Assembly (NCBI GenBank): GCA_009885995.1
Contig: VFJQ01000023.1
Span: 62,001-126,000, forward strand
Length of the DNA: 64,000 nucleotides
Source of the DNA: Verrucomicrobiota bacterium
GTDB lineage: Bacteria > Verrucomicrobiota > Verrucomicrobiia > Chthoniobacterales > Chthoniobacteraceae
Direction: 5' to 3'
Made by a program: the position numbers and the translations under genes. Positions 1 through 64,000 of the stretch are shown here, in pieces. The stretch's first letter is position 1. Each line of letters begins with the position of its first letter. The notes below the pieces were generated by a model. It did no database searches. It had not been told where the DNA came from and was given only the letters and a program-made list of their open reading frames with translations.

Positions 1-1422
1 CCGGCGTGGGTGCGCCGCCACGGTATCGCGCTCATCGCGGTGCTCACGCTCGCCGTCGCGGCGATCGGGACGTTCGCGGTGTATCAGCGCTTCGCTTTGT
101 CGCTCGATGAATATTGCGCCGACTTCCAGGCGACCATCTTCACCCAAGGCAAGATCGCCGCGCCGATCCCGGCCGAGTGGCAGCAGACCGCACGGTGGCT
201 CAAGCCCGGTTTCATCGTTTACGATCGCGACAAGCAGACGTGGACCGGGCCGTATCTGCCGGTCTACGCCGCGATGCGCGCGGTCTTTCTCCTCGCCGAT
301 GCCACGTGGCTGCTCAATCCCCTCCTCGCTGCGCTAAGCATCGTGGCGATCGCCGGCGCTGCTCGCAGATTGTGGCCCGAGTCGCAGGCCGCGCCGTGGC
401 TGGCGGCGGCGTTGCTCGCCTCGTCGCCGCAGTTCCTCATCACCGCGATGAGCGCCTACTCCATGCCGGCGCATCTCGCTTTGAATCTCGTCTGGCTCTG
501 GCTTTACGCGCGGCAAGATCGGCTCGGCATGCTGCTCGCACCACTGATCGGGCTGGCCGCGACCGGGCTGCATCAGCCGAATTTACACATTCTCTTCGCC
601 TTCCCATTTGGCGTGCGCCTGCTCTGGCAACGCCGCTGGGGCTGGGCCGCCTACTACGCGCTCAGCTACGTCGCGGTGCTGCTCGTCTGGATGGCTTGGT
701 GGCGCTGGGTGCGGCCCAGCGCGCTGACCGATACCGGGAAATTCATGGCGCTGCCGCAGTCGATCCAGCTGCTCATCCAGCCGATGAATTTCGTGCTCAT
801 CTTTTCGTGGATCAGCCTCGCCGCGGGAGTGCTCGCGCTCGTGTCGCTGCGCCGCTGGAAGGAACTGCCGCCGATGGTCCGCGACCTCGCGTGGGGCTGC
901 CTCCTTACCTTCGTCTTCCACTTCGGCTTCAACAGCACCCAGGGCCACGGCTGGGGTTACCGTTACTTCCACGCCACGCTCGGGAGCTTCGTGCTGCTCG
1001 CCGTCGCGGGCTGGCAGCCGCTTTGCGCAGCGTGGGGCGAAAAGCAGGCGCGCACCTTCGTCGTCGCCTCGGTGCTCATCACGCTGCTCGTGCTCTTTCC
1101 GGTTCGCGCGATCCAGACCGAGTCGGTCGTGCGCCCATTTGCTGATGCCGATGCCGCGCTCCGCTCGGCCAAGGCAGGCACCATCCTCATCACGCCTGGC
1201 GCCGTCTGGTATGGCAGCGATCTGCTGCGCAATGACCCCTTCCTCCGCAACCGGCCGCTGCGAGCCTTTCGTTATCGGCTTGGCCCCGAGCAACTCGACG
1301 CGCTACGCACGGCCGGTCCGATCGCCGACGTGACGCCAGAGCAGCTCGCGCGCTTCGGACTCATCCCGCGAAAGACCCATGCACCACCCAAGCCTGACCG
1401 TCCTGATACCATGCCTCAATGA
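1..1422 (+). CDS. GT-C fold membrane glycosyltransferase (GT39/PMT-like), 5' partial
   Basis: The frame is open to the window edge, so the gene is probably truncated and its true start lies upstream; the tracker's GTG at base 10 is only the first possible start. The visible 470 residues contain about ten hydrophobic membrane segments. An acidic pair near the N-terminus (LSLDEY) sits in the first external loop, where GT-C enzymes carry catalytic acid residues. This architecture matches dolichyl/polyprenyl-phosphate-sugar dependent transferases that act at the outer face of the cytoplasmic membrane. The 3' end overlaps the downstream GT2 gene by 44 bp, so the two are co-transcribed and probably translationally coupled. 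The sugar and acceptor cannot be read from the sequence. An O-antigen-ligase-like role is possible but less likely. Confidence 0.6.
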   Translation, partial: PAWVRRHGIALIAVLTLAVAAIGTFAVYQRFALSLDEYCADFQATIFTQGKIAAPIPAEWQQTARWLKPGFIVYDRDKQTWTGPYLPVYAAMRAVFLLADATWLLNPLLAALSIVAIAGAARRLWPESQAAPWLAAALLASSPQFLITAMSAYSMPAHLALNLVWLWLYARQDRLGMLLAPLIGLAATGLHQPNLHILFAFPFGVRLLWQRRWGWAAYYALSYVAVLLVWMAWWRWVRPSALTDTGKFMALPQSIQLLIQPMNFVLIFSWISLAAGVLALVSLRRWKELPPMVRDLAWGCLLTFVFHFGFNSTQGHGWGYRYFHATLGSFVLLAVAGWQPLCAAWGEKQARTFVVASVLITLLVLFPVRAIQTESVVRPFADADAALRSAKAGTILITPGAVWYGSDLLRNDPFLRNRPLRAFRYRLGPEQLDALRTAGPIADVTPEQLARFGLIPRKTHAPPKPDRPDTMPQ

Positions 1423-2332
1423 GGAGCACGGCATCGGCGACGTCGTCGCGGAATACCGCGCGGAGTTCCCCGATGCGCGCATCCTCGTCATCGACAACGG
1501 CTCGACCGATCGCACCACCGAACTCGCGATCGCGGCGGGGGCCGAGGTCATCTTCGAGCCGCGCCGCGGCAAGGCGCGCGCTGTATTGACCGCGCTGCCG
1601 GAGGTCAGATCAGACGTGCTCATCATGGTCGATGGCGACGGCAGCTACCCGTCCAAAGGCGCGCGCATCCTCATGGACGAATACATCGCGCGGCCGACCG
1701 ACATGCTCACCGGTGTGCGCTGCGCGCCGGAGGAAAAGGGCGAGGTCTTCCGCCCGATGCACCAGCTCGGGATGGGCGTCTTTGCCACGACGTTGCGCCT
1801 CGTGTTCGGGCACAACTTCGCCGATCTCTTCTCCGGCCTGCGCCTTTTCTCCGCGCGGTTCTATCGGCACGTGCCGGTGCTCTCCGGCGGCTTCGAGCTC
1901 GAGATCGAGCTCACGCTGCAGGCGCTCGACAAAGGCTTCAGCACTCGCGACGTGCCGGTGCCGTTTCGCAAGCGCGCCGAAGGCTCCGTTTCAAAGCTGC
2001 GCACCTTCAGCGACGGTTGGCGCATCCTGCGTTTCCTGCTGCTGCTCTTCCGCGACTTCAAGCCGCTCGCGTGCTTCGGCTCGGTCTCGCTCTTCGTGCT
2101 GCTGCTCGGCCTGCTCGCCGGCTCCGTGCCGGTGCTGGAATACCTGCGCACCGGCCTCGTCGGTCGCTTCCCCCTCGCCATCCTCGCGGCCAGCCTCGTG
2201 AACGTCTCCATCATGCTCATGCTCGTGGGCGTGCTGCTCCAGTCGAGCCTGCGCTACCATCGCGAGCGCTATCAGGTGGAGCTTCGCAAAAACGGTGGGC
2301 TGCACCGGCGCGACGATCGCACCGCCTCGTGA
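1379..2332 (+). CDS. Glycosyltransferase family 2, membrane-anchored
   Basis: This 317-aa protein has a GT-A nucleotide-sugar domain from about residue 4 to 225. It begins LTVLIPCLNEE, continues with the VIDNGSTDRT strand-loop and carries an acidic MVDGDGSYP motif near residue 85 that would bind the metal and nucleotide-sugar. Two hydrophobic segments near residues 235-260 and 275-300 anchor the C-terminus. This is the layout of polyprenyl-phosphate sugar transferases (DPM1/DPG synthase-like) and related GT2 enzymes. It probably makes a lipid-linked sugar, or adds a sugar, for the GT-C protein encoded just upstream, with which it overlaps. Its TGA stop overlaps the GTG start of the next gene (GTGA). 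Donor specificity is unknown. Confidence 0.8.
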   Translation: MHHPSLTVLIPCLNEEHGIGDVVAEYRAEFPDARILVIDNGSTDRTTELAIAAGAEVIFEPRRGKARAVLTALPEVRSDVLIMVDGDGSYPSKGARILMDEYIARPTDMLTGVRCAPEEKGEVFRPMHQLGMGVFATTLRLVFGHNFADLFSGLRLFSARFYRHVPVLSGGFELEIELTLQALDKGFSTRDVPVPFRKRAEGSVSKLRTFSDGWRILRFLLLLFRDFKPLACFGSVSLFVLLLGLLAGSVPVLEYLRTGLVGRFPLAILAASLVNVSIMLMLVGVLLQSSLRYHRERYQVELRKNGGLHRRDDRTAS

Positions 2333-3333
2333 GCGAGACACGCGGGCGGGTCCATCTGCTCAACCAGTATCTCTGGCCCGACAGCGCGCCGACCGGCATC
2401 TACACGGAGATGCTCGCCGATCGGCTCACCGCACGCGGCTTCGCCACCACGCTCGTGGGCGGCGGTGGCAGCTACCGCGAAAGCACGCGCCCCGCTCCCG
2501 CGACACCCATCGTCCGCTTGCGCGCGCAGCGCGGTCGGCGCGGCTCGCACGTGAGCACGCTCGGCGAGTATTGGTCGGTGAATGCGGCCTTCGCCGACTA
2601 CATCCGCCGCGAAGTGCGCGCAGGCGAAGTCGTGGTCATCAGCAGCGCGCCGCCGCTCACGATCCACCTGCACCGCGAGATTCACCGGCAGCGCGCGATC
2701 GGCATTTATTGGCTGCAGGATTATTACCCGGAGTTGCTGCGCGGCGTGTGGGATTACCCCACGCCGATCCGCTCGTGGCTCGGCCGCCACTGGCACCGGC
2801 ACCTCGGGAAGTGGGATCGTGTTGTGAAATCCGCCGCGAACCTCGGCTACCATGCCGCGAACGCCGCGGTGATCCGCAACTGGCCAACGCTCGACTTCTC
2901 GGAGCCGCCGCCGCCCGAGCCGGGCACGGCGCTTTACACCGGCAACTTCGGCTACGGCCACGATGTCGCGAGCTTCGTGGCGATGTGCGAACGACTGCGC
3001 GCGCAAGGCTGCCGCATCACCGTGCGCGGCGATGGTCCGGGAGTGGCGCGACTGCCGGCGTGGATCGATACGCGGCCGCCCTTCGCGTCGGCGGAGGAAC
3101 TGCACGCGGGCTTGCTCCGCCACGCCGTGCATTTGGTCGCGGCGCATCCGCAGATTCGCAGCGCGATTTTTCCCTCGAAGATCTGGAATAGTCTCGCCGC
3201 GGGGCGCCCGATCGAGGCCTCGGGCTTCGCGGGCGAAATGGCCGCCGAACTGGAGGCGACGCTGCGCGCGCCGTGGCGCGAGCACCGCGCGGAATGGGAG
3301 AAACTGATTGCTGATAAATTGAGCGACGAGTAG
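2329..3333 (+). CDS. Glycosyltransferase, WcaI/GT4-like
   Basis: The ORF track starts this frame at 2017, but the first 104 codons are a shadow of the GT2 gene. The likely start is the GTG at 2329, which shares GTGA with the upstream stop and immediately precedes the conserved N-terminal strand (RVHLLNQYLWPDS). The resulting 334-aa protein resembles the WcaI/GT4 group: an early GIYTEMLADRL helix, a C-terminal Rossmann half, and a PSKIWNSLAAGRPI motif near residue 282 typical of the nucleotide-sugar binding face. It should transfer a sugar to a growing polysaccharide repeat unit in the cytosol. Function beyond family level is not assignable. Confidence 0.75.
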   Translation: MSETRGRVHLLNQYLWPDSAPTGIYTEMLADRLTARGFATTLVGGGGSYRESTRPAPATPIVRLRAQRGRRGSHVSTLGEYWSVNAAFADYIRREVRAGEVVVISSAPPLTIHLHREIHRQRAIGIYWLQDYYPELLRGVWDYPTPIRSWLGRHWHRHLGKWDRVVKSAANLGYHAANAAVIRNWPTLDFSEPPPPEPGTALYTGNFGYGHDVASFVAMCERLRAQGCRITVRGDGPGVARLPAWIDTRPPFASAEELHAGLLRHAVHLVAAHPQIRSAIFPSKIWNSLAAGRPIEASGFAGEMAAELEATLRAPWREHRAEWEKLIADKLSDE

Positions 3334-3346
3334 CTCTGCAAACGAA

Positions 3347-4489
3347 GTGACACCTTCGTCTTCCACAAACGCCGCGTCGGCGATCCCGGTATCGATTCCC
3401 GACCTTGGAGGGAACGAGGCCGCGTATGTCATGGAAGCGATCCAAAGCTCGTGGATCTCCTCGACGGGGAAGTTCATCGATCGGTTTGAGCGCGAGTTTG
3501 CCGACCTCTGCGGCGCGCGCACGGCGCTGAGCGTGAGCAATGGCACGGTCGCGCTCCACCTCGCGCTGCTCGGGCTGGATGTGCGGCCGGGCGATGAAGT
3601 GCTCGTGCCCTCGCTCACCTACGTCGCGACCGCGAACGCCGTGCGCTACATGGGCGCGGAGCCTGTTTTCATCGATGTGGACCCGGCGACTTGGGGGCTC
3701 GATCCGCGTCTCATCGAGGCGAGCATCACCCGCCGGACAAAGGGGATCATCGTCGTCCACCTTTACGGGCATCCGGTGGACATGGATGCGATCAATCACC
3801 TCGCGGCGGTGCATGGGCTCTGGGTCGTGGAAGACGCCGCCGAGGCGCACCTCGCCACCTACAAAGGTCGGCCAGTCGGCGGTCTCGGCGACTTGGGGAC
3901 GTTCTCTTTTTACGGCAATAAGATCTTCACGAGCGGCGAAGGCGGAGCGGTGACGGTGAACAATCCTCAGATGGAAGTGCGGCTGCGCGCGCTGCGCGGT
4001 CAGGGCGTCGATCCGGCGCGCCGATACTATTTCCCGATCACGGGTTACAACTTCCGCCTGACGAATGTCGCGTGCGCTTTCCTCTGCGCGCAGCTGGAGC
4101 GGCGGGACCAGTTGATCGGGCGCCGTCGCGAGATCTTCGCGTTGTATCGGCAGCTCTTGTCGGGCGTGCCCGGCTTGGACTTCCAGCCCGAGGCTGAATG
4201 GGCGCGGTCCGCTCCGTGGCTGTTTTGCCTGCTCATCGACGCGGCGAAATTTGGCGTCACGCGCGACGAAGTGCAGACGCGGCTCGCTGCGCAGGGCATC
4301 GATTCGCGGCCGTTCTTCATCCCGCTGCACACGCTGCCGCCCTTCCGCGAAGGCTCCCGTCAGCGCGGAGAAAAGCTGCCGTGGACCGAGACGCTCGCGG
4401 CGACCGGGATGAATCTGCCGACTTACACCAACATGACCGACGATGACGTGCGGCGCGTAGCGGGCGCGATCGTGGAGTTGAGTCGGTGA
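3347..4489 (+). CDS. DegT/DnrJ/EryC1/StrS family sugar aminotransferase
   Basis: A 380-aa PLP-dependent aminotransferase of the DegT/perosamine-synthase type, which aminates nucleotide-linked keto-sugars for surface polysaccharides. Visible hallmarks are the N-terminal SSWISSTGKFIDRFE segment, SNGTVALHLAL (cofactor phosphate contacts), VPSLTYVATANA, an EDAAEAHLA stretch and the Schiff-base lysine in YGNKIFTSGEGG near residue 193. Length is normal for the family. The start is a GTG at 3347, 13 bp after the preceding gene. It ends in a GTGA overlap with a GNAT gene, which often N-acetylates the amino-sugar made by such an enzyme. That pairing suggests an acetamido-deoxy sugar, but the exact product is inferred only. 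Confidence 0.9.
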   Translation: MTPSSSTNAASAIPVSIPDLGGNEAAYVMEAIQSSWISSTGKFIDRFEREFADLCGARTALSVSNGTVALHLALLGLDVRPGDEVLVPSLTYVATANAVRYMGAEPVFIDVDPATWGLDPRLIEASITRRTKGIIVVHLYGHPVDMDAINHLAAVHGLWVVEDAAEAHLATYKGRPVGGLGDLGTFSFYGNKIFTSGEGGAVTVNNPQMEVRLRALRGQGVDPARRYYFPITGYNFRLTNVACAFLCAQLERRDQLIGRRREIFALYRQLLSGVPGLDFQPEAEWARSAPWLFCLLIDAAKFGVTRDEVQTRLAAQGIDSRPFFIPLHTLPPFREGSRQRGEKLPWTETLAATGMNLPTYTNMTDDDVRRVAGAIVELSR

Positions 4490-4950
4490 GCGTGGAGTCC
4501 GCTGTCGAATTCCGCAGGCTCTGTCCTGCTCTGGGCCCGGCGCTTGGCGCCTTTCTGGAGCTGCTCGCACGCGGCGGCGATGGAGCTTTTTTTCACCCGC
4601 ATGAACTGAGCACCGCGAAGGCGATGGAGCTGAGCGCGGCCGAGACGCGCGACCTCTATTACGTGGCGGTGTGTGGAGGTGAAGTGTTCGCCTACGGCAT
4701 GCTCCGCGGCTGGGACGAGGGTTGGGAGGTGCCGAGCTTGGGGATCGCGGTGCATCCGCAATGGCATGGGCGCGGGCTGGCTGTGGCGTTCATGCAGTTC
4801 CTCCACGTCGCCGCGCGGGCACGCGGGGCTTCGCGGATACGGTTGAAGGTCGGCAAGGCGAACGCGCGTTCGATGCATCTTTGTGAGCGGTGCGGATACG
4901 CCTTTGAGCCGCTCAATGACGAAGAGCAGCTTGGGTTTCTCGATCTGTGA
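4486..4950 (+). CDS. GNAT-family N-acetyltransferase
   Basis: A 154-aa protein with the GNAT fold. The acetyl-CoA binding stretch is GIAVHPQWHGRGLAVAFMQFL (quoted in part: HPQWHGRGLA), followed by the C-terminal KVGKANARSMHLCERCGY segment common in acetyltransferases. It starts at GTG 4486, overlapping the aminotransferase stop by 4 bp, and its own stop overlaps the next gene's GTG by 4 bp. Its position directly after a sugar aminotransferase suggests that it acetylates the new amino group on a nucleotide-linked sugar. A small-molecule or protein acetylation role cannot be excluded. Confidence 0.8.
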   Translation: MSVESAVEFRRLCPALGPALGAFLELLARGGDGAFFHPHELSTAKAMELSAAETRDLYYVAVCGGEVFAYGMLRGWDEGWEVPSLGIAVHPQWHGRGLAVAFMQFLHVAARARGASRIRLKVGKANARSMHLCERCGYAFEPLNDEEQLGFLDL

Positions 4951-6110
4951 AGCCGCTACGAATCGCCATCGATGCACGGTTTCCGTCCGGGAAGATGGGA
5001 GGCATCGAGCAGTTCGTGCTCGGCCTGCTTCATGGTCTCGCGCGGCTCGAGGCGGGTGAGGAGCGGTATCACGTGCTCGTGAACGAAGGGCAGACGGACT
5101 GGCTCGATGGGCGGCTTTGGCCCGAGGCGGAGCTGCTCTTTACCCGGAACGGCGGCGCGCGGCGGATCTTTAGCGATGGAGCGATCGAGGCGGCGAGGAT
5201 TGATGTGATGCACTTCACGTGGCAGTTCGCCTTCCTCACGCGGGTGCCGAGCATCTACCACCCGCACGATCTGCAGCACATCCACCTGCCGCGGAATTTC
5301 TCCTTCATGGATCGGTTCGGGCGCAGCATGCTCTATCGGCTTTTTTGTCGCAGAGCGGCGGTCGTGTCAGCGGGCACGGAGTGGACGGCGCAGGATTTGA
5401 GGCGGCAGTTTGGATTGAGTAGCTCGAAGGTGCGGGTCACAAACCTCTCGCCGGTGATCCAATCCTACGCGCCGCCCGACGAGGCTTCGTGTCGCGCGCT
5501 ACGGGAAAAGCATAAGCTTCCTGCGGACTTCGTGTTTTACCCGGCGCAGACGTGGCCGCACAAAAACCACATTCGCCTGATCGAGGCGCTCGGGCATCTG
5601 CGGCGCGACGGGTGCGCGGCGAACCTCGTGTGCTCCGGCGCGATCGATCGGCAGCATCAGCCGAAGATCGAGGCGGCTGCGCGGGCTGCGGGCATCGAGG
5701 CTGATGTCCACTTCCTCGGTTTCGTGAGCCCGGCGGAGCTACGGGCGCTCTACTCGATGTGCCGAATGGTGTGCATTCCTACGCTATTCGAGTCGGCGAG
5801 TTTTCCGATGTGGGAAGCCTTCGAGCTCGGCGCGCCGGTCGCGTGCTCGACGGTCACTTCACTGCCTGCTCAAGCCGGTGGCGCGGCGCTGCTATTCGAT
5901 CCGATCGATGTGCGCGCCATCGCTGCTGCGATCCGGCGGCTGTGGGAAGACGAGGCGGAGCGGCTGCGCCTGCGGGTGCTTGGCGCGGAGCGGGTGAAGC
6001 AGTTCACGTGGGAGAAAACGGCGCTTCTTTTTCGCGCCTACTATCGGCACGTCGGGGGTCGCACCTCCGCGGAGGTGCGGGAATTGATCGAGAGCGCGCC
6101 GCTGATCTGA
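4947..6110 (+). CDS. Glycosyltransferase family 4
   Basis: A 387-aa GT-B retaining glycosyltransferase. The N-terminal domain opens with IAIDARFPSGKMGGIEQFV. The second domain carries WPHKNHIRLIEAL and the E-x7-E motif (FESASFPMWEAF, about residue 280) that contacts the nucleotide-sugar. It is the last gene of the + strand operon, linked by a GTGA overlap at 4947. Its last 70 bp overlap the 3' end of the convergent flippase gene, so the two polysaccharide operons meet tail to tail with shared coding DNA. It adds a sugar to a lipid-linked oligosaccharide; the sugar is unknown. Confidence 0.88.
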   Translation: MKPLRIAIDARFPSGKMGGIEQFVLGLLHGLARLEAGEERYHVLVNEGQTDWLDGRLWPEAELLFTRNGGARRIFSDGAIEAARIDVMHFTWQFAFLTRVPSIYHPHDLQHIHLPRNFSFMDRFGRSMLYRLFCRRAAVVSAGTEWTAQDLRRQFGLSSSKVRVTNLSPVIQSYAPPDEASCRALREKHKLPADFVFYPAQTWPHKNHIRLIEALGHLRRDGCAANLVCSGAIDRQHQPKIEAAARAAGIEADVHFLGFVSPAELRALYSMCRMVCIPTLFESASFPMWEAFELGAPVACSTVTSLPAQAGGAALLFDPIDVRAIAAAIRRLWEDEAERLRLRVLGAERVKQFTWEKTALLFRAYYRHVGGRTSAEVRELIESAPLI

Positions 6111-7513
6111 AGCTGCCGGAGTCGGTATGCGCTCGCGGTGATGGCGATGAGAAATCCGCCGACCGGCAGGAAGCTGCCGCCGAGCCACGCGGTGCCTGCG
6201 GCAGCCACGAAGCCAGGAATGAGTCCCAGCAGCGGGAGAGCCCACACTTGCCAGACACTCTGCCCGAGATGGCGAGCGATCCGAAGGGCGACCGGAGTTA
6301 GCGCGAGGCTGCCGAGAGTGCCAGAGACGAGGATTCCAGCGACGCCGATGTGAGGGACGAGAACCACGGAGCCGCTGAGGATCACGGCGACTTCTCCGAG
6401 GCCCCACAGCGCCGCGACGTGGGTAAGCGCCACGCCCATGCAGGCGGTGAGCAGCACGCGGTGAAAGCTGGCTGCGAGTCCGAACGTGCCGACGAGGATG
6501 GCGAGGGACGGATCGTTCAGCGGCAGCTGCAGCCAGCGGCCGAGCACGAGTGGACCGAGACAGGCGAGACCCGCGAAGGCGACCAGACACATCGCGGCGG
6601 AGTAGGAATACGACGCGCGGAAATTTGTCGCGCGGGATGGAGCGTCTGGTAGCGCAGCGAGATCGGCGGTCGATGTGTCGCTAGCGTTTGCGCCGAAGAC
6701 GCTCACGAGTTCACTGAGCTTGAGCAGGATGAAGTAGGTGCCCGCCGCAGCGGGGCCGAGGAGCGCGCCAGCGAGGAAGGTGAGAAGGTAGCTTTTGAGC
6801 AGCGACTCCGTGGCGGTGAGCGCAAACCAGCGACCGGCGTAGATGCTTCGGAAGAGACCCGCGGGGCTGATCGCGCCAAGCGCGCGCGGGAGCGCGGCGA
6901 GCTCGGCTGAGCGGAAGACGAGCGCGCACCCGAGATTCGGGATCGCCAGCGAGAGAGCGTAGCCGAGAAAGCAGCCGTTGGCCGAGGAACCTGTCGCAAC
7001 CAGACCGAGCACGACGGGGGTGGCGAGTGCATTGCCGATGAAGGCGGAGGCCTTCACTTGCGACAGCCGGCCACGGGCGGCAAGCGGCTCGAGCAGCAGC
7101 ATCGAGAAGCCGCACGCGCTGCTGCCGAGTAGCGCGACGGCGAGCAAATGGCCGTCGCTCCTCGTCCATCGCTGCCACAGTCCGCTCGCTGCCACGATCG
7201 CGCCGAGCGCGGCGAATGAGGCAAGCAGACCGAGATAGTGACCGAGTGCTTCGGCGAGTGAACGGTTGCCGGCTGTGGATTCGGTCTGCGCCGTGAGTCC
7301 GCTCAGCGCGATGCGGAGGCGGATGCGCAGCCCGAAGTCGAAGCTCAGGACGCATGCCATCGCCGAGAGCGCGAGTGCGAGGAAGCCATAGCCTTCGGTG
7401 CCGAGCCGGCGGAGCAGCACGGGCGTGACGAGAAAAAAGAAGAGCGCCTTTGCGATCGTGCTCAGCGTTTCCCACCACTGGTTGAGCGTGAGTTCACGCT
7501 GTTGCGATCGCAT
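6041..7513 (-). CDS. Polysaccharide flippase, Wzx/MATE-like
   Basis: A 490-aa integral membrane protein with roughly twelve to fourteen predicted transmembrane helices. The N-terminal segment LFFFLVTPVLLRRLGTEGYG is the classic first-helix signature of polysaccharide/oligosaccharide flippases (MVF/MATE superfamily). It should move undecaprenyl-linked repeat units across the cytoplasmic membrane for Wzy-type assembly. It is the last gene of the - strand operon. The upstream methyltransferase stop and this ATG share one base (TGATG). Its 3' end overlaps the convergent GT4 gene by 70 bp. Confidence 0.85.
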   Translation of the reverse strand: MRSQQRELTLNQWWETLSTIAKALFFFLVTPVLLRRLGTEGYGFLALALSAMACVLSFDFGLRIRLRIALSGLTAQTESTAGNRSLAEALGHYLGLLASFAALGAIVAASGLWQRWTRSDGHLLAVALLGSSACGFSMLLLEPLAARGRLSQVKASAFIGNALATPVVLGLVATGSSANGCFLGYALSLAIPNLGCALVFRSAELAALPRALGAISPAGLFRSIYAGRWFALTATESLLKSYLLTFLAGALLGPAAAGTYFILLKLSELVSVFGANASDTSTADLAALPDAPSRATNFRASYSYSAAMCLVAFAGLACLGPLVLGRWLQLPLNDPSLAILVGTFGLAASFHRVLLTACMGVALTHVAALWGLGEVAVILSGSVVLVPHIGVAGILVSGTLGSLALTPVALRIARHLGQSVWQVWALPLLGLIPGFVAAAGTAWLGGSFLPVGGFLIAITASAYRLRQLQISGALSINSRTSAEVRPPTCR

Positions 7514-8340
7514 CAGGTATCGTCGCGTTTGCGCAAGGCGAGGCTATCGGAGAGTGTGAGCGACTTTGACCGACGGAGCTCGAAAAGGATGGAGCCGCAG
7601 CCGTAGGCGAGCCACGCGGAGCTGAGGAGGCGGGCGAGGATCGCGTGCTTCCACGACGGAACGACGAAGTCGCTGCGGATGAAAAGTGTGTGCGTCGGCG
7701 CGACGATGGCTTCGTAGCCAAATTTGCGCGCGATGTAGCGCATGCTCCGCTCGGAATAAAACGCGATGTGCTGTCCGCCCTCTGGCACGTAGAACCACCA
7801 GTCGCGTGCGGGCTGTCCGTCGTGGAGCGAGGTGCTCACGAGCACGGTGCGATGGCGCGGGGCGAAGATTCGTGCGAGTTCGGCGCGCACGTCCACGAGA
7901 TGCTCGAGGACTTCGAATGCGGTCACAAGTTCATGCGTCTGCGCGGGGTCGCCCTCGAAGCCGCGGGCGAAGAGGTTTTCGCCGTATTTGTCGCTCCACG
8001 TGAAGTGCCAACCGGCGTCGCGCATGAGGCGCGTGAAGACGCCGTGGCCGCCGCCGAAGTCGAGGCACTTCGCGCGGGGATCGAGGCCGAGCACGAAGCC
8101 GACGGCGAGGGTGAGCCGCGCGGTGAAGGTGTTGCGGTGGATCGCGCCGGTGTCGATCGCGCCGAGCGCCGAGCTGTAGGCTTGATCGAGCCAGTGGGGC
8201 AACTCGGTCTCGATGAGGTCGCACTTCGCGCACTGGAAGTAGGCGACGTCGTGACGATGCAGCACGCGCTGGGTCATGAAGCTCCCGGCTTCACCGCCGC
8301 AGAGCCTGCACGGAATTTTCGCCTCGGCAGGTCGCGACAT
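7513..8340 (-). CDS. Class I SAM-dependent methyltransferase with N-terminal zinc-ribbon-like motif
   Basis: The ORF track runs to 9828, but the segment upstream of 8340 is the antisense-frame shadow of a neighbouring gene. The likely start is ATG at 8340. The 275-aa protein begins with CRLCGGEAG followed by FQCAKCDLIET, a C2C2 pattern seen in sugar C-methyltransferase-like proteins. It then has SAM motif I (CLDFGGGHGVFTRLM) and post-I/II motifs (TAFEVLEHLVDV). It probably methylates a nucleotide-sugar or a glycan terminus. It lies 2 bp after the stop of the GT-C gene upstream and is coupled to the flippase by TGATG. Confidence 0.8.
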   Translation of the reverse strand: MSRPAEAKIPCRLCGGEAGSFMTQRVLHRHDVAYFQCAKCDLIETELPHWLDQAYSSALGAIDTGAIHRNTFTARLTLAVGFVLGLDPRAKCLDFGGGHGVFTRLMRDAGWHFTWSDKYGENLFARGFEGDPAQTHELVTAFEVLEHLVDVRAELARIFAPRHRTVLVSTSLHDGQPARDWWFYVPEGGQHIAFYSERSMRYIARKFGYEAIVAPTHTLFIRSDFVVPSWKHAILARLLSSAWLAYGCGSILFELRRSKSLTLSDSLALRKRDDT

Positions 8341-8342
8341 GG

Positions 8343-9629
8343 TTACTGGTTTGGCTTCCACATTTGCAGCGGCATCGCGAGGGCGCCGGGGACGGGGTCG
8401 TAGATGTGGCCGGCGACGAAGAGCTTGCGGTAGCTGTGCAGTTCGGTGGCGCAGACGAGGAGCACGGTGCTGGTGAGTGCGGCGGTGCGGAAACGGGGCG
8501 CGAGTTTTTCCGCGAACGCGGCGAGGAGGCTGTAGGCGAGCCAGCAGAGCGGGAGCGCCCACATGGCGCCGTAGCGCATGTTCATGCCGTAGCGGACTTG
8601 GGCCATGCAGGCGTAGGAGATGAGGAGGAAGAGGGCGAGATGGCGCTTGGCGGGGTCGCTCCAGCGCGTGCCGCCGAGTGCGGCGATAGCGAGGAGGGTG
8701 ATGGCGGGGCTGACGAGGAGGAAGTCGAGGATGTAGCGGTGCCACGGGCCGTCGCCGGTCTTGAGGGCGTAGGGGAGGAGGACGGATTTGGTGGCGTTGA
8801 GGCGGTAGGCTTCGAGGAGCGGCGCGAGGCCGCCGGCGGCGAGGATGAGCAGGCCGGCGCCGAGCGCGGGCGCGGCGAAGGTGACGAGGAGGAGCGGGCG
8901 GGTGACGGTGCCAATGCGCAGCCAGCGATTGAGCGCGACGATGCCGAGGAGGGCGGCGTAGGCGAAGGCGGCGTTTTCTTTGGTGATGACCATCGCGATG
9001 AGCGCGGCAGCGTAGAGCGCGAGCCAGCGGCGATCGTTCGGTGCGCGCAGGCTTTCCCACAGACCCCAGACGGCGAGCAGGGCGGTGAGGGCGAAGAAGC
9101 CGTCGATGAGCGCGCGGTGGGCGAGGTGGATGAGCAGCGGTGAGCAGGCCAGAAAGGCGGTGACGGCGAGTGTCGCAGCGGGGCTTGTCGTGGAAGCGAC
9201 GCCCTCGTCGCTTTGGAGTGGAGTTGAAGCGGCGGGGCGCCGCTTCCACAGGCCGAGGCGGGAGACGAAGACGGCGCCGAGGAGGAGCGTGGCGATGGAG
9301 GCGGCCCAGGAGATCCGGCGGAGGGCTTCGAGGGATTCGCAATCGGTGAGTTCGCGCACGAGGTGGGCGCTGCCGAGGAAGAGGATGCGGGTGGGCGGTA
9401 GGACGGTGTCTTTGCCGACGGTTTTGCGGCCATGCTTTTCGTCTTCGATGTAGCGGGCGATCAATTGCGGCCAGCCGCGGAGGCCGGAATTGTCGAGAGC
9501 GGTGACGTATGCGGCGCAGAAGCCTTCGTCGGAACCGACATAGGTGCGGTCGATCGGCCTCGGCAGGCGCAGCCAGCCGCCAAATGCGATGATGAGGATG
9601 AGCAGTGCAGCGGTCGCTCGGGCGGGCAT
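8343..9629 (-). CDS. GT-C membrane glycosyltransferase (GT39-like), paralog A with in-frame repeat insertion
   Basis: The true start is most likely ATG at 9629 (MPARATAALLI), because the longer ORF reads through the neighbouring gene in a wrong frame. The 428-aa protein has about ten hydrophobic helices, an acidic residue pair in the first loop (VGSDEGF) and the conserved paralog signatures ALIDGFF, ITKENAAF and RYGMNMRYGAMWALPL. It is related to the genes at 9629-10882 and 12650-13867. It should use a polyprenyl-phosphate sugar at the outer membrane leaflet. Between helices it carries about 23 residues (from LWKRRPAAS to ASTTS) absent from both paralogs. These are encoded by a 60-bp inverted repeat. 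Confidence 0.75.
   Translation of the reverse strand: MPARATAALLILIIAFGGWLRLPRPIDRTYVGSDEGFCAAYVTALDNSGLRGWPQLIARYIEDEKHGRKTVGKDTVLPPTRILFLGSAHLVRELTDCESLEALRRISWAASIATLLLGAVFVSRLGLWKRRPAASTPLQSDEGVASTTSPAATLAVTAFLACSPLLIHLAHRALIDGFFALTALLAVWGLWESLRAPNDRRWLALYAAALIAMVITKENAAFAYAALLGIVALNRWLRIGTVTRPLLLVTFAAPALGAGLLILAAGGLAPLLEAYRLNATKSVLLPYALKTGDGPWHRYILDFLLVSPAITLLAIAALGGTRWSDPAKRHLALFLLISYACMAQVRYGMNMRYGAMWALPLCWLAYSLLAAFAEKLAPRFRTAALTSTVLLVCATELHSYRKLFVAGHIYDPVPGALAMPLQMWKPNQ
9190..9249. repeat. 60-bp hairpin element inserted in frame in GT-C paralog A
   Basis: The outer arms GTGGAAGCG and CGCTTCCAC are exact, and they extend to about 15 bp with one mismatch. Each half also folds alone (AAGCGACG/CGTCGCTT and AAGCGGCG/CGCCGCTT). 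The length is twenty codons, and the host frame continues on both sides. The two paralogs in the same operon lack the corresponding residues, which shows an insertion. Confidence 0.85.
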
Positions 9630-10882
9630 CAGCGGCTCGGGGGTTCCTTGATGATCTTGAGGGCCTGAAACAAGGAGACGGGGGAGGGCTCGTAGATGGC
9701 GCTGTCGATGAAGAAGATCCGGAACTGGCGGAGGTCGTAGGCGCACACGGCGCTGAACAGGACGACGGCGACGATGGCTGCCCGGCTCCCGGCGCGCAAG
9801 GCGAGGGCGATGAGCTGGGCGGCGGCAAATGCGGTCAGCGGGAGCGCCCAGATGGTCGTGTAGCGGAGATTCATGCCGTAACGGACATTGCACATGATGA
9901 GATAGCTGAGGGCAACGAAGCCGAGGAGGAAGAGGTAGGGGCGCCGTTCCGCGGGTAGTGTGAAAATGCCGCTGAGGGCGAGGAGCAGGACCAGCGGATC
10001 GAGGGTGAGCAGTTCGATCAAGTAGCGGTGCCAGGGGCCGTCGCCGGTGGCGATCGCGTAACCGAGGGTTTGGGCTTTGGTGACGAGGGTGCGGTAGATT
10101 TCCACAAACGCCTCGATACCTCCGGCGAGGGTGACGAGGACGAGGAGTCCGGCGAGCGGGCCGAGCACGCCCACGAGGATGAGGGGCCGGGTGGTGGCGC
10201 CGAATTTGGCCCATCGGTTTGCGACGACGAGGCCGCAGAGAGACACATAGACGAAGAAGGCGTTTTCTTTCGTCGTGACCATGAGGGCGAGCGCGAAGCC
10301 GAGGGCGGTGAGGCGCCGCCAATCGTTGGGGCGCTGAAGATTCTCCCAGAGCAGCCACAGGCAGAGCGTGGCCCAGAATGCGAAGAAGCCATCGATCAGC
10401 GCGTGGGCACCCATGTGGACGGAGAGCGGCGAGGCGGCCATGAGCGCCATCGCGCCGAGGCCTACGGGCGGGCCGAGCATGCGCCACGCGGCGAGGCCGA
10501 TGAGGCCGACGCTGAGGATGGAAAACGCGCACGATACCCGGCGCAGGGATAGCCACGCGGGGTCGCGGGTCGCTGCAGCCGGGCCATCGACGCGTGGGGT
10601 ATCGCCGAAGGTCGCGTGCTTCACGACCCAACTCGTGAAGATGTAGAGGAAGCGCGTGGGCGGGAGCTTGGCGATCGAGCGTGGGTCGCGTTGATCCTCG
10701 ATGTAAACCTGCGCGATTTGTGGATAGCCGCTCAGGCCCACCTTATCGAGCATGGTGATGTATTTGGAATAAAGCGCTGCATCCGGCCCGATGCCGCGGA
10801 AGCTCGGCTCGGAGGCGAGCCGGAAAACTGCACCGAGGAGGAAGATGACTGCGGCGGCGATATACGGGAGGCGTGATTTCAT
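9629..10882 (-). CDS. GT-C membrane glycosyltransferase (GT39-like), paralog B
   Basis: The start is taken as ATG 10882 (MKSRLPYIAAAVIF); the ORF extension beyond it reads the upstream methyltransferase out of frame. The 417-aa protein has multiple transmembrane helices, an acidic pair in the first loop region (GPDAAL), the paralog signature HALIDGFFAFW, TTKENAFF and NVRYGMNLRYTTIWALPL near the C-terminal third. It is closest to the gene at 12650-13867. The gene is packed between partners by ATGA and TGATG overlaps. The probable role is transfer of a polyprenyl-linked sugar to a lipid or polysaccharide; specificity is unknown. Confidence 0.75.
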   Translation of the reverse strand: MKSRLPYIAAAVIFLLGAVFRLASEPSFRGIGPDAALYSKYITMLDKVGLSGYPQIAQVYIEDQRDPRSIAKLPPTRFLYIFTSWVVKHATFGDTPRVDGPAAATRDPAWLSLRRVSCAFSILSVGLIGLAAWRMLGPPVGLGAMALMAASPLSVHMGAHALIDGFFAFWATLCLWLLWENLQRPNDWRRLTALGFALALMVTTKENAFFVYVSLCGLVVANRWAKFGATTRPLILVGVLGPLAGLLVLVTLAGGIEAFVEIYRTLVTKAQTLGYAIATGDGPWHRYLIELLTLDPLVLLLALSGIFTLPAERRPYLFLLGFVALSYLIMCNVRYGMNLRYTTIWALPLTAFAAAQLIALALRAGSRAAIVAVVLFSAVCAYDLRQFRIFFIDSAIYEPSPVSLFQALKIIKEPPSR

Positions 10883-11643
10883 GGGCGCTGCGCGATGAGC
10901 AGGAGTGAGGAGCCCGCGTGTTGTTGAGGGATGCGCTCGGCGTGGCTGAAGCACCACAGCGCGGCATTGATCGCGCGACCGCGGGTGGAGAAGCCGCTGC
11001 GCAGGATCTCGTCGTGATCGGTCGCGCCGCGCAGTCGGTGCTGGCGGATTCGCAGGAGCAGCCGGAGCGGCCAGCCCCAGTAGGTCCAGCGCGTGACTTT
11101 CAACCCGCACGCCTCCACGAGCGCGATGAGATCGGGTGCGAGGTATCGCCGCACGTGACCGGCGGCGCGATCGTAGGCGGAGTGCAGCGCGGGATCGGCG
11201 GGGACATTGATGAGGACGCGGCCACCTGGCTTGAGGTGAAAGAGCGCGGCTTCGAGGAAGGCGCGGTCGTCGTCGATGTGCTCGATGACGTCGAAGAGGA
11301 GGATGCTGTCGTAGGCTTCGCGCAGCGATGGGTCGCGCGTGAAGATGTTGTAGCAGATGCGGCGGCTCGTGCGGCAGACGGACTCGCGGAGCGCGAGTTC
11401 GTTGAGGTCGAAGCCGTCGATGCTGACGCCGAGATGATCTTCAAACTGCCGCTGGAGCAGACCCGAGCCGCAGCCGATCTCGGCGAGGCGCTGCTTTGAC
11501 CAATCGAAGTCCGCAGTGAGTCGGCGCAGCACTTCAAAGCGGCGGCGGATCCAGAAGTGGTCCGTCGAGGCGATGGAAAACCACGCGTCGCCCATGCTCA
11601 CCGGCTCCGGCTGCGAAAGGTAGACGATCACGGGCTGCGTCAT
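10879..11643 (-). CDS. Class I SAM-dependent methyltransferase
   Basis: The start is ATG 11643 (MTQPVIVYLSQ), giving 254 aa; the longer ORF is a frame shadow of the GT2 gene upstream. SAM motif I is LAEIGCGSGLLQ, with ILLFDVIEHIDDD as motif II and LKPGGRVLINVPAD as motif III, typical of methyltransferase type 11/12 enzymes. It overlaps the GT2 gene before it and the GT-C gene after it by 4 bp each. A role in methylating a lipid- or nucleotide-linked sugar, or capping a chain, fits the context but is inferred. Confidence 0.82.
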   Translation of the reverse strand: MTQPVIVYLSQPEPVSMGDAWFSIASTDHFWIRRRFEVLRRLTADFDWSKQRLAEIGCGSGLLQRQFEDHLGVSIDGFDLNELALRESVCRTSRRICYNIFTRDPSLREAYDSILLFDVIEHIDDDRAFLEAALFHLKPGGRVLINVPADPALHSAYDRAAGHVRRYLAPDLIALVEACGLKVTRWTYWGWPLRLLLRIRQHRLRGATDHDEILRSGFSTRGRAINAALWCFSHAERIPQQHAGSSLLLIAQRP

Positions 11644-12644
11644 GGTTGGACGCTCGCCGGCGCTGAGAGCACGACCTGGCTCGGCTGCGGGCGCAGGTCG
11701 CCGATGATGAGCTGTGCGACCGCGGCCGGGCGGCGTTTCAATTCCTTGAGCATCACGACGAGGTATTCGCCCATGATGCCGAGGCAGAAGAAGAGCATCG
11801 AGGAGACGATCGAGACGTAGAGGATGACGGTGGTGGTGCCCGGGTTTGCGCCGATCCAATAGCTGAGGATGGTGAATTTCGGGAACAGGCGATTGAACAG
11901 AAACAAGCCGCCGAGCAGCAGGCTGAAGCAGCCCATGCCGAGGCCGAGGAGGCTCGCCAGCCGCAACGGCACGTAGCTGAAGCCGGTGAGCGATGTGAGC
12001 GCGAGTGCGAGCAGGCGCAGCCAACTGTATTTGGTTTTGCCGTGTGTGCGCGCCGGGCGATCGACGGGAATTTCGCACTGTCGAAATCCCACCCACGAGC
12101 GCAGCCCGCGCAGCACGCGGACCGTCTCCGGCAGGGCGAGGATGGCCAGGTGGACGCGGCGGTTGAAGACGGAGAAATCGCCGGCATCGACCGGCCATGG
12201 GTGCTCGGAGAGGCCGTGCATGAGACGGTAAAATGTCTTGTAACACAGTTCCATGAGCCAGCCGCTTTGTCGCCGCCGGCGCACGGCGAAGCAGACATCG
12301 TAGCCGTCGTGCCGCACTCGGCGGTAAAGCGCGATGAGTGCTTCCGGCGCGTCCTGGAGATCGCAATCCATGATGCCGACGATTTCGCCGGAGGCGAAGG
12401 CCAGACCGCAAGTCACGGCGGGTTGATGGCCGAAGTTGCGGCTCAGCGAGACGCCACGGATGCGCGCGTCCCGGGTGTGCGCCTGCATGATGAGATCGAG
12501 CGTGCGATCACTGCTGGCGTCGTTGACGAGGATGATTTCCCAGTCCGCGCCGGCTTCGCGATCAAGCAGCGGCGTGACGGCGTCGAGCAGATGGGGGAGC
12601 GCATCTTCTTCGTTGTAGCAGGGGACGACGAGCGAGAAGTGCAT
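11640..12644 (-). CDS. Polyprenyl-phosphate glycosyltransferase, GtrB/ArnC/DPM1-like GT2
   Basis: The start is ATG 12644 (MHFSLVVPCYNEED), giving 334 aa. The GT-A domain shows ILVNDASSDRT, SRNFGHQPAVTCGL and the metal-binding GIMDCDLQD, the signature set of GtrB/ArnC/DPM1 enzymes that load a sugar on undecaprenyl phosphate. Two C-terminal transmembrane helices follow (about residues 225-250 and 265-295). Such lipid-linked sugars are the donors used by GT-C enzymes. The three GT-C paralogs and this gene therefore probably form one donor-plus-transferase module. It sits 5 bp after the third GT-C gene and overlaps the methyltransferase start by 4 bp. Confidence 0.88.
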   Translation of the reverse strand: MHFSLVVPCYNEEDALPHLLDAVTPLLDREAGADWEIILVNDASSDRTLDLIMQAHTRDARIRGVSLSRNFGHQPAVTCGLAFASGEIVGIMDCDLQDAPEALIALYRRVRHDGYDVCFAVRRRRQSGWLMELCYKTFYRLMHGLSEHPWPVDAGDFSVFNRRVHLAILALPETVRVLRGLRSWVGFRQCEIPVDRPARTHGKTKYSWLRLLALALTSLTGFSYVPLRLASLLGLGMGCFSLLLGGLFLFNRLFPKFTILSYWIGANPGTTTVILYVSIVSSMLFFCLGIMGEYLVVMLKELKRRPAAVAQLIIGDLRPQPSQVVLSAPASVQP

Positions 12645-12649
12645 GGCGG

Positions 12650-13867
12650 CTACTTCAAGACTTTCACCGCGCGCAGCGTCTCGGCGGGAGTGAGCGCGTA
12701 GGTCGGGGAATCGACGGTGAAGATGACATATTGATTGAACTCGAAGAGCACGAGAGCGGCGGTGGCGAGCAAGGTCGCGAGCCGCGCGCGAGGACCGAAA
12801 CGCTCGCAGAAGGTGAACAACCCCGCGGCGGCGAGGAGGCGCAGCGGCATGTCCCAGATCGTCGTGTAGCGCAGGTTCATCCCGTATTTGAGGTTGGCCA
12901 TCATCGCGAAGGTAAGGCCGACGAAGAGGAGGAGGAAGAGCGATGGTTTGTCGGCAGCGCGGAGATGAAATGCGCGGCCGGTCGCGAGCAGGACGAGCAG
13001 CGGGCTGACCAGCATCAATTCGACGAGATAGCGATACCACGGCCCGTCGCCGTTCACGATCGCGAACGGGACGGCGTGCGACTTCGTGACGAGGAGGCTA
13101 TAGATCGCGATGAAGACATCGAGCCCGCCTGCGAGAAAGACGAGGCTCACGAAACCCAGCAACGGGCCGGCGAGCGTGAGGAGCAGCAGCGGCTTGGTGA
13201 TCGTGCCGAAGTGCAGCCAGCGGTTCGCGAGCAGGAGGCCGCAGATTCCGGCGACGACGAAGAAGGAGTTTTCCTTGGTCATCACCATCGCGGCGAGGCT
13301 CGCGGCGTAGAGCGTCATCCACAGCAGTCGGCCGGGTTGTTGCAGGTTTTCCCACAGGCTCCAGAGCGCGAGGAGGCACCAGAATGTGAAGAAGCCATCG
13401 ATCATCGCGTGCTGGGATTGATGGACTTGATTCATGGCGACGCTCATCAGCGCGGTGACCGCGAGTGCGAGGCCCGGTCCGGCCAGACGGCGCGTGAAAC
13501 CAGCCGTCAACGCCAGCACGAGTATGCTGAAAAGCGCGGAGGTTTTCACGAGGGACGCATAGAGATCGGCCCCTGTGGTCGCCCGCCACAGGTGCGCGCA
13601 GTAGAGGTAGAGAAATCGCGTCGGGGGAGGGATGGCGGAGGAGTCCTTGCTCTGCTTCATGAGGTAAACGAGGCAGTTCTCGGGGTAGTCGAGCAGGCTG
13701 TGCCGGTCGAGATAGCTGAGGTGATGGACGTAGATGTGTTCGTCGAAGCCGCGGCTTTTGAATGCCGCCGAAGGCACCAGTCGGAGCACGGCGCCGAGCA
13801 GGAGGATCAACGCGAGAGCGGACCAATAGAGGCGTGGTGAGATCGAGCTGTGGTTTGCCGGAGGCAT
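12650..13867 (-). CDS. GT-C membrane glycosyltransferase (GT39-like), paralog C
   Basis: The start is ATG 13867 (MPPANHSSISPRLYW); the upstream ORF extension is antisense-frame noise. The 405-aa protein has about ten membrane helices, an acidic first-loop pair (GFDEHIYVHH), HAMIDGFFTFW, MTKENSFF and the paralog hallmark KYGMNLRYTTIWDMPL. Together with the genes at 9629-10882 and 8343-9629 it forms an expanded family inside one operon, suggesting successive transfer steps on one glycan. It lies 56 bp downstream of the TPR-containing GT-C gene. Confidence 0.75.
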   Translation of the reverse strand: MPPANHSSISPRLYWSALALILLLGAVLRLVPSAAFKSRGFDEHIYVHHLSYLDRHSLLDYPENCLVYLMKQSKDSSAIPPPTRFLYLYCAHLWRATTGADLYASLVKTSALFSILVLALTAGFTRRLAGPGLALAVTALMSVAMNQVHQSQHAMIDGFFTFWCLLALWSLWENLQQPGRLLWMTLYAASLAAMVMTKENSFFVVAGICGLLLANRWLHFGTITKPLLLLTLAGPLLGFVSLVFLAGGLDVFIAIYSLLVTKSHAVPFAIVNGDGPWYRYLVELMLVSPLLVLLATGRAFHLRAADKPSLFLLLFVGLTFAMMANLKYGMNLRYTTIWDMPLRLLAAAGLFTFCERFGPRARLATLLATAALVLFEFNQYVIFTVDSPTYALTPAETLRAVKVLK

Positions 13868-13923
13868 GAGTGCTTCGTCGTTATCGGAAAGAACCGTGAG
13901 TTGCCAAGCCGCACCCGCGCCGA

Positions 13924-15777
13924 TCAGGGCTTGGGTGGCGCATCGAGTTGGCGCTGCAATTCGAGAAACTGTGGCTGGCCGGGACGGAGGCGGAGTGCTT
14001 CGGCGAGCGCGGTGCGGGCGCCGGGGTGGTCGCCGAGTTCGAGGCGCGCGCGGGCGAGGAGGAAGTGGGTCTTCGCGTCTTCGGGTTCGTATTTCGCGGC
14101 CAGCTCGAAGCAGCGGCGTGCGACGGGCCATGCTTTTTCTTTCATGGCGACGACGCCGAGATTGTTCCATGCGTCGGCGTGCGCGGGGGCGAGCTGGAGG
14201 GTGCGGCGGTAGAAGGTTTTCGCTTTCGGGTGGTCGTCGCGGGCGAGCCAGAGGTTGCCGAGGGCGAAGTTGATCTCGGCGTTGTCCTGCACGTAGGCGA
14301 AGGCGAGTTCGAGTTCGCGCTGGGCGGTGCCGAGTTCGCCGATCCGCTGCGCGCGCAGGCCGGTGTTGTAGTGGTCGAGCGACCACATACCGATGTCGCC
14401 GCGCGGCCAGCTCACGAAGAGTGCGGCGCACGCGGTCGCGCCGGTGTAGCCGAGCGGCTCGAGCCAGCGGCGGGTGCAGAGCCAGTCCCACAGCGTCCAC
14501 AGGCCGTAGCTGGTGAAGATCATGAGCCCCGGCACGGCGCAGAGGCGGTAGCGTTCGGTGATGAAGACGGGCATAAGCGCGGCCATGTGGAGCAGCACGG
14601 CGGCAGCGATCCAGCGGGCGCGCGGGGCGCGCCAAAGTGAGAGCAGCATCCCGGGCAGACCGAGCGCGGCGATGACGCCGAAGCGGAGGCCGGGGAGGAG
14701 GACGCCTTCGGTGCGCAAGAGCGAGATGATGCTGAGGTCGTCGTATTGGAAGGCGTTCCAGAAGTTGACGAACTTGCGCGCGAGCAGGGCGAACCATGCG
14801 GGGCGGTCGGCGGCGATCCATGCTTTCGCCTTAGCGGACCAGTGCGCGGAGACTTCGGCGCGCGTGAGTTTTCTCCCCGCCTCGCGCTCGGCGAGGGTGA
14901 TGGAGTCGCGCAGCAGGCCCTCCTGGCTGGCGCGCAAGCCGGCGGGGATTTTCGGGTAGCCGGTGGCTTGGGGGTTGTTGCCGATCCAGGCGTTGAGGCC
15001 GCTGTGGGCGGAGAGGAGCACGGGTTCGCGGGCGATGAGACGGTTGTGCAGCCACGCGGGGGAGCAGCCGAGGTAGAAGCCGGCGAAGACCAGGGCGATG
15101 GCACCGAGGATGGGACCGGGTTGCCGCGGTCGCGAGCGCCAGATGGCGGCGAAGACGAGCGGGAGCAGCATGAGGATCGTGGCGACGAGCATCGAGACGA
15201 CGCCGATGAGCAGCCCCATCGCGAGCCACGTGCGCCAGGTGGATCGCGCGCCCGTTTTCACGATCCAGAGCACGAGGCCCCAGAATGCGGCGACGACCCA
15301 GGAGGTGGGCATGAGGATGATCGAGAAGGTCTGGGCCGGTAGGAATGCGATCCAGCCGAGTGCGGCGGTGAGGGCGATGGGCAGGGCGAGCCGGGGACGG
15401 TCGGCGAAGGCTTCGAGCGCGAGACGGGCGATGAAGGTGGTCGTGAGCGCTTCGAGACCGCACTGGACGAGGCCGACCGGCCACGGGTCGAGGCCCGCCA
15501 CCTTATAGATGGCTGCGAGGCAGAAGGCGTAGCCGGGGAGCCCGTAAAAGGCGCGGCCGTCGGTCCACTGGCCGTGGAGGATGCGGACGGCCCAGTCGTG
15601 GTAGAACTTCATGTCGTCGCCGTTGGGGACGAAGTCGGGCGACTCTGCGAACCTGCCCAAGGCGATCGTGCGAACGAGGAAAGCAGCGGCGGCGAGGAGG
15701 AACCAGAACCATCGGAATTGAGAAATATGGACGGGTTCTTTCACGAAATGAGAGAAATCACGCCGCCGGCATTGCAC
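13924..15777 (-). CDS. GT-C membrane glycosyltransferase with C-terminal TPR repeats
   Basis: A protein of up to 617 aa. The N-terminal two-thirds is a GT39/ArnT-like membrane domain with about eleven helices and an acidic pair in the first loop (NGDDMKFYHDW). The last ~130 residues form three to four TPR units (for example NAEINFALGNLWLARDDH, then HADAWNNLGVVAMKEKAW), probably for protein binding. The start is uncertain: GTG 15777 gives MQCRRRD, while GTG 15744 gives MKEPVHISQF, and neither has a Shine-Dalgarno sequence. It heads the - strand operon and is divergent from the type IV pilin gene. A role in decorating a surface glycan or a secreted protein is possible. Confidence 0.7.
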   Translation of the reverse strand: MQCRRRDFSHFVKEPVHISQFRWFWFLLAAAAFLVRTIALGRFAESPDFVPNGDDMKFYHDWAVRILHGQWTDGRAFYGLPGYAFCLAAIYKVAGLDPWPVGLVQCGLEALTTTFIARLALEAFADRPRLALPIALTAALGWIAFLPAQTFSIILMPTSWVVAAFWGLVLWIVKTGARSTWRTWLAMGLLIGVVSMLVATILMLLPLVFAAIWRSRPRQPGPILGAIALVFAGFYLGCSPAWLHNRLIAREPVLLSAHSGLNAWIGNNPQATGYPKIPAGLRASQEGLLRDSITLAEREAGRKLTRAEVSAHWSAKAKAWIAADRPAWFALLARKFVNFWNAFQYDDLSIISLLRTEGVLLPGLRFGVIAALGLPGMLLSLWRAPRARWIAAAVLLHMAALMPVFITERYRLCAVPGLMIFTSYGLWTLWDWLCTRRWLEPLGYTGATACAALFVSWPRGDIGMWSLDHYNTGLRAQRIGELGTAQRELELAFAYVQDNAEINFALGNLWLARDDHPKAKTFYRRTLQLAPAHADAWNNLGVVAMKEKAWPVARRCFELAAKYEPEDAKTHFLLARARLELGDHPGARTALAEALRLRPGQPQFLELQRQLDAPPKP

Positions 15778-15820
15778 GGCGGACGGTAGCTACAGAAGGG
15801 GGCAGGAAACTTTAGCTTGC

Positions 15821-15837
15821 TTGGCATCGCTGTTGCT
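15821..15837 (+). promoter_or_regulatory. Candidate sigma-54 (RpoN) -24/-12 promoter of the pilin gene
   Basis: TTGGCATCGCTGTTGCT matches the RpoN consensus (YTGGCACGRNNNTTGCW) at all core positions, with exactly ten bases between the GG and GC dinucleotides. Only the C and G after TGGCA differ. Transcription would start near 15848, giving a ~60-nt A-rich leader before the pilin ATG. Pilin genes of Pseudomonas, Geobacter and Myxococcus are RpoN-dependent, which supports the call. No activator site was identified. Confidence 0.65.
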
Positions 15838-15908
15838 GAATTATCGCTTTGCCGACTTTCTAAGTCGGTAATTAACAAAACAACAAAACGCAAAAATACA
15901 TCAAACCT

Positions 15909-16328
15909 ATGTTGCAGAAACTAAACAAAAACCGCGGGGGCTTCACCCTCGTCGAAATCATGATCGTGGTGGCAATCATCGCCCTCCTGGCCGCGATCGC
16001 CGTCCCGAACTTCCTACGCGCCCGCAAGCGCTCGCAGGCCACCCGCATCCTTGATGATCTCCGCCTCATCGACGCTGCCATCGACCAGTATGCCATCGAA
16101 ACGAACAAACCCGGAAATTATTCGGTGGTATGGGATGACGTCAAGGCCTACCTGAAGACAGGCTCGAAGTTGTATAACTCCGAAGGCCTCGATATGTTCG
16201 GCGCAGCGTTCAACGAAACGGTGAACAGTTTCAAGGTGGACGTGATCCCGATTCTCAACTCCGGCACGTTCAACGAACTCTCGGACGTCGCACCGGCTGA
16301 CTTCTGGTCGCCGTTCATCGCGCCGTAA
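15909..16328 (+). CDS. Type IV pilin-like / pseudopilin prepilin protein
   Basis: A 139-aa class III prepilin. The charged leader ends in NKNRGG, with prepilin-peptidase cleavage expected between G and F. The hydrophobic helix that follows (FTLVEIMIVVAIIALLAAIA) has the conserved Glu at mature position 5 and ends in VPNFLRARKRSQ. The short C-terminal domain has no cysteine pair, so it could be a minor pilin, a type II secretion major pseudopilin or a verrucomicrobial major pilin. No other pil or gsp genes are nearby, so it is an orphan. It has a sigma-54-like promoter upstream and a strong terminator downstream, so it is a monocistron. The leader has no Shine-Dalgarno motif. Confidence 0.88.
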   Translation: MLQKLNKNRGGFTLVEIMIVVAIIALLAAIAVPNFLRARKRSQATRILDDLRLIDAAIDQYAIETNKPGNYSVVWDDVKAYLKTGSKLYNSEGLDMFGAAFNETVNSFKVDVIPILNSGTFNELSDVAPADFWSPFIAP

Positions 16329-16356
16329 CAATCAGGCACTAGCCTAACCCCTCGCG

Positions 16357-16400
16357 CCAGCCGCCTTCCCGATCTTTGGGAGGGCGGCTGGTTGCTTTTT
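16357..16400 (+). terminator. Intrinsic terminator of the pilin gene
   Basis: A 14-bp stem (CCAGCCGCCTTCCC pairing with GGGAGGGCGGCTGG, one G-T wobble) with a 7-nt loop is followed by TTGCTTTTT. It starts 28 bp after the pilin stop. The tail GTTGCTTTTTGG is identical to that of the rpoC terminator at 26.1 kb. Confidence 0.85.
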
Positions 16401-16478
16401 GGGGTCTTGGCTCAGCTTTTTGTTTTCCCGTCGCCGATTTGTCGGTAAAAGCCGCGGCTCTTCCGCACTCTACCAACC

Positions 16479-17717
16479 ATGCCCAAATACATCGAAATGC
16501 CAAAGCTCAGCGACACGATGACCGAGGGGACCCTCGTCAAGTGGCGCAAGAAAGAAGGAGACAAAGTCTCGACCGGCGATGTCCTCGCGGAGATCGAGAC
16601 CGACAAGGCGACGATGGAAATGGAGGCTTTCGACGATGGTGTGCTGCATCAGTTTCTCGTCGCGGAAGGCGCCAAAGTGCCGATCGGTGGCCGGATCGCC
16701 GTGCTCCTCAGCAAGGGTGAGGCGCCGCCGCCGGCTGGCACTCCGATCCCTGAGGCGTCAGCAGCCGCGGCGAAGAGCGCTCCCGCGCCGGCTGCAGTTC
16801 CAGAGCGTAAGGCAGCACCGAAATCAGCAGACCAGGCCACTTCCGGGCGCGTGAAGGCGTCTCCGCTGGCGAAAAAGGTCGCCGCTGGGAAGGGTGTGGA
16901 CTTATCGAAGGTCACCGGCACCGGCCCTGGCGGACGGATCGTCGCCAAGGATGTGGAAGTGGCCGGAAGCGCCGGCCCGCAGGTGGGCGCAGCACCGGCG
17001 GCCATCGTGCCGACGGCTGGCTCGGGAGATCAGCGCATCCCGCTCAGTGGGATGCGCCGGGTGATCGCCGAGCGGTTGCTGGCGAGCAAGACCCAGCTCC
17101 CGCATTTCTACCTCCACATCGAAGTGGACGCCGGCCCGCTGATGAAGACACGCGCGGAACTGAATGTCGTGACCGAAGCAACCGGGGGGCCGAAGCTGAC
17201 CGTCAACGACTTCATCCTCCGTGCGGTGGTCGCCGCGGCGACGCGGGTGCCGGCGGTGAACGCCAGCTTTGCGGGCGACGCGATCATCCAATACAGCAGC
17301 GTGAACCTCTGCGTAGCCGTGGCGGTCGAGGAAGGGCTCGTCACTCCGGTGATCCGCGATGCGCAGCAAAAGTCGCTTCGTGAGATCAGCGAAGCCGTGA
17401 AAGACCTCGCTACCCGCGCCCGCGGCAAGAAGCTCAAGCCCGAGGAATATCAGGGCGGCACCATTACAGTCTCAAACCTCGGAGCTTACGGCATCGAGAG
17501 TTTTTCGGCGATCATCAACCCGCCGCAGGCCGCGATCCTGAGCATCGGCGCGATCGTGAAGAAACCGGTTGTCAACGCGCGGGACGAGATCGTCGTCGGC
17601 CAGCGGATGAGCATCGGGCTGAGCGCGGATCATCGCGTGATCGATGGTGCGGTCGGCGCGAGCTACCTGGCCGAGTTGCGGAAGCTGGTCGAAAACCCGG
17701 CGCTGATGCTCCTGTAG
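16479..17717 (+). CDS. pdhC: Dihydrolipoamide acetyltransferase, E2 of pyruvate dehydrogenase
   Basis: A 412-aa 2-oxoacid dehydrogenase E2. It has one lipoyl domain (residues 1-78, lipoylated Lys43 in ETDKATME), an Ala/Pro-rich linker, an E3/E1-binding domain (about 122-160, ASPLAKKVAAGKGVDL) and a catalytic acyltransferase core. The core starts at IPLSGMRRVIAERL and ends with the active-site ADHRVIDGA (His about 385). The single N-terminal lipoyl domain and the sequence MPKLSDTMTEGTLVKW are typical of the E2p type, which transfers acetyl groups to CoA. The E1 and E3 genes are not adjacent, so it is encoded apart from its complex partners here. No Shine-Dalgarno motif precedes the ATG. Confidence 0.93.
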   Translation: MPKYIEMPKLSDTMTEGTLVKWRKKEGDKVSTGDVLAEIETDKATMEMEAFDDGVLHQFLVAEGAKVPIGGRIAVLLSKGEAPPPAGTPIPEASAAAAKSAPAPAAVPERKAAPKSADQATSGRVKASPLAKKVAAGKGVDLSKVTGTGPGGRIVAKDVEVAGSAGPQVGAAPAAIVPTAGSGDQRIPLSGMRRVIAERLLASKTQLPHFYLHIEVDAGPLMKTRAELNVVTEATGGPKLTVNDFILRAVVAAATRVPAVNASFAGDAIIQYSSVNLCVAVAVEEGLVTPVIRDAQQKSLREISEAVKDLATRARGKKLKPEEYQGGTITVSNLGAYGIESFSAIINPPQAAILSIGAIVKKPVVNARDEIVVGQRMSIGLSADHRVIDGAVGASYLAELRKLVENPALMLL

Positions 17718-18052
17718 GGCGGGTTTAAAACTTTCCAAACATTGGCCTTGCCAAGGCGAAAGGCGACGGCACTTTGCCAATCCGTTTTTCCGCTGGAGTT
17801 CCTGACACGGCTTCATGCGCAGCACCGCCGTTCCGTTGCAGCACACCGTCACTAGCCAAGATTATTTTCGCAGAGATCCCGAGACGCAGAGCTTTCCAGC
17901 AAGGTTCTGCGTCTCGGCGTCTCTGCGTTTTCTTCCCGGCAGGACGGCGCGCAATTAAGGCACCACCACCACCATCACCACCCGTCCGAGTGCTCCGTCG
18001 CGGACCGGGTGAGCAGCGAAACTGACGAGCAAACTGAGCGAATCCATACCCA
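17718..18052. other. 335-bp intergenic region between pdhC and rpoB
   Basis: No credible gene is present; the 83-codon ORF at 17774 has no recognisable features. The region holds the hairpin repeat at 17869-17927 and a short CAC-triplet run at about 17963-17985. It must contain the rpoBC promoter unless transcription reads through from pdhC. I cannot point to a convincing -35/-10 pair. Confidence 0.6.
17869..17927. repeat. Hairpin repeat, CGCAGAG family
   Basis: Arms of about 23 bp pair across a 13-bp loop. The inner 12 bp, CCGAGACGCAGA and TCTGCGTCTCGG, are perfect. The core word CGCAGAG recurs in the element at 52012-52114. Confidence 0.8.
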
Positions 18053-21862
<3,810 letters not shown>

Positions 21863-21901
21863 CCCAACCCGCTTCGCTAACCTCAAACACAGACCACTTA
21901 C

Positions 21902-26041
<4,140 letters not shown>

Positions 26042-26072
26042 ACGCAGCGTTCGCACAGAACAGTTACCGCCA

Positions 26073-26112
26073 CGGGCCGGGAGCACTATGCTTCCGGCCC
26101 GTTGCTTTTTGG
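26073..26112 (+). terminator. Intrinsic terminator of the rpoBC operon
   Basis: CGGGCCGGGAGC pairs with GCTTCCGGCCCG (one wobble) around a 5-nt loop, followed by TTGCTTTTT. It shares the tail GTTGCTTTTTGG with the pilin terminator. Confidence 0.88.
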
Positions 26113-26137
26113 CCGGTCGGCGCCTCACATCTCTCCC

Positions 26138-27565
26138 ATGCCCCGCCTCGTCCTCCTCCTCGCCCTCGCCTTCGCGCTCGCCTTCGCGCTCGCCTTCGCG
26201 CTCGCCTTCGCGCTCGTCTCGCGAGCCGCCGATAAGCCGAACGTTATCATCATCTACGCCGACGACCTCGGCTATGGCGACCTCGGGTGCTACGGCCACC
26301 CGAGCATCCGCACGCCGAACCTCGACCGCATGGCGAGTGAAGGGATGCGCTTCACCGACTTCTACTCCGCGGCGGAAGTCTGCACGCCGAGCCGGGCGGC
26401 GCTGCTGACGGGGCGGTATCCGATCCGGAGCGGGATGTGCCACGAGAAGTTCCGCGTGCTGCGCAGCGTCTCGACCGGGCATCTGCCGCACGAGGAAGTG
26501 ACGCTGGCGGAGCTGTTGAAGGGGCAGGGCTATGCGACGGGATATGTGGGCAAGTGGCATCTCGGCGTGTGGGCGAACAATCCGGCGGGGCATCCGAAGC
26601 ATCACGGGTTCGATTTCGCCTTTGGCCTGCCGCACTCGAATGATATGGACCCGCTGCCGGGGCGAACGAAGGAGGAGGATAACAAGGAGGACCCGGACCA
26701 GAAATTTTGGAACCCGCCGCTGTTCGAGGGCGAGAAGTTGATCGAGCAGCCCGCGGATCAGACGACGCTGACGCGGCGCTACACGGAGCAGGCAGTGAAG
26801 TTCATCGGGGAGAAGAAGGGGGGGGCGTTCTTTCTCTATTTTCCGCACACGTTTCCGCACACGCCGATCTATGCGTCGGAGAAGTTTCGCGGGAAGAGCG
26901 CGCGCGGTCGCTATGGGGACGTGGTGGAGGAGATCGACTGGAGTGTGGGCCAGGTGCTCGACGCGGTGCGCGCGGCGGGGATCGAGAAGAACACGTTCGT
27001 CTTCTTCTCGAGCGACAATGGGCCGTGGCTGATCCGCGGGCTGGCGGGCGGGAGCGCGGGATTGCTGCGCGAGGGGAAGGGATCGACGTGGGAAGGCGGG
27101 ATGCGCGTGCCGGGGATCGCGTGGATGCCGGGCCGCGTGGCTGCGGGCCATGTGTGCCGGGAGGTGGCGACGACGATGGATCTTTTCACGACGTGCGCGA
27201 CGTGGGCCGGGGCGAAGGTGCCGGCGGATCGTGTGATCGACGGGCTGGATATCACGCCGCTGCTCACTGCGAGCGGCACGGTGAAGCGCGAGGCGTTCTT
27301 CTATTATCGGGGCCCGACGCTCTTTGCGGCGCGGGTCGGGAAGTGGAAGGCGCACTATCTCACCCAGCCCGCTTACGGTGCGCCGAAGCCGACCGCGCAT
27401 GAGACACCGCTGCTCTTCGATCTCGGGCGCGATCCCGGCGAGAACATCGACATGGCCGCGCAGCAGCCCGAAGTGCTGCGCGAGATCGCCGCGGCGGTGG
27501 ATAAGCATCGCGCGAATCTTCAACCCGCCCCGACGCAACTCGAAGCCACCATCGCCGCAAAATGA
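26138..27565 (+). CDS. Secreted type I sulfatase (arylsulfatase A-like)
   Basis: The start is set at ATG 26138, which begins a Sec signal peptide; the tracker's earlier start lies inside the rpoC terminator tail. The 475-aa protein contains the metal-site NVIIIYADDLGYGDLG, the formylglycine motif CTPSRAALLTGRYP (Cys about 88), GKWHLG and SSDNGPW. All are hallmarks of alkaline-phosphatase-fold sulfatases that hydrolyse sulfate esters on glycans. It needs a formylglycine-generating enzyme not seen here. The signal peptide is built from four tandem 12-bp repeats encoding LAFA. Its stop overlaps the next start (ATGA), so it is coupled to the pectate-lyase-like gene. The substrate is unknown. Confidence 0.9.
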   Translation: MPRLVLLLALAFALAFALAFALAFALVSRAADKPNVIIIYADDLGYGDLGCYGHPSIRTPNLDRMASEGMRFTDFYSAAEVCTPSRAALLTGRYPIRSGMCHEKFRVLRSVSTGHLPHEEVTLAELLKGQGYATGYVGKWHLGVWANNPAGHPKHHGFDFAFGLPHSNDMDPLPGRTKEEDNKEDPDQKFWNPPLFEGEKLIEQPADQTTLTRRYTEQAVKFIGEKKGGAFFLYFPHTFPHTPIYASEKFRGKSARGRYGDVVEEIDWSVGQVLDAVRAAGIEKNTFVFFSSDNGPWLIRGLAGGSAGLLREGKGSTWEGGMRVPGIAWMPGRVAAGHVCREVATTMDLFTTCATWAGAKVPADRVIDGLDITPLLTASGTVKREAFFYYRGPTLFAARVGKWKAHYLTQPAYGAPKPTAHETPLLFDLGRDPGENIDMAAQQPEVLREIAAAVDKHRANLQPAPTQLEATIAAK

Positions 27566-28824
27566 AACCGCTCGCCTTTCTCCTCCTCGCTCTCACCGCA
27601 CACGCCGCTGACGCGCCGTGGAAGTGGCAGTCCGCGCTCGTGCCCGACGCGGGCATCGACCTCGACGCCGCGCAGATCGTGCGCGTCACGTCGCTGCGCA
27701 CGAAGGGCGACGGCACTTTTCGCGACGCGCTGAAAATCAAGGGGCCGAAGCTCATCGTCTTCGAGGTCGGCGGCGTGATCGATCTCGATATGCAGCCGAT
27801 CAGCCTCGACGAGCCGGACTGCTTCGTAGCTGGGCAGACGGCGCCCGCGCCGGGCATCACCTTCATTCGCGGTGGGCTGCGCTTGCGCGGCGATCGCGTG
27901 GTCTTACAGCACCTGCGTGTGCGTCCCGGCGACGCAGGGCAGCCGAAGAAGAGCGGCTGGGATCCCGACGGCATCAGCACCAGCGGCGGGCCGCAGGATG
28001 TGTGGATCGACCATTGCTCGTCCACGTGGGCGATCGACGAAGCGATCTCGGCCTCCACTTACAAATCGCCCACCGGCGAGCCCGTGCGCCGTGTCTTCAT
28101 CCGCGATTGCATCATCGGCCCCGGCCTCGACAACGCCACCCACAGCAAAGGCCCGCACGCGAAAGGCACGCTCGTCTTCGGCGGCACGCAGCACGTCGCG
28201 ATCGTCGGCAATCTCTACACGAGCAACGTCGAGCGGAACCCCGTCTTCCAGCCTGGCACCTCCGGTGTCGTCGTGAACAACGTGATCGCCAATCCCGGCC
28301 AGCGCGCCATCCACGCGCACAGCGCCGACGCGGAACTGGGCAAGGAAGGCGCGAATCCGCGCATCGCCGTGGTCGGCAACGTGGTGCTCTTTGGGGAGAA
28401 GACGAAGAAGACGGCGGGCGTCCTCGAGGGGACGGCCGACGCGTATGTGAAAGACAACGAAGGCTACGACTGGCTTGGGCAGCCGATCCGCGAATTGCGC
28501 GAGCCGCTCACGTCCACCGTGCTGCCACAACCGCCCGTCTGGCCCGAGGGACTCAAGCCAGTCAGCACTACCGCCGCGCTGTGGCACGTCGCGCGTTTTG
28601 CCGGCGCGCGGCCCGCGGAGCGCGACGAGATCGACACGCGCATCGTGCGCGAAGCGCTCACCGGTGCGGCGAAGATCATCGACAGCCAGGAGGAAGTCGG
28701 TGGTTACCCGAGGCACGAGCCGACGACGCGCAAGCTGGACGTGCCGGACAAGGACCGCCGCGCCTGGCTCGAGAAGCTCGCGCGTGAAGTGACCTTCGGC
28801 GCAGACGTTCCCCAAAAACAATGA
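27562..28824 (+). CDS. Secreted pectate-lyase-like right-handed beta-helix protein
   Basis: A 420-aa protein with a signal peptide (MKPLAFLLLALTAHA, cleavage near ADA). The core matches PL1-type pectate lyases: an early FRDALKIKGPKLIVFEVGG strand, then ITFIRGGLRLRGDRVVLQHLRVRPGD and VWIDHCSSTWAIDEAIS (the WxDHxS region near residue 148), followed by repeated beta-helix turns (NLYTSNVERNPVF). It probably cleaves an acidic polysaccharide by beta-elimination outside the cytoplasm. It overlaps both sulfatases by 4 bp, which suggests that the polysaccharide is sulfated. The precise substrate is inferred. Confidence 0.82.
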   Translation: MKPLAFLLLALTAHAADAPWKWQSALVPDAGIDLDAAQIVRVTSLRTKGDGTFRDALKIKGPKLIVFEVGGVIDLDMQPISLDEPDCFVAGQTAPAPGITFIRGGLRLRGDRVVLQHLRVRPGDAGQPKKSGWDPDGISTSGGPQDVWIDHCSSTWAIDEAISASTYKSPTGEPVRRVFIRDCIIGPGLDNATHSKGPHAKGTLVFGGTQHVAIVGNLYTSNVERNPVFQPGTSGVVVNNVIANPGQRAIHAHSADAELGKEGANPRIAVVGNVVLFGEKTKKTAGVLEGTADAYVKDNEGYDWLGQPIRELREPLTSTVLPQPPVWPEGLKPVSTTAALWHVARFAGARPAERDEIDTRIVREALTGAAKIIDSQEEVGGYPRHEPTTRKLDVPDKDRRAWLEKLAREVTFGADVPQKQ

Positions 28825-30245
28825 TCCGTCCCATCGTCGTCCTGCTCGTCCTCTTCGCCACGCTCACGCGTGCCGCGGACAAGCCGAACATCCTTTTCAT
28901 CCTCGCCGACGATCTCGGCTGGAGCGACCTGAGCTGCTACGGCCACCCGATTCTCAAGACACCGAACATCGACCGGCTCGCGAAAGAGGGGACGCTCTTC
29001 ACGCAGTTCTACGTGAATGGATCGGTCTGCTCGCCGAGCCGCTCGGCGTTCTTCACCGGGCAGTATCCGGCGCGGAACCGCATCCACGGCCACTACGCGA
29101 CGCCGGAGCAAAACACGGCGCGTGGCATGACGCAGTTCCTCGATCCGAAAGTGCCGAACGTGCCGACGCTGCTCAAGCAAGCCGGCTACAAGACCGCGCA
29201 CATCGGCAAGTGGCACCTCAGCAGTAACTCCGGCGGGCCGGAGCCGGGCGCCTACGGTTTCGACTTCGTCGGCAGCGGCGAACGCGGCGGTGCGGACGGG
29301 CCGAGCGAGGATCCGTTCTATCGCGCGAAGTCGTCGGCGCTGTTTGTCGATGAGGCGATCGGCTTCATCCGAGAGCACAAGGCCGGGCCGTTTTATCTCC
29401 AGCTCTGGACGCTCGTGCCGCACGCAACTTTGAATCCGACACCCGAGCAGATGAAGCCGTTCGCGAACCAGCGCGCGGGTGGGAAAGACTTCCCGCATGC
29501 GAGCGCCGCGCAGGTTTTCTACAGCTCCGTCGCCGACCTCGACGCGCAGCTCGGCCGGCTCTTCACCGCACTCGACGAGCTGAATCTCGCCGACAACACG
29601 CTCATCCTTTTCAGCAGCGACAACGGCCCCGAGGATATCCACGTGAAGAACGCCGGCCACAGCGGCGTCGGCAGTGCGGGGCCATTCCGCGGGCGCAAGC
29701 GCAGCCTCTACGAGGGCGGCATCCGCGTGCCCGGCCTCGTCCGCTGGCCCGGTCACGTGCCGGCGGGGAAGATCGACGACACCGCGATCGTCGCGGGTGT
29801 CGATTGGCTGCCGACGGTTTGCAAACTCGCGGGCGTCGCGATCCCGAAAGATCACGCGCTCGACGGCGAAGACGCGAGCGACGTGCTGCTCGGCGCGAGT
29901 CGCCCGCGCACGCGACCGCTCATGTGGGAGTGGCGCTTCCGCATCATGGGCGAGCCCTTTCACCAGAGCCCGCAGCTCGCGATCCGCGACGGCGACTGGA
30001 AGCTGCTGATGAACCCCGACCGCACGCGCACCGAACTCTACGAGATCAAACGCGACCCGACGCAACTCGACAACGTGGCCGAGCATCACGCCGACATCGT
30101 CGCGCGCCTGAGTGAGCCGCTGCTCGCGTGGTCGAAGTCGCTCGCACCCGGCCCGCGCGACCCCGGCGCCGGCGAGATGAAAGCACCGTGGCCCGGCCAG
30201 CCGAAAGGCGAGCCCGCGGCTCGAAAGGCCGGAGCGAACAAGTGA
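28821..30245 (+). CDS. Secreted type I sulfatase
   Basis: A 474-aa sulfatase with a signal peptide (MIRPIVVLLVLFATLTRAA). It has NILFILADDLGWSDLSCYG, the formylglycine motif CSPSRSAFFTGQYP (Cys about 72), GKWHLSS and FSSDNGPE. It has the same fold as the sulfatase at 26138 but is divergent, so it likely cuts a different sulfate position. It begins in an ATGA overlap with the lyase-like gene and ends in a GTGA overlap with the propeller-like gene, so four genes form one tightly coupled degradation operon. Cys-type maturation requires an unlinked formylglycine-generating enzyme. Confidence 0.9.
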   Translation: MIRPIVVLLVLFATLTRAADKPNILFILADDLGWSDLSCYGHPILKTPNIDRLAKEGTLFTQFYVNGSVCSPSRSAFFTGQYPARNRIHGHYATPEQNTARGMTQFLDPKVPNVPTLLKQAGYKTAHIGKWHLSSNSGGPEPGAYGFDFVGSGERGGADGPSEDPFYRAKSSALFVDEAIGFIREHKAGPFYLQLWTLVPHATLNPTPEQMKPFANQRAGGKDFPHASAAQVFYSSVADLDAQLGRLFTALDELNLADNTLILFSSDNGPEDIHVKNAGHSGVGSAGPFRGRKRSLYEGGIRVPGLVRWPGHVPAGKIDDTAIVAGVDWLPTVCKLAGVAIPKDHALDGEDASDVLLGASRPRTRPLMWEWRFRIMGEPFHQSPQLAIRDGDWKLLMNPDRTRTELYEIKRDPTQLDNVAEHHADIVARLSEPLLAWSKSLAPGPRDPGAGEMKAPWPGQPKGEPAARKAGANK

Positions 30246-31741
30246 TTAACTTCCGCGCTTTTTCCATCGCGTGCCTGCTGCCTCTCGTCGCAGCCGCCGC
30301 TCAGCCATTCTGCATCGAGGTGCTCGACGAATCGACCGGCCGCGGCGTGCCGCTGGTGGAACTCGAGACGATGGATAATCAACTCTACGTCACCGACAGC
30401 GCAGGCCGCGTGGCTTTCGACGAAGCCGGGCAGATGGGCGTGCCGGTGTGGTTCTCGATGCGCACGCACGGCTATGACCTGCCGATCGACGGCTTCGGCA
30501 TGACTGGCCAGCGCTTCACTCCGCAGCCGGGCGGGAAGGCGACGCTCAAGATCAAGCGGCGCAACATCGCCGAGCGGCTCGTGCGGCTGACCGGGCAGGG
30601 CATCTATCGCGACACCGTGCTGCTCGGCGAGAAGCCGCCGCTCGCTGAGCCGTTGAGCAACGGCGGCGTGGTCGGGTCGGATTCGGTGCAGGCTGTCGTC
30701 TATCGCGGGCGCATCTTCTGGCTGTGGGGCGACACGATGCGGATGTCGTATCCGCTCGGAAATTTTCGCACGACCTGCGCGTGGTCGGAACTGCCGGGGA
30801 AAGGAGGGCTGCCGCCGGAGCAAGGCGTGAATTTCCGCTACTTTACCGCGCCCGACGGCTTCGCGAAGGAGATGTGCCCGCTCGAGCGTAAGGACGGCGT
30901 CGTGTGGCTTTTCGGCCTCGCAGTCGTGCGCGACGAATCCGGCGCCGAGCGGCTGATCGCTCACTACGCGCGTCGGCAAGGTTTGGAAAAGCAGCACGAA
31001 CACGGCATCGCGATCTTCAACGACGAGAAGGAAATCTTCGAGCGCGCGATCGAGTTGCCGGCGGGTGAAACGTGGCGCTTCCCACGTGGTCGCGTGACGC
31101 CGGTGCGCGAGGGCGAAGTCGATTACCTCTACTCCGGCGAGGCCGGACTGTGCGTGCGTGTGCCTGCGCGCCTGCGCGACGTATGCGACCCGGCGAGCTA
31201 CGAGGCGTGGACCTGCGCGCGCGAGGGCAAGCCGCAGCGCCGCGCGGATGGCTCGCTCGATTTTGTGTGGCGCAAGGATTCCGCGCCGGTCGAATCGCCG
31301 GAGGAAATGAAGTGGCTGAAAGCCCGCCTCATCAAGCCCGAGGAGTGCCGGGTCACACCGGAAGATGTCGCGACAAAGGAGCGCGTATCGCTGCACGAAG
31401 GCAGCGTGCGCTGGAACGAACACCGGCGTCGCTGGGTGCTCATCGCCGTGCAGCACGGCGGCAAGCCGTCGTTCCTCGGCGAGGTCTGGTATGCCGAAGC
31501 GACCGCTCCGACCGGCCCGTGGACACGCGCCGTGAAGATCGTCACGCACGACCGCTACTCCTTCTACAATCCCGCCCAGCACGCCTTTTTCGACGAGGAC
31601 GGTGGGCGGCTGATCTACTTCGAGGGCACCTACACCTACACCTTCTCCCGCCGCGAAGGCCGCACGCCTCGCTACGACTACAACCAGATGCTCTATCGGC
31701 TCGACCTCGACGATCCACGGCTGAAGGACGCGCAGCAGTAG
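30242..31741 (+). CDS. Secreted protein, N-terminal beta-sandwich plus five-bladed propeller-like domain (GH43/DUF4185-like)
   Basis: The start is GTG 30242, overlapping the sulfatase stop (GTGA); the tracker's start at 30128 lies inside the sulfatase. The 499-aa protein has a signal peptide (INFRAFSIACLLPLVAAAA), then a carboxypeptidase-regulatory-like sandwich (about 25-115). The rest is a repeated beta pattern (VVYRGRIFWLWGDTMRM, EVDYLYSGEAGLCV, LGEVWYAEATAPTGPW) resembling five-bladed propellers of glycosidases and DUF4185 proteins. No catalytic residues can be named with confidence. The operon context implies a role in binding or hydrolysing the same sulfated glycan. Confidence 0.6.
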   Translation: MINFRAFSIACLLPLVAAAAQPFCIEVLDESTGRGVPLVELETMDNQLYVTDSAGRVAFDEAGQMGVPVWFSMRTHGYDLPIDGFGMTGQRFTPQPGGKATLKIKRRNIAERLVRLTGQGIYRDTVLLGEKPPLAEPLSNGGVVGSDSVQAVVYRGRIFWLWGDTMRMSYPLGNFRTTCAWSELPGKGGLPPEQGVNFRYFTAPDGFAKEMCPLERKDGVVWLFGLAVVRDESGAERLIAHYARRQGLEKQHEHGIAIFNDEKEIFERAIELPAGETWRFPRGRVTPVREGEVDYLYSGEAGLCVRVPARLRDVCDPASYEAWTCAREGKPQRRADGSLDFVWRKDSAPVESPEEMKWLKARLIKPEECRVTPEDVATKERVSLHEGSVRWNEHRRRWVLIAVQHGGKPSFLGEVWYAEATAPTGPWTRAVKIVTHDRYSFYNPAQHAFFDEDGGRLIYFEGTYTYTFSRREGRTPRYDYNQMLYRLDLDDPRLKDAQQ

Positions 31742-31778
31742 CCAAGATTCGCCGGCTCGCGCGGGTTGTCCCCGCACC

Positions 31779-34700
31779 ATGAAGCCGCTGCTTCGCTCCC
31801 TCCTCGCTCTCGCCGTGTCGTCCGCTTTCGCCGCGGACGCGAACCGCCTCACGTATCTCGACGACTCGTCGCCGTTCTGGCCCACGTCGCAGTCACCGAA
31901 ATTCACCACGCCGCAATGGGTCGGCGAACCGGGCGTCGATGCGGTCGTCGTGCTCGCGATCGACGACATGCGCGAGCCGGCGAAATACGAAGCCTTCCTC
32001 CGCCCGATCCTCGACCGGCTGAAACGAATCGAACCCGCCCATGGCGGCGATGGCCGCGCGCCGGTGAGCATCATGACGAACGTCGTGCAACCCGACGATC
32101 CGCAGCTTGCGGCGTGGCTGAAGGAAGGCCTCTCGCTCGAAGTCCACACGCTCGCGCATCCGTGCCCGTGCCTTGGCAAGATGTCGCTCGACGACGCGGC
32201 GAAGACTTACCACGGCGGCGTGGATCTGCTCGCGAGCGTGCCGGGGAACAAGCCCGTCGCCTTCCGCATGCCCTGCTGCGACTCGATGAACTCGGCGAGC
32301 CCGCGCTTCTTCTCGGAAATCTTCCCGCGGGCGAGCGAGAAGGGGAACACGCTCGCGATCGACTCGTCGGTCTTCACGCTGCCGCCGGGCGAGCGGTTCG
32401 CGAAATACTTCCCGGCCGAGCTGCGCCCGCCGATGAAGAAGACGCTCGGCGATTACGCGGGGTTCATCGACGATTACCCGTATCCCTACGTGATCGGCGG
32501 CAAGTGCTGGGAGTTCCCGTGCATCGTGCCGAGCGACTGGGAAGCGTTCAACCTGCTCGGCGCGAAGTCGGCGACGATGCTCGACGACTGGAAGGCCGCG
32601 CTGGATCGGATCGTGCAGCAGCAAGGCGTCTTCACCGCCGTCTTCCATCCGCACGGCTGGAGCGGGCCGGAGCAGTGGATCGAGTTCATCGACTACGTGG
32701 AGCAGACCTACGGCAAGCGCGTGAAGTTCCTCAACTTCCGCGAAGCGCTCGAGCGGCTGGAAAAGAACGCGCTCGCCGGTCGCACGCTCAGCACGAAACT
32801 CGGACCCGACAACGGCGTGCGCCTGCTCGACGTGAACGCGGACGGTTTCATGGACGTGGTGATCGGCGCGGCAAATCAGCCCGTGACGCGCGTGTGGAAG
32901 CCGAAAGAGCAGCGCTGGAGCGAGACGGCGACACCCGCGAACTTCGTCCGCTTCGGTGACGATGGCGGGATGCGGACGAAGGTCGCGCTCGGCATCGCGC
33001 GGAAATCCGGCGAGCCGACGCTCTTCGCGCCGGGCAAGGCGTGGACGTATCGCGACGGCGGCGCGTGGCAGTCGGACGAGGCGTTCGCTCGCAGTCTGCC
33101 TGACGCGGCGCAGATTCGCTTCCGCGATTTCGACAATGACGGCGTGTGCGAAGCGCTGACGAACGACGGCATCTTCGCATGGAGCGAGAAGGACGCGCGC
33201 TGGCAGCCTGCCGACTACGCCTTGCCGCCGGACTGCGCGCCGTTCGACACACGCGGCGGCGACAACGGCCTGCGCTTCGTCGATCTCAACGGCGATGGCT
33301 TCGACGACGTGATCCAATCGAACGACGCGGGTTACGCGGCCTATCTCTGGGCTGGCGTCGTGAAGGCGAACCTCGGCTGGAAGCACGGCTGGCCGCACCT
33401 CGTGCGCAAAGGTCCCGCCGATGCGAATGCAAAGGTCCTGCCGTTCGTGCGCGACGGGCGCAACAACGGCGCGTGGTTCCATCGCGGCTCGATCGTGTGG
33501 CAAAACGAAGCGGTCGCGACACCCGGCGCGGAGTCGGTCAGCCGCACGTTCAAGGACATCATCGCCTTCGACGTGCCGCCGGATCGGTCGCCGCAGGAGT
33601 CGCTCGCCGCGCTGCGGCCGCGACCCGGCTTCACGGTCGAACTCGTCGCCGCCGAGCCGCTCATCGAAAGCCCCGCGGCGTTCGAATGGGATGCGCAAGG
33701 CCGGCTCTGGGTCGTCGAGATGCGCGACTATCCGCTCGGCATCGATGGGAAAGGCAAAGTCGGCGGCGTGGTGAAGATCCTCACGGATACCGACGGCGAC
33801 GGCCGCTATGACAAGGCCGACACGTTCCTCGATGGCCTCGCGTATCCCACCGGCCTGCTGCCGTGGCGCAATGGCGTGCTGCTCGCCGCTTCCGCCGACA
33901 TCCTCTTCGCCGCCGACACGAACGGCGACGGTCGCGCCGACGAGAAGCGCGTGGTCTTCACCGGCTTCAAGGAAGGCAATCAGCAGCACCGGCAGAACGG
34001 CTACGAGTGGGGTCTCGATGGCTGGGTCTATGGTGCGAATGGCGACAGCGGCGGCGAGGTGAACGGCGTGAGCATCAGCAGTCGCGACTTCCGCTTCCGG
34101 CCAGACACGGGCGAGTTCGAGGCGGAGAGCGGGCAGACGCAATTCGGCCGGCGGCGCGACGACTGGGGGAACTGGTTCGGCAACAACAACTCGAAGTGGC
34201 TCTGGCACTACACGATCGACGATCGCTACCTGCGGCGGAACCCGAAGCTCGCTGTGAAGACGACGAAGCAGATGCTCGCGGAATATCCCGATTCGACGCG
34301 CGTATTTCCCGTGAGCGAGCTGCCGATCCGCTTCAATCAGCCACAGTCGCTCGGGCATCTCACCAGCGGTTGCAGCCCGGCGCTATATCGCGACGAGCTG
34401 TTCGGGCCCGCGTTCGCGACGAGCGCGTTCGTCGCCGAGCCGGTGCACAACGTGGTGCATCGCGAAGTGCTCACGCCAGACGGCGCGACCTTCACGAGCA
34501 AGCGCGCGGACGACGAGCAGGACCGCGAATTCCTCGCGAGCACCGATCCGTGGTTCCGCCCCGTGCATTTGAAAACCGGGCCCGACGGCGCGCTCTACGT
34601 CGCGGACTTCCATCGCTTCGCGCTCGAGCATCCCGAGTGGATCGCGCCCGAGACGCAGAGTCGCCTCGACCTCCGCGCCGGTGCAGACAAGGGCCGCATC

Positions 34701-35732
34701 TACCGCGTTTTCCCAAACGGCGCGAAGCTGCGCCCGGTGCCGAATCTCGCGAAGCTCGATAACGCCGCGCTTGCCGCCGCGCTCGACAGTCCGAACGGCT
34801 GGCAGCGCGACACCGCGCAGCGTGTGCTGACCGAGCGGCAGGCAAAGGACGCCGCGCCCGTGCTCCGGCAACTCGTCTCCGCTGCACGCAACGCGAAGGT
34901 CCGAGTGCAGGCGCTCGCGACGCTGGACACACTGCACGCACTCGATGCGAACACGATCCACGCCGCGCTGCGGGACAATCATCCCACCGTGCGCGTGCAG
35001 GCGCTGCGCGTGAGCACTTCGCTCGACGATGCGGTGCTCGCGAGCGCGGACGACACAGACTTCACGGTGCGCTACCAGCTCGCGCTCACGCTCGGCGCTT
35101 TCCGCGACGAACGCGCGGCCACCGCGCTCACGAAGCTCGCCGAGCGCGACGGCGACCAGCCGCAGATGCGTGTCGCGATCATGTCGTCGCTCACGCCGGA
35201 GAGCGCGCTCTTCGCGAAGCTCAACAAGGCCGCGACGTCGAGCGCAGCGCCCGCCGTCGTGCTGCCGAAGCCGAGCACGCCCGATCGCGCCCGCGTCATT
35301 GCCAGCTACGCGGGCGTGCCGAATCTCAAAGGCGTAGCCGAGCGCGGTCACGAGCTGTTCAAGCAGCAGTGCTTCATCTGCCACCGGCTGAAGGGCGAAG
35401 GCCAGGAAGTCGGCCCCGATCTCGCGATGGTCGCGGACAAGCCGGCGGACTGGCTGCTCACCGCGATCTTCGATCCGAACGCCGCGATCGAAGACCGCTT
35501 CAAGGCGCAGACGCTCAAGCTCAAGTCCGGCACCGAAATGGCCGGGCTCATCTCCGCGGAGACGGCGAACAACGTCGTGCTGCGCCTGCCCGGCGGCGTG
35601 GATTTGCCCGTGCTTCGCAGCGACCTCGCCAGCCAGCAGCCGTCCACCCGATCGCTCATGCCGGAGGGCCTCGAGACGGTGCTCAAGCCGCAGGACGTGG
35701 CGGACCTCATCGCGTGGATCCGGGCGCGGTAG
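31779..35732 (+). CDS. Multidomain NodB-like deacetylase / FG-GAP / PVC-type heme-binding dehydrogenase
   Basis: A 1317-aa secreted fusion. After a signal peptide, residues ~25-330 form a NodB polysaccharide-deacetylase-like domain (AIDDM and the H-x3-H metal site in HTLAHPCP). Residues ~340-550 carry FG-GAP/VCBS-type calcium repeats (LDVNADGFMDVVIG, DFDNDGVCEAL, DLNGDGFDDVI). From ~605 comes the PVC-type membrane-bound dehydrogenase beta-propeller (GFTVELVAAEPLIESPAAFEW). HEAT-like repeats (~1000-1150) follow, then a C-terminal heme c domain with CFICH near 1198, ending in QDVADLIAWIRAR. The first three parts suggest glycan deacetylation coupled to binding, the rest periplasmic electron transfer. 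A truncated copy of its last 68 codons lies at 36541-36746. Confidence 0.85.
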   Translation: MKPLLRSLLALAVSSAFAADANRLTYLDDSSPFWPTSQSPKFTTPQWVGEPGVDAVVVLAIDDMREPAKYEAFLRPILDRLKRIEPAHGGDGRAPVSIMTNVVQPDDPQLAAWLKEGLSLEVHTLAHPCPCLGKMSLDDAAKTYHGGVDLLASVPGNKPVAFRMPCCDSMNSASPRFFSEIFPRASEKGNTLAIDSSVFTLPPGERFAKYFPAELRPPMKKTLGDYAGFIDDYPYPYVIGGKCWEFPCIVPSDWEAFNLLGAKSATMLDDWKAALDRIVQQQGVFTAVFHPHGWSGPEQWIEFIDYVEQTYGKRVKFLNFREALERLEKNALAGRTLSTKLGPDNGVRLLDVNADGFMDVVIGAANQPVTRVWKPKEQRWSETATPANFVRFGDDGGMRTKVALGIARKSGEPTLFAPGKAWTYRDGGAWQSDEAFARSLPDAAQIRFRDFDNDGVCEALTNDGIFAWSEKDARWQPADYALPPDCAPFDTRGGDNGLRFVDLNGDGFDDVIQSNDAGYAAYLWAGVVKANLGWKHGWPHLVRKGPADANAKVLPFVRDGRNNGAWFHRGSIVWQNEAVATPGAESVSRTFKDIIAFDVPPDRSPQESLAALRPRPGFTVELVAAEPLIESPAAFEWDAQGRLWVVEMRDYPLGIDGKGKVGGVVKILTDTDGDGRYDKADTFLDGLAYPTGLLPWRNGVLLAASADILFAADTNGDGRADEKRVVFTGFKEGNQQHRQNGYEWGLDGWVYGANGDSGGEVNGVSISSRDFRFRPDTGEFEAESGQTQFGRRRDDWGNWFGNNNSKWLWHYTIDDRYLRRNPKLAVKTTKQMLAEYPDSTRVFPVSELPIRFNQPQSLGHLTSGCSPALYRDELFGPAFATSAFVAEPVHNVVHREVLTPDGATFTSKRADDEQDREFLASTDPWFRPVHLKTGPDGALYVADFHRFALEHPEWIAPETQSRLDLRAGADKGRIYRVFPNGAKLRPVPNLAKLDNAALAAALDSPNGWQRDTAQRVLTERQAKDAAPVLRQLVSAARNAKVRVQALATLDTLHALDANTIHAALRDNHPTVRVQALRVSTSLDDAVLASADDTDFTVRYQLALTLGAFRDERAATALTKLAERDGDQPQMRVAIMSSLTPESALFAKLNKAATSSAAPAVVLPKPSTPDRARVIASYAGVPNLKGVAERGHELFKQQCFICHRLKGEGQEVGPDLAMVADKPADWLLTAIFDPNAAIEDRFKAQTLKLKSGTEMAGLISAETANNVVLRLPGGVDLPVLRSDLASQQPSTRSLMPEGLETVLKPQDVADLIAWIRAR

Positions 35733-35737
35733 CGCCC

Positions 35738-35766
35738 GTGGTTCACGCTGGGGCAGCGTGAACCAC
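35738..35766. repeat. Hairpin repeat between PVC-heme gene and PIN toxin gene
   Basis: GTGGTTCACGCTG and CAGCGTGAACCAC form a perfect 13-bp stem with a GGG loop. It lies between the convergent genes ending at 35732 and 35768 and could act as a bidirectional terminator, although no T-tract follows. Confidence 0.85.
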
Positions 35767-35767
35767 A

Positions 35768-36214
35768 TTAAGGCGAGCCGGGATGCGCGCTCCGGCACGC
35801 GGCCAGAAACTCGATCGGCTCGCAAATCGTGACCTCCCCCGCGTAGTAAGGCCGAAGCGAAAGGAGATGCGGGTCGTAGCTGACGAGGTGGGTGCTGCGA
35901 CCGTTGATGGCGCAGAGCAGAAACATCACGTCCTCCGAGTCCACGGGGTAGTGGCGGAAGTGAAAGAAGACGATGGACACGATCTCGCCATGCCGGGCGA
36001 TGAGGCGGATGAAGGCCGCGACTTCGGGCGCCGGGATGCCGCGTTCGAGCAGCTTCTCCGCATACTCGGCGAGGGTGTCGAGGCTGTAGAGAAAACGAAA
36101 CTCGTGCTGCTGCCAGCGATCGAGAATCTCCGCCGTGGGACTCGTCGCGTGCGGGCTGAGCCGGGCCGCCAGCACGACGTTGGTATCGAGCACCGCACGA
36201 ATGGAGCCCGGCAT
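35768..36214 (-). CDS. PIN-domain toxin (COG1569-like) of a toxin-antitoxin pair
   Basis: A 148-aa PIN-domain protein. The first acidic residue lies in AVLDTNVVLAARL, with further acidic positions at LAEYAEKLL and YPVDSEDVMFLLCAI, and the closing aspartate near SYDPHLLSL. PIN domains are Mg-dependent ribonucleases that cut tRNA or rRNA when freed from their antitoxin. The start ATG at 36214 directly abuts the TAG of the upstream small gene, the usual antitoxin-first order. The pair sits between a complete and a truncated copy of the PVC-heme gene, suggesting a mobile or rearranged insert. Confidence 0.82.
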   Translation of the reverse strand: MPGSIRAVLDTNVVLAARLSPHATSPTAEILDRWQQHEFRFLYSLDTLAEYAEKLLERGIPAPEVAAFIRLIARHGEIVSIVFFHFRHYPVDSEDVMFLLCAINGRSTHLVSYDPHLLSLRPYYAGEVTICEPIEFLAACRSAHPGSP

Positions 36215-36475
36215 CTACAATCGGGCCGTGATGTCCTGCTGAGCCTGACGGAGCTGGGCAAAGGAATCATCCCAGTCGAATCCGGCGGCTTTGTCCGCCT
36301 CCGCCTCTCGAACTGCGCCGGCTACGATCTCGCGCGCCTGCGAGCTGTGCCGTTGGCGGCGGATCGCCTCCATTTGCGCTTCATGCCGGAGGTAGAGCGC
36401 CACGCGCAGATCCAGATCGGCGATGCCCGCCACACCGGCTTGCACGTCGGAAGGGATATCGAAGGTCATGCTCAT
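36215..36475 (-). CDS. Putative antitoxin of the PIN module
   Basis: An 86-aa small protein. The tracker's 183-codon ORF reads antisense through the pseudogene, so the internal ATG at 36475 (MSMTFDIPSDVQ; MTFDIPSDVQ from 36469 is an alternative) is preferred. It has an N-terminal strand-like MTFDIPSDVQAGVAG and a charged helical remainder (ALYLRHEAQMEAIRRQ, AREIVAGAVREAEADKA), with a Trp-Asp tail that could insert into the toxin. No classical DNA-binding motif is obvious. The assignment rests on zero-gap linkage to the PIN gene and small size. It is not a recognised family to me. Confidence 0.6.
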   Translation of the reverse strand: MSMTFDIPSDVQAGVAGIADLDLRVALYLRHEAQMEAIRRQRHSSQAREIVAGAVREAEADKAAGFDWDDSFAQLRQAQQDITARL

Positions 36476-36540
36476 GGTGCTGAGAAAGTAGCGGCGCGCG
36501 CCAACAATGCAATCCGCGCCATCCTCTCGCCAGGAAGTGG

Positions 36541-36746
36541 GCGGTGCCGAAATGGCGGGACTCATCTCCGTGGAGACGGCGAACAATGTCGTGCTCAAGC
36601 TGCCCGGCGGCGTCGAGCTGCCCGTGCTGCGCGGCGACATCGCGAGCCAGCAGCCGAGCAACCGCTCGCTCATGCCCGAGGGCATGGAGACCGTGCTGAA
36701 GCCGCAGGATGTCGCGGACCTCATCGCGTGGATTCGCGCGAAGTAG
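36541..36746 (+). pseudogene. Fragment of a PVC-type heme protein C-terminus
   Basis: Sixty-eight codons, from GAEMAGLISVETANNVVL to DVADLIAWIRAK plus stop, closely match the last codons of the gene ending at 35732 (differences such as RLPGGVD versus KLPGGVE). The heme CxxCH motif and everything upstream are missing, so the copy is truncated and cannot encode a functional protein. It retains the original stop position. It probably derives from a tandem paralog or duplication interrupted by the PIN module. Confidence 0.85.
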
Positions 36747-36857
36747 CGCGCCTCCGCGGCTCCCACGAACGGGCGAGAAAGTGAGGTCGTTCACCCCGCA
36801 TTTGTCAGAAGTTGAGCGCTTCCATTTGCGCTGCCGCACACGCATCCTTTCGGCGCA

Positions 36858-39800
36858 TTGAACGCAAGTCCGCGCCATCCAAAAGCCCGAGCCTTCGCCA
36901 CGAAGCAACTGCTCGCGGGAGTCACCGCGTTTGCAGAATTTGAGAGGCGCGTCGGGGCGCTCCCGACTCCAGATGAGAGAGGTGCGGCGTTCGACGTATT
37001 TGCTGAGTGCTGGCTGGCGACACAGCGGATTCCGCAGGCACGGAACGTCTGGCCGGGCAACACCGCGCCGCTTGCGCTCCTGCAAAAGCTCCGCCTTCCG
37101 ATTAAGGACATGGGCGTCGATGGTGTGTTCGAGACCGCTGCGGAGGAAGCGACATGCTACCAGGTGAAATTCCGCACGGGGCGGCCATCACTAACTTGGA
37201 CAGAACTCTCGACGTTCTTCGGCCTTTCGGATGTTGGATGCGGACGTCTTGTCTTTACGAATTGCGATGAGATCGCGGCAGTGGCCGAAGATCGCCCAGG
37301 AGTTGTGATCGTTCGTGGCAGTGACCTCGATCGCCTGACATCAGACGACTTCCGCGTCATGGAAGCGTGGCTCTCTGGCGCAGTCATCCAGCGCGAACCG
37401 AAAACACCGCGATCGCATCAGGAGGCAGCTATTGCAGATATCGTGAGAGTGCTGGGGCGAAACTCCCGCGCGACTGCACTCATGGCGTGCGGCTCGGGAA
37501 AGACCTTGATCGCCTTGTGGGTGGCAGAGCATCTCGGTGCTCGCACCGTGCTCGTCCTGCTTCCGTCATTGGCATTGGTCAGACAGACGCTCCACGAATG
37601 GCTTCGCGAAACGAACTGGCCGGAAATCGAATACTGCTGCGTTTGCTCTGATCCAACCGTGCGACCCGAGGAAGACGCGCTCGTCGTTCGCCAGACTGAC
37701 CTCGATTTCCGCGTGACGACCGAGAGCGCGTCGGTGCGGCGCTTTCTTGAGCGAACTACGCCGGCAGTGAGGATCGTCTTCTCCACTTACCATTCGAGTG
37801 CGGTGGTAGCCGAAGGCTCTGTCGGTTTGGCGCCATTCGATCTCGGCATCTTCGATGAGGCGCACAAGACCGCCGGGCGCGACGGGATGAAGTTCGCGCT
37901 GGCCCTGAGAGACGAGCAACTGCCGATCACGCGGCGGCTGTTCCTCACCGCCACACCGCGGCACTACAACGTCGCGGCGAAGGACAAATCTGGCGACGCG
38001 AAGGTCGTCTTTTCGATGGATGCGCCGGAGGTCTATGGCCCCGTCGCGCATCGGCTGCCGTTCAGCACGGCGGCGAGGCTGGGCATCATCACCGACTACA
38101 AGGTGGTGATCTCGATTGTGACTTCCGAGATGGTGACGGACGAATTGCTCCGGCGCGGTGTCGTCCTCGTCGCGGGCGAGGAAATCAAAGCGCGGCAGGT
38201 CGCCAATCAACTCGCGCTGCGCTCGGCCATCGAGCGCTACGGTGTGCGCAAGGTCTTCACCTTTCACTCGAAAGTCGCTGCGGCGAAGTCGTTCGTCTCC
38301 GCCGGATCGGAGGGCATCGCCACACACCTGCCGGACTTTCACTGCGCGCATATCAACGGCGAGATGCCGACCGCTTATCGCGAGCGATTGATGAGGGAGT
38401 TTGAACGTGCGCCGCGCGGGATCGTGTCCAACGCGCGCTGCCTGACAGAAGGAGTCGATGTGCCTGCTGTGGACATGGTCGCATTCCTCAGTCCGCGCCG
38501 GAGTCTCGTGGACATCGTGCAAGCCACGGGCCGGGCGATGCGGCGCGTGGTGGGCAAGCAATTCGGCTACGTGCTCGTGCCACTCTACGTCGAGCAGGCG
38601 CGCGGCGAGACCGTCGAAGCGGCGGTGATGCGCAGCGATTTCGATGAAGTGTGGAATGTCCTCAGTCGGTTGCAGGAGCACGACGACCTGCTCGCGCAAA
38701 TCATCGCCGACATGCGCATCCAGCGTGGTCAGACCGACGGCTTCGACGACTCGCGCTTTCGCGAGCGCGTGCAAATCCTCGGCCCGTCCATCTCGCTGGA
38801 AAAGCTACGCCAGTCCATCACCGCCGCGTGTCTCGATGCGATCGGCGAGTCGTGGTTCGAGCGCTATGGGCAACTCGTGGCGTATCACGAACGCCACGGC
38901 ACCTGCGACATGCCGCACCGGCTCGCGGAAAACAAACGATTGGCAACTTGGGTCATCAATCAGCGTGTTCTTCGGAAAGACGGTGTGTTATGTGACGAGA
39001 AAATCGCACTGCTTGATCGGATCGGTTTCAAGTGGTCACCGAAGGAGAGTGAATGGCGAACGAACTACCTCGATCTGCTGGCGTATCGAGAGCGATTCGG
39101 AAATTGCCGCGTGCCGCAGGAATGGAGGGAGAACAAAATCCTCGCGAAGTGGGTGGCTACGCAACGGGTTCGGCGGAAGCGGAAGCAACTAACCGCGGAG
39201 CGCATTGCGTTGTTGGACAAGGTGGGTTTCGAGTGGGCAGTCCTGTCGAAGAGCTGGCATGATCGTCTTGCAGAGTTGCGGGACTACAAAGCACAGCGCG
39301 GACACACTCGAGTTCCTGCAAGATGGGAGGAAAACCAACCGCTCGCGTCTTGGACGGTGGAGCAGCGCTTCCGAAAGCGGCGCAATAAGCTAACGGTGGA
39401 GCAAGTGCGGCTGCTTGATGAACTCGAATTCGAGTGGGAGCGGCCGGAAACGTCTGCGCATCGAGAGCATTGGAACGCAAAAATCGCCTCGCTAATCCGC
39501 TACAAAGCCGAGCATGGAGATTTCGCCATTCCGAGACGTGACAAGTTACATGGCACCCTCGCTCGATGGATGACCGAGGTTCGGCGAAAACGGAATTCCG
39601 GCAAGATTGACCCCGATCTCCAACAGGCTCTTGATGGGATCGGCTTTCCATGGATCGCGGAAAGCACAGCTAGCGAACCGCACTGGCTGAAGATGTTTGA
39701 TCGACTTCAGATGCATATTGCCGCAACCGGTTCGTGCCGCATCGGGCGATCCACAGCCGAACAGCAGCAGTTGGCCTCGTGGATTGTTCACCAACGAATG

Positions 39801-41453
39801 CTTCGGCGAACGGGAAAGCTGCTCGCGAAGCGCCAGCAGATGCTCGAATCCATCGGCTTCGAGTGGGAACCGCATCAGCGCGGCAAATACAAAGCCGCTT
39901 CCTTTCCGCACGATGCTGACCCTGCTCCGGGCAAATCATGGGAGGAGATGCACGCGATGCTCGCCGAGTTCTTCAAACTCCAAGGTCATTCCAACGTGCC
40001 GCCCGATTGGTCGGCCAACGCGGAGCTTGCCCGCTGGGTGCAAAGCCAGCGCAGCGCGAGAAAGCGCAACAAACTCACCGTCGAGCAAATTCGCCGGTTG
40101 GATGAATTGGGCTTCGCTTGGACCGCTCACGAAGCCGACTGGGACGCGATGTTTGAGGAGTTAGCCGCACTGCTGCGCGCACAGACGCGACCAGGCGGAG
40201 CAAGCCATCGCCCGAGCGCGGACTTGAAGCGATGGATGCTGACACAGCGGCAATTCAAGAAGCGCGGCGTCCTCGCGCCCGAACGCGAACGAAAGCTCGC
40301 GAGCATCGGTTTCGAGTGGGAGCCGTATACGAATCGCTGGGAGCAGATGTTCGCCGCATTGTGGGAGTTCCACGCCCGGCATCTGCACTGCCGCGTGCCG
40401 CTCGCTTGGCGCGAGAATCCGCGCCTCGGCCATTGGGTCGGTGTCCAGCGGCAGCGAATGAAGCGCGGACGACTTTCGCCCGATCGCGTCACGAAACTCG
40501 AAGCGCTCGGCTTCGAATGGCGGGTGAGGCCGACCGGCGGAAGCTCGCAGCCACAAGCATGGGAGACCATGTTCGCGGAACTGGAGCGCTTCCACGCCGA
40601 GAACGGACACGCGAATGTTCCCCAACAGTTTGCCGGCAATCGCAAACTCGGCTGGTGGGCCACGACGCAGCGTCGGAATCGCCGAAAAGACAAACTCACC
40701 GAGCAGCAAATCGTCCGACTCGACACTCTCGGCTTCGACTGGTCGCCACTCACTTCAACGCCGAAGCGGGCACAGCGCCTCCTGGTCACAGACCACGCAC
40801 CGCGGTCCGCACACCCGAGCGCGACGTGGGATGAAATGTTCGTTGCGCTTAAGGAATATAAGGCCCGTCACGGTAGTTGCACCGTGCTCCGGCGATCGAA
40901 GGAACACCTCAGACTGGCGCATTGGGTTATCGACCAGCGAATGGCGCATCATCGCGGCAAACTCAATCCCGACCGCGAGCGACAGCTCACAGAACTTGGC
41001 TTCGATTGGGATCCCATCAGTAACCGCTGGGACGAGATGTTTGCCACACTGGTCGCGTTCAAAAACGACCACGGCCACACCAACGTCCCGCAGAGATCAC
41101 GCCGCTACACGGAGTTGGCGACGTGGGTAAAGAACCAGCGACTCGCGGAAAAGATGAAGCGCCCAGTCATGATCGAGCGCCGCAAGCGCCTCGATGAACT
41201 CGGGTTTCATTGGATCGAGGACGGACCGACATGGGAGGACATGTTCGCGAGACTGGTCGCATTCAAGCAGACCAACGGTCATTGCAGCGTGCCTCAAAAC
41301 TGGCGTGAAGACCGCCGCCTCGGCAAATGGGCGAACACACAGCGGACTCAGCTCAAGCGTGGTAAAATAAAACTCCACCGGCAGCGCCAACTCGATGAGA
41401 TCGGTTTTGTTTGGAACGCCGGACCATCAAACGGCAAGCTTCGCGAGTCTTGA
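36858..41453 (+). CDS. Mrr-like nuclease / SF2 helicase with twelve helicase-associated (HA) repeats
   Basis: A 1531-aa protein with a TTG start (no better in-frame start is visible). Residues ~1-150 look like an Mrr-type restriction-endonuclease fold (VDGVF then CYQVKFRTG, a D...QxK core). The SF2 helicase follows: Walker A ACGSGKT (about 214), DEAH box FDEAHKTAG, motif III LTATPRHY, and motifs V/VI in EGVDVPAVDMVAF and QATGRAMRR. From ~660 to the end lie twelve ~68-residue HA repeats (consensus W...L..Y....G...VP......LA.WV..QR..R..GKL......LD.IGFEW). HA domains are thought to bind DNA or RNA. Codon use appears less G+C-rich than in neighbouring genes, suggesting transfer. It is probably involved in defence or mobile-DNA processing. 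Confidence 0.8.
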   Translation: MNASPRHPKARAFATKQLLAGVTAFAEFERRVGALPTPDERGAAFDVFAECWLATQRIPQARNVWPGNTAPLALLQKLRLPIKDMGVDGVFETAAEEATCYQVKFRTGRPSLTWTELSTFFGLSDVGCGRLVFTNCDEIAAVAEDRPGVVIVRGSDLDRLTSDDFRVMEAWLSGAVIQREPKTPRSHQEAAIADIVRVLGRNSRATALMACGSGKTLIALWVAEHLGARTVLVLLPSLALVRQTLHEWLRETNWPEIEYCCVCSDPTVRPEEDALVVRQTDLDFRVTTESASVRRFLERTTPAVRIVFSTYHSSAVVAEGSVGLAPFDLGIFDEAHKTAGRDGMKFALALRDEQLPITRRLFLTATPRHYNVAAKDKSGDAKVVFSMDAPEVYGPVAHRLPFSTAARLGIITDYKVVISIVTSEMVTDELLRRGVVLVAGEEIKARQVANQLALRSAIERYGVRKVFTFHSKVAAAKSFVSAGSEGIATHLPDFHCAHINGEMPTAYRERLMREFERAPRGIVSNARCLTEGVDVPAVDMVAFLSPRRSLVDIVQATGRAMRRVVGKQFGYVLVPLYVEQARGETVEAAVMRSDFDEVWNVLSRLQEHDDLLAQIIADMRIQRGQTDGFDDSRFRERVQILGPSISLEKLRQSITAACLDAIGESWFERYGQLVAYHERHGTCDMPHRLAENKRLATWVINQRVLRKDGVLCDEKIALLDRIGFKWSPKESEWRTNYLDLLAYRERFGNCRVPQEWRENKILAKWVATQRVRRKRKQLTAERIALLDKVGFEWAVLSKSWHDRLAELRDYKAQRGHTRVPARWEENQPLASWTVEQRFRKRRNKLTVEQVRLLDELEFEWERPETSAHREHWNAKIASLIRYKAEHGDFAIPRRDKLHGTLARWMTEVRRKRNSGKIDPDLQQALDGIGFPWIAESTASEPHWLKMFDRLQMHIAATGSCRIGRSTAEQQQLASWIVHQRMLRRTGKLLAKRQQMLESIGFEWEPHQRGKYKAASFPHDADPAPGKSWEEMHAMLAEFFKLQGHSNVPPDWSANAELARWVQSQRSARKRNKLTVEQIRRLDELGFAWTAHEADWDAMFEELAALLRAQTRPGGASHRPSADLKRWMLTQRQFKKRGVLAPERERKLASIGFEWEPYTNRWEQMFAALWEFHARHLHCRVPLAWRENPRLGHWVGVQRQRMKRGRLSPDRVTKLEALGFEWRVRPTGGSSQPQAWETMFAELERFHAENGHANVPQQFAGNRKLGWWATTQRRNRRKDKLTEQQIVRLDTLGFDWSPLTSTPKRAQRLLVTDHAPRSAHPSATWDEMFVALKEYKARHGSCTVLRRSKEHLRLAHWVIDQRMAHHRGKLNPDRERQLTELGFDWDPISNRWDEMFATLVAFKNDHGHTNVPQRSRRYTELATWVKNQRLAEKMKRPVMIERRKRLDELGFHWIEDGPTWEDMFARLVAFKQTNGHCSVPQNWREDRRLGKWANTQRTQLKRGKIKLHRQRQLDEIGFVWNAGPSNGKLRES

Positions 41454-41864
41454 AGGTGCCTGATTGTCGAGTGAGCAGTAGAGCGAACCGAGGGCTGTTT
41501 CCGCCATTTTAGTCGGGTAAGTGAATATCCAAGGGGCGTCTTATCTGTAAGATGCTCCCTCGCCGAAGCTCCGAGGTGGGTATTCCCGCCAAATAGCTCC
41601 GACATGGCACCTCCGAGGGTGGTGAGGGGCCCTCAGGGGGTGGTGATTCCCGCCTTATTGCTCCGACATGGGTGCTCATGAGGGGGTATCATCCGCCATT
41701 TTGCTCCGGAGTGGGTCCTCGGAGGTGGGTGAGGGGGACCCCTTGAGGGGGGTATTCCCGCCAAATAGCTCCGGCATCGGGACTCGAAAGGATCGGCTAT
41801 CCGCCATTTTGCTACGGAATTGAGGATTGTGAGCTGAGGCGGCGGAGGCTTTGAAGTTCGAGCC
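41454..41864. other. 411-bp intergenic region between the helicase and ArsR genes
   Basis: No credible gene is present. Most of the stretch is a degenerate repeat tract (41498-41825, separate entry). The antisense ORFs through it are shadows. It should contain the promoter of the ArsR gene, but no clear promoter boxes are seen. Confidence 0.6.
41498..41825. repeat. Degenerate alternating repeat tract
   Basis: Two related words recur. Type A is TATTCCCGCCAAATAGCTCC, at 41581, 41645 (variant) and 41753. Type B is TCCGCCATTTTGCTCCGG-like, at about 41498, 41690 and 41800. Longer units repeat at about 107 bp (41581-41687 versus 41687-41797), with G-rich spacers such as GGTGGTGAGGGG and GGTGGGTGAGGG. 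Spacing is too irregular for CRISPR. Confidence 0.7.
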
Positions 41865-42230
41865 ATGAGCGATTCAGCCTCTCCGTCCCCGCCCGAATCT
41901 CCACAGTCGACAGCGCCAGCACCGGTGGCGAACCCGACGGCGCAGGCCTTGGACCCCGCGGACTTGTTTGCGGCGCTCGGTAATCCTCTGCGATGTGAGA
42001 TGGTGAAGATGCTCGCAGGTGGCCGCGCGCTCTCCGCCAGCCAGGTGGCTGCAGCGGTGCAGCGCGATTTCGACGGAGTGAGCAAGCACCTGCGAATCCT
42101 GCGCAAGGCGCGCGTGCTGGCCTCGCGGTCCGCCGAGGACCGGCGGACGGAATTGTATTTCATCCCGGAGGCGAACCGGCGTGCGGACGGTGCGCTCGAT
42201 TACGGGTTTTGCGTCGTGCGCGTGGAGTGA
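41865..42230 (+). CDS. ArsR-family winged-helix transcriptional regulator
   Basis: A 121-aa protein. After a Pro/Ser-rich N-terminal tail (about 30 residues) comes the ArsR-type winged helix. The first helix is DPADLFAALGNPLRCEMVKML. The helix-turn-helix is LSASQVAAAVQRDFDGVSKHLRILRKARVL, and the wing is SRSAEDRRTELYFIPE. No CxC metal motif is seen in the recognition helix, so the signal is unknown. It lies 49 bp upstream of polX and 411 bp downstream of the helicase gene, and its own promoter is presumably in the repeat tract. Confidence 0.85.
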   Translation: MSDSASPSPPESPQSTAPAPVANPTAQALDPADLFAALGNPLRCEMVKMLAGGRALSASQVAAAVQRDFDGVSKHLRILRKARVLASRSAEDRRTELYFIPEANRRADGALDYGFCVVRVE

Positions 42231-42279
42231 CGCCAAAGCGCGTGACACGGTTTTCTCCGTCGCCGAGACTCGCGCTCCC

Positions 42280-44037
42280 ATGCCGCAGCTTTCCAAGGAC
42301 GATCTCATCGACATCCTCGAACACATCGCGCAGCTCCTCGAACTGAAGGGCGAGGTCGTGTTCAAGGTGCGCGCGTATCAGAACGCGGCGCGGGCGCTGG
42401 AGACGTTCAGCGGCAATCTCGCGCAGCTCGCCGAGGAAGGCCGGCTCGGCGAGATCGACGGGATCGGCAAGGCGATCGCGGAGAAGCTCACGACGCTGCT
42501 CGCGAACGGCACGCTGCCTTACTACGAGGAGTTGAAGGCGGAGTTTCCACCGGGGTTGTTCGAGATTATCGAGCTGCAGGGGCTCGGCCCGAAGAAGATC
42601 AAGGCGCTGTGGGAGCAGCTCGACATCACGACGGTCGAAGCGCTTGAGGCGGCGTGCAAAGACGGGCGCGTGGCGGAGCTGAGCGGCATGGGGAAGAAGA
42701 CGGCGGACAACATTCTCGTGGCGATCGAAGCGCGGCGGAAACATGCGGGGCGATTCAAGCTCGGGGACATCGCGCATGACGCGGAGCGGATGCTCGATGA
42801 CTTGCGCGCGCTGCCGGAGGTGAATCGCGTGAGCGTGTGCGGCAGCTACCGGCGCAGGCGTGAGACGGTGGGCGACATTGATTTCCTCGTCTCGACGAAA
42901 GCGCCCGACGAGGTGTCGGATTTCTTCGTGAAGCACGAGATGGTCGAGAGTGTGCTCGCGCACGGCGCTACGAAATCGAGCGTCCGGTTGAAGTGCGGCA
43001 TTCAGGCCGACCTGCGCGTGGTGAAGGACGCCGAGTATCCCTTCGCGCTGAACTACTTCACCGGCTCGAAGGAGCACAACATCGTGATGCGCCAGCGCGC
43101 GCTCGCCCGCGGGTGGACGCTGAATGAATACCGCCTCGGTCCCGATGAGCGCGCGAAGGTCGAGCCGCAGCCGGTCCCGGCGATCCGCGAGGAGCCGGAT
43201 CTCTACCGTGCGCTCGGCCTCGATTTCGTCGAGCCCGAGCTGCGCGAGGACCGCGGGGAATTCGCCGCGGCGGAGGAGCACACGCTGCCCGATCTCATCG
43301 AGATCGAAAACCTGCGCGGCACTTTCCACAACCACACCACCGCCAGCGATGGCCGCAGCACGCTGCGCGAGATGGCCGAGGCCGCGCAGGAGCTCGGGCT
43401 GCAATATCTCGGCATCGCCGATCACTCGAAGGCGAGCTTTCAGGCGCATGGGCTCGACGAAAAAAGGCTACTCGCGCAGATTGAGGATATCCGCGCGATG
43501 AACAAGGAGTGGGACGGCGCGTTCAAGCTCTTCACCGGCAGCGAGGTCGATATCCACAAGGACGGCACGCTGGATTTCGCGGACGAAATCCTAGCGCAAC
43601 TCGACTACTGCGTCGTGAGCGTTCACGCGGTCTTCAACCTGCCGGAAGCGGAGATGACGGCGCGCATCATCAAGGCCATCTCGAACCCGCACGTGACGAT
43701 GCTCGGCCATCTCACGGGCCGGCTGCTCCTTTCGCGCGAAGGCTATCAAGTCGATGTCCCGGCGATCATCGATGCCGCGGCAGCGACCGGCACGATCATC
43801 GAGCTGAACTGCTCGCCGTGGCGGCTGGACATGGACTGGCGGCATTGGCCGCTCGCGAAGTCGAAGGGCGTGAAATGCTCGATCAACCCCGACGCGCACC
43901 GCACCGACCAGCTCAACCACCTGTGGTATGGCATCGGCGCAGCGCGCAAAGGCTGGCTCACGAAGGCGGACGTGGTGAACACGCTGCCGCTCGGGAAGAT
44001 CGAGCAGGCGCTCGAGGCGAAGAAAACGCGAAGGTAG
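42280..44037 (+). CDS. polX: DNA polymerase/3'-5' exonuclease PolX
   Basis: A 585-aa family X DNA polymerase with a C-terminal PHP domain. The start is ATG 42280 (MPQLSKDDLIDILEH); the tracker's start at 42181 lies inside the ArsR gene. The N-terminal helix-hairpin-helix region (AYQNAARALETF, EIDGIGKAIAEKL) precedes the nucleotidyltransferase motif GSYRRRRETVGDIDFLVS (about 190). The PHP exonuclease begins FHNHTTASDGRSTL and continues to SINPDAHRTDQ. It acts in gap filling and base-excision repair. Its TAG stop is part of the GGTAGGG end of the inverted repeat that follows. Confidence 0.93.
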   Translation: MPQLSKDDLIDILEHIAQLLELKGEVVFKVRAYQNAARALETFSGNLAQLAEEGRLGEIDGIGKAIAEKLTTLLANGTLPYYEELKAEFPPGLFEIIELQGLGPKKIKALWEQLDITTVEALEAACKDGRVAELSGMGKKTADNILVAIEARRKHAGRFKLGDIAHDAERMLDDLRALPEVNRVSVCGSYRRRRETVGDIDFLVSTKAPDEVSDFFVKHEMVESVLAHGATKSSVRLKCGIQADLRVVKDAEYPFALNYFTGSKEHNIVMRQRALARGWTLNEYRLGPDERAKVEPQPVPAIREEPDLYRALGLDFVEPELREDRGEFAAAEEHTLPDLIEIENLRGTFHNHTTASDGRSTLREMAEAAQELGLQYLGIADHSKASFQAHGLDEKRLLAQIEDIRAMNKEWDGAFKLFTGSEVDIHKDGTLDFADEILAQLDYCVVSVHAVFNLPEAEMTARIIKAISNPHVTMLGHLTGRLLLSREGYQVDVPAIIDAAAATGTIIELNCSPWRLDMDWRHWPLAKSKGVKCSINPDAHRTDQLNHLWYGIGAARKGWLTKADVVNTLPLGKIEQALEAKKTRR

Positions 44038-44112
44038 GGCGCGGTGTCCTCACCGCGCCGCGTTCCGCGAAGACGCATCCCTCGCGGACCGCTGAGGACA
44101 GCGGCCCCTACC
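44033..44112. repeat. Inverted repeat supplying the stop codons of two convergent genes
   Basis: Arms beginning GGTAGGG (44033) and ending CCCTACC (44112) pair imperfectly. Each arm also forms its own hairpin (GGCGCGGTG/CACCGCGCC; ACCGCTG/CAGCGG). The TAG stop of polX (44035-44037) and the complementary TAG of the YdcF-like gene (44110-44108) both lie in the arms. Confidence 0.85.
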
Positions 44113-44890
44113 TGATCCAGCCGCGGCGACGGTATTCGAGCCAGCCGATTTGCTCGTGCAGCCACGTGGCCGTCTTCGCGAAGCCGCCGTGCCGAGGGAC
44201 GCCGGGCGGCTGCGACGACGGCGCTTCGCTCAGGTCGGTGAGAAAATTGCACGGTGCGGGGATGACCCGCAGACCGGCGGTGCGGAACGTTCCGAGGGCG
44301 CGGCGCATGTGATTGGCCGACGTGACGAGCAGCACCTGCTGCCAGCCACGTTCGCGTGCGAGCTGAGCGGTGAAGACGGCCTCATCGTGCGTGTCCGCGC
44401 AGGCGGGTAGCGCGACGACTTCTCCCTGCGCGAGTCGTCGCTCGACGATCCAGTCGCGGACCGTCTCCGATTCGAGGATGTCGCGCTCGGGGAACTGAGC
44501 CACCGAACCGCCAACGACGAGCACGGGCGCTTTGCCGAGCCGCGAAAGCTCGAGCGCCATGACGAGGCGGTCGGCGGCGCCGGTGAGGTGCATGCCGGCG
44601 ACTTCAAACCGCGCCGGATGCGCGCTCGCACCAAGGAGCACGATGGCGTCGGCCTTGGGCAAGGTCGCGATGTTCAGTCCGGCGAAGGGACGCTCGAGTC
44701 CGCGCAGCAGCCAGCCCGGCACATCGGTGCTGCCGAAGATGAACAAGATGAGCATTGGCACACCGGTCGCGAGTGCCGGGCGCCAGTGCCGACGGCGGGC
44801 GAAGACGATCGTGAACACGAGCAACAGCGCCCACGCAAAGCCGACCGGTTCGATCAAGCCGAGGACTTGCTCGATGAGGAAGTGCCCCAC
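44108..44890 (-). CDS. YdcF/SanA/ElyC-family (DUF218) envelope protein
   Basis: The start is taken as GTG 44890 (MGHFLIEQVLGLIEP), because the frame upstream is antisense to the transporter gene; this gives 260 aa. Two N-terminal membrane helices are followed by a DUF218 domain: DAIVLLGASAHP, KAPVLVVGGSVAQ, a conserved Glu/Arg stretch (ILESETVRDWIVERR), ADTHDEAVFTAQL, and VTSANHMRRALGTFR. E. coli ElyC of this family affects undecaprenyl-phosphate use and envelope integrity, but the biochemical activity is unclear. It is separated by 2 bp from the upstream nucleoside transporter gene, so the two are co-transcribed. Confidence 0.82.
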   Translation of the reverse strand: MGHFLIEQVLGLIEPVGFAWALLLVFTIVFARRRHWRPALATGVPMLILFIFGSTDVPGWLLRGLERPFAGLNIATLPKADAIVLLGASAHPARFEVAGMHLTGAADRLVMALELSRLGKAPVLVVGGSVAQFPERDILESETVRDWIVERRLAQGEVVALPACADTHDEAVFTAQLARERGWQQVLLVTSANHMRRALGTFRTAGLRVIPAPCNFLTDLSEAPSSQPPGVPRHGGFAKTATWLHEQIGWLEYRRRGWIR

Positions 44891-44892
44891 GA

Positions 44893-46149
44893 CTAGAGCA
44901 GGACGCCGACGACCGTCGCGATGAGATAGCACGCCAGCAGGCCGCTGATCATCGCGCGCATCCCGATGCGCGCGAGGTCGCCGCGACGTTCGGGGCAGAG
45001 CGCGCCGATGCCGCCGATCTGGATGGCGATGCTGGCGAAGTTTGCGAAGCCGCACAGCGCGTAACTCGCGAGCGTAACCGAGCGCGGCGAGAGTGCTCCC
45101 GGGTGCGCCTGCACGTGGTTCGACAAGTCGATGTAGGCGACGAATTCATTGAGCACGATGCGCTCGCCAAGGATCTGGCCGATGTAGCCGCAGTCCTTCA
45201 CCGGCACGCCGAGCAGCCACGCAAAGGGCGCGTTCAGCCAGCCGAAGAACTGTTGGAGCGTGATCGGCGATGCGACGCCGCAGACTTGCTGTGGCCAGGC
45301 GACGAGCGCGTTGAGCAGCGCGACCACGGCGACGAAGGCGAGGAGCATTCCGATCACGTTGATCGAGAGCATCACGCCTTCGCTCGCGCCGGTGCAGAGC
45401 GCGTCGATGGAGTTCGTCGCGGTGCGCTCGACGGCGAAATGGTGCCGCTCGCCGGTCTCGCTCTTCTCAGTCTCGGGAAACATCACCTTCGCCATGAGCA
45501 AGCCCGCCGGCGCGCCAAGCACCGAGGCGGTGACGATGTGCCCTGCGCTCATCGCCGGCAGACCCGCGTAAACGACCATCACGCCCGTCGCGATCGTGGA
45601 GAAACCCGTGACCATGAGCGCCATGATCTCGCTCTGCGTCATCTTCGGCAGGTAGGGTTTGATGAGCAGCGCGGCCTCGGTCTGGCCGAGGAAAATGTTG
45701 CTCGCGCCGGCGAGGCTTTCGCTGCCGCTGGTGCGCATCGCGCGCATCATCACCCACGCCATTCCGGCGACGACCTTTTGCAGCACGCCCCAGTGGTAGA
45801 GCAGCGCGGAGAGCGCGGAGATGAGGATGATCGTCGCGGAGATGAGCACGGCGAAAACGCCGCTGCCGGGGCCGAAGCTGGCGTCGAGTTTCGCGGTGTC
45901 GGCGAGCGGGCCGAAGACCATCTTCGCGCCTTCGAGCGCGTAGAGATTGAGCTGACCGACTGCTTCCGTTGCGCCGGCGAAAAGCTTCTCGCCGATCGGC
46001 GTTTTCAGAATGAAAAGCGCGAAGGCGAACTGGAGCCCCACCCCCCAAAGCACGGTGCGCCACGGGAAGGCGCGGCGGTTGTTCGAGAGCAGCCAGGCGA
46101 TCGCGATGAATGCGACGAGGCCGAAGAGGGATGTGAGGCGGTCGAGCAC
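44893..46149 (-). CDS. Concentrative nucleoside transporter (NupC/CNT family)
   Basis: A 418-aa Na+- or H+-coupled nucleoside symporter. The start is taken as GTG 46149 (LDRLTSLFGLVAFI); the tracker's extension enters a repeat element. Family signatures include SNIFLGQTEAALLIKPYL (substrate helix), LMVTGFSTIATGVMVVYAGL, a central EKSETGERHH loop and ASYALCGFANFASIAIQIGGIG near the C-terminus. About nine to ten helices are visible. It imports pyrimidine or purine nucleosides for salvage. It lies 2 bp before the YdcF-like gene. Confidence 0.9.
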   Translation of the reverse strand: MLDRLTSLFGLVAFIAIAWLLSNNRRAFPWRTVLWGVGLQFAFALFILKTPIGEKLFAGATEAVGQLNLYALEGAKMVFGPLADTAKLDASFGPGSGVFAVLISATIILISALSALLYHWGVLQKVVAGMAWVMMRAMRTSGSESLAGASNIFLGQTEAALLIKPYLPKMTQSEIMALMVTGFSTIATGVMVVYAGLPAMSAGHIVTASVLGAPAGLLMAKVMFPETEKSETGERHHFAVERTATNSIDALCTGASEGVMLSINVIGMLLAFVAVVALLNALVAWPQQVCGVASPITLQQFFGWLNAPFAWLLGVPVKDCGYIGQILGERIVLNEFVAYIDLSNHVQAHPGALSPRSVTLASYALCGFANFASIAIQIGGIGALCPERRGDLARIGMRAMISGLLACYLIATVVGVLL

Positions 46150-46205
46150 GGGCGCGTGTCTAAAGATGCGGCGAGCGCTTGGCGAGCGCGCAAAGGCGAA
46201 AGGCT

Positions 46206-46286
46206 GGTAGGGACGGCTGTCCCCAGCCGTCCGCGTGGGCGCATGGCCGAGTCGCACGCGGACCGCTGAGGACAGCGGTCCCTACC
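46206..46286. repeat. Inverted repeat with self-folding arms
   Basis: Thirty-base arms GGTAGGGACGGCTGTCCCCA... and ...CAGCGGTCCCTACC pair imperfectly across 21 bp. Each arm is itself a palindrome (GGACGGCTG/CAGCCGTCC; GGACCGCTG/CAGCGGTCC). The differences between arms are compensated inside each arm. Confidence 0.85.
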
Positions 46287-46287
46287 T

Positions 46288-48012
46288 TCACGCGCGGCGC
46301 GCTTTGAGCCGGTCGAACTCCTCGCCGAGCGCGGTGCGGTCGAGGGCACGGTAGCGCTCGGGGAGATAGCGCAGATCGGAGCAGGCGAGGATGGCGGCGA
46401 GTTCCTGCAGACGCAGCAGCGCGGGGTCGAGCGGGTCGAGGAAACTCGCGACGGCTTCCTCGACATCAGCGAGTTCCACGGCGTCGCGCTTCGTCAGGAC
46501 GGCGCGCTCCTTGGCGCGGATGAGCATCGACTCGACATCGCTGCCGGTGAGCGGTCGCGCGCCGAGTTGCTCGCGGATGAAGGCGAGCACTGCATCAGCA
46601 AGCGCAATCTTCTTCGTCTTCGCGACGACTTGGAAAAGCAGCACCACGTCGTCCGCCGTCTGCGCGGGGAAGAGCGGGAGCGCGAGGCCGAAGCGGCCCT
46701 GGCGTTTCATGTCGATGGCGAGCAGGTCGGGGCGCGAAGTCATCGCGACCCATAGCTCGCGACCGCGCAGCGAGGAGTCGCCGAGGTGCGCGGCGAAGGC
46801 GGCGAAGACGCGAGTGCTCACGCCGCTGTCGCCGGACTCGCTGCGGTTGCCGAAGACGGCGTCGGCTTCATCGACGACGACGATCACGGGGCCGAGCGCG
46901 CGCACGGTGGCGAGGATGCGCGTCTGCTGGCGCTCGGTGTCGCCGACCCACTTGCTGCGGAAGTCGCCCAGTTCCATCACCGGCAGACCGCACTCGCTCG
47001 CAAAGCAATCGATGAGGAAGGATTTACCGACGCCGACGCGGCCGGGCACGAGGATGCCGCGCTCGATCACGTCGGTCTTCCCCTCGCGGATGAGCCACGC
47101 GAGTTCGCGCAGCTTTTTCTTCGCTGCGTCGTGCGTGGCGACGAGGTCGAGCGTTACGCCGGGCTTCGGATCCTTGAAGCGCACGAGCCCCTGGCAAAAC
47201 TCCTCGATGAGCCGCTTTTTCCCCGCGGTGACGTGCTCGTGCGTGATGCGCGAGCCATTCGCGAGCGCCTCGGCGAGGAGTTGGCGGACGCGCAGCAGCG
47301 CGAGGCCGGAGGTGCGGGCAGCGAGCTGTGTTTCGTCGAGATCGCTCTGCGCGAAGTCGAGTTCGCGGCGAAGGAACTGCGCGCGCTCTTCCGCATCGGG
47401 CAGCTCGATGCGGACCTGCGCGACGTGCGGGTTGCGGAGCAGTTCGGCGTTCAATTCGTTCGCGCTCTCGGTAAGCAGCAGCACGCCGACATCGAGCCGG
47501 CGCACGTCGTCGGACGCGGCCCACTTTAGCAGCGTCACGAGCGCCATTCGCTCGTCGCCACTCGCGCCGTGCTCAGCGGCCGGGATGAGCTTCTCGGGGA
47601 AGTCGATGATGAGCGTGACGCCGCGCGCCTTCGCGTCGTGTTCGGCGCGGGAAAAGAAACGGCGCAGCAGCGGAGCGAGGCGGAGGAAATCCTTCGGCGG
47701 GCCGGTGACGTGGAAGCTCGTGCCTTCGACGGAGTCGAAGAGTTCGAGCCACTCGAAGAAGCGTTTCTGCATCTCCGGCGTGCCGAAGCTGAGGCCGTCG
47801 GCGATGTCGAAGAAGAGGAGCATCCCGCGATCGGGGAAAAGCCGGCGGGCGAGGAAACTCTTCAGCGGCGCGTAGCTTACGCCGTTGCCGTCGGGGATGG
47901 GAAAGAGGTCGAAGATGTTGCCGTGGACGACGAAGAGCGATTGCACGCCGGCGTTCCAGCGTCGGGCGAGGTCGAGCGCCCAGGTGTCGAGCGGGAGGCG
48001 GTGATCAGACAT
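46288..48012 (-). CDS. AAA+ ATPase with two ATPase-like domains
   Basis: A 574-aa protein; ATG 48012 (MSDHRLPLDTWALDLA) is preferred over a longer start inside a repeat. The N-terminal half is a degenerate AAA-like domain (FVVHGNIFDLFPIP; TLIIDFPEKLIP, no clear P-loop). The C-terminal half is a canonical AAA+ module: Walker A GRVGVGKS (about 325), Walker B VIVVVDEADAV (about 375), sensor-like MTSRPDLLAI and an arginine-rich C-terminal lid. It resembles spastin/FtsH-like remodelling ATPases. The coiled-coil protein encoded just upstream may be its partner. The substrate is unknown. Confidence 0.78.
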   Translation of the reverse strand: MSDHRLPLDTWALDLARRWNAGVQSLFVVHGNIFDLFPIPDGNGVSYAPLKSFLARRLFPDRGMLLFFDIADGLSFGTPEMQKRFFEWLELFDSVEGTSFHVTGPPKDFLRLAPLLRRFFSRAEHDAKARGVTLIIDFPEKLIPAAEHGASGDERMALVTLLKWAASDDVRRLDVGVLLLTESANELNAELLRNPHVAQVRIELPDAEERAQFLRRELDFAQSDLDETQLAARTSGLALLRVRQLLAEALANGSRITHEHVTAGKKRLIEEFCQGLVRFKDPKPGVTLDLVATHDAAKKKLRELAWLIREGKTDVIERGILVPGRVGVGKSFLIDCFASECGLPVMELGDFRSKWVGDTERQQTRILATVRALGPVIVVVDEADAVFGNRSESGDSGVSTRVFAAFAAHLGDSSLRGRELWVAMTSRPDLLAIDMKRQGRFGLALPLFPAQTADDVVLLFQVVAKTKKIALADAVLAFIREQLGARPLTGSDVESMLIRAKERAVLTKRDAVELADVEEAVASFLDPLDPALLRLQELAAILACSDLRYLPERYRALDRTALGEEFDRLKARRA

Positions 48013-48025
48013 GGAGGGTGGCATT

Positions 48026-48100
48026 GTGAACCACGAAGGCACGAAGGCACGAAGTGAAGGTGGTGCGCAGCCTTCGTGTCTTCGTGTCTTCGTGGTTCAT
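48026..48100. repeat. Hairpin repeat, CACGAAGG family
   Basis: The 5' arm GTGAACCACGAAGGCACGAAGG... (8-nt steps) pairs with ...CTTCGTGTCTTCGTGGTTCAT. The arm sequence contains the TGA stop (complement of 48097-48099) of the upstream coiled-coil gene. It fills the 84 bp between that gene and the AAA gene. Confidence 0.88.
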
Positions 48101-48954
48101 TCTCGTGTTGCGCTGCGGCGCGGGATCGGTGGTGGTGCGCTCGTGGCTTCGCCGAAGCCGATGCGCTGGCTGGGCATGGCGGGCTCGGCGATGAGCGCGC
48201 GGAATTGATCCATCTCGCGCAGGTAGGTGTTCGTGGCTTCGAGTTGCTCGACCGTCGCATCAAGGCGCGCGCTCAGCGCGGGCGTGTCGGGCGCGGCCAT
48301 TGCGTCGGCGCGCAGGAGCTTGATCTGCTGGTCGAGGCGGTCTTCCTCGGCGCTCACGAGCTCGAAGTGGCGGCGCGCTTGCTCGATCCGCTCGGCGCGC
48401 TTTTGCAGTGTTTCGAGGTAGTCGCGCCGCGATGCGAGGAGGCGTTCCTGGTCGGCGGTTCCCTCGGCTTCGAGCCGCTTCACTTCCGCTTCCGCGGCGC
48501 CGATGAGCTTTGGCACGTTCTCTCTCGATTCGAGCTCGAGGAAACGCTCAAGCGTCTGGTCCGTGCTGAGCAGGCGGACGAAGGTCCACATCATCTCCTC
48601 GATCCTGCGCACTCTCGGGTCGTCCGCTGCGCCGATGGTTTGCTCGATCTGTTGGCAGACTTCCGCGAGCGCGCCGTAGCGTTGCCGGCGCGAGCTGGTG
48701 AGCGCGCTCAGCGTCGCGTCGCGCCGCGCCTTGAAGTCCGCCGTCTGCCCGGCTTCCACGGCTGCTGCCTGCTGCTGCTGGCGCTTCTCGACCCAACCGC
48801 GAAAGAATCCCATGTCCGGCAGATACACCCAGCCGAGCACGTAGGCCGCAGCGCCGAGGATGAAGTAGAGCGGTTCTCCCGAGGCGAAGCCGACACCGAG
48901 CGTAGCCACGGCCAGCGCGGCGTGGTGCGGGCTCTGGAAGAATTCGCGGCGCAT
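48097..48954 (-). CDS. Membrane-anchored coiled-coil protein
   Basis: A 285-aa protein beginning MRREFFQSPHHAALAVATL. Two hydrophobic segments (about 12-50) are followed by a long, highly charged helical region with heptad-like spacing (residues ~60-260; RRQRYGALAEVCQQIEQTI, KRLEAEGTADQERLLASRRDYLETLQKRAERIEQ). I do not recognise a family. It lies 9 bp from the Pta-regulatory gene upstream and precedes the AAA+ ATPase, which suggests a membrane-tethered adaptor or substrate of that ATPase. Its stop codon comes from a repeat element. Confidence 0.65.
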   Translation of the reverse strand: MRREFFQSPHHAALAVATLGVGFASGEPLYFILGAAAYVLGWVYLPDMGFFRGWVEKRQQQQAAAVEAGQTADFKARRDATLSALTSSRRQRYGALAEVCQQIEQTIGAADDPRVRRIEEMMWTFVRLLSTDQTLERFLELESRENVPKLIGAAEAEVKRLEAEGTADQERLLASRRDYLETLQKRAERIEQARRHFELVSAEEDRLDQQIKLLRADAMAAPDTPALSARLDATVEQLEATNTYLREMDQFRALIAEPAMPSQRIGFGEATSAPPPIPRRSATRE

Positions 48955-48963
48955 GACGGATGG

Positions 48964-50064
48964 CTAAAGCTTCGCGAGCAGCCGGTCCACATCGACGTGG
49001 CGCTCGATCAGCGACTGGATCTTGTCGATCTTCTCCACGTCGCCCGGCAGCGTCTTCACGGTCATCGAGTGGATGCCGGAGGCGACCGAGTAGCTGTCGA
49101 GCGGCGAGCGGATGACGGGAACGTCGGAGTTGTTGATGAGATCGAGCACGCTCTGGTGCGGGAGCAGGTCGCCGCTGAGCACGAGGCCGGCGATGGCGCG
49201 GTCCTCGGCGTCGGTGAGCGTGCTCGTGGAGAGCGCGGCGAGGATCACGTCTTCGCGGTCGCCGGGCGCGATGACGAGCGTGCCGGGGTGAAAGTGCTCC
49301 ATGACGTGCGTCGAGTTCATCGCGCCGATGACGATCTTCTTCACGCGGCGCCGGTTCTTCTCCTTCGCGTTGATGAAGGTGCCTTTGATCGTCTGGCGAA
49401 TCTGCCCGAGCGTCGCATTCGCGAGCAGCGGCTCCTCGGGGATCGCGCCGAGCAGTTCGAGCCCGAGCCGCGCGAGGCCGCGCCGGGCGAAGTCGCGCAC
49501 GTAGTCGTATTTCTCGCCGATGATTTTGTTCATCACCACGCCGATGACCTCGACGCCTTCCTTGTCGAAGAGCGCGGCGTTGAGCGCGATCTCGTCGATG
49601 GGTTTGCCGATGCCGCCCTTGGTCACGAGGATGACTTTGCTGTGCAGCAGGTTCGCGACGCGCGCATTCGAGAGATCGAAGACCGAGCCGACGCCCGCGT
49701 GGCCGGTGCCTTCGATGATCATGAAGTCCTTTTCCCACGCCGCGCGGTCGAAGGAATTCTGGATGCGCTTCACGAGGTGCTCGTTGTTTTGTTCCTCGAT
49801 GTAGCGGCGCGTGAAATCGGGCTCGACCGCGATCGGGCTCATCGCCTCGAGCGGGGTGGAAACGCCAAACGTCTGGTCGATGAGGACGGAGTCTTCGTCG
49901 ATGCGCTTGCCCTCGATCTCCTCGAAACGCTGCCCGACAGGTTTCATGAAACCGATGCGACCGATCCGCTTTCGCAGCGCGGCGAAGAGCCCGAGCGAGG
50001 TCGTGGTCTTCCCGTCGTTCTGCTGCGTCGCGGCGATGAAGACGCGAGGCGTCGTCGTGTTCAC
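48964..50064 (-). CDS. BioD-like P-loop / DRTGG-domain protein, stand-alone regulatory part of phosphotransacetylase
   Basis: A 366-aa protein with the architecture of the N-terminal part of long phosphotransacetylases. It has a BioD-like P-loop (FIAATQQNDGKTTTSLGLF; catalytic-looking EGTGHAGVGSVFDLS) and a C-terminal DRTGG domain (about 215-330, with TLVIAPGDREDVILAAL and GLVLSGDLLPHQSVLDLI). The start is GTG 50064 in a GTGA overlap with the Pta gene just upstream, so it is translated as a partner subunit. In long Pta enzymes this part controls the catalytic domain allosterically. Here it is a separate polypeptide. A small residual dethiobiotin-synthetase activity is unlikely. Confidence 0.8.
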   Translation of the reverse strand: MNTTTPRVFIAATQQNDGKTTTSLGLFAALRKRIGRIGFMKPVGQRFEEIEGKRIDEDSVLIDQTFGVSTPLEAMSPIAVEPDFTRRYIEEQNNEHLVKRIQNSFDRAAWEKDFMIIEGTGHAGVGSVFDLSNARVANLLHSKVILVTKGGIGKPIDEIALNAALFDKEGVEVIGVVMNKIIGEKYDYVRDFARRGLARLGLELLGAIPEEPLLANATLGQIRQTIKGTFINAKEKNRRRVKKIVIGAMNSTHVMEHFHPGTLVIAPGDREDVILAALSTSTLTDAEDRAIAGLVLSGDLLPHQSVLDLINNSDVPVIRSPLDSYSVASGIHSMTVKTLPGDVEKIDKIQSLIERHVDVDRLLAKL

Positions 50065-51095
50065 GCCGCGTCGGGATACAGCTTGCGATATTCGATCGCC
50101 TGCACGCCGAGAATCGCGGCGACGGCGAGGATGTCGTCTTCCGTGCTGCCGCGCGACATGTCCGCGCAGGGCTTCGCGAGGCCGAGCAGGAGCTGGCCGT
50201 AGGCGTCGGCGCCGGCGAGGTATTGCACGAGCTTGGCGCCGATGTTGCCAGAGTTGAGGTCGGGGAAGACGAGCACGTTGGCCTTGCCGGCGACGAGGGA
50301 AGTCGGCGCCTTTTTCTCCGCGAGATCGGCGAGGAGGGCGGTGTCGGCCTGGAGTTCGCCGTCGATTTCCATCTCGATCCCCGCGGTCGCAGCGCGCTGG
50401 CGGGCGAGTGCGGTGGCGGCGGCGATCTTGTGCGGCGAGGGAAGCGTGGAGCTGCCCTTGGTCGAGAAGCTCAGCATCGCGATGCGCGGCTTGTTGCCGG
50501 TGAGCTGGCGGCAGACTTTACCGGTCTCGACGGCGATCTCCGCGAGCTGTTCGACGCTCGGATCGGGGATCACGGCGCAGTCCGCGAAGAACATCACGCC
50601 TCGCTCGCCGTAGCGTTTGTTGGAAAGGTCGAGCAGCATGCAGCTCGAGATGCTGCTCACTTCCGGGAGCGGTTTGATGAGCTGGATGAGCGGGCGCAGC
50701 GTGCTGCTGGCGGCTTCGCTCGCGCCGGTCACGAGGCCATCGACCTGGCCGTTCTGCACCATCATCGCGCCGAAGTAATTCGGCTGGATGAGGATGTCGT
50801 GCGCGGCTTTCGGGCCGAGGTCGTGGTAGCGCTTGAGCTTCTCGAGCTTCTTGATGAAGGCGGGAAGATCGTCCGCCGTCGCGGGATCGAGGATCAGCAC
50901 GTGGTCGAGGCTGGTCTTCTGTTTCGCGGCCGCCTTTTCGATCGCGGCTTTGTTCCCGAGCAGGACGGGGATGCCGAGCTTGAGCGTGACGAAACGCTCG
51001 GCGGCGTGCAGCACGCGCGGCTCGGTGCCCTCGGGGAAGACGATGCGCTTCGGATGCCGCTGAAGCTTTTGGAAGACCGATTCGATGAATCGCAT
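50061..51095 (-). CDS. pta: Phosphate acetyltransferase (catalytic subunit)
   Basis: A 344-aa phosphotransacetylase with start ATG 51095 (MRFIESVFQKLQRHP); upstream codons have no family match. Motifs include IVFPEGTEPRVLHAAER, GLVTGASEAASSTLRPLIQLIK, ADCAVIPDPSVEQLAEIA and NVLVFPDLNSGNIGAKLVQYLA. It interconverts acetyl-CoA and acetyl phosphate. No acetate kinase gene is adjacent. The next gene is the separate P-loop/DRTGG regulatory subunit, coupled by overlap. It is divergent from the PHP phosphatase gene, which begins 86 bp away. Confidence 0.92.
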   Translation of the reverse strand: MRFIESVFQKLQRHPKRIVFPEGTEPRVLHAAERFVTLKLGIPVLLGNKAAIEKAAAKQKTSLDHVLILDPATADDLPAFIKKLEKLKRYHDLGPKAAHDILIQPNYFGAMMVQNGQVDGLVTGASEAASSTLRPLIQLIKPLPEVSSISSCMLLDLSNKRYGERGVMFFADCAVIPDPSVEQLAEIAVETGKVCRQLTGNKPRIAMLSFSTKGSSTLPSPHKIAAATALARQRAATAGIEMEIDGELQADTALLADLAEKKAPTSLVAGKANVLVFPDLNSGNIGAKLVQYLAGADAYGQLLLGLAKPCADMSRGSTEDDILAVAAILGVQAIEYRKLYPDAA

Positions 51096-51180
51096 AGGGC
51101 GCGGAAAGTGGCGCTCCACGCCGCCAGTGTCGAGCGATGAAGTTGCCGCAGCGCCGTAGCGCGCGTAGCAGGAGCGCCGC

Positions 51181-51996
51181 ATGTCCAGCCCGCTCGCCGC
51201 CCTCAGCGACTACCACGTTCACACGCCGCTCTGCCACCACGCGAAGGGCTGGCCGCTCGACTTCTGCGCGCGCGCCGTCGAGCTCGGCCTCGGCGAGCTG
51301 GGCTTCGCGGATCACAACCCCATGCCCACGCAGTTCGACAACTGGCGCATGAGCATCGACGACCTCCCGCGCTACCTCGAAGCCGTCGAGATGGCGCGCG
51401 CGCAGTTCCCTCAGCTCCACATCAAGCTCGGCCTCGAGTGCGACTACATCGCCGGGCACGAGTCGTGGATCGAGAAGCTCGCGGGCATGGCCGAGTGGGA
51501 TTTCTTCATCGGCTCGGTCCATTACCTGCCCGGCGCGGACTGGGCCGTGGACGATCCGCAGCACATGAGCCGCTTCCTCACCGGCGAGATCGCGGACATC
51601 TGGGCCTCCTACTGGCGCGCGATCGAACGGGCAGTTCGCAGCGGGCTGTTCGATTTCATCGCGCACATCGATCTGCCGAAAAAGTTCGGCTTCCGCCCGC
51701 CGGGCGACCTGCGCGCCTACTACGAACCCTCCCTCGCCGCGCTCGCCGAGACCGGCACGCCCTTCGAGATCAACACCGCCGGCCTGCGCAAGAAGTGCGC
51801 GGAGCTTTACCCCGCCGCCGACTTCCTCGCCCTCGCCGCCGCGGCGAAGGTGCCGCTGCTCATCAACTCCGACTCGCACGACCCCGCCGAGCTGTGCGCG
51901 GGTTACACCGAGGCCGTCGCCGCCGCGCGCACCGCCGGCTTCACGCACACCGTTCGCTTCGCAAAGCGCGAGCGCTCGCTGATGGCGCTGCCGTAA
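51181..51996 (+). CDS. PHP-family phosphatase, histidinol-phosphatase (HisK/HisJ)-like
   Basis: A 271-aa PHP-domain protein with full metal-site motifs: DYHVHTPLCHHA at the N-terminus, FADHNPMPT, GLECDYIAGHESW, IGSVHYLPGADWAVDD, FIAHIDLPKKFG and the closing INSDSHDPAEL. Length and motifs fit histidinol-phosphate phosphatase of the PHP type, the penultimate step of histidine biosynthesis. No his genes are nearby, so another phosphoester substrate is possible. It starts 86 bp from pta on the opposite strand. Confidence 0.82.
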   Translation: MSSPLAALSDYHVHTPLCHHAKGWPLDFCARAVELGLGELGFADHNPMPTQFDNWRMSIDDLPRYLEAVEMARAQFPQLHIKLGLECDYIAGHESWIEKLAGMAEWDFFIGSVHYLPGADWAVDDPQHMSRFLTGEIADIWASYWRAIERAVRSGLFDFIAHIDLPKKFGFRPPGDLRAYYEPSLAALAETGTPFEINTAGLRKKCAELYPAADFLALAAAAKVPLLINSDSHDPAELCAGYTEAVAAARTAGFTHTVRFAKRERSLMALP

Positions 51997-52011
51997 TGAC
52001 CGAGCATCGGC

Positions 52012-52114
52012 GCATTCAACGCAGAGGCGCAGAGAGCGCAGAGGTTCGTAGAGGATCATTGAAGTTTTTCTCTGCGTCCCTCTGCGTCCTCTGCGCCTCT
52101 GCGTTAATAAAAAC
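52012..52114. repeat. Hairpin repeat, CGCAGAG family
   Basis: The 5' arm (CAACGCAGAGGCGCAGAGAG...) pairs with the 3' arm (...CTCTGCGCCTCTGCGTTAA) around a ~15-nt loop. Arms consist of CGCAGAG words separated by one or two bases. It fills the gap between the PHP phosphatase and folP and may include the folP leader. Confidence 0.88.
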
Positions 52115-52126
52115 CGCGCCCTCTCG

Positions 52127-53170
52127 ATGAAGCTCGTCGCGCGCGGCCGCACGATCGAGTTCCCGCGCCGCCCGCTCATCATGGGCATCGTGAATCTCTC
52201 CGCAGATTCGTTCAGCGGTGACGGAATGGACGACATCGACGCCGCGGTGGAGAAAGCGCGCGCGCTCATCGCCGAGGGCGCGGACATCATCGACGTGGGC
52301 GCCGAGAGCGCGCGCACGAATCGCGGGCCGATCAGCGAGGCGGAGGAGATAGACCGGCTGTGCGGGTTCGTGGCGAAGTGGTCAGTGGTCAGTAATCAGT
52401 ATTCAGTAATCAGTGATCAGAACGAGAGCGCCCCCGCGGCGACTACTGATCACTGTCCACTATTTACTGATCACTCCCCCCCGCCTCGTCACCCGCTCCT
52501 TTCGCTAAACACCTGGCGCCCCGCCGTCGCCCGCGCGGTGCTGCGCGAAGGCGGAGACCTCCTCAACGACATCGGCGGCCTGCCCACCGACGAAAACGCC
52601 CGCATCTGCGCGGAGACGGGCGCGGCGCTGCTCATCATGCACTCGGTCGGCGAGCCGAAGGTCGCGCACACGCACGTGGGCTATCGCGACGTGATGGACG
52701 CGATGGACGAGTTCTTCGCCGAAAAGATCGCGCTGGCCGAAGCAGCCGGCCTCCCGCGCGACGCCATCGTGCTCGACCCCGGCATCGATTTCGCCAAGCA
52801 GCGCGACGACAACCTGCGCATCTACCGCGACCTCGCCCGGTTGCACCGCTTCGAGCGGCCGATCCTCCTGCCCGTCTCGCGCAAGACCGTCATCGGCGAC
52901 GTGCTGGGGGTGGGAGCAGGGAGCGAGGAGCAGGGAGCAGGGAGCGAGGAGCAGGGAGCAGGGAGCAAGGAGCAGGGAGCAGGGAGCGAGCAGGCGGCCG
53001 GGGCCACTCCCTGCCCCCTGCCCCCTGCTCCCTGCTTCCCGGGCCACGCCCGGGATGCGGGCACGGTGGCGTGTATCGTCGCCGGGATGCTGCGCGGGGC
53101 GCAAATCTTCCGGGTTCACAATGTGCGTGCGGCCAGTCAGGCGGTGCGGATCATCGGCGCGATCGGGTGA
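52127..53170 (+). CDS. folP: Dihydropteroate synthase carrying two in-frame repeat insertions
   Basis: A 347-aa dihydropteroate synthase, which joins p-aminobenzoate to dihydropterin pyrophosphate for folate. It has IMGIVNLSADSFSGDG, ADIIDVGAESAR, LLNDIGGLP, LDPGIDFAKQ, VSRKTVIGDVLG and the C-terminal VACIVAGMLRGAQIFRVHNVR. About 75 residues in two blocks are repeat-encoded: VVSNQYSVISDQ... to ...FTDHSPP before the SLNT strand, and GAGSEEQGAGSEEQ... to ...PLPPAPCFPG in the loop before ARDAGTV. Without them the length is the usual ~270. The normal SVDT pterin-binding Asp is Asn here (LSLNTWRP), so activity is probable but altered. Confidence 0.85.
   Translation: MKLVARGRTIEFPRRPLIMGIVNLSADSFSGDGMDDIDAAVEKARALIAEGADIIDVGAESARTNRGPISEAEEIDRLCGFVAKWSVVSNQYSVISDQNESAPAATTDHCPLFTDHSPPPRHPLLSLNTWRPAVARAVLREGGDLLNDIGGLPTDENARICAETGAALLIMHSVGEPKVAHTHVGYRDVMDAMDEFFAEKIALAEAAGLPRDAIVLDPGIDFAKQRDDNLRIYRDLARLHRFERPILLPVSRKTVIGDVLGVGAGSEEQGAGSEEQGAGSKEQGAGSEQAAGATPCPLPPAPCFPGHARDAGTVACIVAGMLRGAQIFRVHNVRAASQAVRIIGAIG
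52378..52475. repeat. Heptamer-built hairpin inside folP (NTCAGTR family)
   Basis: Six tandem 7-mers in the 5' arm (GTGGTCAGTGGTCAGTAATC...) face a 3' arm ACTGATCACTGTCCACTATT... with the same words in reverse complement. The folP frame passes through it as VVSNQYSVISDQN and onward without a stop. Confidence 0.88.
52912..53042. repeat. Heptamer-built hairpin inside folP (RGGAGCR family)
   Basis: About eleven 7-mers (GGGAGCA, GGGAGCG, AGGAGCA) face a 3' arm of CTCCCTGCCCCCTGCCCCCT-type words. The frame stays open (repeating GAGSEEQ) and exits into the conserved ARDAGTV segment. Confidence 0.88.
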
Positions 53171-53478
53171 GGCAAATACGACCCATTTTCACCCTGAAAT
53201 CGTTCCCGGTCGACGTGTGTCCCACTAGCCGCGACGCGCGTCACGGGTCGAGGGTGAGACTCCAACGGCCCCACGACGCACCACACGGGGCAAGTTGAGT
53301 CTCCAACCCCCTCGTGACGCGCTCCACGGGGCGAATGATACACTCAAACTGGCCCGTGCGGCGCTGCAAATTGGCGGAGGAATCTCTCTGAACTGCTTCA
53401 GTTGCGTGCCGAGGCTAAGAAGGAGCCTTCGAACCGCCTCTTTACCGCCTCAACCATCTCGCCAACCTAGCCGACCTC
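53171..53478. other. 308-bp intergenic region upstream of the PVC-heme gene
   Basis: No credible gene is present. Two to three degenerate ~50-bp direct repeats run across 53256-53370 (GAGACTCCAACGGCCCCACG; GAGTCTCCAACCCCCTCGTG; then ACACTCAAACTGGCCC). No clear promoter is seen. The ORFs spanning it are shadows. Confidence 0.55.
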
Positions 53479-56400
53479 ATGCGCCGCCTTCTGATCGCCC
53501 TCTGTCTCGCCCTGCCTGCCGTCTCCTTCGCCCAGAAGAAGAACGACCAACTCCCGGAGCGCTCGGAGGCGGACATCCTGAAGACCGTCACCCTGCCCGA
53601 AGGCTACGAGGCGACCGTCTTCGGCAAGCCGCCGCAGGGTGGCTACCCGGTGCAGGTCAGCGCGGCCATCGATGGGACGATCTTCGTCGCCATCGACGAA
53701 AACGGCTCGCTCGGGCGCGATCGGAACACGGCGGAGCAGAAGCCCGGTAAGGTCGTCCGCATGCGCGACACCGACGGCGATGGGCACGCGGATGAGTTCA
53801 TCACCTTCTGCGACGTCGAGAGCCCGCGCGGCGTGATCTGGGACGGCGTGCCAGTAGTCCAAAGTCCAAAGTCCAAGACTGCCGAAGGCAGGTCGAGGGG
53901 GAAACATGGCGACAATCCAAAGTCCTCGCAGTCGAACGCGCCCACGCAGGGGAAGACTTTGGACTTCGGACCCTTGGACCTTGGACCCTACCGCCTCCCC
54001 GGCACGCTCTACGTCATGCACCCGCCGAACCTCACCGCTTACACCGACACCGACGGCGACGGGAAATCCGACAAGCAGGAGGACATCCTCACCGGGCTCG
54101 GCTTCGGGCTCGATTTCCGCGGCGCGGATCACACCACGAATGGCTGCCGGCTCGGCATCGATGGCTTCATCTACATCGCGGTCGGCGACTACGGCTTCAC
54201 GAAAGCGGTCGCCAAGGACGGCACCACGCTCACCAACCGCGGCGGCGGCATCGTGCGCATCCGGCCCGATGGCACCGGCTTCGAGATCGTCTCGCGCGGC
54301 CAGCGCAACATCTACGACGTGGCCGTCTCGCCCACGCTCGACCTCTTCACCCGCGACAACACCAACGACGGCGGCGGCTGGAACGTGCGCCTGAGCTTCG
54401 TCCCGCCCGGCGCGCACATGGGCTACCCGTATTTGTTCAAAAACTTCCCCGAAGACCGGCTCGACGCGCTGGCCGATCTCGGCGGCGGCAGCCCGTGCGG
54501 CGCGCTCTGGCTCGATGAACCGGGGCTGCCGAAGGGGCTCTTCACCGTCGAGTGGGGCGCGGGCGGCATCTTCTACCACGACGATCTCGTGCCCGACGGC
54601 GCCGGGTGGAAGCTGGCCGGTGTAGCGTCCGCTGTCCCAGCGGACAGTGCGCTGGGACAGCGGACGCTACAGCCCGACGGCAGGAAGACCCCGACGGTGA
54701 AGCCGAACCAATGGATCAAAATGGTCCGCCCGACCGACATGGACGTGGACGCCAGCGGCCGCCTCTACATCACGAGCTGGGAAGGCGCGACGTTCAACTA
54801 CAACGGGCCCTTCGCGGGGTATGTGCTGCGGGTGGTGAAGAAGGGGGCGGGGAAGGTGGCTGTGCTGGAGATTGCGAAGGCGAAGCCGGCGGAACTTGTG
54901 CAGCTCATCAATTCGCCAAGCGGCGTCGTTCGTCAGGCGACGCAGCGAGAATTGATTCGTCGCGGTGCGAACGAAGACGTGCTGATCGGCTTGATGAAGA
55001 TCGCGCACTCGAAAGCGCCGTTGGAAATTCGCGTGGCGGCCTTGTATTCGGCGCTGCAATCGATCCCCGCATCGAACAAGCCGCTCGAAATGTTTTTTCC
55101 GCAGATGCTCGGGCCGATCTTCGACGCGGGCGACGCGCGTGAGTTCGGGCTGCGGTTGGCGGGTGACTTTCCGAAGCGCCTCGAAGGATTTGGTTTCAGC
55201 CCCGAAATTCTCGCTGACGCGAGCCCCCGCGCCCGCGCCGCCGCGATCACCGCGCTGCGCCGGCTGCACAAGACCGACGCCGCGCCTTCCATCCTCCCGC
55301 TCGTCGCCGATCCCGACCCGGTCGTCGCGCACCTTGCCGTGCGGGCGCTCAGCGAGTTGAAGGCGGTGCAGCCTTGCCTCGCTGCGCTCGATTCCACCGA
55401 CGCCAAGGTGCAGCCCGGCGCCTTGCGCGCGCTCTACGGCATCTCCGATCCCGCCGTCGTGGACGGTCTCCTTTCCCGCCTTGGCGGCGCGAAAGGCGAG
55501 CTGCGCCGCGGCATCCTCAACGCGCTCTGCCGCCTCGCCAACCAGGACGCGCCTTACACCGACCCGAGCGTGTGGTGGGGCACGCGGCCCGATACGAGCG
55601 GCCCGGTTTACCAGCCCATCGCGTGGAGCGAGACCGACAAGATCACCGCCGCGCTCAAGACCGCGCTCGAGAAGTCCGACGCCGACGATGCGAAGTGGCT
55701 CGTGCAGCGCATGTATGCCACGAAGGTGAACTTCCCCGACCTCGTGGAACTCATGCTCGCCAAGGCCGGCAGCGACACGCCCGCCAAGCTCGAAGCCATC
55801 GAGGGCATGATCCGCGCCGACAATTCGCTCCCCGCCGAGGGCGTCGCCGCGCTGCAAAGCATCGCCACCGATGACCGGCAAGCCATCGAGCTGCGCGTGC
55901 GCGCGCTGCGGGTCTTCCAGCGCTGCGCGGAGAATGGCACCGTCTTCCCCGGCGCCGTCGCCGCCTTTGCCCCGCTCGCCGGACACGACATCGGCGACGC
56001 GAAGCTCACCGCCGCGTTCGAGGACTTCACCCGCGGCGCGCATAACGGCAAATGGGTCGGCGATTACGCGAAACATCTCACCGGCAAGGACGCCGCCACG
56101 CGCCAGCTCGCCGCGACCGTGCTCGTGAATCTGTCCACCAGCCGCGTCGGCAAGGAGCAGGATCGCGACGCCGCGAAGAAGGCCGTGGAGAAAGCCTTCG
56201 CGCAGCCCGAGCCCGCCGCCGCGCTGCTCGCCGCGATCGCCCGCACCGGCGCGAAGCCTTACGCCGAGCAGGTGAAGGCGAAGCTGAACGATCCCAACAA
56301 CGCCGTGGCCGAAGCCGCTCTCTTCGCCTTCCAAAAACTCGGCGGCGGCGACAAGCCGGCGAAGATGATCGGCGAGATGAAATACGAGGAGGTCCTCGCC

Positions 56401-56829
56401 GCCGTGCAGCGCGGTGGCGACGTGAAAGCGGGCAGCGAGATGTTCCTCAAAGCCGCCTGCATCGCCTGCCACACCATCAACGCCGACGAGCCGCCGAAAG
56501 GCCCGATCCTCAGCGCCGTCGCGAAGATCTACGACCGCGCCGCGCTGACCGAGAGCATCCTCAAGCCGAGCGCGAAGATCGCGCAGGGCTTTGAGAGCAC
56601 GTGGATCAAGACGAAGAAAGGTGAGCAGGTGGAAGGCTTCGTGACGCGCGAAGGCGGCGACAGCGTGGACATCCGCAACATCGCCGGCCAGACCGTGCTC
56701 GTGGAGAAAGCCGACATCGCCGAGCGAGGCCACCGCGACATCTCGATCATGCCCGAGGGCCTGCTCAACGCCTTCACGACCGCCGACATCGCGAACCTGC
56801 TCGCGTGGATGGAGTCGCTGAAGAAGTGA
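53479..56829 (+). CDS. PVC-type heme-binding dehydrogenase/HEAT protein with two in-frame repeat insertions
   Basis: A 1116-aa secreted protein with a signal peptide (MRRLLIALCLALPAVSFA). A beta-propeller-like PVC membrane-bound dehydrogenase domain spans ~30-475 (LPEGYEATVFGKPP, VRMRDTDGDGHADEF, PHMGYPYLFKNFP-like stretches). HEAT repeats follow (~485-980), then a C-terminal heme c domain with CIACH near 994 and EGLLNAFTTADIANLLAWMESL at the end. Between GVIWDG and GTLYVMHPP about 45 repeat-encoded residues are inserted (VVQSPKSKTAEG...). Seventeen more (VASAVPADSALGQRTLQ) come from a second palindrome. The protein probably oxidises a sugar or alcohol and passes electrons to heme. Confidence 0.83.
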   Translation: MRRLLIALCLALPAVSFAQKKNDQLPERSEADILKTVTLPEGYEATVFGKPPQGGYPVQVSAAIDGTIFVAIDENGSLGRDRNTAEQKPGKVVRMRDTDGDGHADEFITFCDVESPRGVIWDGVPVVQSPKSKTAEGRSRGKHGDNPKSSQSNAPTQGKTLDFGPLDLGPYRLPGTLYVMHPPNLTAYTDTDGDGKSDKQEDILTGLGFGLDFRGADHTTNGCRLGIDGFIYIAVGDYGFTKAVAKDGTTLTNRGGGIVRIRPDGTGFEIVSRGQRNIYDVAVSPTLDLFTRDNTNDGGGWNVRLSFVPPGAHMGYPYLFKNFPEDRLDALADLGGGSPCGALWLDEPGLPKGLFTVEWGAGGIFYHDDLVPDGAGWKLAGVASAVPADSALGQRTLQPDGRKTPTVKPNQWIKMVRPTDMDVDASGRLYITSWEGATFNYNGPFAGYVLRVVKKGAGKVAVLEIAKAKPAELVQLINSPSGVVRQATQRELIRRGANEDVLIGLMKIAHSKAPLEIRVAALYSALQSIPASNKPLEMFFPQMLGPIFDAGDAREFGLRLAGDFPKRLEGFGFSPEILADASPRARAAAITALRRLHKTDAAPSILPLVADPDPVVAHLAVRALSELKAVQPCLAALDSTDAKVQPGALRALYGISDPAVVDGLLSRLGGAKGELRRGILNALCRLANQDAPYTDPSVWWGTRPDTSGPVYQPIAWSETDKITAALKTALEKSDADDAKWLVQRMYATKVNFPDLVELMLAKAGSDTPAKLEAIEGMIRADNSLPAEGVAALQSIATDDRQAIELRVRALRVFQRCAENGTVFPGAVAAFAPLAGHDIGDAKLTAAFEDFTRGAHNGKWVGDYAKHLTGKDAATRQLAATVLVNLSTSRVGKEQDRDAAKKAVEKAFAQPEPAAALLAAIARTGAKPYAEQVKAKLNDPNNAVAEAALFAFQKLGGGDKPAKMIGEMKYEEVLAAVQRGGDVKAGSEMFLKAACIACHTINADEPPKGPILSAVAKIYDRAALTESILKPSAKIAQGFESTWIKTKKGEQVEGFVTREGGDSVDIRNIAGQTVLVEKADIAERGHRDISIMPEGLLNAFTTADIANLLAWMESLKK
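53855..53990. repeat. Hairpin repeat inside PVC-heme gene (GTCCAAA family)
   Basis: The 5' arm TAGTCCAAAGTCCAAAGTCC is made of GTCCAAA 7-mers. The 3' arm runs ACTTTGGACTTCGGACCCTT... to GGACCCTA. The host frame stays open, encoding a low-complexity loop. Confidence 0.82.
54621..54671. repeat. 51-bp perfect palindrome inside PVC-heme gene
   Basis: Arms of 21 bp, TGTAGCGTCCGCTGTCCCAG... and ...CTGGGACAGCGGACGCTACA, are perfect around a 9-nt centre. The length is seventeen codons, so the frame is preserved. Confidence 0.9.
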
Positions 56830-56830
56830 C

Positions 56831-56948
56831 GGTGGAACGCGCGCTCCGAGCGCGTTTTCTCCACACCGCGGGCGCAGCCCGCCACTTCTCCCAGTTTGCC
56901 GGCTTCGCCGGGCTGCAATGAAAACGCGCTCGGAGCGCGCGTTCCACC
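56831..56948. repeat. 118-bp inverted repeat with perfect 29-bp arms
   Basis: GGTGGAACGCGCGCTCCGAG... and ...CTCGGAGCGCGCGTTCCACC are exact complements over 29 bp, enclosing 60 bp with two smaller G+C-rich hairpins (GCGGGC/GCCCGC and GCCGGC/GCCGGG-like). It begins 1 bp after the PVC-heme stop and could end its transcript. Confidence 0.9.
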
Positions 56949-56995
56949 ATCTCGACGGATTCCCGAGCGTCTCGTAGGTTCGATCCTTTCACCCC

Positions 56996-58192
56996 TTGCC
57001 CGAACCTCATCCAACCGCACCTCGCTGGAAACTCGCGACGCTCTTTTTCCTGAGCGGCGCGGCGCTGGGGATGTGGAATGTGAACTTCGGCAACGTGCTC
57101 CGCACGCATGGGCTCGAGCACATCATCGGCTACGCGTATGCGTGCAGCGGCGTGGCGGCGTTCATCTCGCCGCTGGCGATCGGCGCGCTGGCGGATCAAG
57201 CCGTGTCGCCGCTGCGCATCGTGCGCTGGCTGGCGGTGCTGACGGCGGGCGCGCTCACGCTGCTCTTCGTGGCGATCGAACGCGGCTGGGGCGTGATGCC
57301 GGTGCTCGCGCTCGCGCAGCTCCAGGCGATCTGCGCCGCGCCGATCTTCGGCCTCTGCACGAGCATCGTGATGTCCGAGCTGGACGACGCTGGCCGCGAG
57401 TTTGGCCCGGTGCGCTCGCTCGCGACGCTCGGCTGGATGGTCGCGGGCTGGATCGTGAGCTTCATCCTGAATGCGGATACTTCGACGCTGAGCGGCTACG
57501 CGGGCGCGGTGGCGTGGCTGGTGACCGCGGCATTCACCTTCGCGCTGCCCTCGCCGGCGCCGATCGCACGCGAGGGCCCGCGCGATGTCTTCGGGCTCTC
57601 GGCGCTGGCGCTGCTGCGCGATCACAATCACCGCGTCGTCTTCCTCGCCGCCGCGCTCTACAACATCCCGATGGCGGCGTTCTATCCGTTCACGCCGATC
57701 CATCTCACGCAGCTCGGCGTCGATCACGCCACGGCGGCGATGAGCATCGGACAGATCAGCGAGTTGATCTCGATGTTCCTCCTCGCCGGGCTCATCGCGC
57801 GGCTGCGGCTCAAGCGCGTCTTCCTCGTCGGCGTCGGATTCGGTGTGCTGCGTTTTGCGCTTTGCGGGCTCGATACGAAGGCGTGGCTGATCACCGGCAT
57901 CGCGCTGCACGGGTTTGCGTTCACGCTCTTCTTTATCACCGCGCAGATCTACCTCGAGCAGCGGGTCGATCCCGCGATGCGCGCCCGCGCGCAGGCGCTG
58001 CTGAGCGTGATGCTCTCCGGCATCGGCGCGCTGATCGGCTTCCTCGGCAATGGCTGGTGGCGGAACGCCTGCGCGACACCGCTCGGCACGGATTGGCCGC
58101 GGTTCTGGTTCGGCGTGAGCGGAGTTGCGGCGCTGGTCGGCGTGTGGTTTGCGTTCAGCTACCGTGGGCGGGCAAAAACGCAGTCATCCTGA
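56996..58192 (+). CDS. MFS transporter, nucleoside:H+ symporter-like
   Basis: A 398-aa major-facilitator protein with about twelve helices. TTG 56996 is the only suitable start ahead of the first helix (LATLFFLSGAALGMWNVNF). The pattern (LYNIPMAAFYPFTPIHL, SIGQISELISMFLL, RLRLKRVFLVGVG, FITAQIYLEQRV) resembles the NupG/nucleoside:H+ symporter group and related LacY-like MFS proteins, so it may import nucleosides or oligosaccharides. The stop codon (TGA 58190-58192) is part of the arm of a repeat element. It lies between two secreted degradative genes. Confidence 0.75.
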   Translation: MPEPHPTAPRWKLATLFFLSGAALGMWNVNFGNVLRTHGLEHIIGYAYACSGVAAFISPLAIGALADQAVSPLRIVRWLAVLTAGALTLLFVAIERGWGVMPVLALAQLQAICAAPIFGLCTSIVMSELDDAGREFGPVRSLATLGWMVAGWIVSFILNADTSTLSGYAGAVAWLVTAAFTFALPSPAPIAREGPRDVFGLSALALLRDHNHRVVFLAAALYNIPMAAFYPFTPIHLTQLGVDHATAAMSIGQISELISMFLLAGLIARLRLKRVFLVGVGFGVLRFALCGLDTKAWLITGIALHGFAFTLFFITAQIYLEQRVDPAMRARAQALLSVMLSGIGALIGFLGNGWWRNACATPLGTDWPRFWFGVSGVAALVGVWFAFSYRGRAKTQSS

Positions 58193-58349
58193 GCGGAGCG
58201 CCGCTTCGCGCAGCGAAAGGCGCGGAGTCGAAGGACCCCGTAATCCGTCGTGAGACTTTCGCTGCGGGAGTCTCAGGCAGTCTGCACGGGGTCCTTCGAC
58301 TGCGCACCGCGCCGCCTTCGCCCACCGCGGCGCTCCGCTCAGGATGACT
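58182..58349. repeat. 168-bp inverted repeat (CATCCTGAGCG family)
   Basis: Arms AGTCATCCTGAGCGGAGCGC and GCGCTCCGCTCAGGATGACT are complementary, and inner segments (GTCGAAGGACCCC / GGGGTCCTTCGAC) pair too. It includes the stop of the MFS gene and fills the gap before the sulfatase. Confidence 0.88.
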
Positions 58350-58401
58350 CGCTATTTGGGCAGTCCCAAAACGCAGCGGCTCACGCTGTTCTCCCGCACA
58401 C

Positions 58402-59760
58402 ATGAAACGTCTCCTCCCGCTGCTCCTCGCACTCGTCGCCTCCTCCGCACTCGCCGCGGATCGCAAGCCGAACGTCCTCGTGATCCTCGCCGACGACCTC
58501 GGCTACGGCGAGCTAGGCTGCCAGGGCTTCACGAAGGAAATCCCGACGCCGAACGTGGACTCGATCGCGGCGCACGGCGTGCGCTTCACGAACGGCTACG
58601 TGAGCGGACCATATTGCTCGCCGACGCGCGCGGGACTGATGACCGGGCGCTATCAGACGCGCTTCGGGCATGAGTTTAATCCCGGCCCCGGACCAAGCGC
58701 GCCCGGCATCGGGCTCTCGCTCAAGGAGACGACGATCGGCGACCGGATGAAGGCCGCGGGTTACGCGACCGGCTGGTTCGGCAAATCGCATCTCGGCTAC
58801 GAGCCGGAGTATCACCCGCTCAAGCGCGGCTTCGATGCGTATTACGGCTTCCTCGGCGGGGCGCGCGATTACTTCGACACGCCGAAGCCCGTCAGTCCGA
58901 TGCTGCGCGGCACTGAGCCGGCGGGGAAATTTGAATACACCACCGAGGCGATCGGCGCGGAGGCAGTCGCGTTCATTGGGAAACAGCGCAGCGAGCCGTG
59001 GTTCACCTACCTCGCGTTCAATGCGGTCCATTCGCCGATGCAGGCGACGGAAAAATATCTCAGCCGCTTCCCGAACATCACCGACAAGAAACGCCAGACC
59101 TACGCGGCGATGCAGTCCGCACTCGACGACGCGGTCGGCACGGTGCTCGCGAAAATCCGCGAGCTGAAGCAGGAGGAGAACACACTCATCTTTTTCTTCA
59201 CCGACAACGGCGGTCCGACCTCGAACAACACTTCGACCAACGGCCCGCTGCGCGGCTTCAAGGCGCAGACGTGGGAAGGCGGCATCCGCGTGCCGTGGAT
59301 GGTGCAGTGGAAAGGCCGCATCCCCGCGGGCAAGACCGACGATCGCCCGGTGATCCAGCTCGACATTCTACCCACCGCGCTCGCTGCCGCGGGCGTGGAG
59401 GCGAAGCCGGAATGGAAGCTCGATGGCGTGAATCTGCTGCCGTTCATCCTCGGCGAGAAGACGGGCGCACCGCACGAGGCGTTGTATTGGCGCTTCGGGC
59501 AGCAGATCGCCGTGCGCATGGGCGACTGGAAACTCGTGAAAGCCACGGGCAATCCGACCATGGAAAGCGGTGGTGCGGCGAGCACCGAGGGTGCGGATCT
59601 TTACAACCTCGCGAAGGACATCGGCGAAAAGGAAAACCTCGCGAGCAAGGAACCTGAAAAGTTCAAGCAACTCGCCGCCGCGTGGGACAAATGGAACGCC
59701 GGGAATATCGAGCCAGCCTGGGCCGGCGCCAAACGCGCGAACGCGAAGCGGAAGAAGTAA
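58402..59760 (+). CDS. Secreted type I sulfatase, divergent GKSHLG variant
   Basis: A 452-aa sulfatase with a signal peptide (MKRLLPLLLALVASSALAA). It has NVLVILADDLGYGELG, the formylglycine motif CSPTRAGLMTGRYQ (Cys about 72) and FFTDNGGPT. The canonical GKWHLG is GKSHLG here (residue ~131), a substitution at a position near the active site. It is the third sulfatase of the window and belongs to a different subgroup. It starts 53 bp after the repeat and is followed 52 bp later by the PQQ-like propeller gene. It should remove sulfate esters from glycans in the periplasm or outside. Confidence 0.88.
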   Translation: MKRLLPLLLALVASSALAADRKPNVLVILADDLGYGELGCQGFTKEIPTPNVDSIAAHGVRFTNGYVSGPYCSPTRAGLMTGRYQTRFGHEFNPGPGPSAPGIGLSLKETTIGDRMKAAGYATGWFGKSHLGYEPEYHPLKRGFDAYYGFLGGARDYFDTPKPVSPMLRGTEPAGKFEYTTEAIGAEAVAFIGKQRSEPWFTYLAFNAVHSPMQATEKYLSRFPNITDKKRQTYAAMQSALDDAVGTVLAKIRELKQEENTLIFFFTDNGGPTSNNTSTNGPLRGFKAQTWEGGIRVPWMVQWKGRIPAGKTDDRPVIQLDILPTALAAAGVEAKPEWKLDGVNLLPFILGEKTGAPHEALYWRFGQQIAVRMGDWKLVKATGNPTMESGGAASTEGADLYNLAKDIGEKENLASKEPEKFKQLAAAWDKWNAGNIEPAWAGAKRANAKRKK

Positions 59761-59812
59761 CTCCACCACTGCGCGGCTTGCCCACGCCGCAGACCTCGAT
59801 AAGAACCCGCCC

Positions 59813-61093
59813 GTGAATCCGCTCCTCCGCACTTCGCTCGCCCTCGTCTTCGCATCCACCACGCTCGCTGGCGACTGGCCGCAGTGGCGTGGCCCGGATC
59901 GCAGCGGCGTGGTGAAAGACCCCGCGCACAAACTCGAAACGCTGCCTGCCGAGCCGAAGACGCTGTGGTCGATCGAAGCGGGGCCGGGCCAGTCGTCGCC
60001 GCTCGTCGTGGGCGATCGTGTCGTCTTCATGGACGGCATCGACGCGCAGGAGACCGCGCATTGCCTCGACCTGAAAACGGGCAAGGAGCTGTGGCGCGTG
60101 GCGATCGGGCCGATGGTCGAATTCCAAAATGCCTACGGCGAAGGCCCTCGCTGCACGCCGCTCGTCGATGGCGACCGCGTGTATGCGCAGTCGTGCGGTG
60201 GCGAGTTTAAGTGCCTCGCGCTCAAGGACGGCAAGCAGCTCTGGGCCGTGAGCTTCGGCAAGGACTACGGCGCGACCTTCATCGGCAACAAGAGCGGCGA
60301 CCCCGCTGCAAAGGAAACCGCCTCGCGCCGCCACGGCAACAACGGCAGCGGTGCGATCGACGGCAACCGCGTCTTCGTGCCCGTCGGCAGCGTCGAGAAG
60401 GGCACGCTCATCGCCTTCGACAAAATGACCGGCAAACAGCTCTGGGCCGCGGGCAATGACAACACGGCTTACTCCAGCGTCGTCGTCGCCACGCTCGCCG
60501 GCACGCGGCAGGTGCTGCATCTCACCGGCGATGCGCTCATGGGCGTGGACGTTGCAACCGGCAAAATCCTCTGGCGCGAACCACTCAAGACCGGCGCGAA
60601 GCGACACGTCTTCACGCCGCTTATCGATGGCGACACCGTCACCGTCGCGTCGTCGAGCATCGGCACGATCCGCTTCCGCATCGTGAAGTCGGGTGGCGAA
60701 ATCAAAGCCGAGCGGGCGTGGGAAAATCTGCCGCTCAAGACGATCATCAGCACCGGCACGCAAGTCGGCGACACGCTCTTCACCGTCGGTCCGGGGAACC
60801 GCTGCGACCTCGTCGCCATCGATGCGAAGACGGGTGCCGAGAAGTGGAAGCAGAGCGGGCTGGGCGACTACGCGAGCATCACCGCCGTGAACGACAAACT
60901 GCTCGTGCTCGACTCGACCGGCGAGCTGCGGCTCGTCCGCGCCAGCGCCGACAAATACGAGGAACTCGGCCGCGCGCAGGTCGCCGCGAAGACGTGGGCC
61001 TCGCCTGCTTACACGGACGGCAAGCTGGTCGTGAAGGACGGCAGCAAGCTCGCACTGGTGCAGCTCGAAGCCGATGTCCGCGGGAAGGAATAG
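59813..61093 (+). CDS. Secreted PQQ-like beta-propeller protein
   Basis: A 426-aa protein; the start is GTG 59813 (NPLLRTSLALVFASTTLA, signal peptide), since the frame upstream overlaps the sulfatase. The mature N-terminus GDWPQWRGPDRSGVV is typical of the PVC PQQ-like family. Seven to eight propeller blades with WD-type AxDxxTGKxxW turns follow (LDLKTGKELW, LKDGKQLW, AFDKMTGKQLW, DVATGKILW, DAKTGAEKW). It is BamB-like in fold but probably a periplasmic dehydrogenase or binding scaffold. It overlaps the amidohydrolase gene by 20 bp. Confidence 0.8.
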   Translation: MNPLLRTSLALVFASTTLAGDWPQWRGPDRSGVVKDPAHKLETLPAEPKTLWSIEAGPGQSSPLVVGDRVVFMDGIDAQETAHCLDLKTGKELWRVAIGPMVEFQNAYGEGPRCTPLVDGDRVYAQSCGGEFKCLALKDGKQLWAVSFGKDYGATFIGNKSGDPAAKETASRRHGNNGSGAIDGNRVFVPVGSVEKGTLIAFDKMTGKQLWAAGNDNTAYSSVVVATLAGTRQVLHLTGDALMGVDVATGKILWREPLKTGAKRHVFTPLIDGDTVTVASSSIGTIRFRIVKSGGEIKAERAWENLPLKTIISTGTQVGDTLFTVGPGNRCDLVAIDAKTGAEKWKQSGLGDYASITAVNDKLLVLDSTGELRLVRASADKYEELGRAQVAAKTWASPAYTDGKLVVKDGSKLALVQLEADVRGKE

Positions 61094-61994
61094 CCGCCGC
61101 GCCTTCCTCGCGACGTGCGCCGGCGCCGCGCTCGCTCGCGCCGCCGAGCCGCTGCGGATCATCGATACGCACACGCACTTCTACGACCCGTCGCGCCCGC
61201 AAGGCGTGCCGTGGCCGGGGAAGGGCACGCCGCTCTACCGCACGGTGCTGCCCGTGGACTACATGGCACTCGCGAAGCCACACGGCATCGCCGGCACCGT
61301 CGTCGTCGAGGCGAGCCTGTGGGTGGAAGACAACCAATGGCTGCTCGACCTCGCCACGCGCGAGCCGTTCATCGTCGGCATCGTCGGCAATCTCGATCCG
61401 CTCGCCGCGCAGTTCGCCGCGAACCTCGCGCGCTTCGCAAAGAACCCGCTCTTCCGCGGCATCCGCGTCTCCGGAAGCAAGCTGATCGAACACGGCACCA
61501 CGCCCGCCTTTCTCGACGCGATGCGCCGCCTCGCCGACGCCGGCCTCTCGCTCGATCTCAACGGTGGCGCATACCTCCCATTCGTCCCACCGCTCACAAA
61601 AGCCGTGAGCAATCTGCGCATCATGATCGACCACGTCGGCGGCGCGGGCGACGCCGCTTCGCTGAAGCCCGAGTGGCGCGACGGCATCCGCGCCGCGGGC
61701 GAAAGCGCGAACGTCTTCTGCAAGGTAAGCGCCTTGGCCGAGCAGACCCGCACCGCGTCCGGCCAGGCGCCGACGGACCCCGCCTACTACCGGCCGATCC
61801 TCGACGCCGTGTGGGAAGCCTTCGGCGCCGATCGTGTCGTCTATGGCAGCAACTGGCCGGTTTCGGAGAAAGGCACCAGCTTCGCCAACTGCCTGCGCAT
61901 CGTGCGCGAGTATTTCGCCACGAAGGGACCCGAGGCGGAGGCGAAGTATTTCGTGAAGAACTCGCGCGCGGTCTATCGCTGGCTCGACCGCTAA
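61074..61994 (+). CDS. Tat-exported amidohydrolase-2 family protein
   Basis: A 306-aa TIM-barrel amidohydrolase. The leader NSRRAFLATCAGAALARA contains a twin-arginine (SRRAFL) motif, so it is likely exported folded. The barrel shows IDTHTHFYDP (metal or active-site His), GTVVVEAS, NPLFRGIRVSG, RIMIDHVGG and YGSNWPVS. In relatives such as L-fuconolactonases the last motif is usually GSDWP. The Asn here could lower hydrolase activity or mark a subgroup. It probably acts on a sugar lactone from the degraded glycan. It overlaps the propeller gene by 20 bp. Confidence 0.78.
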   Translation: MSAGRNSRRAFLATCAGAALARAAEPLRIIDTHTHFYDPSRPQGVPWPGKGTPLYRTVLPVDYMALAKPHGIAGTVVVEASLWVEDNQWLLDLATREPFIVGIVGNLDPLAAQFAANLARFAKNPLFRGIRVSGSKLIEHGTTPAFLDAMRRLADAGLSLDLNGGAYLPFVPPLTKAVSNLRIMIDHVGGAGDAASLKPEWRDGIRAAGESANVFCKVSALAEQTRTASGQAPTDPAYYRPILDAVWEAFGADRVVYGSNWPVSEKGTSFANCLRIVREYFATKGPEAEAKYFVKNSRAVYRWLDR

Positions 61995-62044
61995 TCGGCG
62001 CGCAACTCCGCGCTCCCGGCGCGGTTCCAGTCAGCACCGTTGCC

Positions 62045-64000
62045 ATGAACCCGCGCCTTTTCCTCTCGCTCGCCTTCGCCACCGCCAGCGCCTTCGCCCA
62101 AGCCGACAAGCCCGCGCTGCCCGAGCCGAAGCCGACTGCCGAGCAACTCGCCTTCTTCGAGAGCAAGATCCGCCCGGTGCTCTCGGACAAGTGCTACAAG
62201 TGCCACTCCGAGAAATCGGAGAAGATCCGCGGCGGGCTCGTGCTCGACACGCGCGAAGGCATCCGCCGCGGCGGTGACAACGGACCGGCGGTCGTGCCTG
62301 GCGAGTTGCGCGACTCGCTGCTCATCGACGCCATTCGCTACACGAACAAAGACACCGCCATGCCACCCGAGAAGTCCGGCGGCAAGCTGCCGGACAATGT
62401 GATCGCCGACTTCGAGGCGTGGGTGAAAATGGGTGCGCCCGATCCGCGCGAAGGTGCCGCGACGGTCGTGAAGAAATACGACACCGAGGACGCGAAGAAA
62501 TGGTGGTCGTATCAGCCACCGGTGAAGTCCGCCGTGCCTGCGGTGAAAGACGCCGCGTGGCCGCGCGGGGAGATCGACCGCTTCATCCTCGCCGCGCTCG
62601 AAGCGAAGGGCCTCAAGCCCGCCGCCGATGCCGACAAGACCTCGCTGCTGCGCCGCGTGCATTTCGATCTCATCGGCCTGCCGCCGACGCTCAAGGAGAT
62701 CGACGACTTCATCAAGGACACCTCCGCCGACGCGCTCGCGAAGGTCGTGGACAAGCTGCTCACGCTGACGCAGTTCGGCGAGCGCTGGGGCCGGCACTGG
62801 CTCGATGTCGCGCGCTACGCCGAGTCGAGCGGCAAGGACGTAAACATCGCGTATCCGCACGCGTGGCGTTATCGCGACTACGTCATTGCGGCGTTCAACG
62901 AAGGGAAGCCGTTCGATCAATTCATCCGCGAGCAGATCGCCGGCGACCTGCTCCCCGCGAAGGACGATCATGAGAAAGCGGAGAACACCATCGCGACCGG
63001 CTTTCTCGCCATCGGCGCGAAGGGGCACAACGAGCAGAACCCTCGGCAGTTTTACCTCGATCTCGCCGACGAGCAGATCGACACGATGTCGCAAGCCTTC
63101 CTCGGCCTCACCATCGCGTGCGCGCGCTGCCACGATCACAAGTTCGAGCCCATCCCGCAACGCGACTACTACGCACTCGCCGGCATCTTCCTCAGCACCG
63201 ACACGCGCTGGGGCACCGCGCGCGGCATCCAGAACCGTCACACCACCGAACTCATCGAGCTGCCGCGCGGCACGAATCCGCCGGTGATCGCGCGCACGAT
63301 GACGAGCGAGGAGCGCGCGACGAAGCAGCAGACCTTCGACACGATGCGCGCCGACCTCGAGAAGAGCATCCGCGAGCGCTTCCAGCGCGGCCCGGGCGCA
63401 GGCCCCGGCAATGCGAGCGCGCAGGATCAGCAACGCTTTCTCCGCGAGGCGACCATCTCCGGCTTCCTCGAGGCGGACCTGAAGTCGTTCGACAGCGATG
63501 GCCGCGCGAAACCGCTCGCGATGGGTGCGAAAGACTTGCCGAACACGCAGTCACAAGGCTTCGAGGCGTTCGGGGCACGGCGCCGCTTCGGCGGCGGCGG
63601 CGGACCCTTCGGCGCGATTCGTCCGCCGGAGTTCGCGAGCATCGGCGACGCGCGGCTCTACGCGCGCGGCGATGCGGACAAGCCCACCGATCGCGTGCCG
63701 CGCGGAGTGCCCGCCGTCCTTTCCGCCGAGCAGGCACTCGACATCCCGAACGGCACCAGCGGCCGGCGGGAACTCGCCGAGTGGCTCATCTCGAAATCGA
63801 ACCCGCTGACCGCGCGCGTCTTCGTGAACCGCACATGGTATTGGCTCTTTGGTCGCGGGCTCGTCGAGAGCTGCGACAACTTCGGCACCACGGGCGCGAA
63901 ACCCGCCAACCAGGCGCTGCTCGACACGCTCGCGGTGCGCTTCATCGAGAGCGGCTGGAACGTGAAGGCGCTCATCCGCGAAATCGTGCTCAGCCGCACC
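62045..64000 (+). CDS. PSCyt1/PSCyt2 (DUF1549)/PSD1 (DUF1553) protein, 3' partial
   Basis: This open frame runs off the window (652 codons visible), so it is absent from the ORF track as a complete ORF. A signal peptide (MNPRLFLSLAFATASAFA) precedes a PSCyt1 cytochrome-like segment with CYKCH near residue 50. A PSCyt2/DUF1549 segment (EIDRFILAALEAKGLK; HFDLIGLPPT) follows, then a second CxxCH (CARCHDH, about 360). A Gly-rich FGGGGGPFG loop leads into the start of PSD1/DUF1553 (NPLTARVFVNRTWYWLFGRG). Such proteins are nearly restricted to Planctomycetes and Verrucomicrobia and are linked to periplasmic electron transfer during glycan breakdown. The exact role is unknown. Confidence 0.9.
   Translation, partial: MNPRLFLSLAFATASAFAQADKPALPEPKPTAEQLAFFESKIRPVLSDKCYKCHSEKSEKIRGGLVLDTREGIRRGGDNGPAVVPGELRDSLLIDAIRYTNKDTAMPPEKSGGKLPDNVIADFEAWVKMGAPDPREGAATVVKKYDTEDAKKWWSYQPPVKSAVPAVKDAAWPRGEIDRFILAALEAKGLKPAADADKTSLLRRVHFDLIGLPPTLKEIDDFIKDTSADALAKVVDKLLTLTQFGERWGRHWLDVARYAESSGKDVNIAYPHAWRYRDYVIAAFNEGKPFDQFIREQIAGDLLPAKDDHEKAENTIATGFLAIGAKGHNEQNPRQFYLDLADEQIDTMSQAFLGLTIACARCHDHKFEPIPQRDYYALAGIFLSTDTRWGTARGIQNRHTTELIELPRGTNPPVIARTMTSEERATKQQTFDTMRADLEKSIRERFQRGPGAGPGNASAQDQQRFLREATISGFLEADLKSFDSDGRAKPLAMGAKDLPNTQSQGFEAFGARRRFGGGGGPFGAIRPPEFASIGDARLYARGDADKPTDRVPRGVPAVLSAEQALDIPNGTSGRRELAEWLISKSNPLTARVFVNRTWYWLFGRGLVESCDNFGTTGAKPANQALLDTLAVRFIESGWNVKALIREIVLSRT

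Follow-up and report, generated by a model that had tools for sequence, protein, structure and literature searches.

The window, that is, the whole stretch of 64,000 nucleotides that was analysed, contains a gene for a PVC-type haem-binding protein that harbors two palindromic blocks. The span 53855-54671, singled out in a preliminary description of this DNA, takes in the two blocks together with the normal coding sequence that separates them. The features discussed below are as follows (positions in the window):

52376..52498 (borders approximate), plus strand: dihydropteroate synthase insert 1, made of AGTAATC-type heptads, in frame; a gap relative to the solved homologue 5jq9
52913..53038 (borders approximate), plus strand: dihydropteroate synthase insert 2, made of GGGAGCA heptads and an inverted arm, in frame; a gap relative to 5jq9
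53479..56829, plus strand: PVC-type haem-binding protein gene, host of both blocks; 1116 aa, with DUF7133, HEAT repeats and a C-terminal cytochrome c / TIGR02603 region
53849..53996 (borders approximate), plus strand: block 1, an in-frame insert of about 45 codons net relative to the nearest orthologue; without counterpart in any of the 21 orthologues aligned across this site
53857..53876, plus strand: left arm of block 1, a GTCCAAA heptad array, GTCCAAAGTCCAAAGTCCAA
53878..53915, plus strand: 38-bp dispersed repeat in the loop of the heptad hairpin (ACTGCCGAAGGCAGG...GCGACAA), 13 genome copies
53955..53988, minus strand: right arm of block 1, GTCCAAA-type heptads on the opposite strand, read directly and from the fold
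54621..54671, plus strand: block 2, a REPIN of 51 bp and 17 codons that encodes VASAVPADSALGQRTLQ; without counterpart in any of the 21 orthologues aligned across this site
54622..54645, plus strand: first REP hairpin, GTAGCGTCCGCTGTCCCAGCGGAC
54648..54670, minus strand: second REP hairpin, inverted, GTAGCGTCCGCTGTCCCAGCGCA

The open reading frame of the host gene is not interrupted over its full length, and both blocks lie in it in frame and without a stop, as the preliminary description had claimed. Pfam analysis of the host protein detected DUF7133, HEAT repeats and cytochrome c. The proposed identity as a PVC-haem gene was borne out by the TIGR02603 haem-binding domain of NCBIfam (101.9 bits, cut-off 68.15). 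The N-terminus was matched by TIGR02604 in two pieces, with a score (84 bits) under the cut-off of 122.2. No solved homologue was found for the PVC domain.

Of 40 genomes from the host's family, 33 gave a match to the host protein; the majority of the better matches are interrupted around query residues 123-176 and 376-410. Twenty-two orthologue loci were aligned, the nearest being about 60-70% identical; one of them begins downstream of site 1 and another ends before site 2. All 20 orthologues that cover both sites lack both blocks, an observation that identifies both blocks as insertions. In close relatives, site 1 reads GVIWDG-PKGDGPG-VLYVMHPP or GVIWDG-PSGAGPG-TLYVMHPP. At site 2, cutting out exactly TGTAG...CTACA gives LAG/PDGRK, which is in keeping with the LDG/PNQG of the relatives, and no target duplication is evident upon this removal. 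Homologous, non-palindromic sequence of the same length at these places in orthologues had been named beforehand as an outcome that would speak against insertion; none of the aligned orthologues contains it. Altogether, the alignment supports the view that both blocks were inserted in an already existing gene. Orthologue length varies at both sites, which suggests that the encoded peptides may form surface loops.

Block 2 is a REPIN made of two inverted, GTAG-tagged REP hairpins. The REP half reads GTAGC-GTCCGCTG-TCC-CAGCGGAC, with GTAG located 5' of a short hairpin. The element had been described as a perfect 51-bp palindrome with 21-bp arms and 17 codons. Its length and number of codons stand; the perfect arms are, however, 22 bp long and surround a 7-nt centre, and since 3 of the 51 positions are unlike the reverse complement of the element, block 2 is not a perfect 51-mer. 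Relevant observations on its family can be summarized as follows:

(i). The REP family has 23 copies in the host genome (at most 1 mismatch) and none in 39 family relatives. Contig C74 carries 14 of the 23 copies in no more than 5 kb, around a gene for a REP-associated tyrosine transposase (RAYT). This gene contains a Y1_Tnp domain (C74:41880-42083) and scores 98.3 bits against the NCBIfam RAYT model NF047646, whose cut-off is 80. An in-frame REP pair of the same family (LGQRGVASAVSAEDALGQRTLQ) lies inside the transposase ORF itself (L035:1228-1959). The RAYT on contig C74 is the most likely mover of block 2.

(ii). In 856 kb of sampled genome sequence, 122 GTAG hairpins were observed, compared with 17 in shuffled sequence. 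Singleton GTAG hairpins without family sequence were left out of the REP count because about 17 are expected by chance in the sample. When GTAG hairpins form close pairs, 36 of the 39 pairs are inverted, with GTAG outward.

(iii). A second Y1_Tnp gene (L033:1071-1894) is flanked by a different GTAG family, GTAGCCACGGC/GTAGCCGCGTCG. Hence, at least two pairs of REP and transposase coexist in the genome.

GTAG-tagged REPs and REPINs with RAYT transposases have been described (PMC3733652, PMC3116915), and GTAG REPs inside ORFs have been found above all in the verrucomicrobium Opitutus terrae and have been compared with Rickettsia palindromic elements or RPEs (PMC3733652). With its GTAG tag, short hairpin, inverted REP dimer, many copies and RAYT gene flanked by copies, the family of block 2 resembles those elements; judged by these sequence traits, and as O. 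terrae has in-frame GTAG REPs, the REPIN of block 2 is an additional member of an already known kind. Unlike known GTAG REPINs, the REP sequence found here is particular to this genome within its family, a copy pair lies inside the RAYT ORF, and some loops hold a 38-bp repeat. RPEs are palindromic repeats found in frame in genes, where they add extra residues to working proteins (PMC3733652), and the blocks described here resemble them in being in-frame palindromic inserts in protein-coding genes. Assignment of block 2 to the RPEs was considered and discarded, as the tag is GTAG and not the CGTC reported for RPEs (PMC3733652), a comparison at the level of the tag. The host also differs: in contrast to RPE bearers, it has a free-living-type genome of 5.9 Mb.

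Preservation of the reading frame is seen across this genome. In a coding-flank test of the 856 kb, a heuristic test on a sample partly picked around REP hits, 12 of 12 REP-family elements located inside genes were in frame and open and none was shifted, whereas chance alone would put a third of them in phase. The idea that the insertions are kept because they are in frame and tolerated is supported by these 12 elements and by the orthologues without blocks, and it applies to the genome at large and not to this gene in particular. The two palindromes are of unrelated kinds, one being a REPIN and the other a heptad hairpin in which a repeat is nested. The gene adjoining the host gene encodes dihydropteroate synthase (DHPS profile, 211.8 bits) and carries the two heptad inserts listed above, which are palindromes that its solved homologues lack. 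The MetRS gene (L120:13352-15094) has two in-frame repeat inserts relative to the solved homologue 3vu8, one of them made of GGGAGCA heptads, and in-frame repeats are also found in RibD, MnmA and a TatD-family protein of the same genome.

Block 1 is a nested composite in which a GTCCAAA heptad hairpin holds a 38-bp repeat in its loop. The hairpin was correctly recognized as real and in frame in the preliminary description, but its loop contains a separate dispersed repeat (53878-53915) that had been overlooked. This repeat, ACTGCCGAAGGCAGGTCGAGGGGGAAACATGGCGACAA, has 13 genome copies (at most 3 mismatches) and was not found in 39 relatives. Nine of the 13 copies lie in REP hairpin loops. The nesting becomes apparent when flanks are read against intact REPs: in eight copies the left flank is GTAGGGACCGC or a variant and the right flank is TCCCCAGCGGTCC or a variant, as they are in intact REPs, for instance GTAGGGACCGC-TG-TCCCCAGCGGTCC; in the ninth, the REP has the opposite orientation. 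We read this arrangement as the 38-mer taking the place of TG in the REP loop; such a replacement would add 36 bp net and thus keep the frame. In block 1, the 38-mer is hosted by the heptad array and not by a REP loop. Among the small dispersed repeats of Nostoc, reportedly described by Elhai et al. in 2008, a very small repeat is said to be nested in another. The 38-mer inside a heptad array is a similar case; its length and sequence are different, and most of its copies lie in REP hairpin loops.

Cyanobacterial STRRs are heptamer direct repeats, with 7-bp units in tandem. Block 1 also has 7-bp units in tandem, but dispersal over the genome is not observed: the GTCCAAA tandem array occurs in one place only of the host genome, which discards GTCCAAA as a high-copy family there. 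For this reason we only claim that block 1 works like a heptamer (STRR-like) repeat. Other heptads, such as GGGAGCA, do recur in the host genome.

The explanation that we favor, with a probability of about 0.85, is that both blocks are non-autonomous, hairpin-forming repeats that were inserted in an existing gene and have been kept because they are frame-neutral and lie at places of variable length. The PVC-haem gene would already have existed when such repeats entered it. Block 2 would have been moved by the RAYT on contig C74; block 1 would be a GTCCAAA heptad hairpin that also received the 38-bp repeat in its loop, both the heptad arrays and the 38-mer being presumably mobile. The blocks would persist because the frame is kept, no stop is in frame and the sites vary in length among orthologues; the encoded peptides may be tolerated as surface loops, and purifying selection, rather than an insertion bias, may account for frame and orientation. 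Against this explanation, the GTCCAAA array is single-copy in the host genome, no enzyme is linked to it, and even the nearest orthologues are no more than about 60-70% identical.

GTCCAAA arrays are also found beyond this genome. Within the phylum, 9 of the 288 genomes have them, in one case in an isoleucyl-tRNA synthetase gene, and an exact 24-mer scan of public genomes yielded at least 118 GTCCAAA stretches in many phyla, although some MAG names among the array-bearing genomes may be mis-binned. Pfam analysis of 40 ORFs covering listed arrays matched 30 to a family; PheT, ValS, ArgS, SecA, the DnaE PHP domain, MnmE, SMC and MetH are included, and in at least one matched ORF (L248) the domain recognised does not include the array. 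In all 30, the array is in the GTCCAAA sense and reads SKVQSPK, and none of 7 antisense array ORFs tested gave a Pfam match. GTCCAAA is free of stops in all six frames, like half of all heptads, so stops cannot account for the single orientation of the arrays. Read in the reverse sense, the heptad would yield the hydrophobic FGLWTLD. The simplest reading is selection at the protein level; an insertion bias is an alternative. TAACTGA heptamers have been described in Beggiatoaceae, Cyanobacteria and Bacteroidetes, distant phyla, with a mechanism that is not known (PMC4679880). GTCCAAA arrays are likewise tandem 7-bp units scattered over distant phyla. The unit is a different one, however, and while TAACTGA sets are chiefly intergenic in Beggiatoaceae, GTCCAAA arrays frequently occupy conserved genes in frame, and always in one sense among those tested.

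The rival that survives best, unlikely in our opinion, is that replication slippage expanded short chance repeats into heptad arrays where they stand and that the arrays do not move, in which case block 2 alone would be an insertion. The single GTCCAAA array of the host genome fits this possibility, as do the arrays made of other heptad units and the fact that most arrays elsewhere lack an inverted arm within 260 nt (17 of 118, among the stretches listed, have one). One would not expect, however, that an identical heptad should recur in many phyla, that block 1 should have inverted arms and a nested repeat, or that no seed of an array should be visible in orthologues.

Insertion of presumably mobile repeats has also to be weighed against selection for function, either as useful peptide loops or as mRNA hairpins that regulate the gene, a possibility that we find quite improbable. 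The hairpins predicted for the blocks are very stable (about -48 and -52 kcal/mol), and some heptad inserts are common to related genomes at one place, for example in PheT (two Pyrinomonadaceae) and in MetH (two genomes), an indication that heptad inserts can persist. Nevertheless, neither block is present in any aligned orthologue, elements of this sort occur in unrelated genes and between genes, and the codon scores of the inserts are poor, with a negative value between flanks that score as coding. Chance is excluded as a source of such palindromes, since 49 with a score of at least 16 were observed in 458 kb of the genome and none remained after codon-block shuffling. An artefact of assembly or binning is hardly credible: the assembly is a draft of 181 contigs and palindromes are easily misassembled, but the blocks sit within a 155-kb contig with the frame intact, many independent copies in many genes show one pattern, and the heptad is also present in named isolates.

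A search of the open-licence literature found no reports of in-frame heptad arrays in other phyla; within that literature, one-sided in-frame heptad arrays and a loop-nested 38-mer look like an undescribed variant. A tentative extension, possible rather than probable, is that mobile DNA compatible with protein coding is present here in two undescribed kinds: heptad arrays that cross phyla and settle in frame in essential genes, able to survive in any frame because all six are stop-free and with selection keeping only the hydrophilic SKVQSPK sense, and a 38-bp element that replaces two bases at a fixed place of REP loops and occasionally enters heptad arrays. The observations imply that bacterial housekeeping enzymes gain about 12-50 foreign residues from tiny palindromic or heptad repeats with the frame intact, and that such gain is far from confined to Rickettsia and Opitutus. 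Should the heptad result hold generally, odd stretches such as SKVQSPK and GAGSREQ in annotated bacterial proteins would be marks left by a single class of DNA repeat not recognised so far, with a bearing on annotation and on the origin of new protein loops. The loop-nested 38-mer offers a small, testable case of a hairpin-targeting element.

Additional elements were detected in the course of the analysis. Within 13 kb around the blocks, five more strong palindromes of several families (46206-46286, 48027-48099, 52018-52105, 56831-56948 and 58182-58349) are apparently intergenic or located at gene ends. Two intragenic palindromes (L080:2347 and L118:19574) have high inner codon scores and were dismissed as ordinary coding repeats. 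In another genome, an SMC-like gene (L263:3093-4481) has, next to its GTCCAAA array, a repeated SRRGAEARREEEEE stretch that probably represents another family of in-frame repeats. Lastly, three Ser/Thr-kinase-like genes (L078:2245, L135:6840 and L136:18436) carry three different palindromic elements in the same loop, before LPGGRIP/LPDGRIP.
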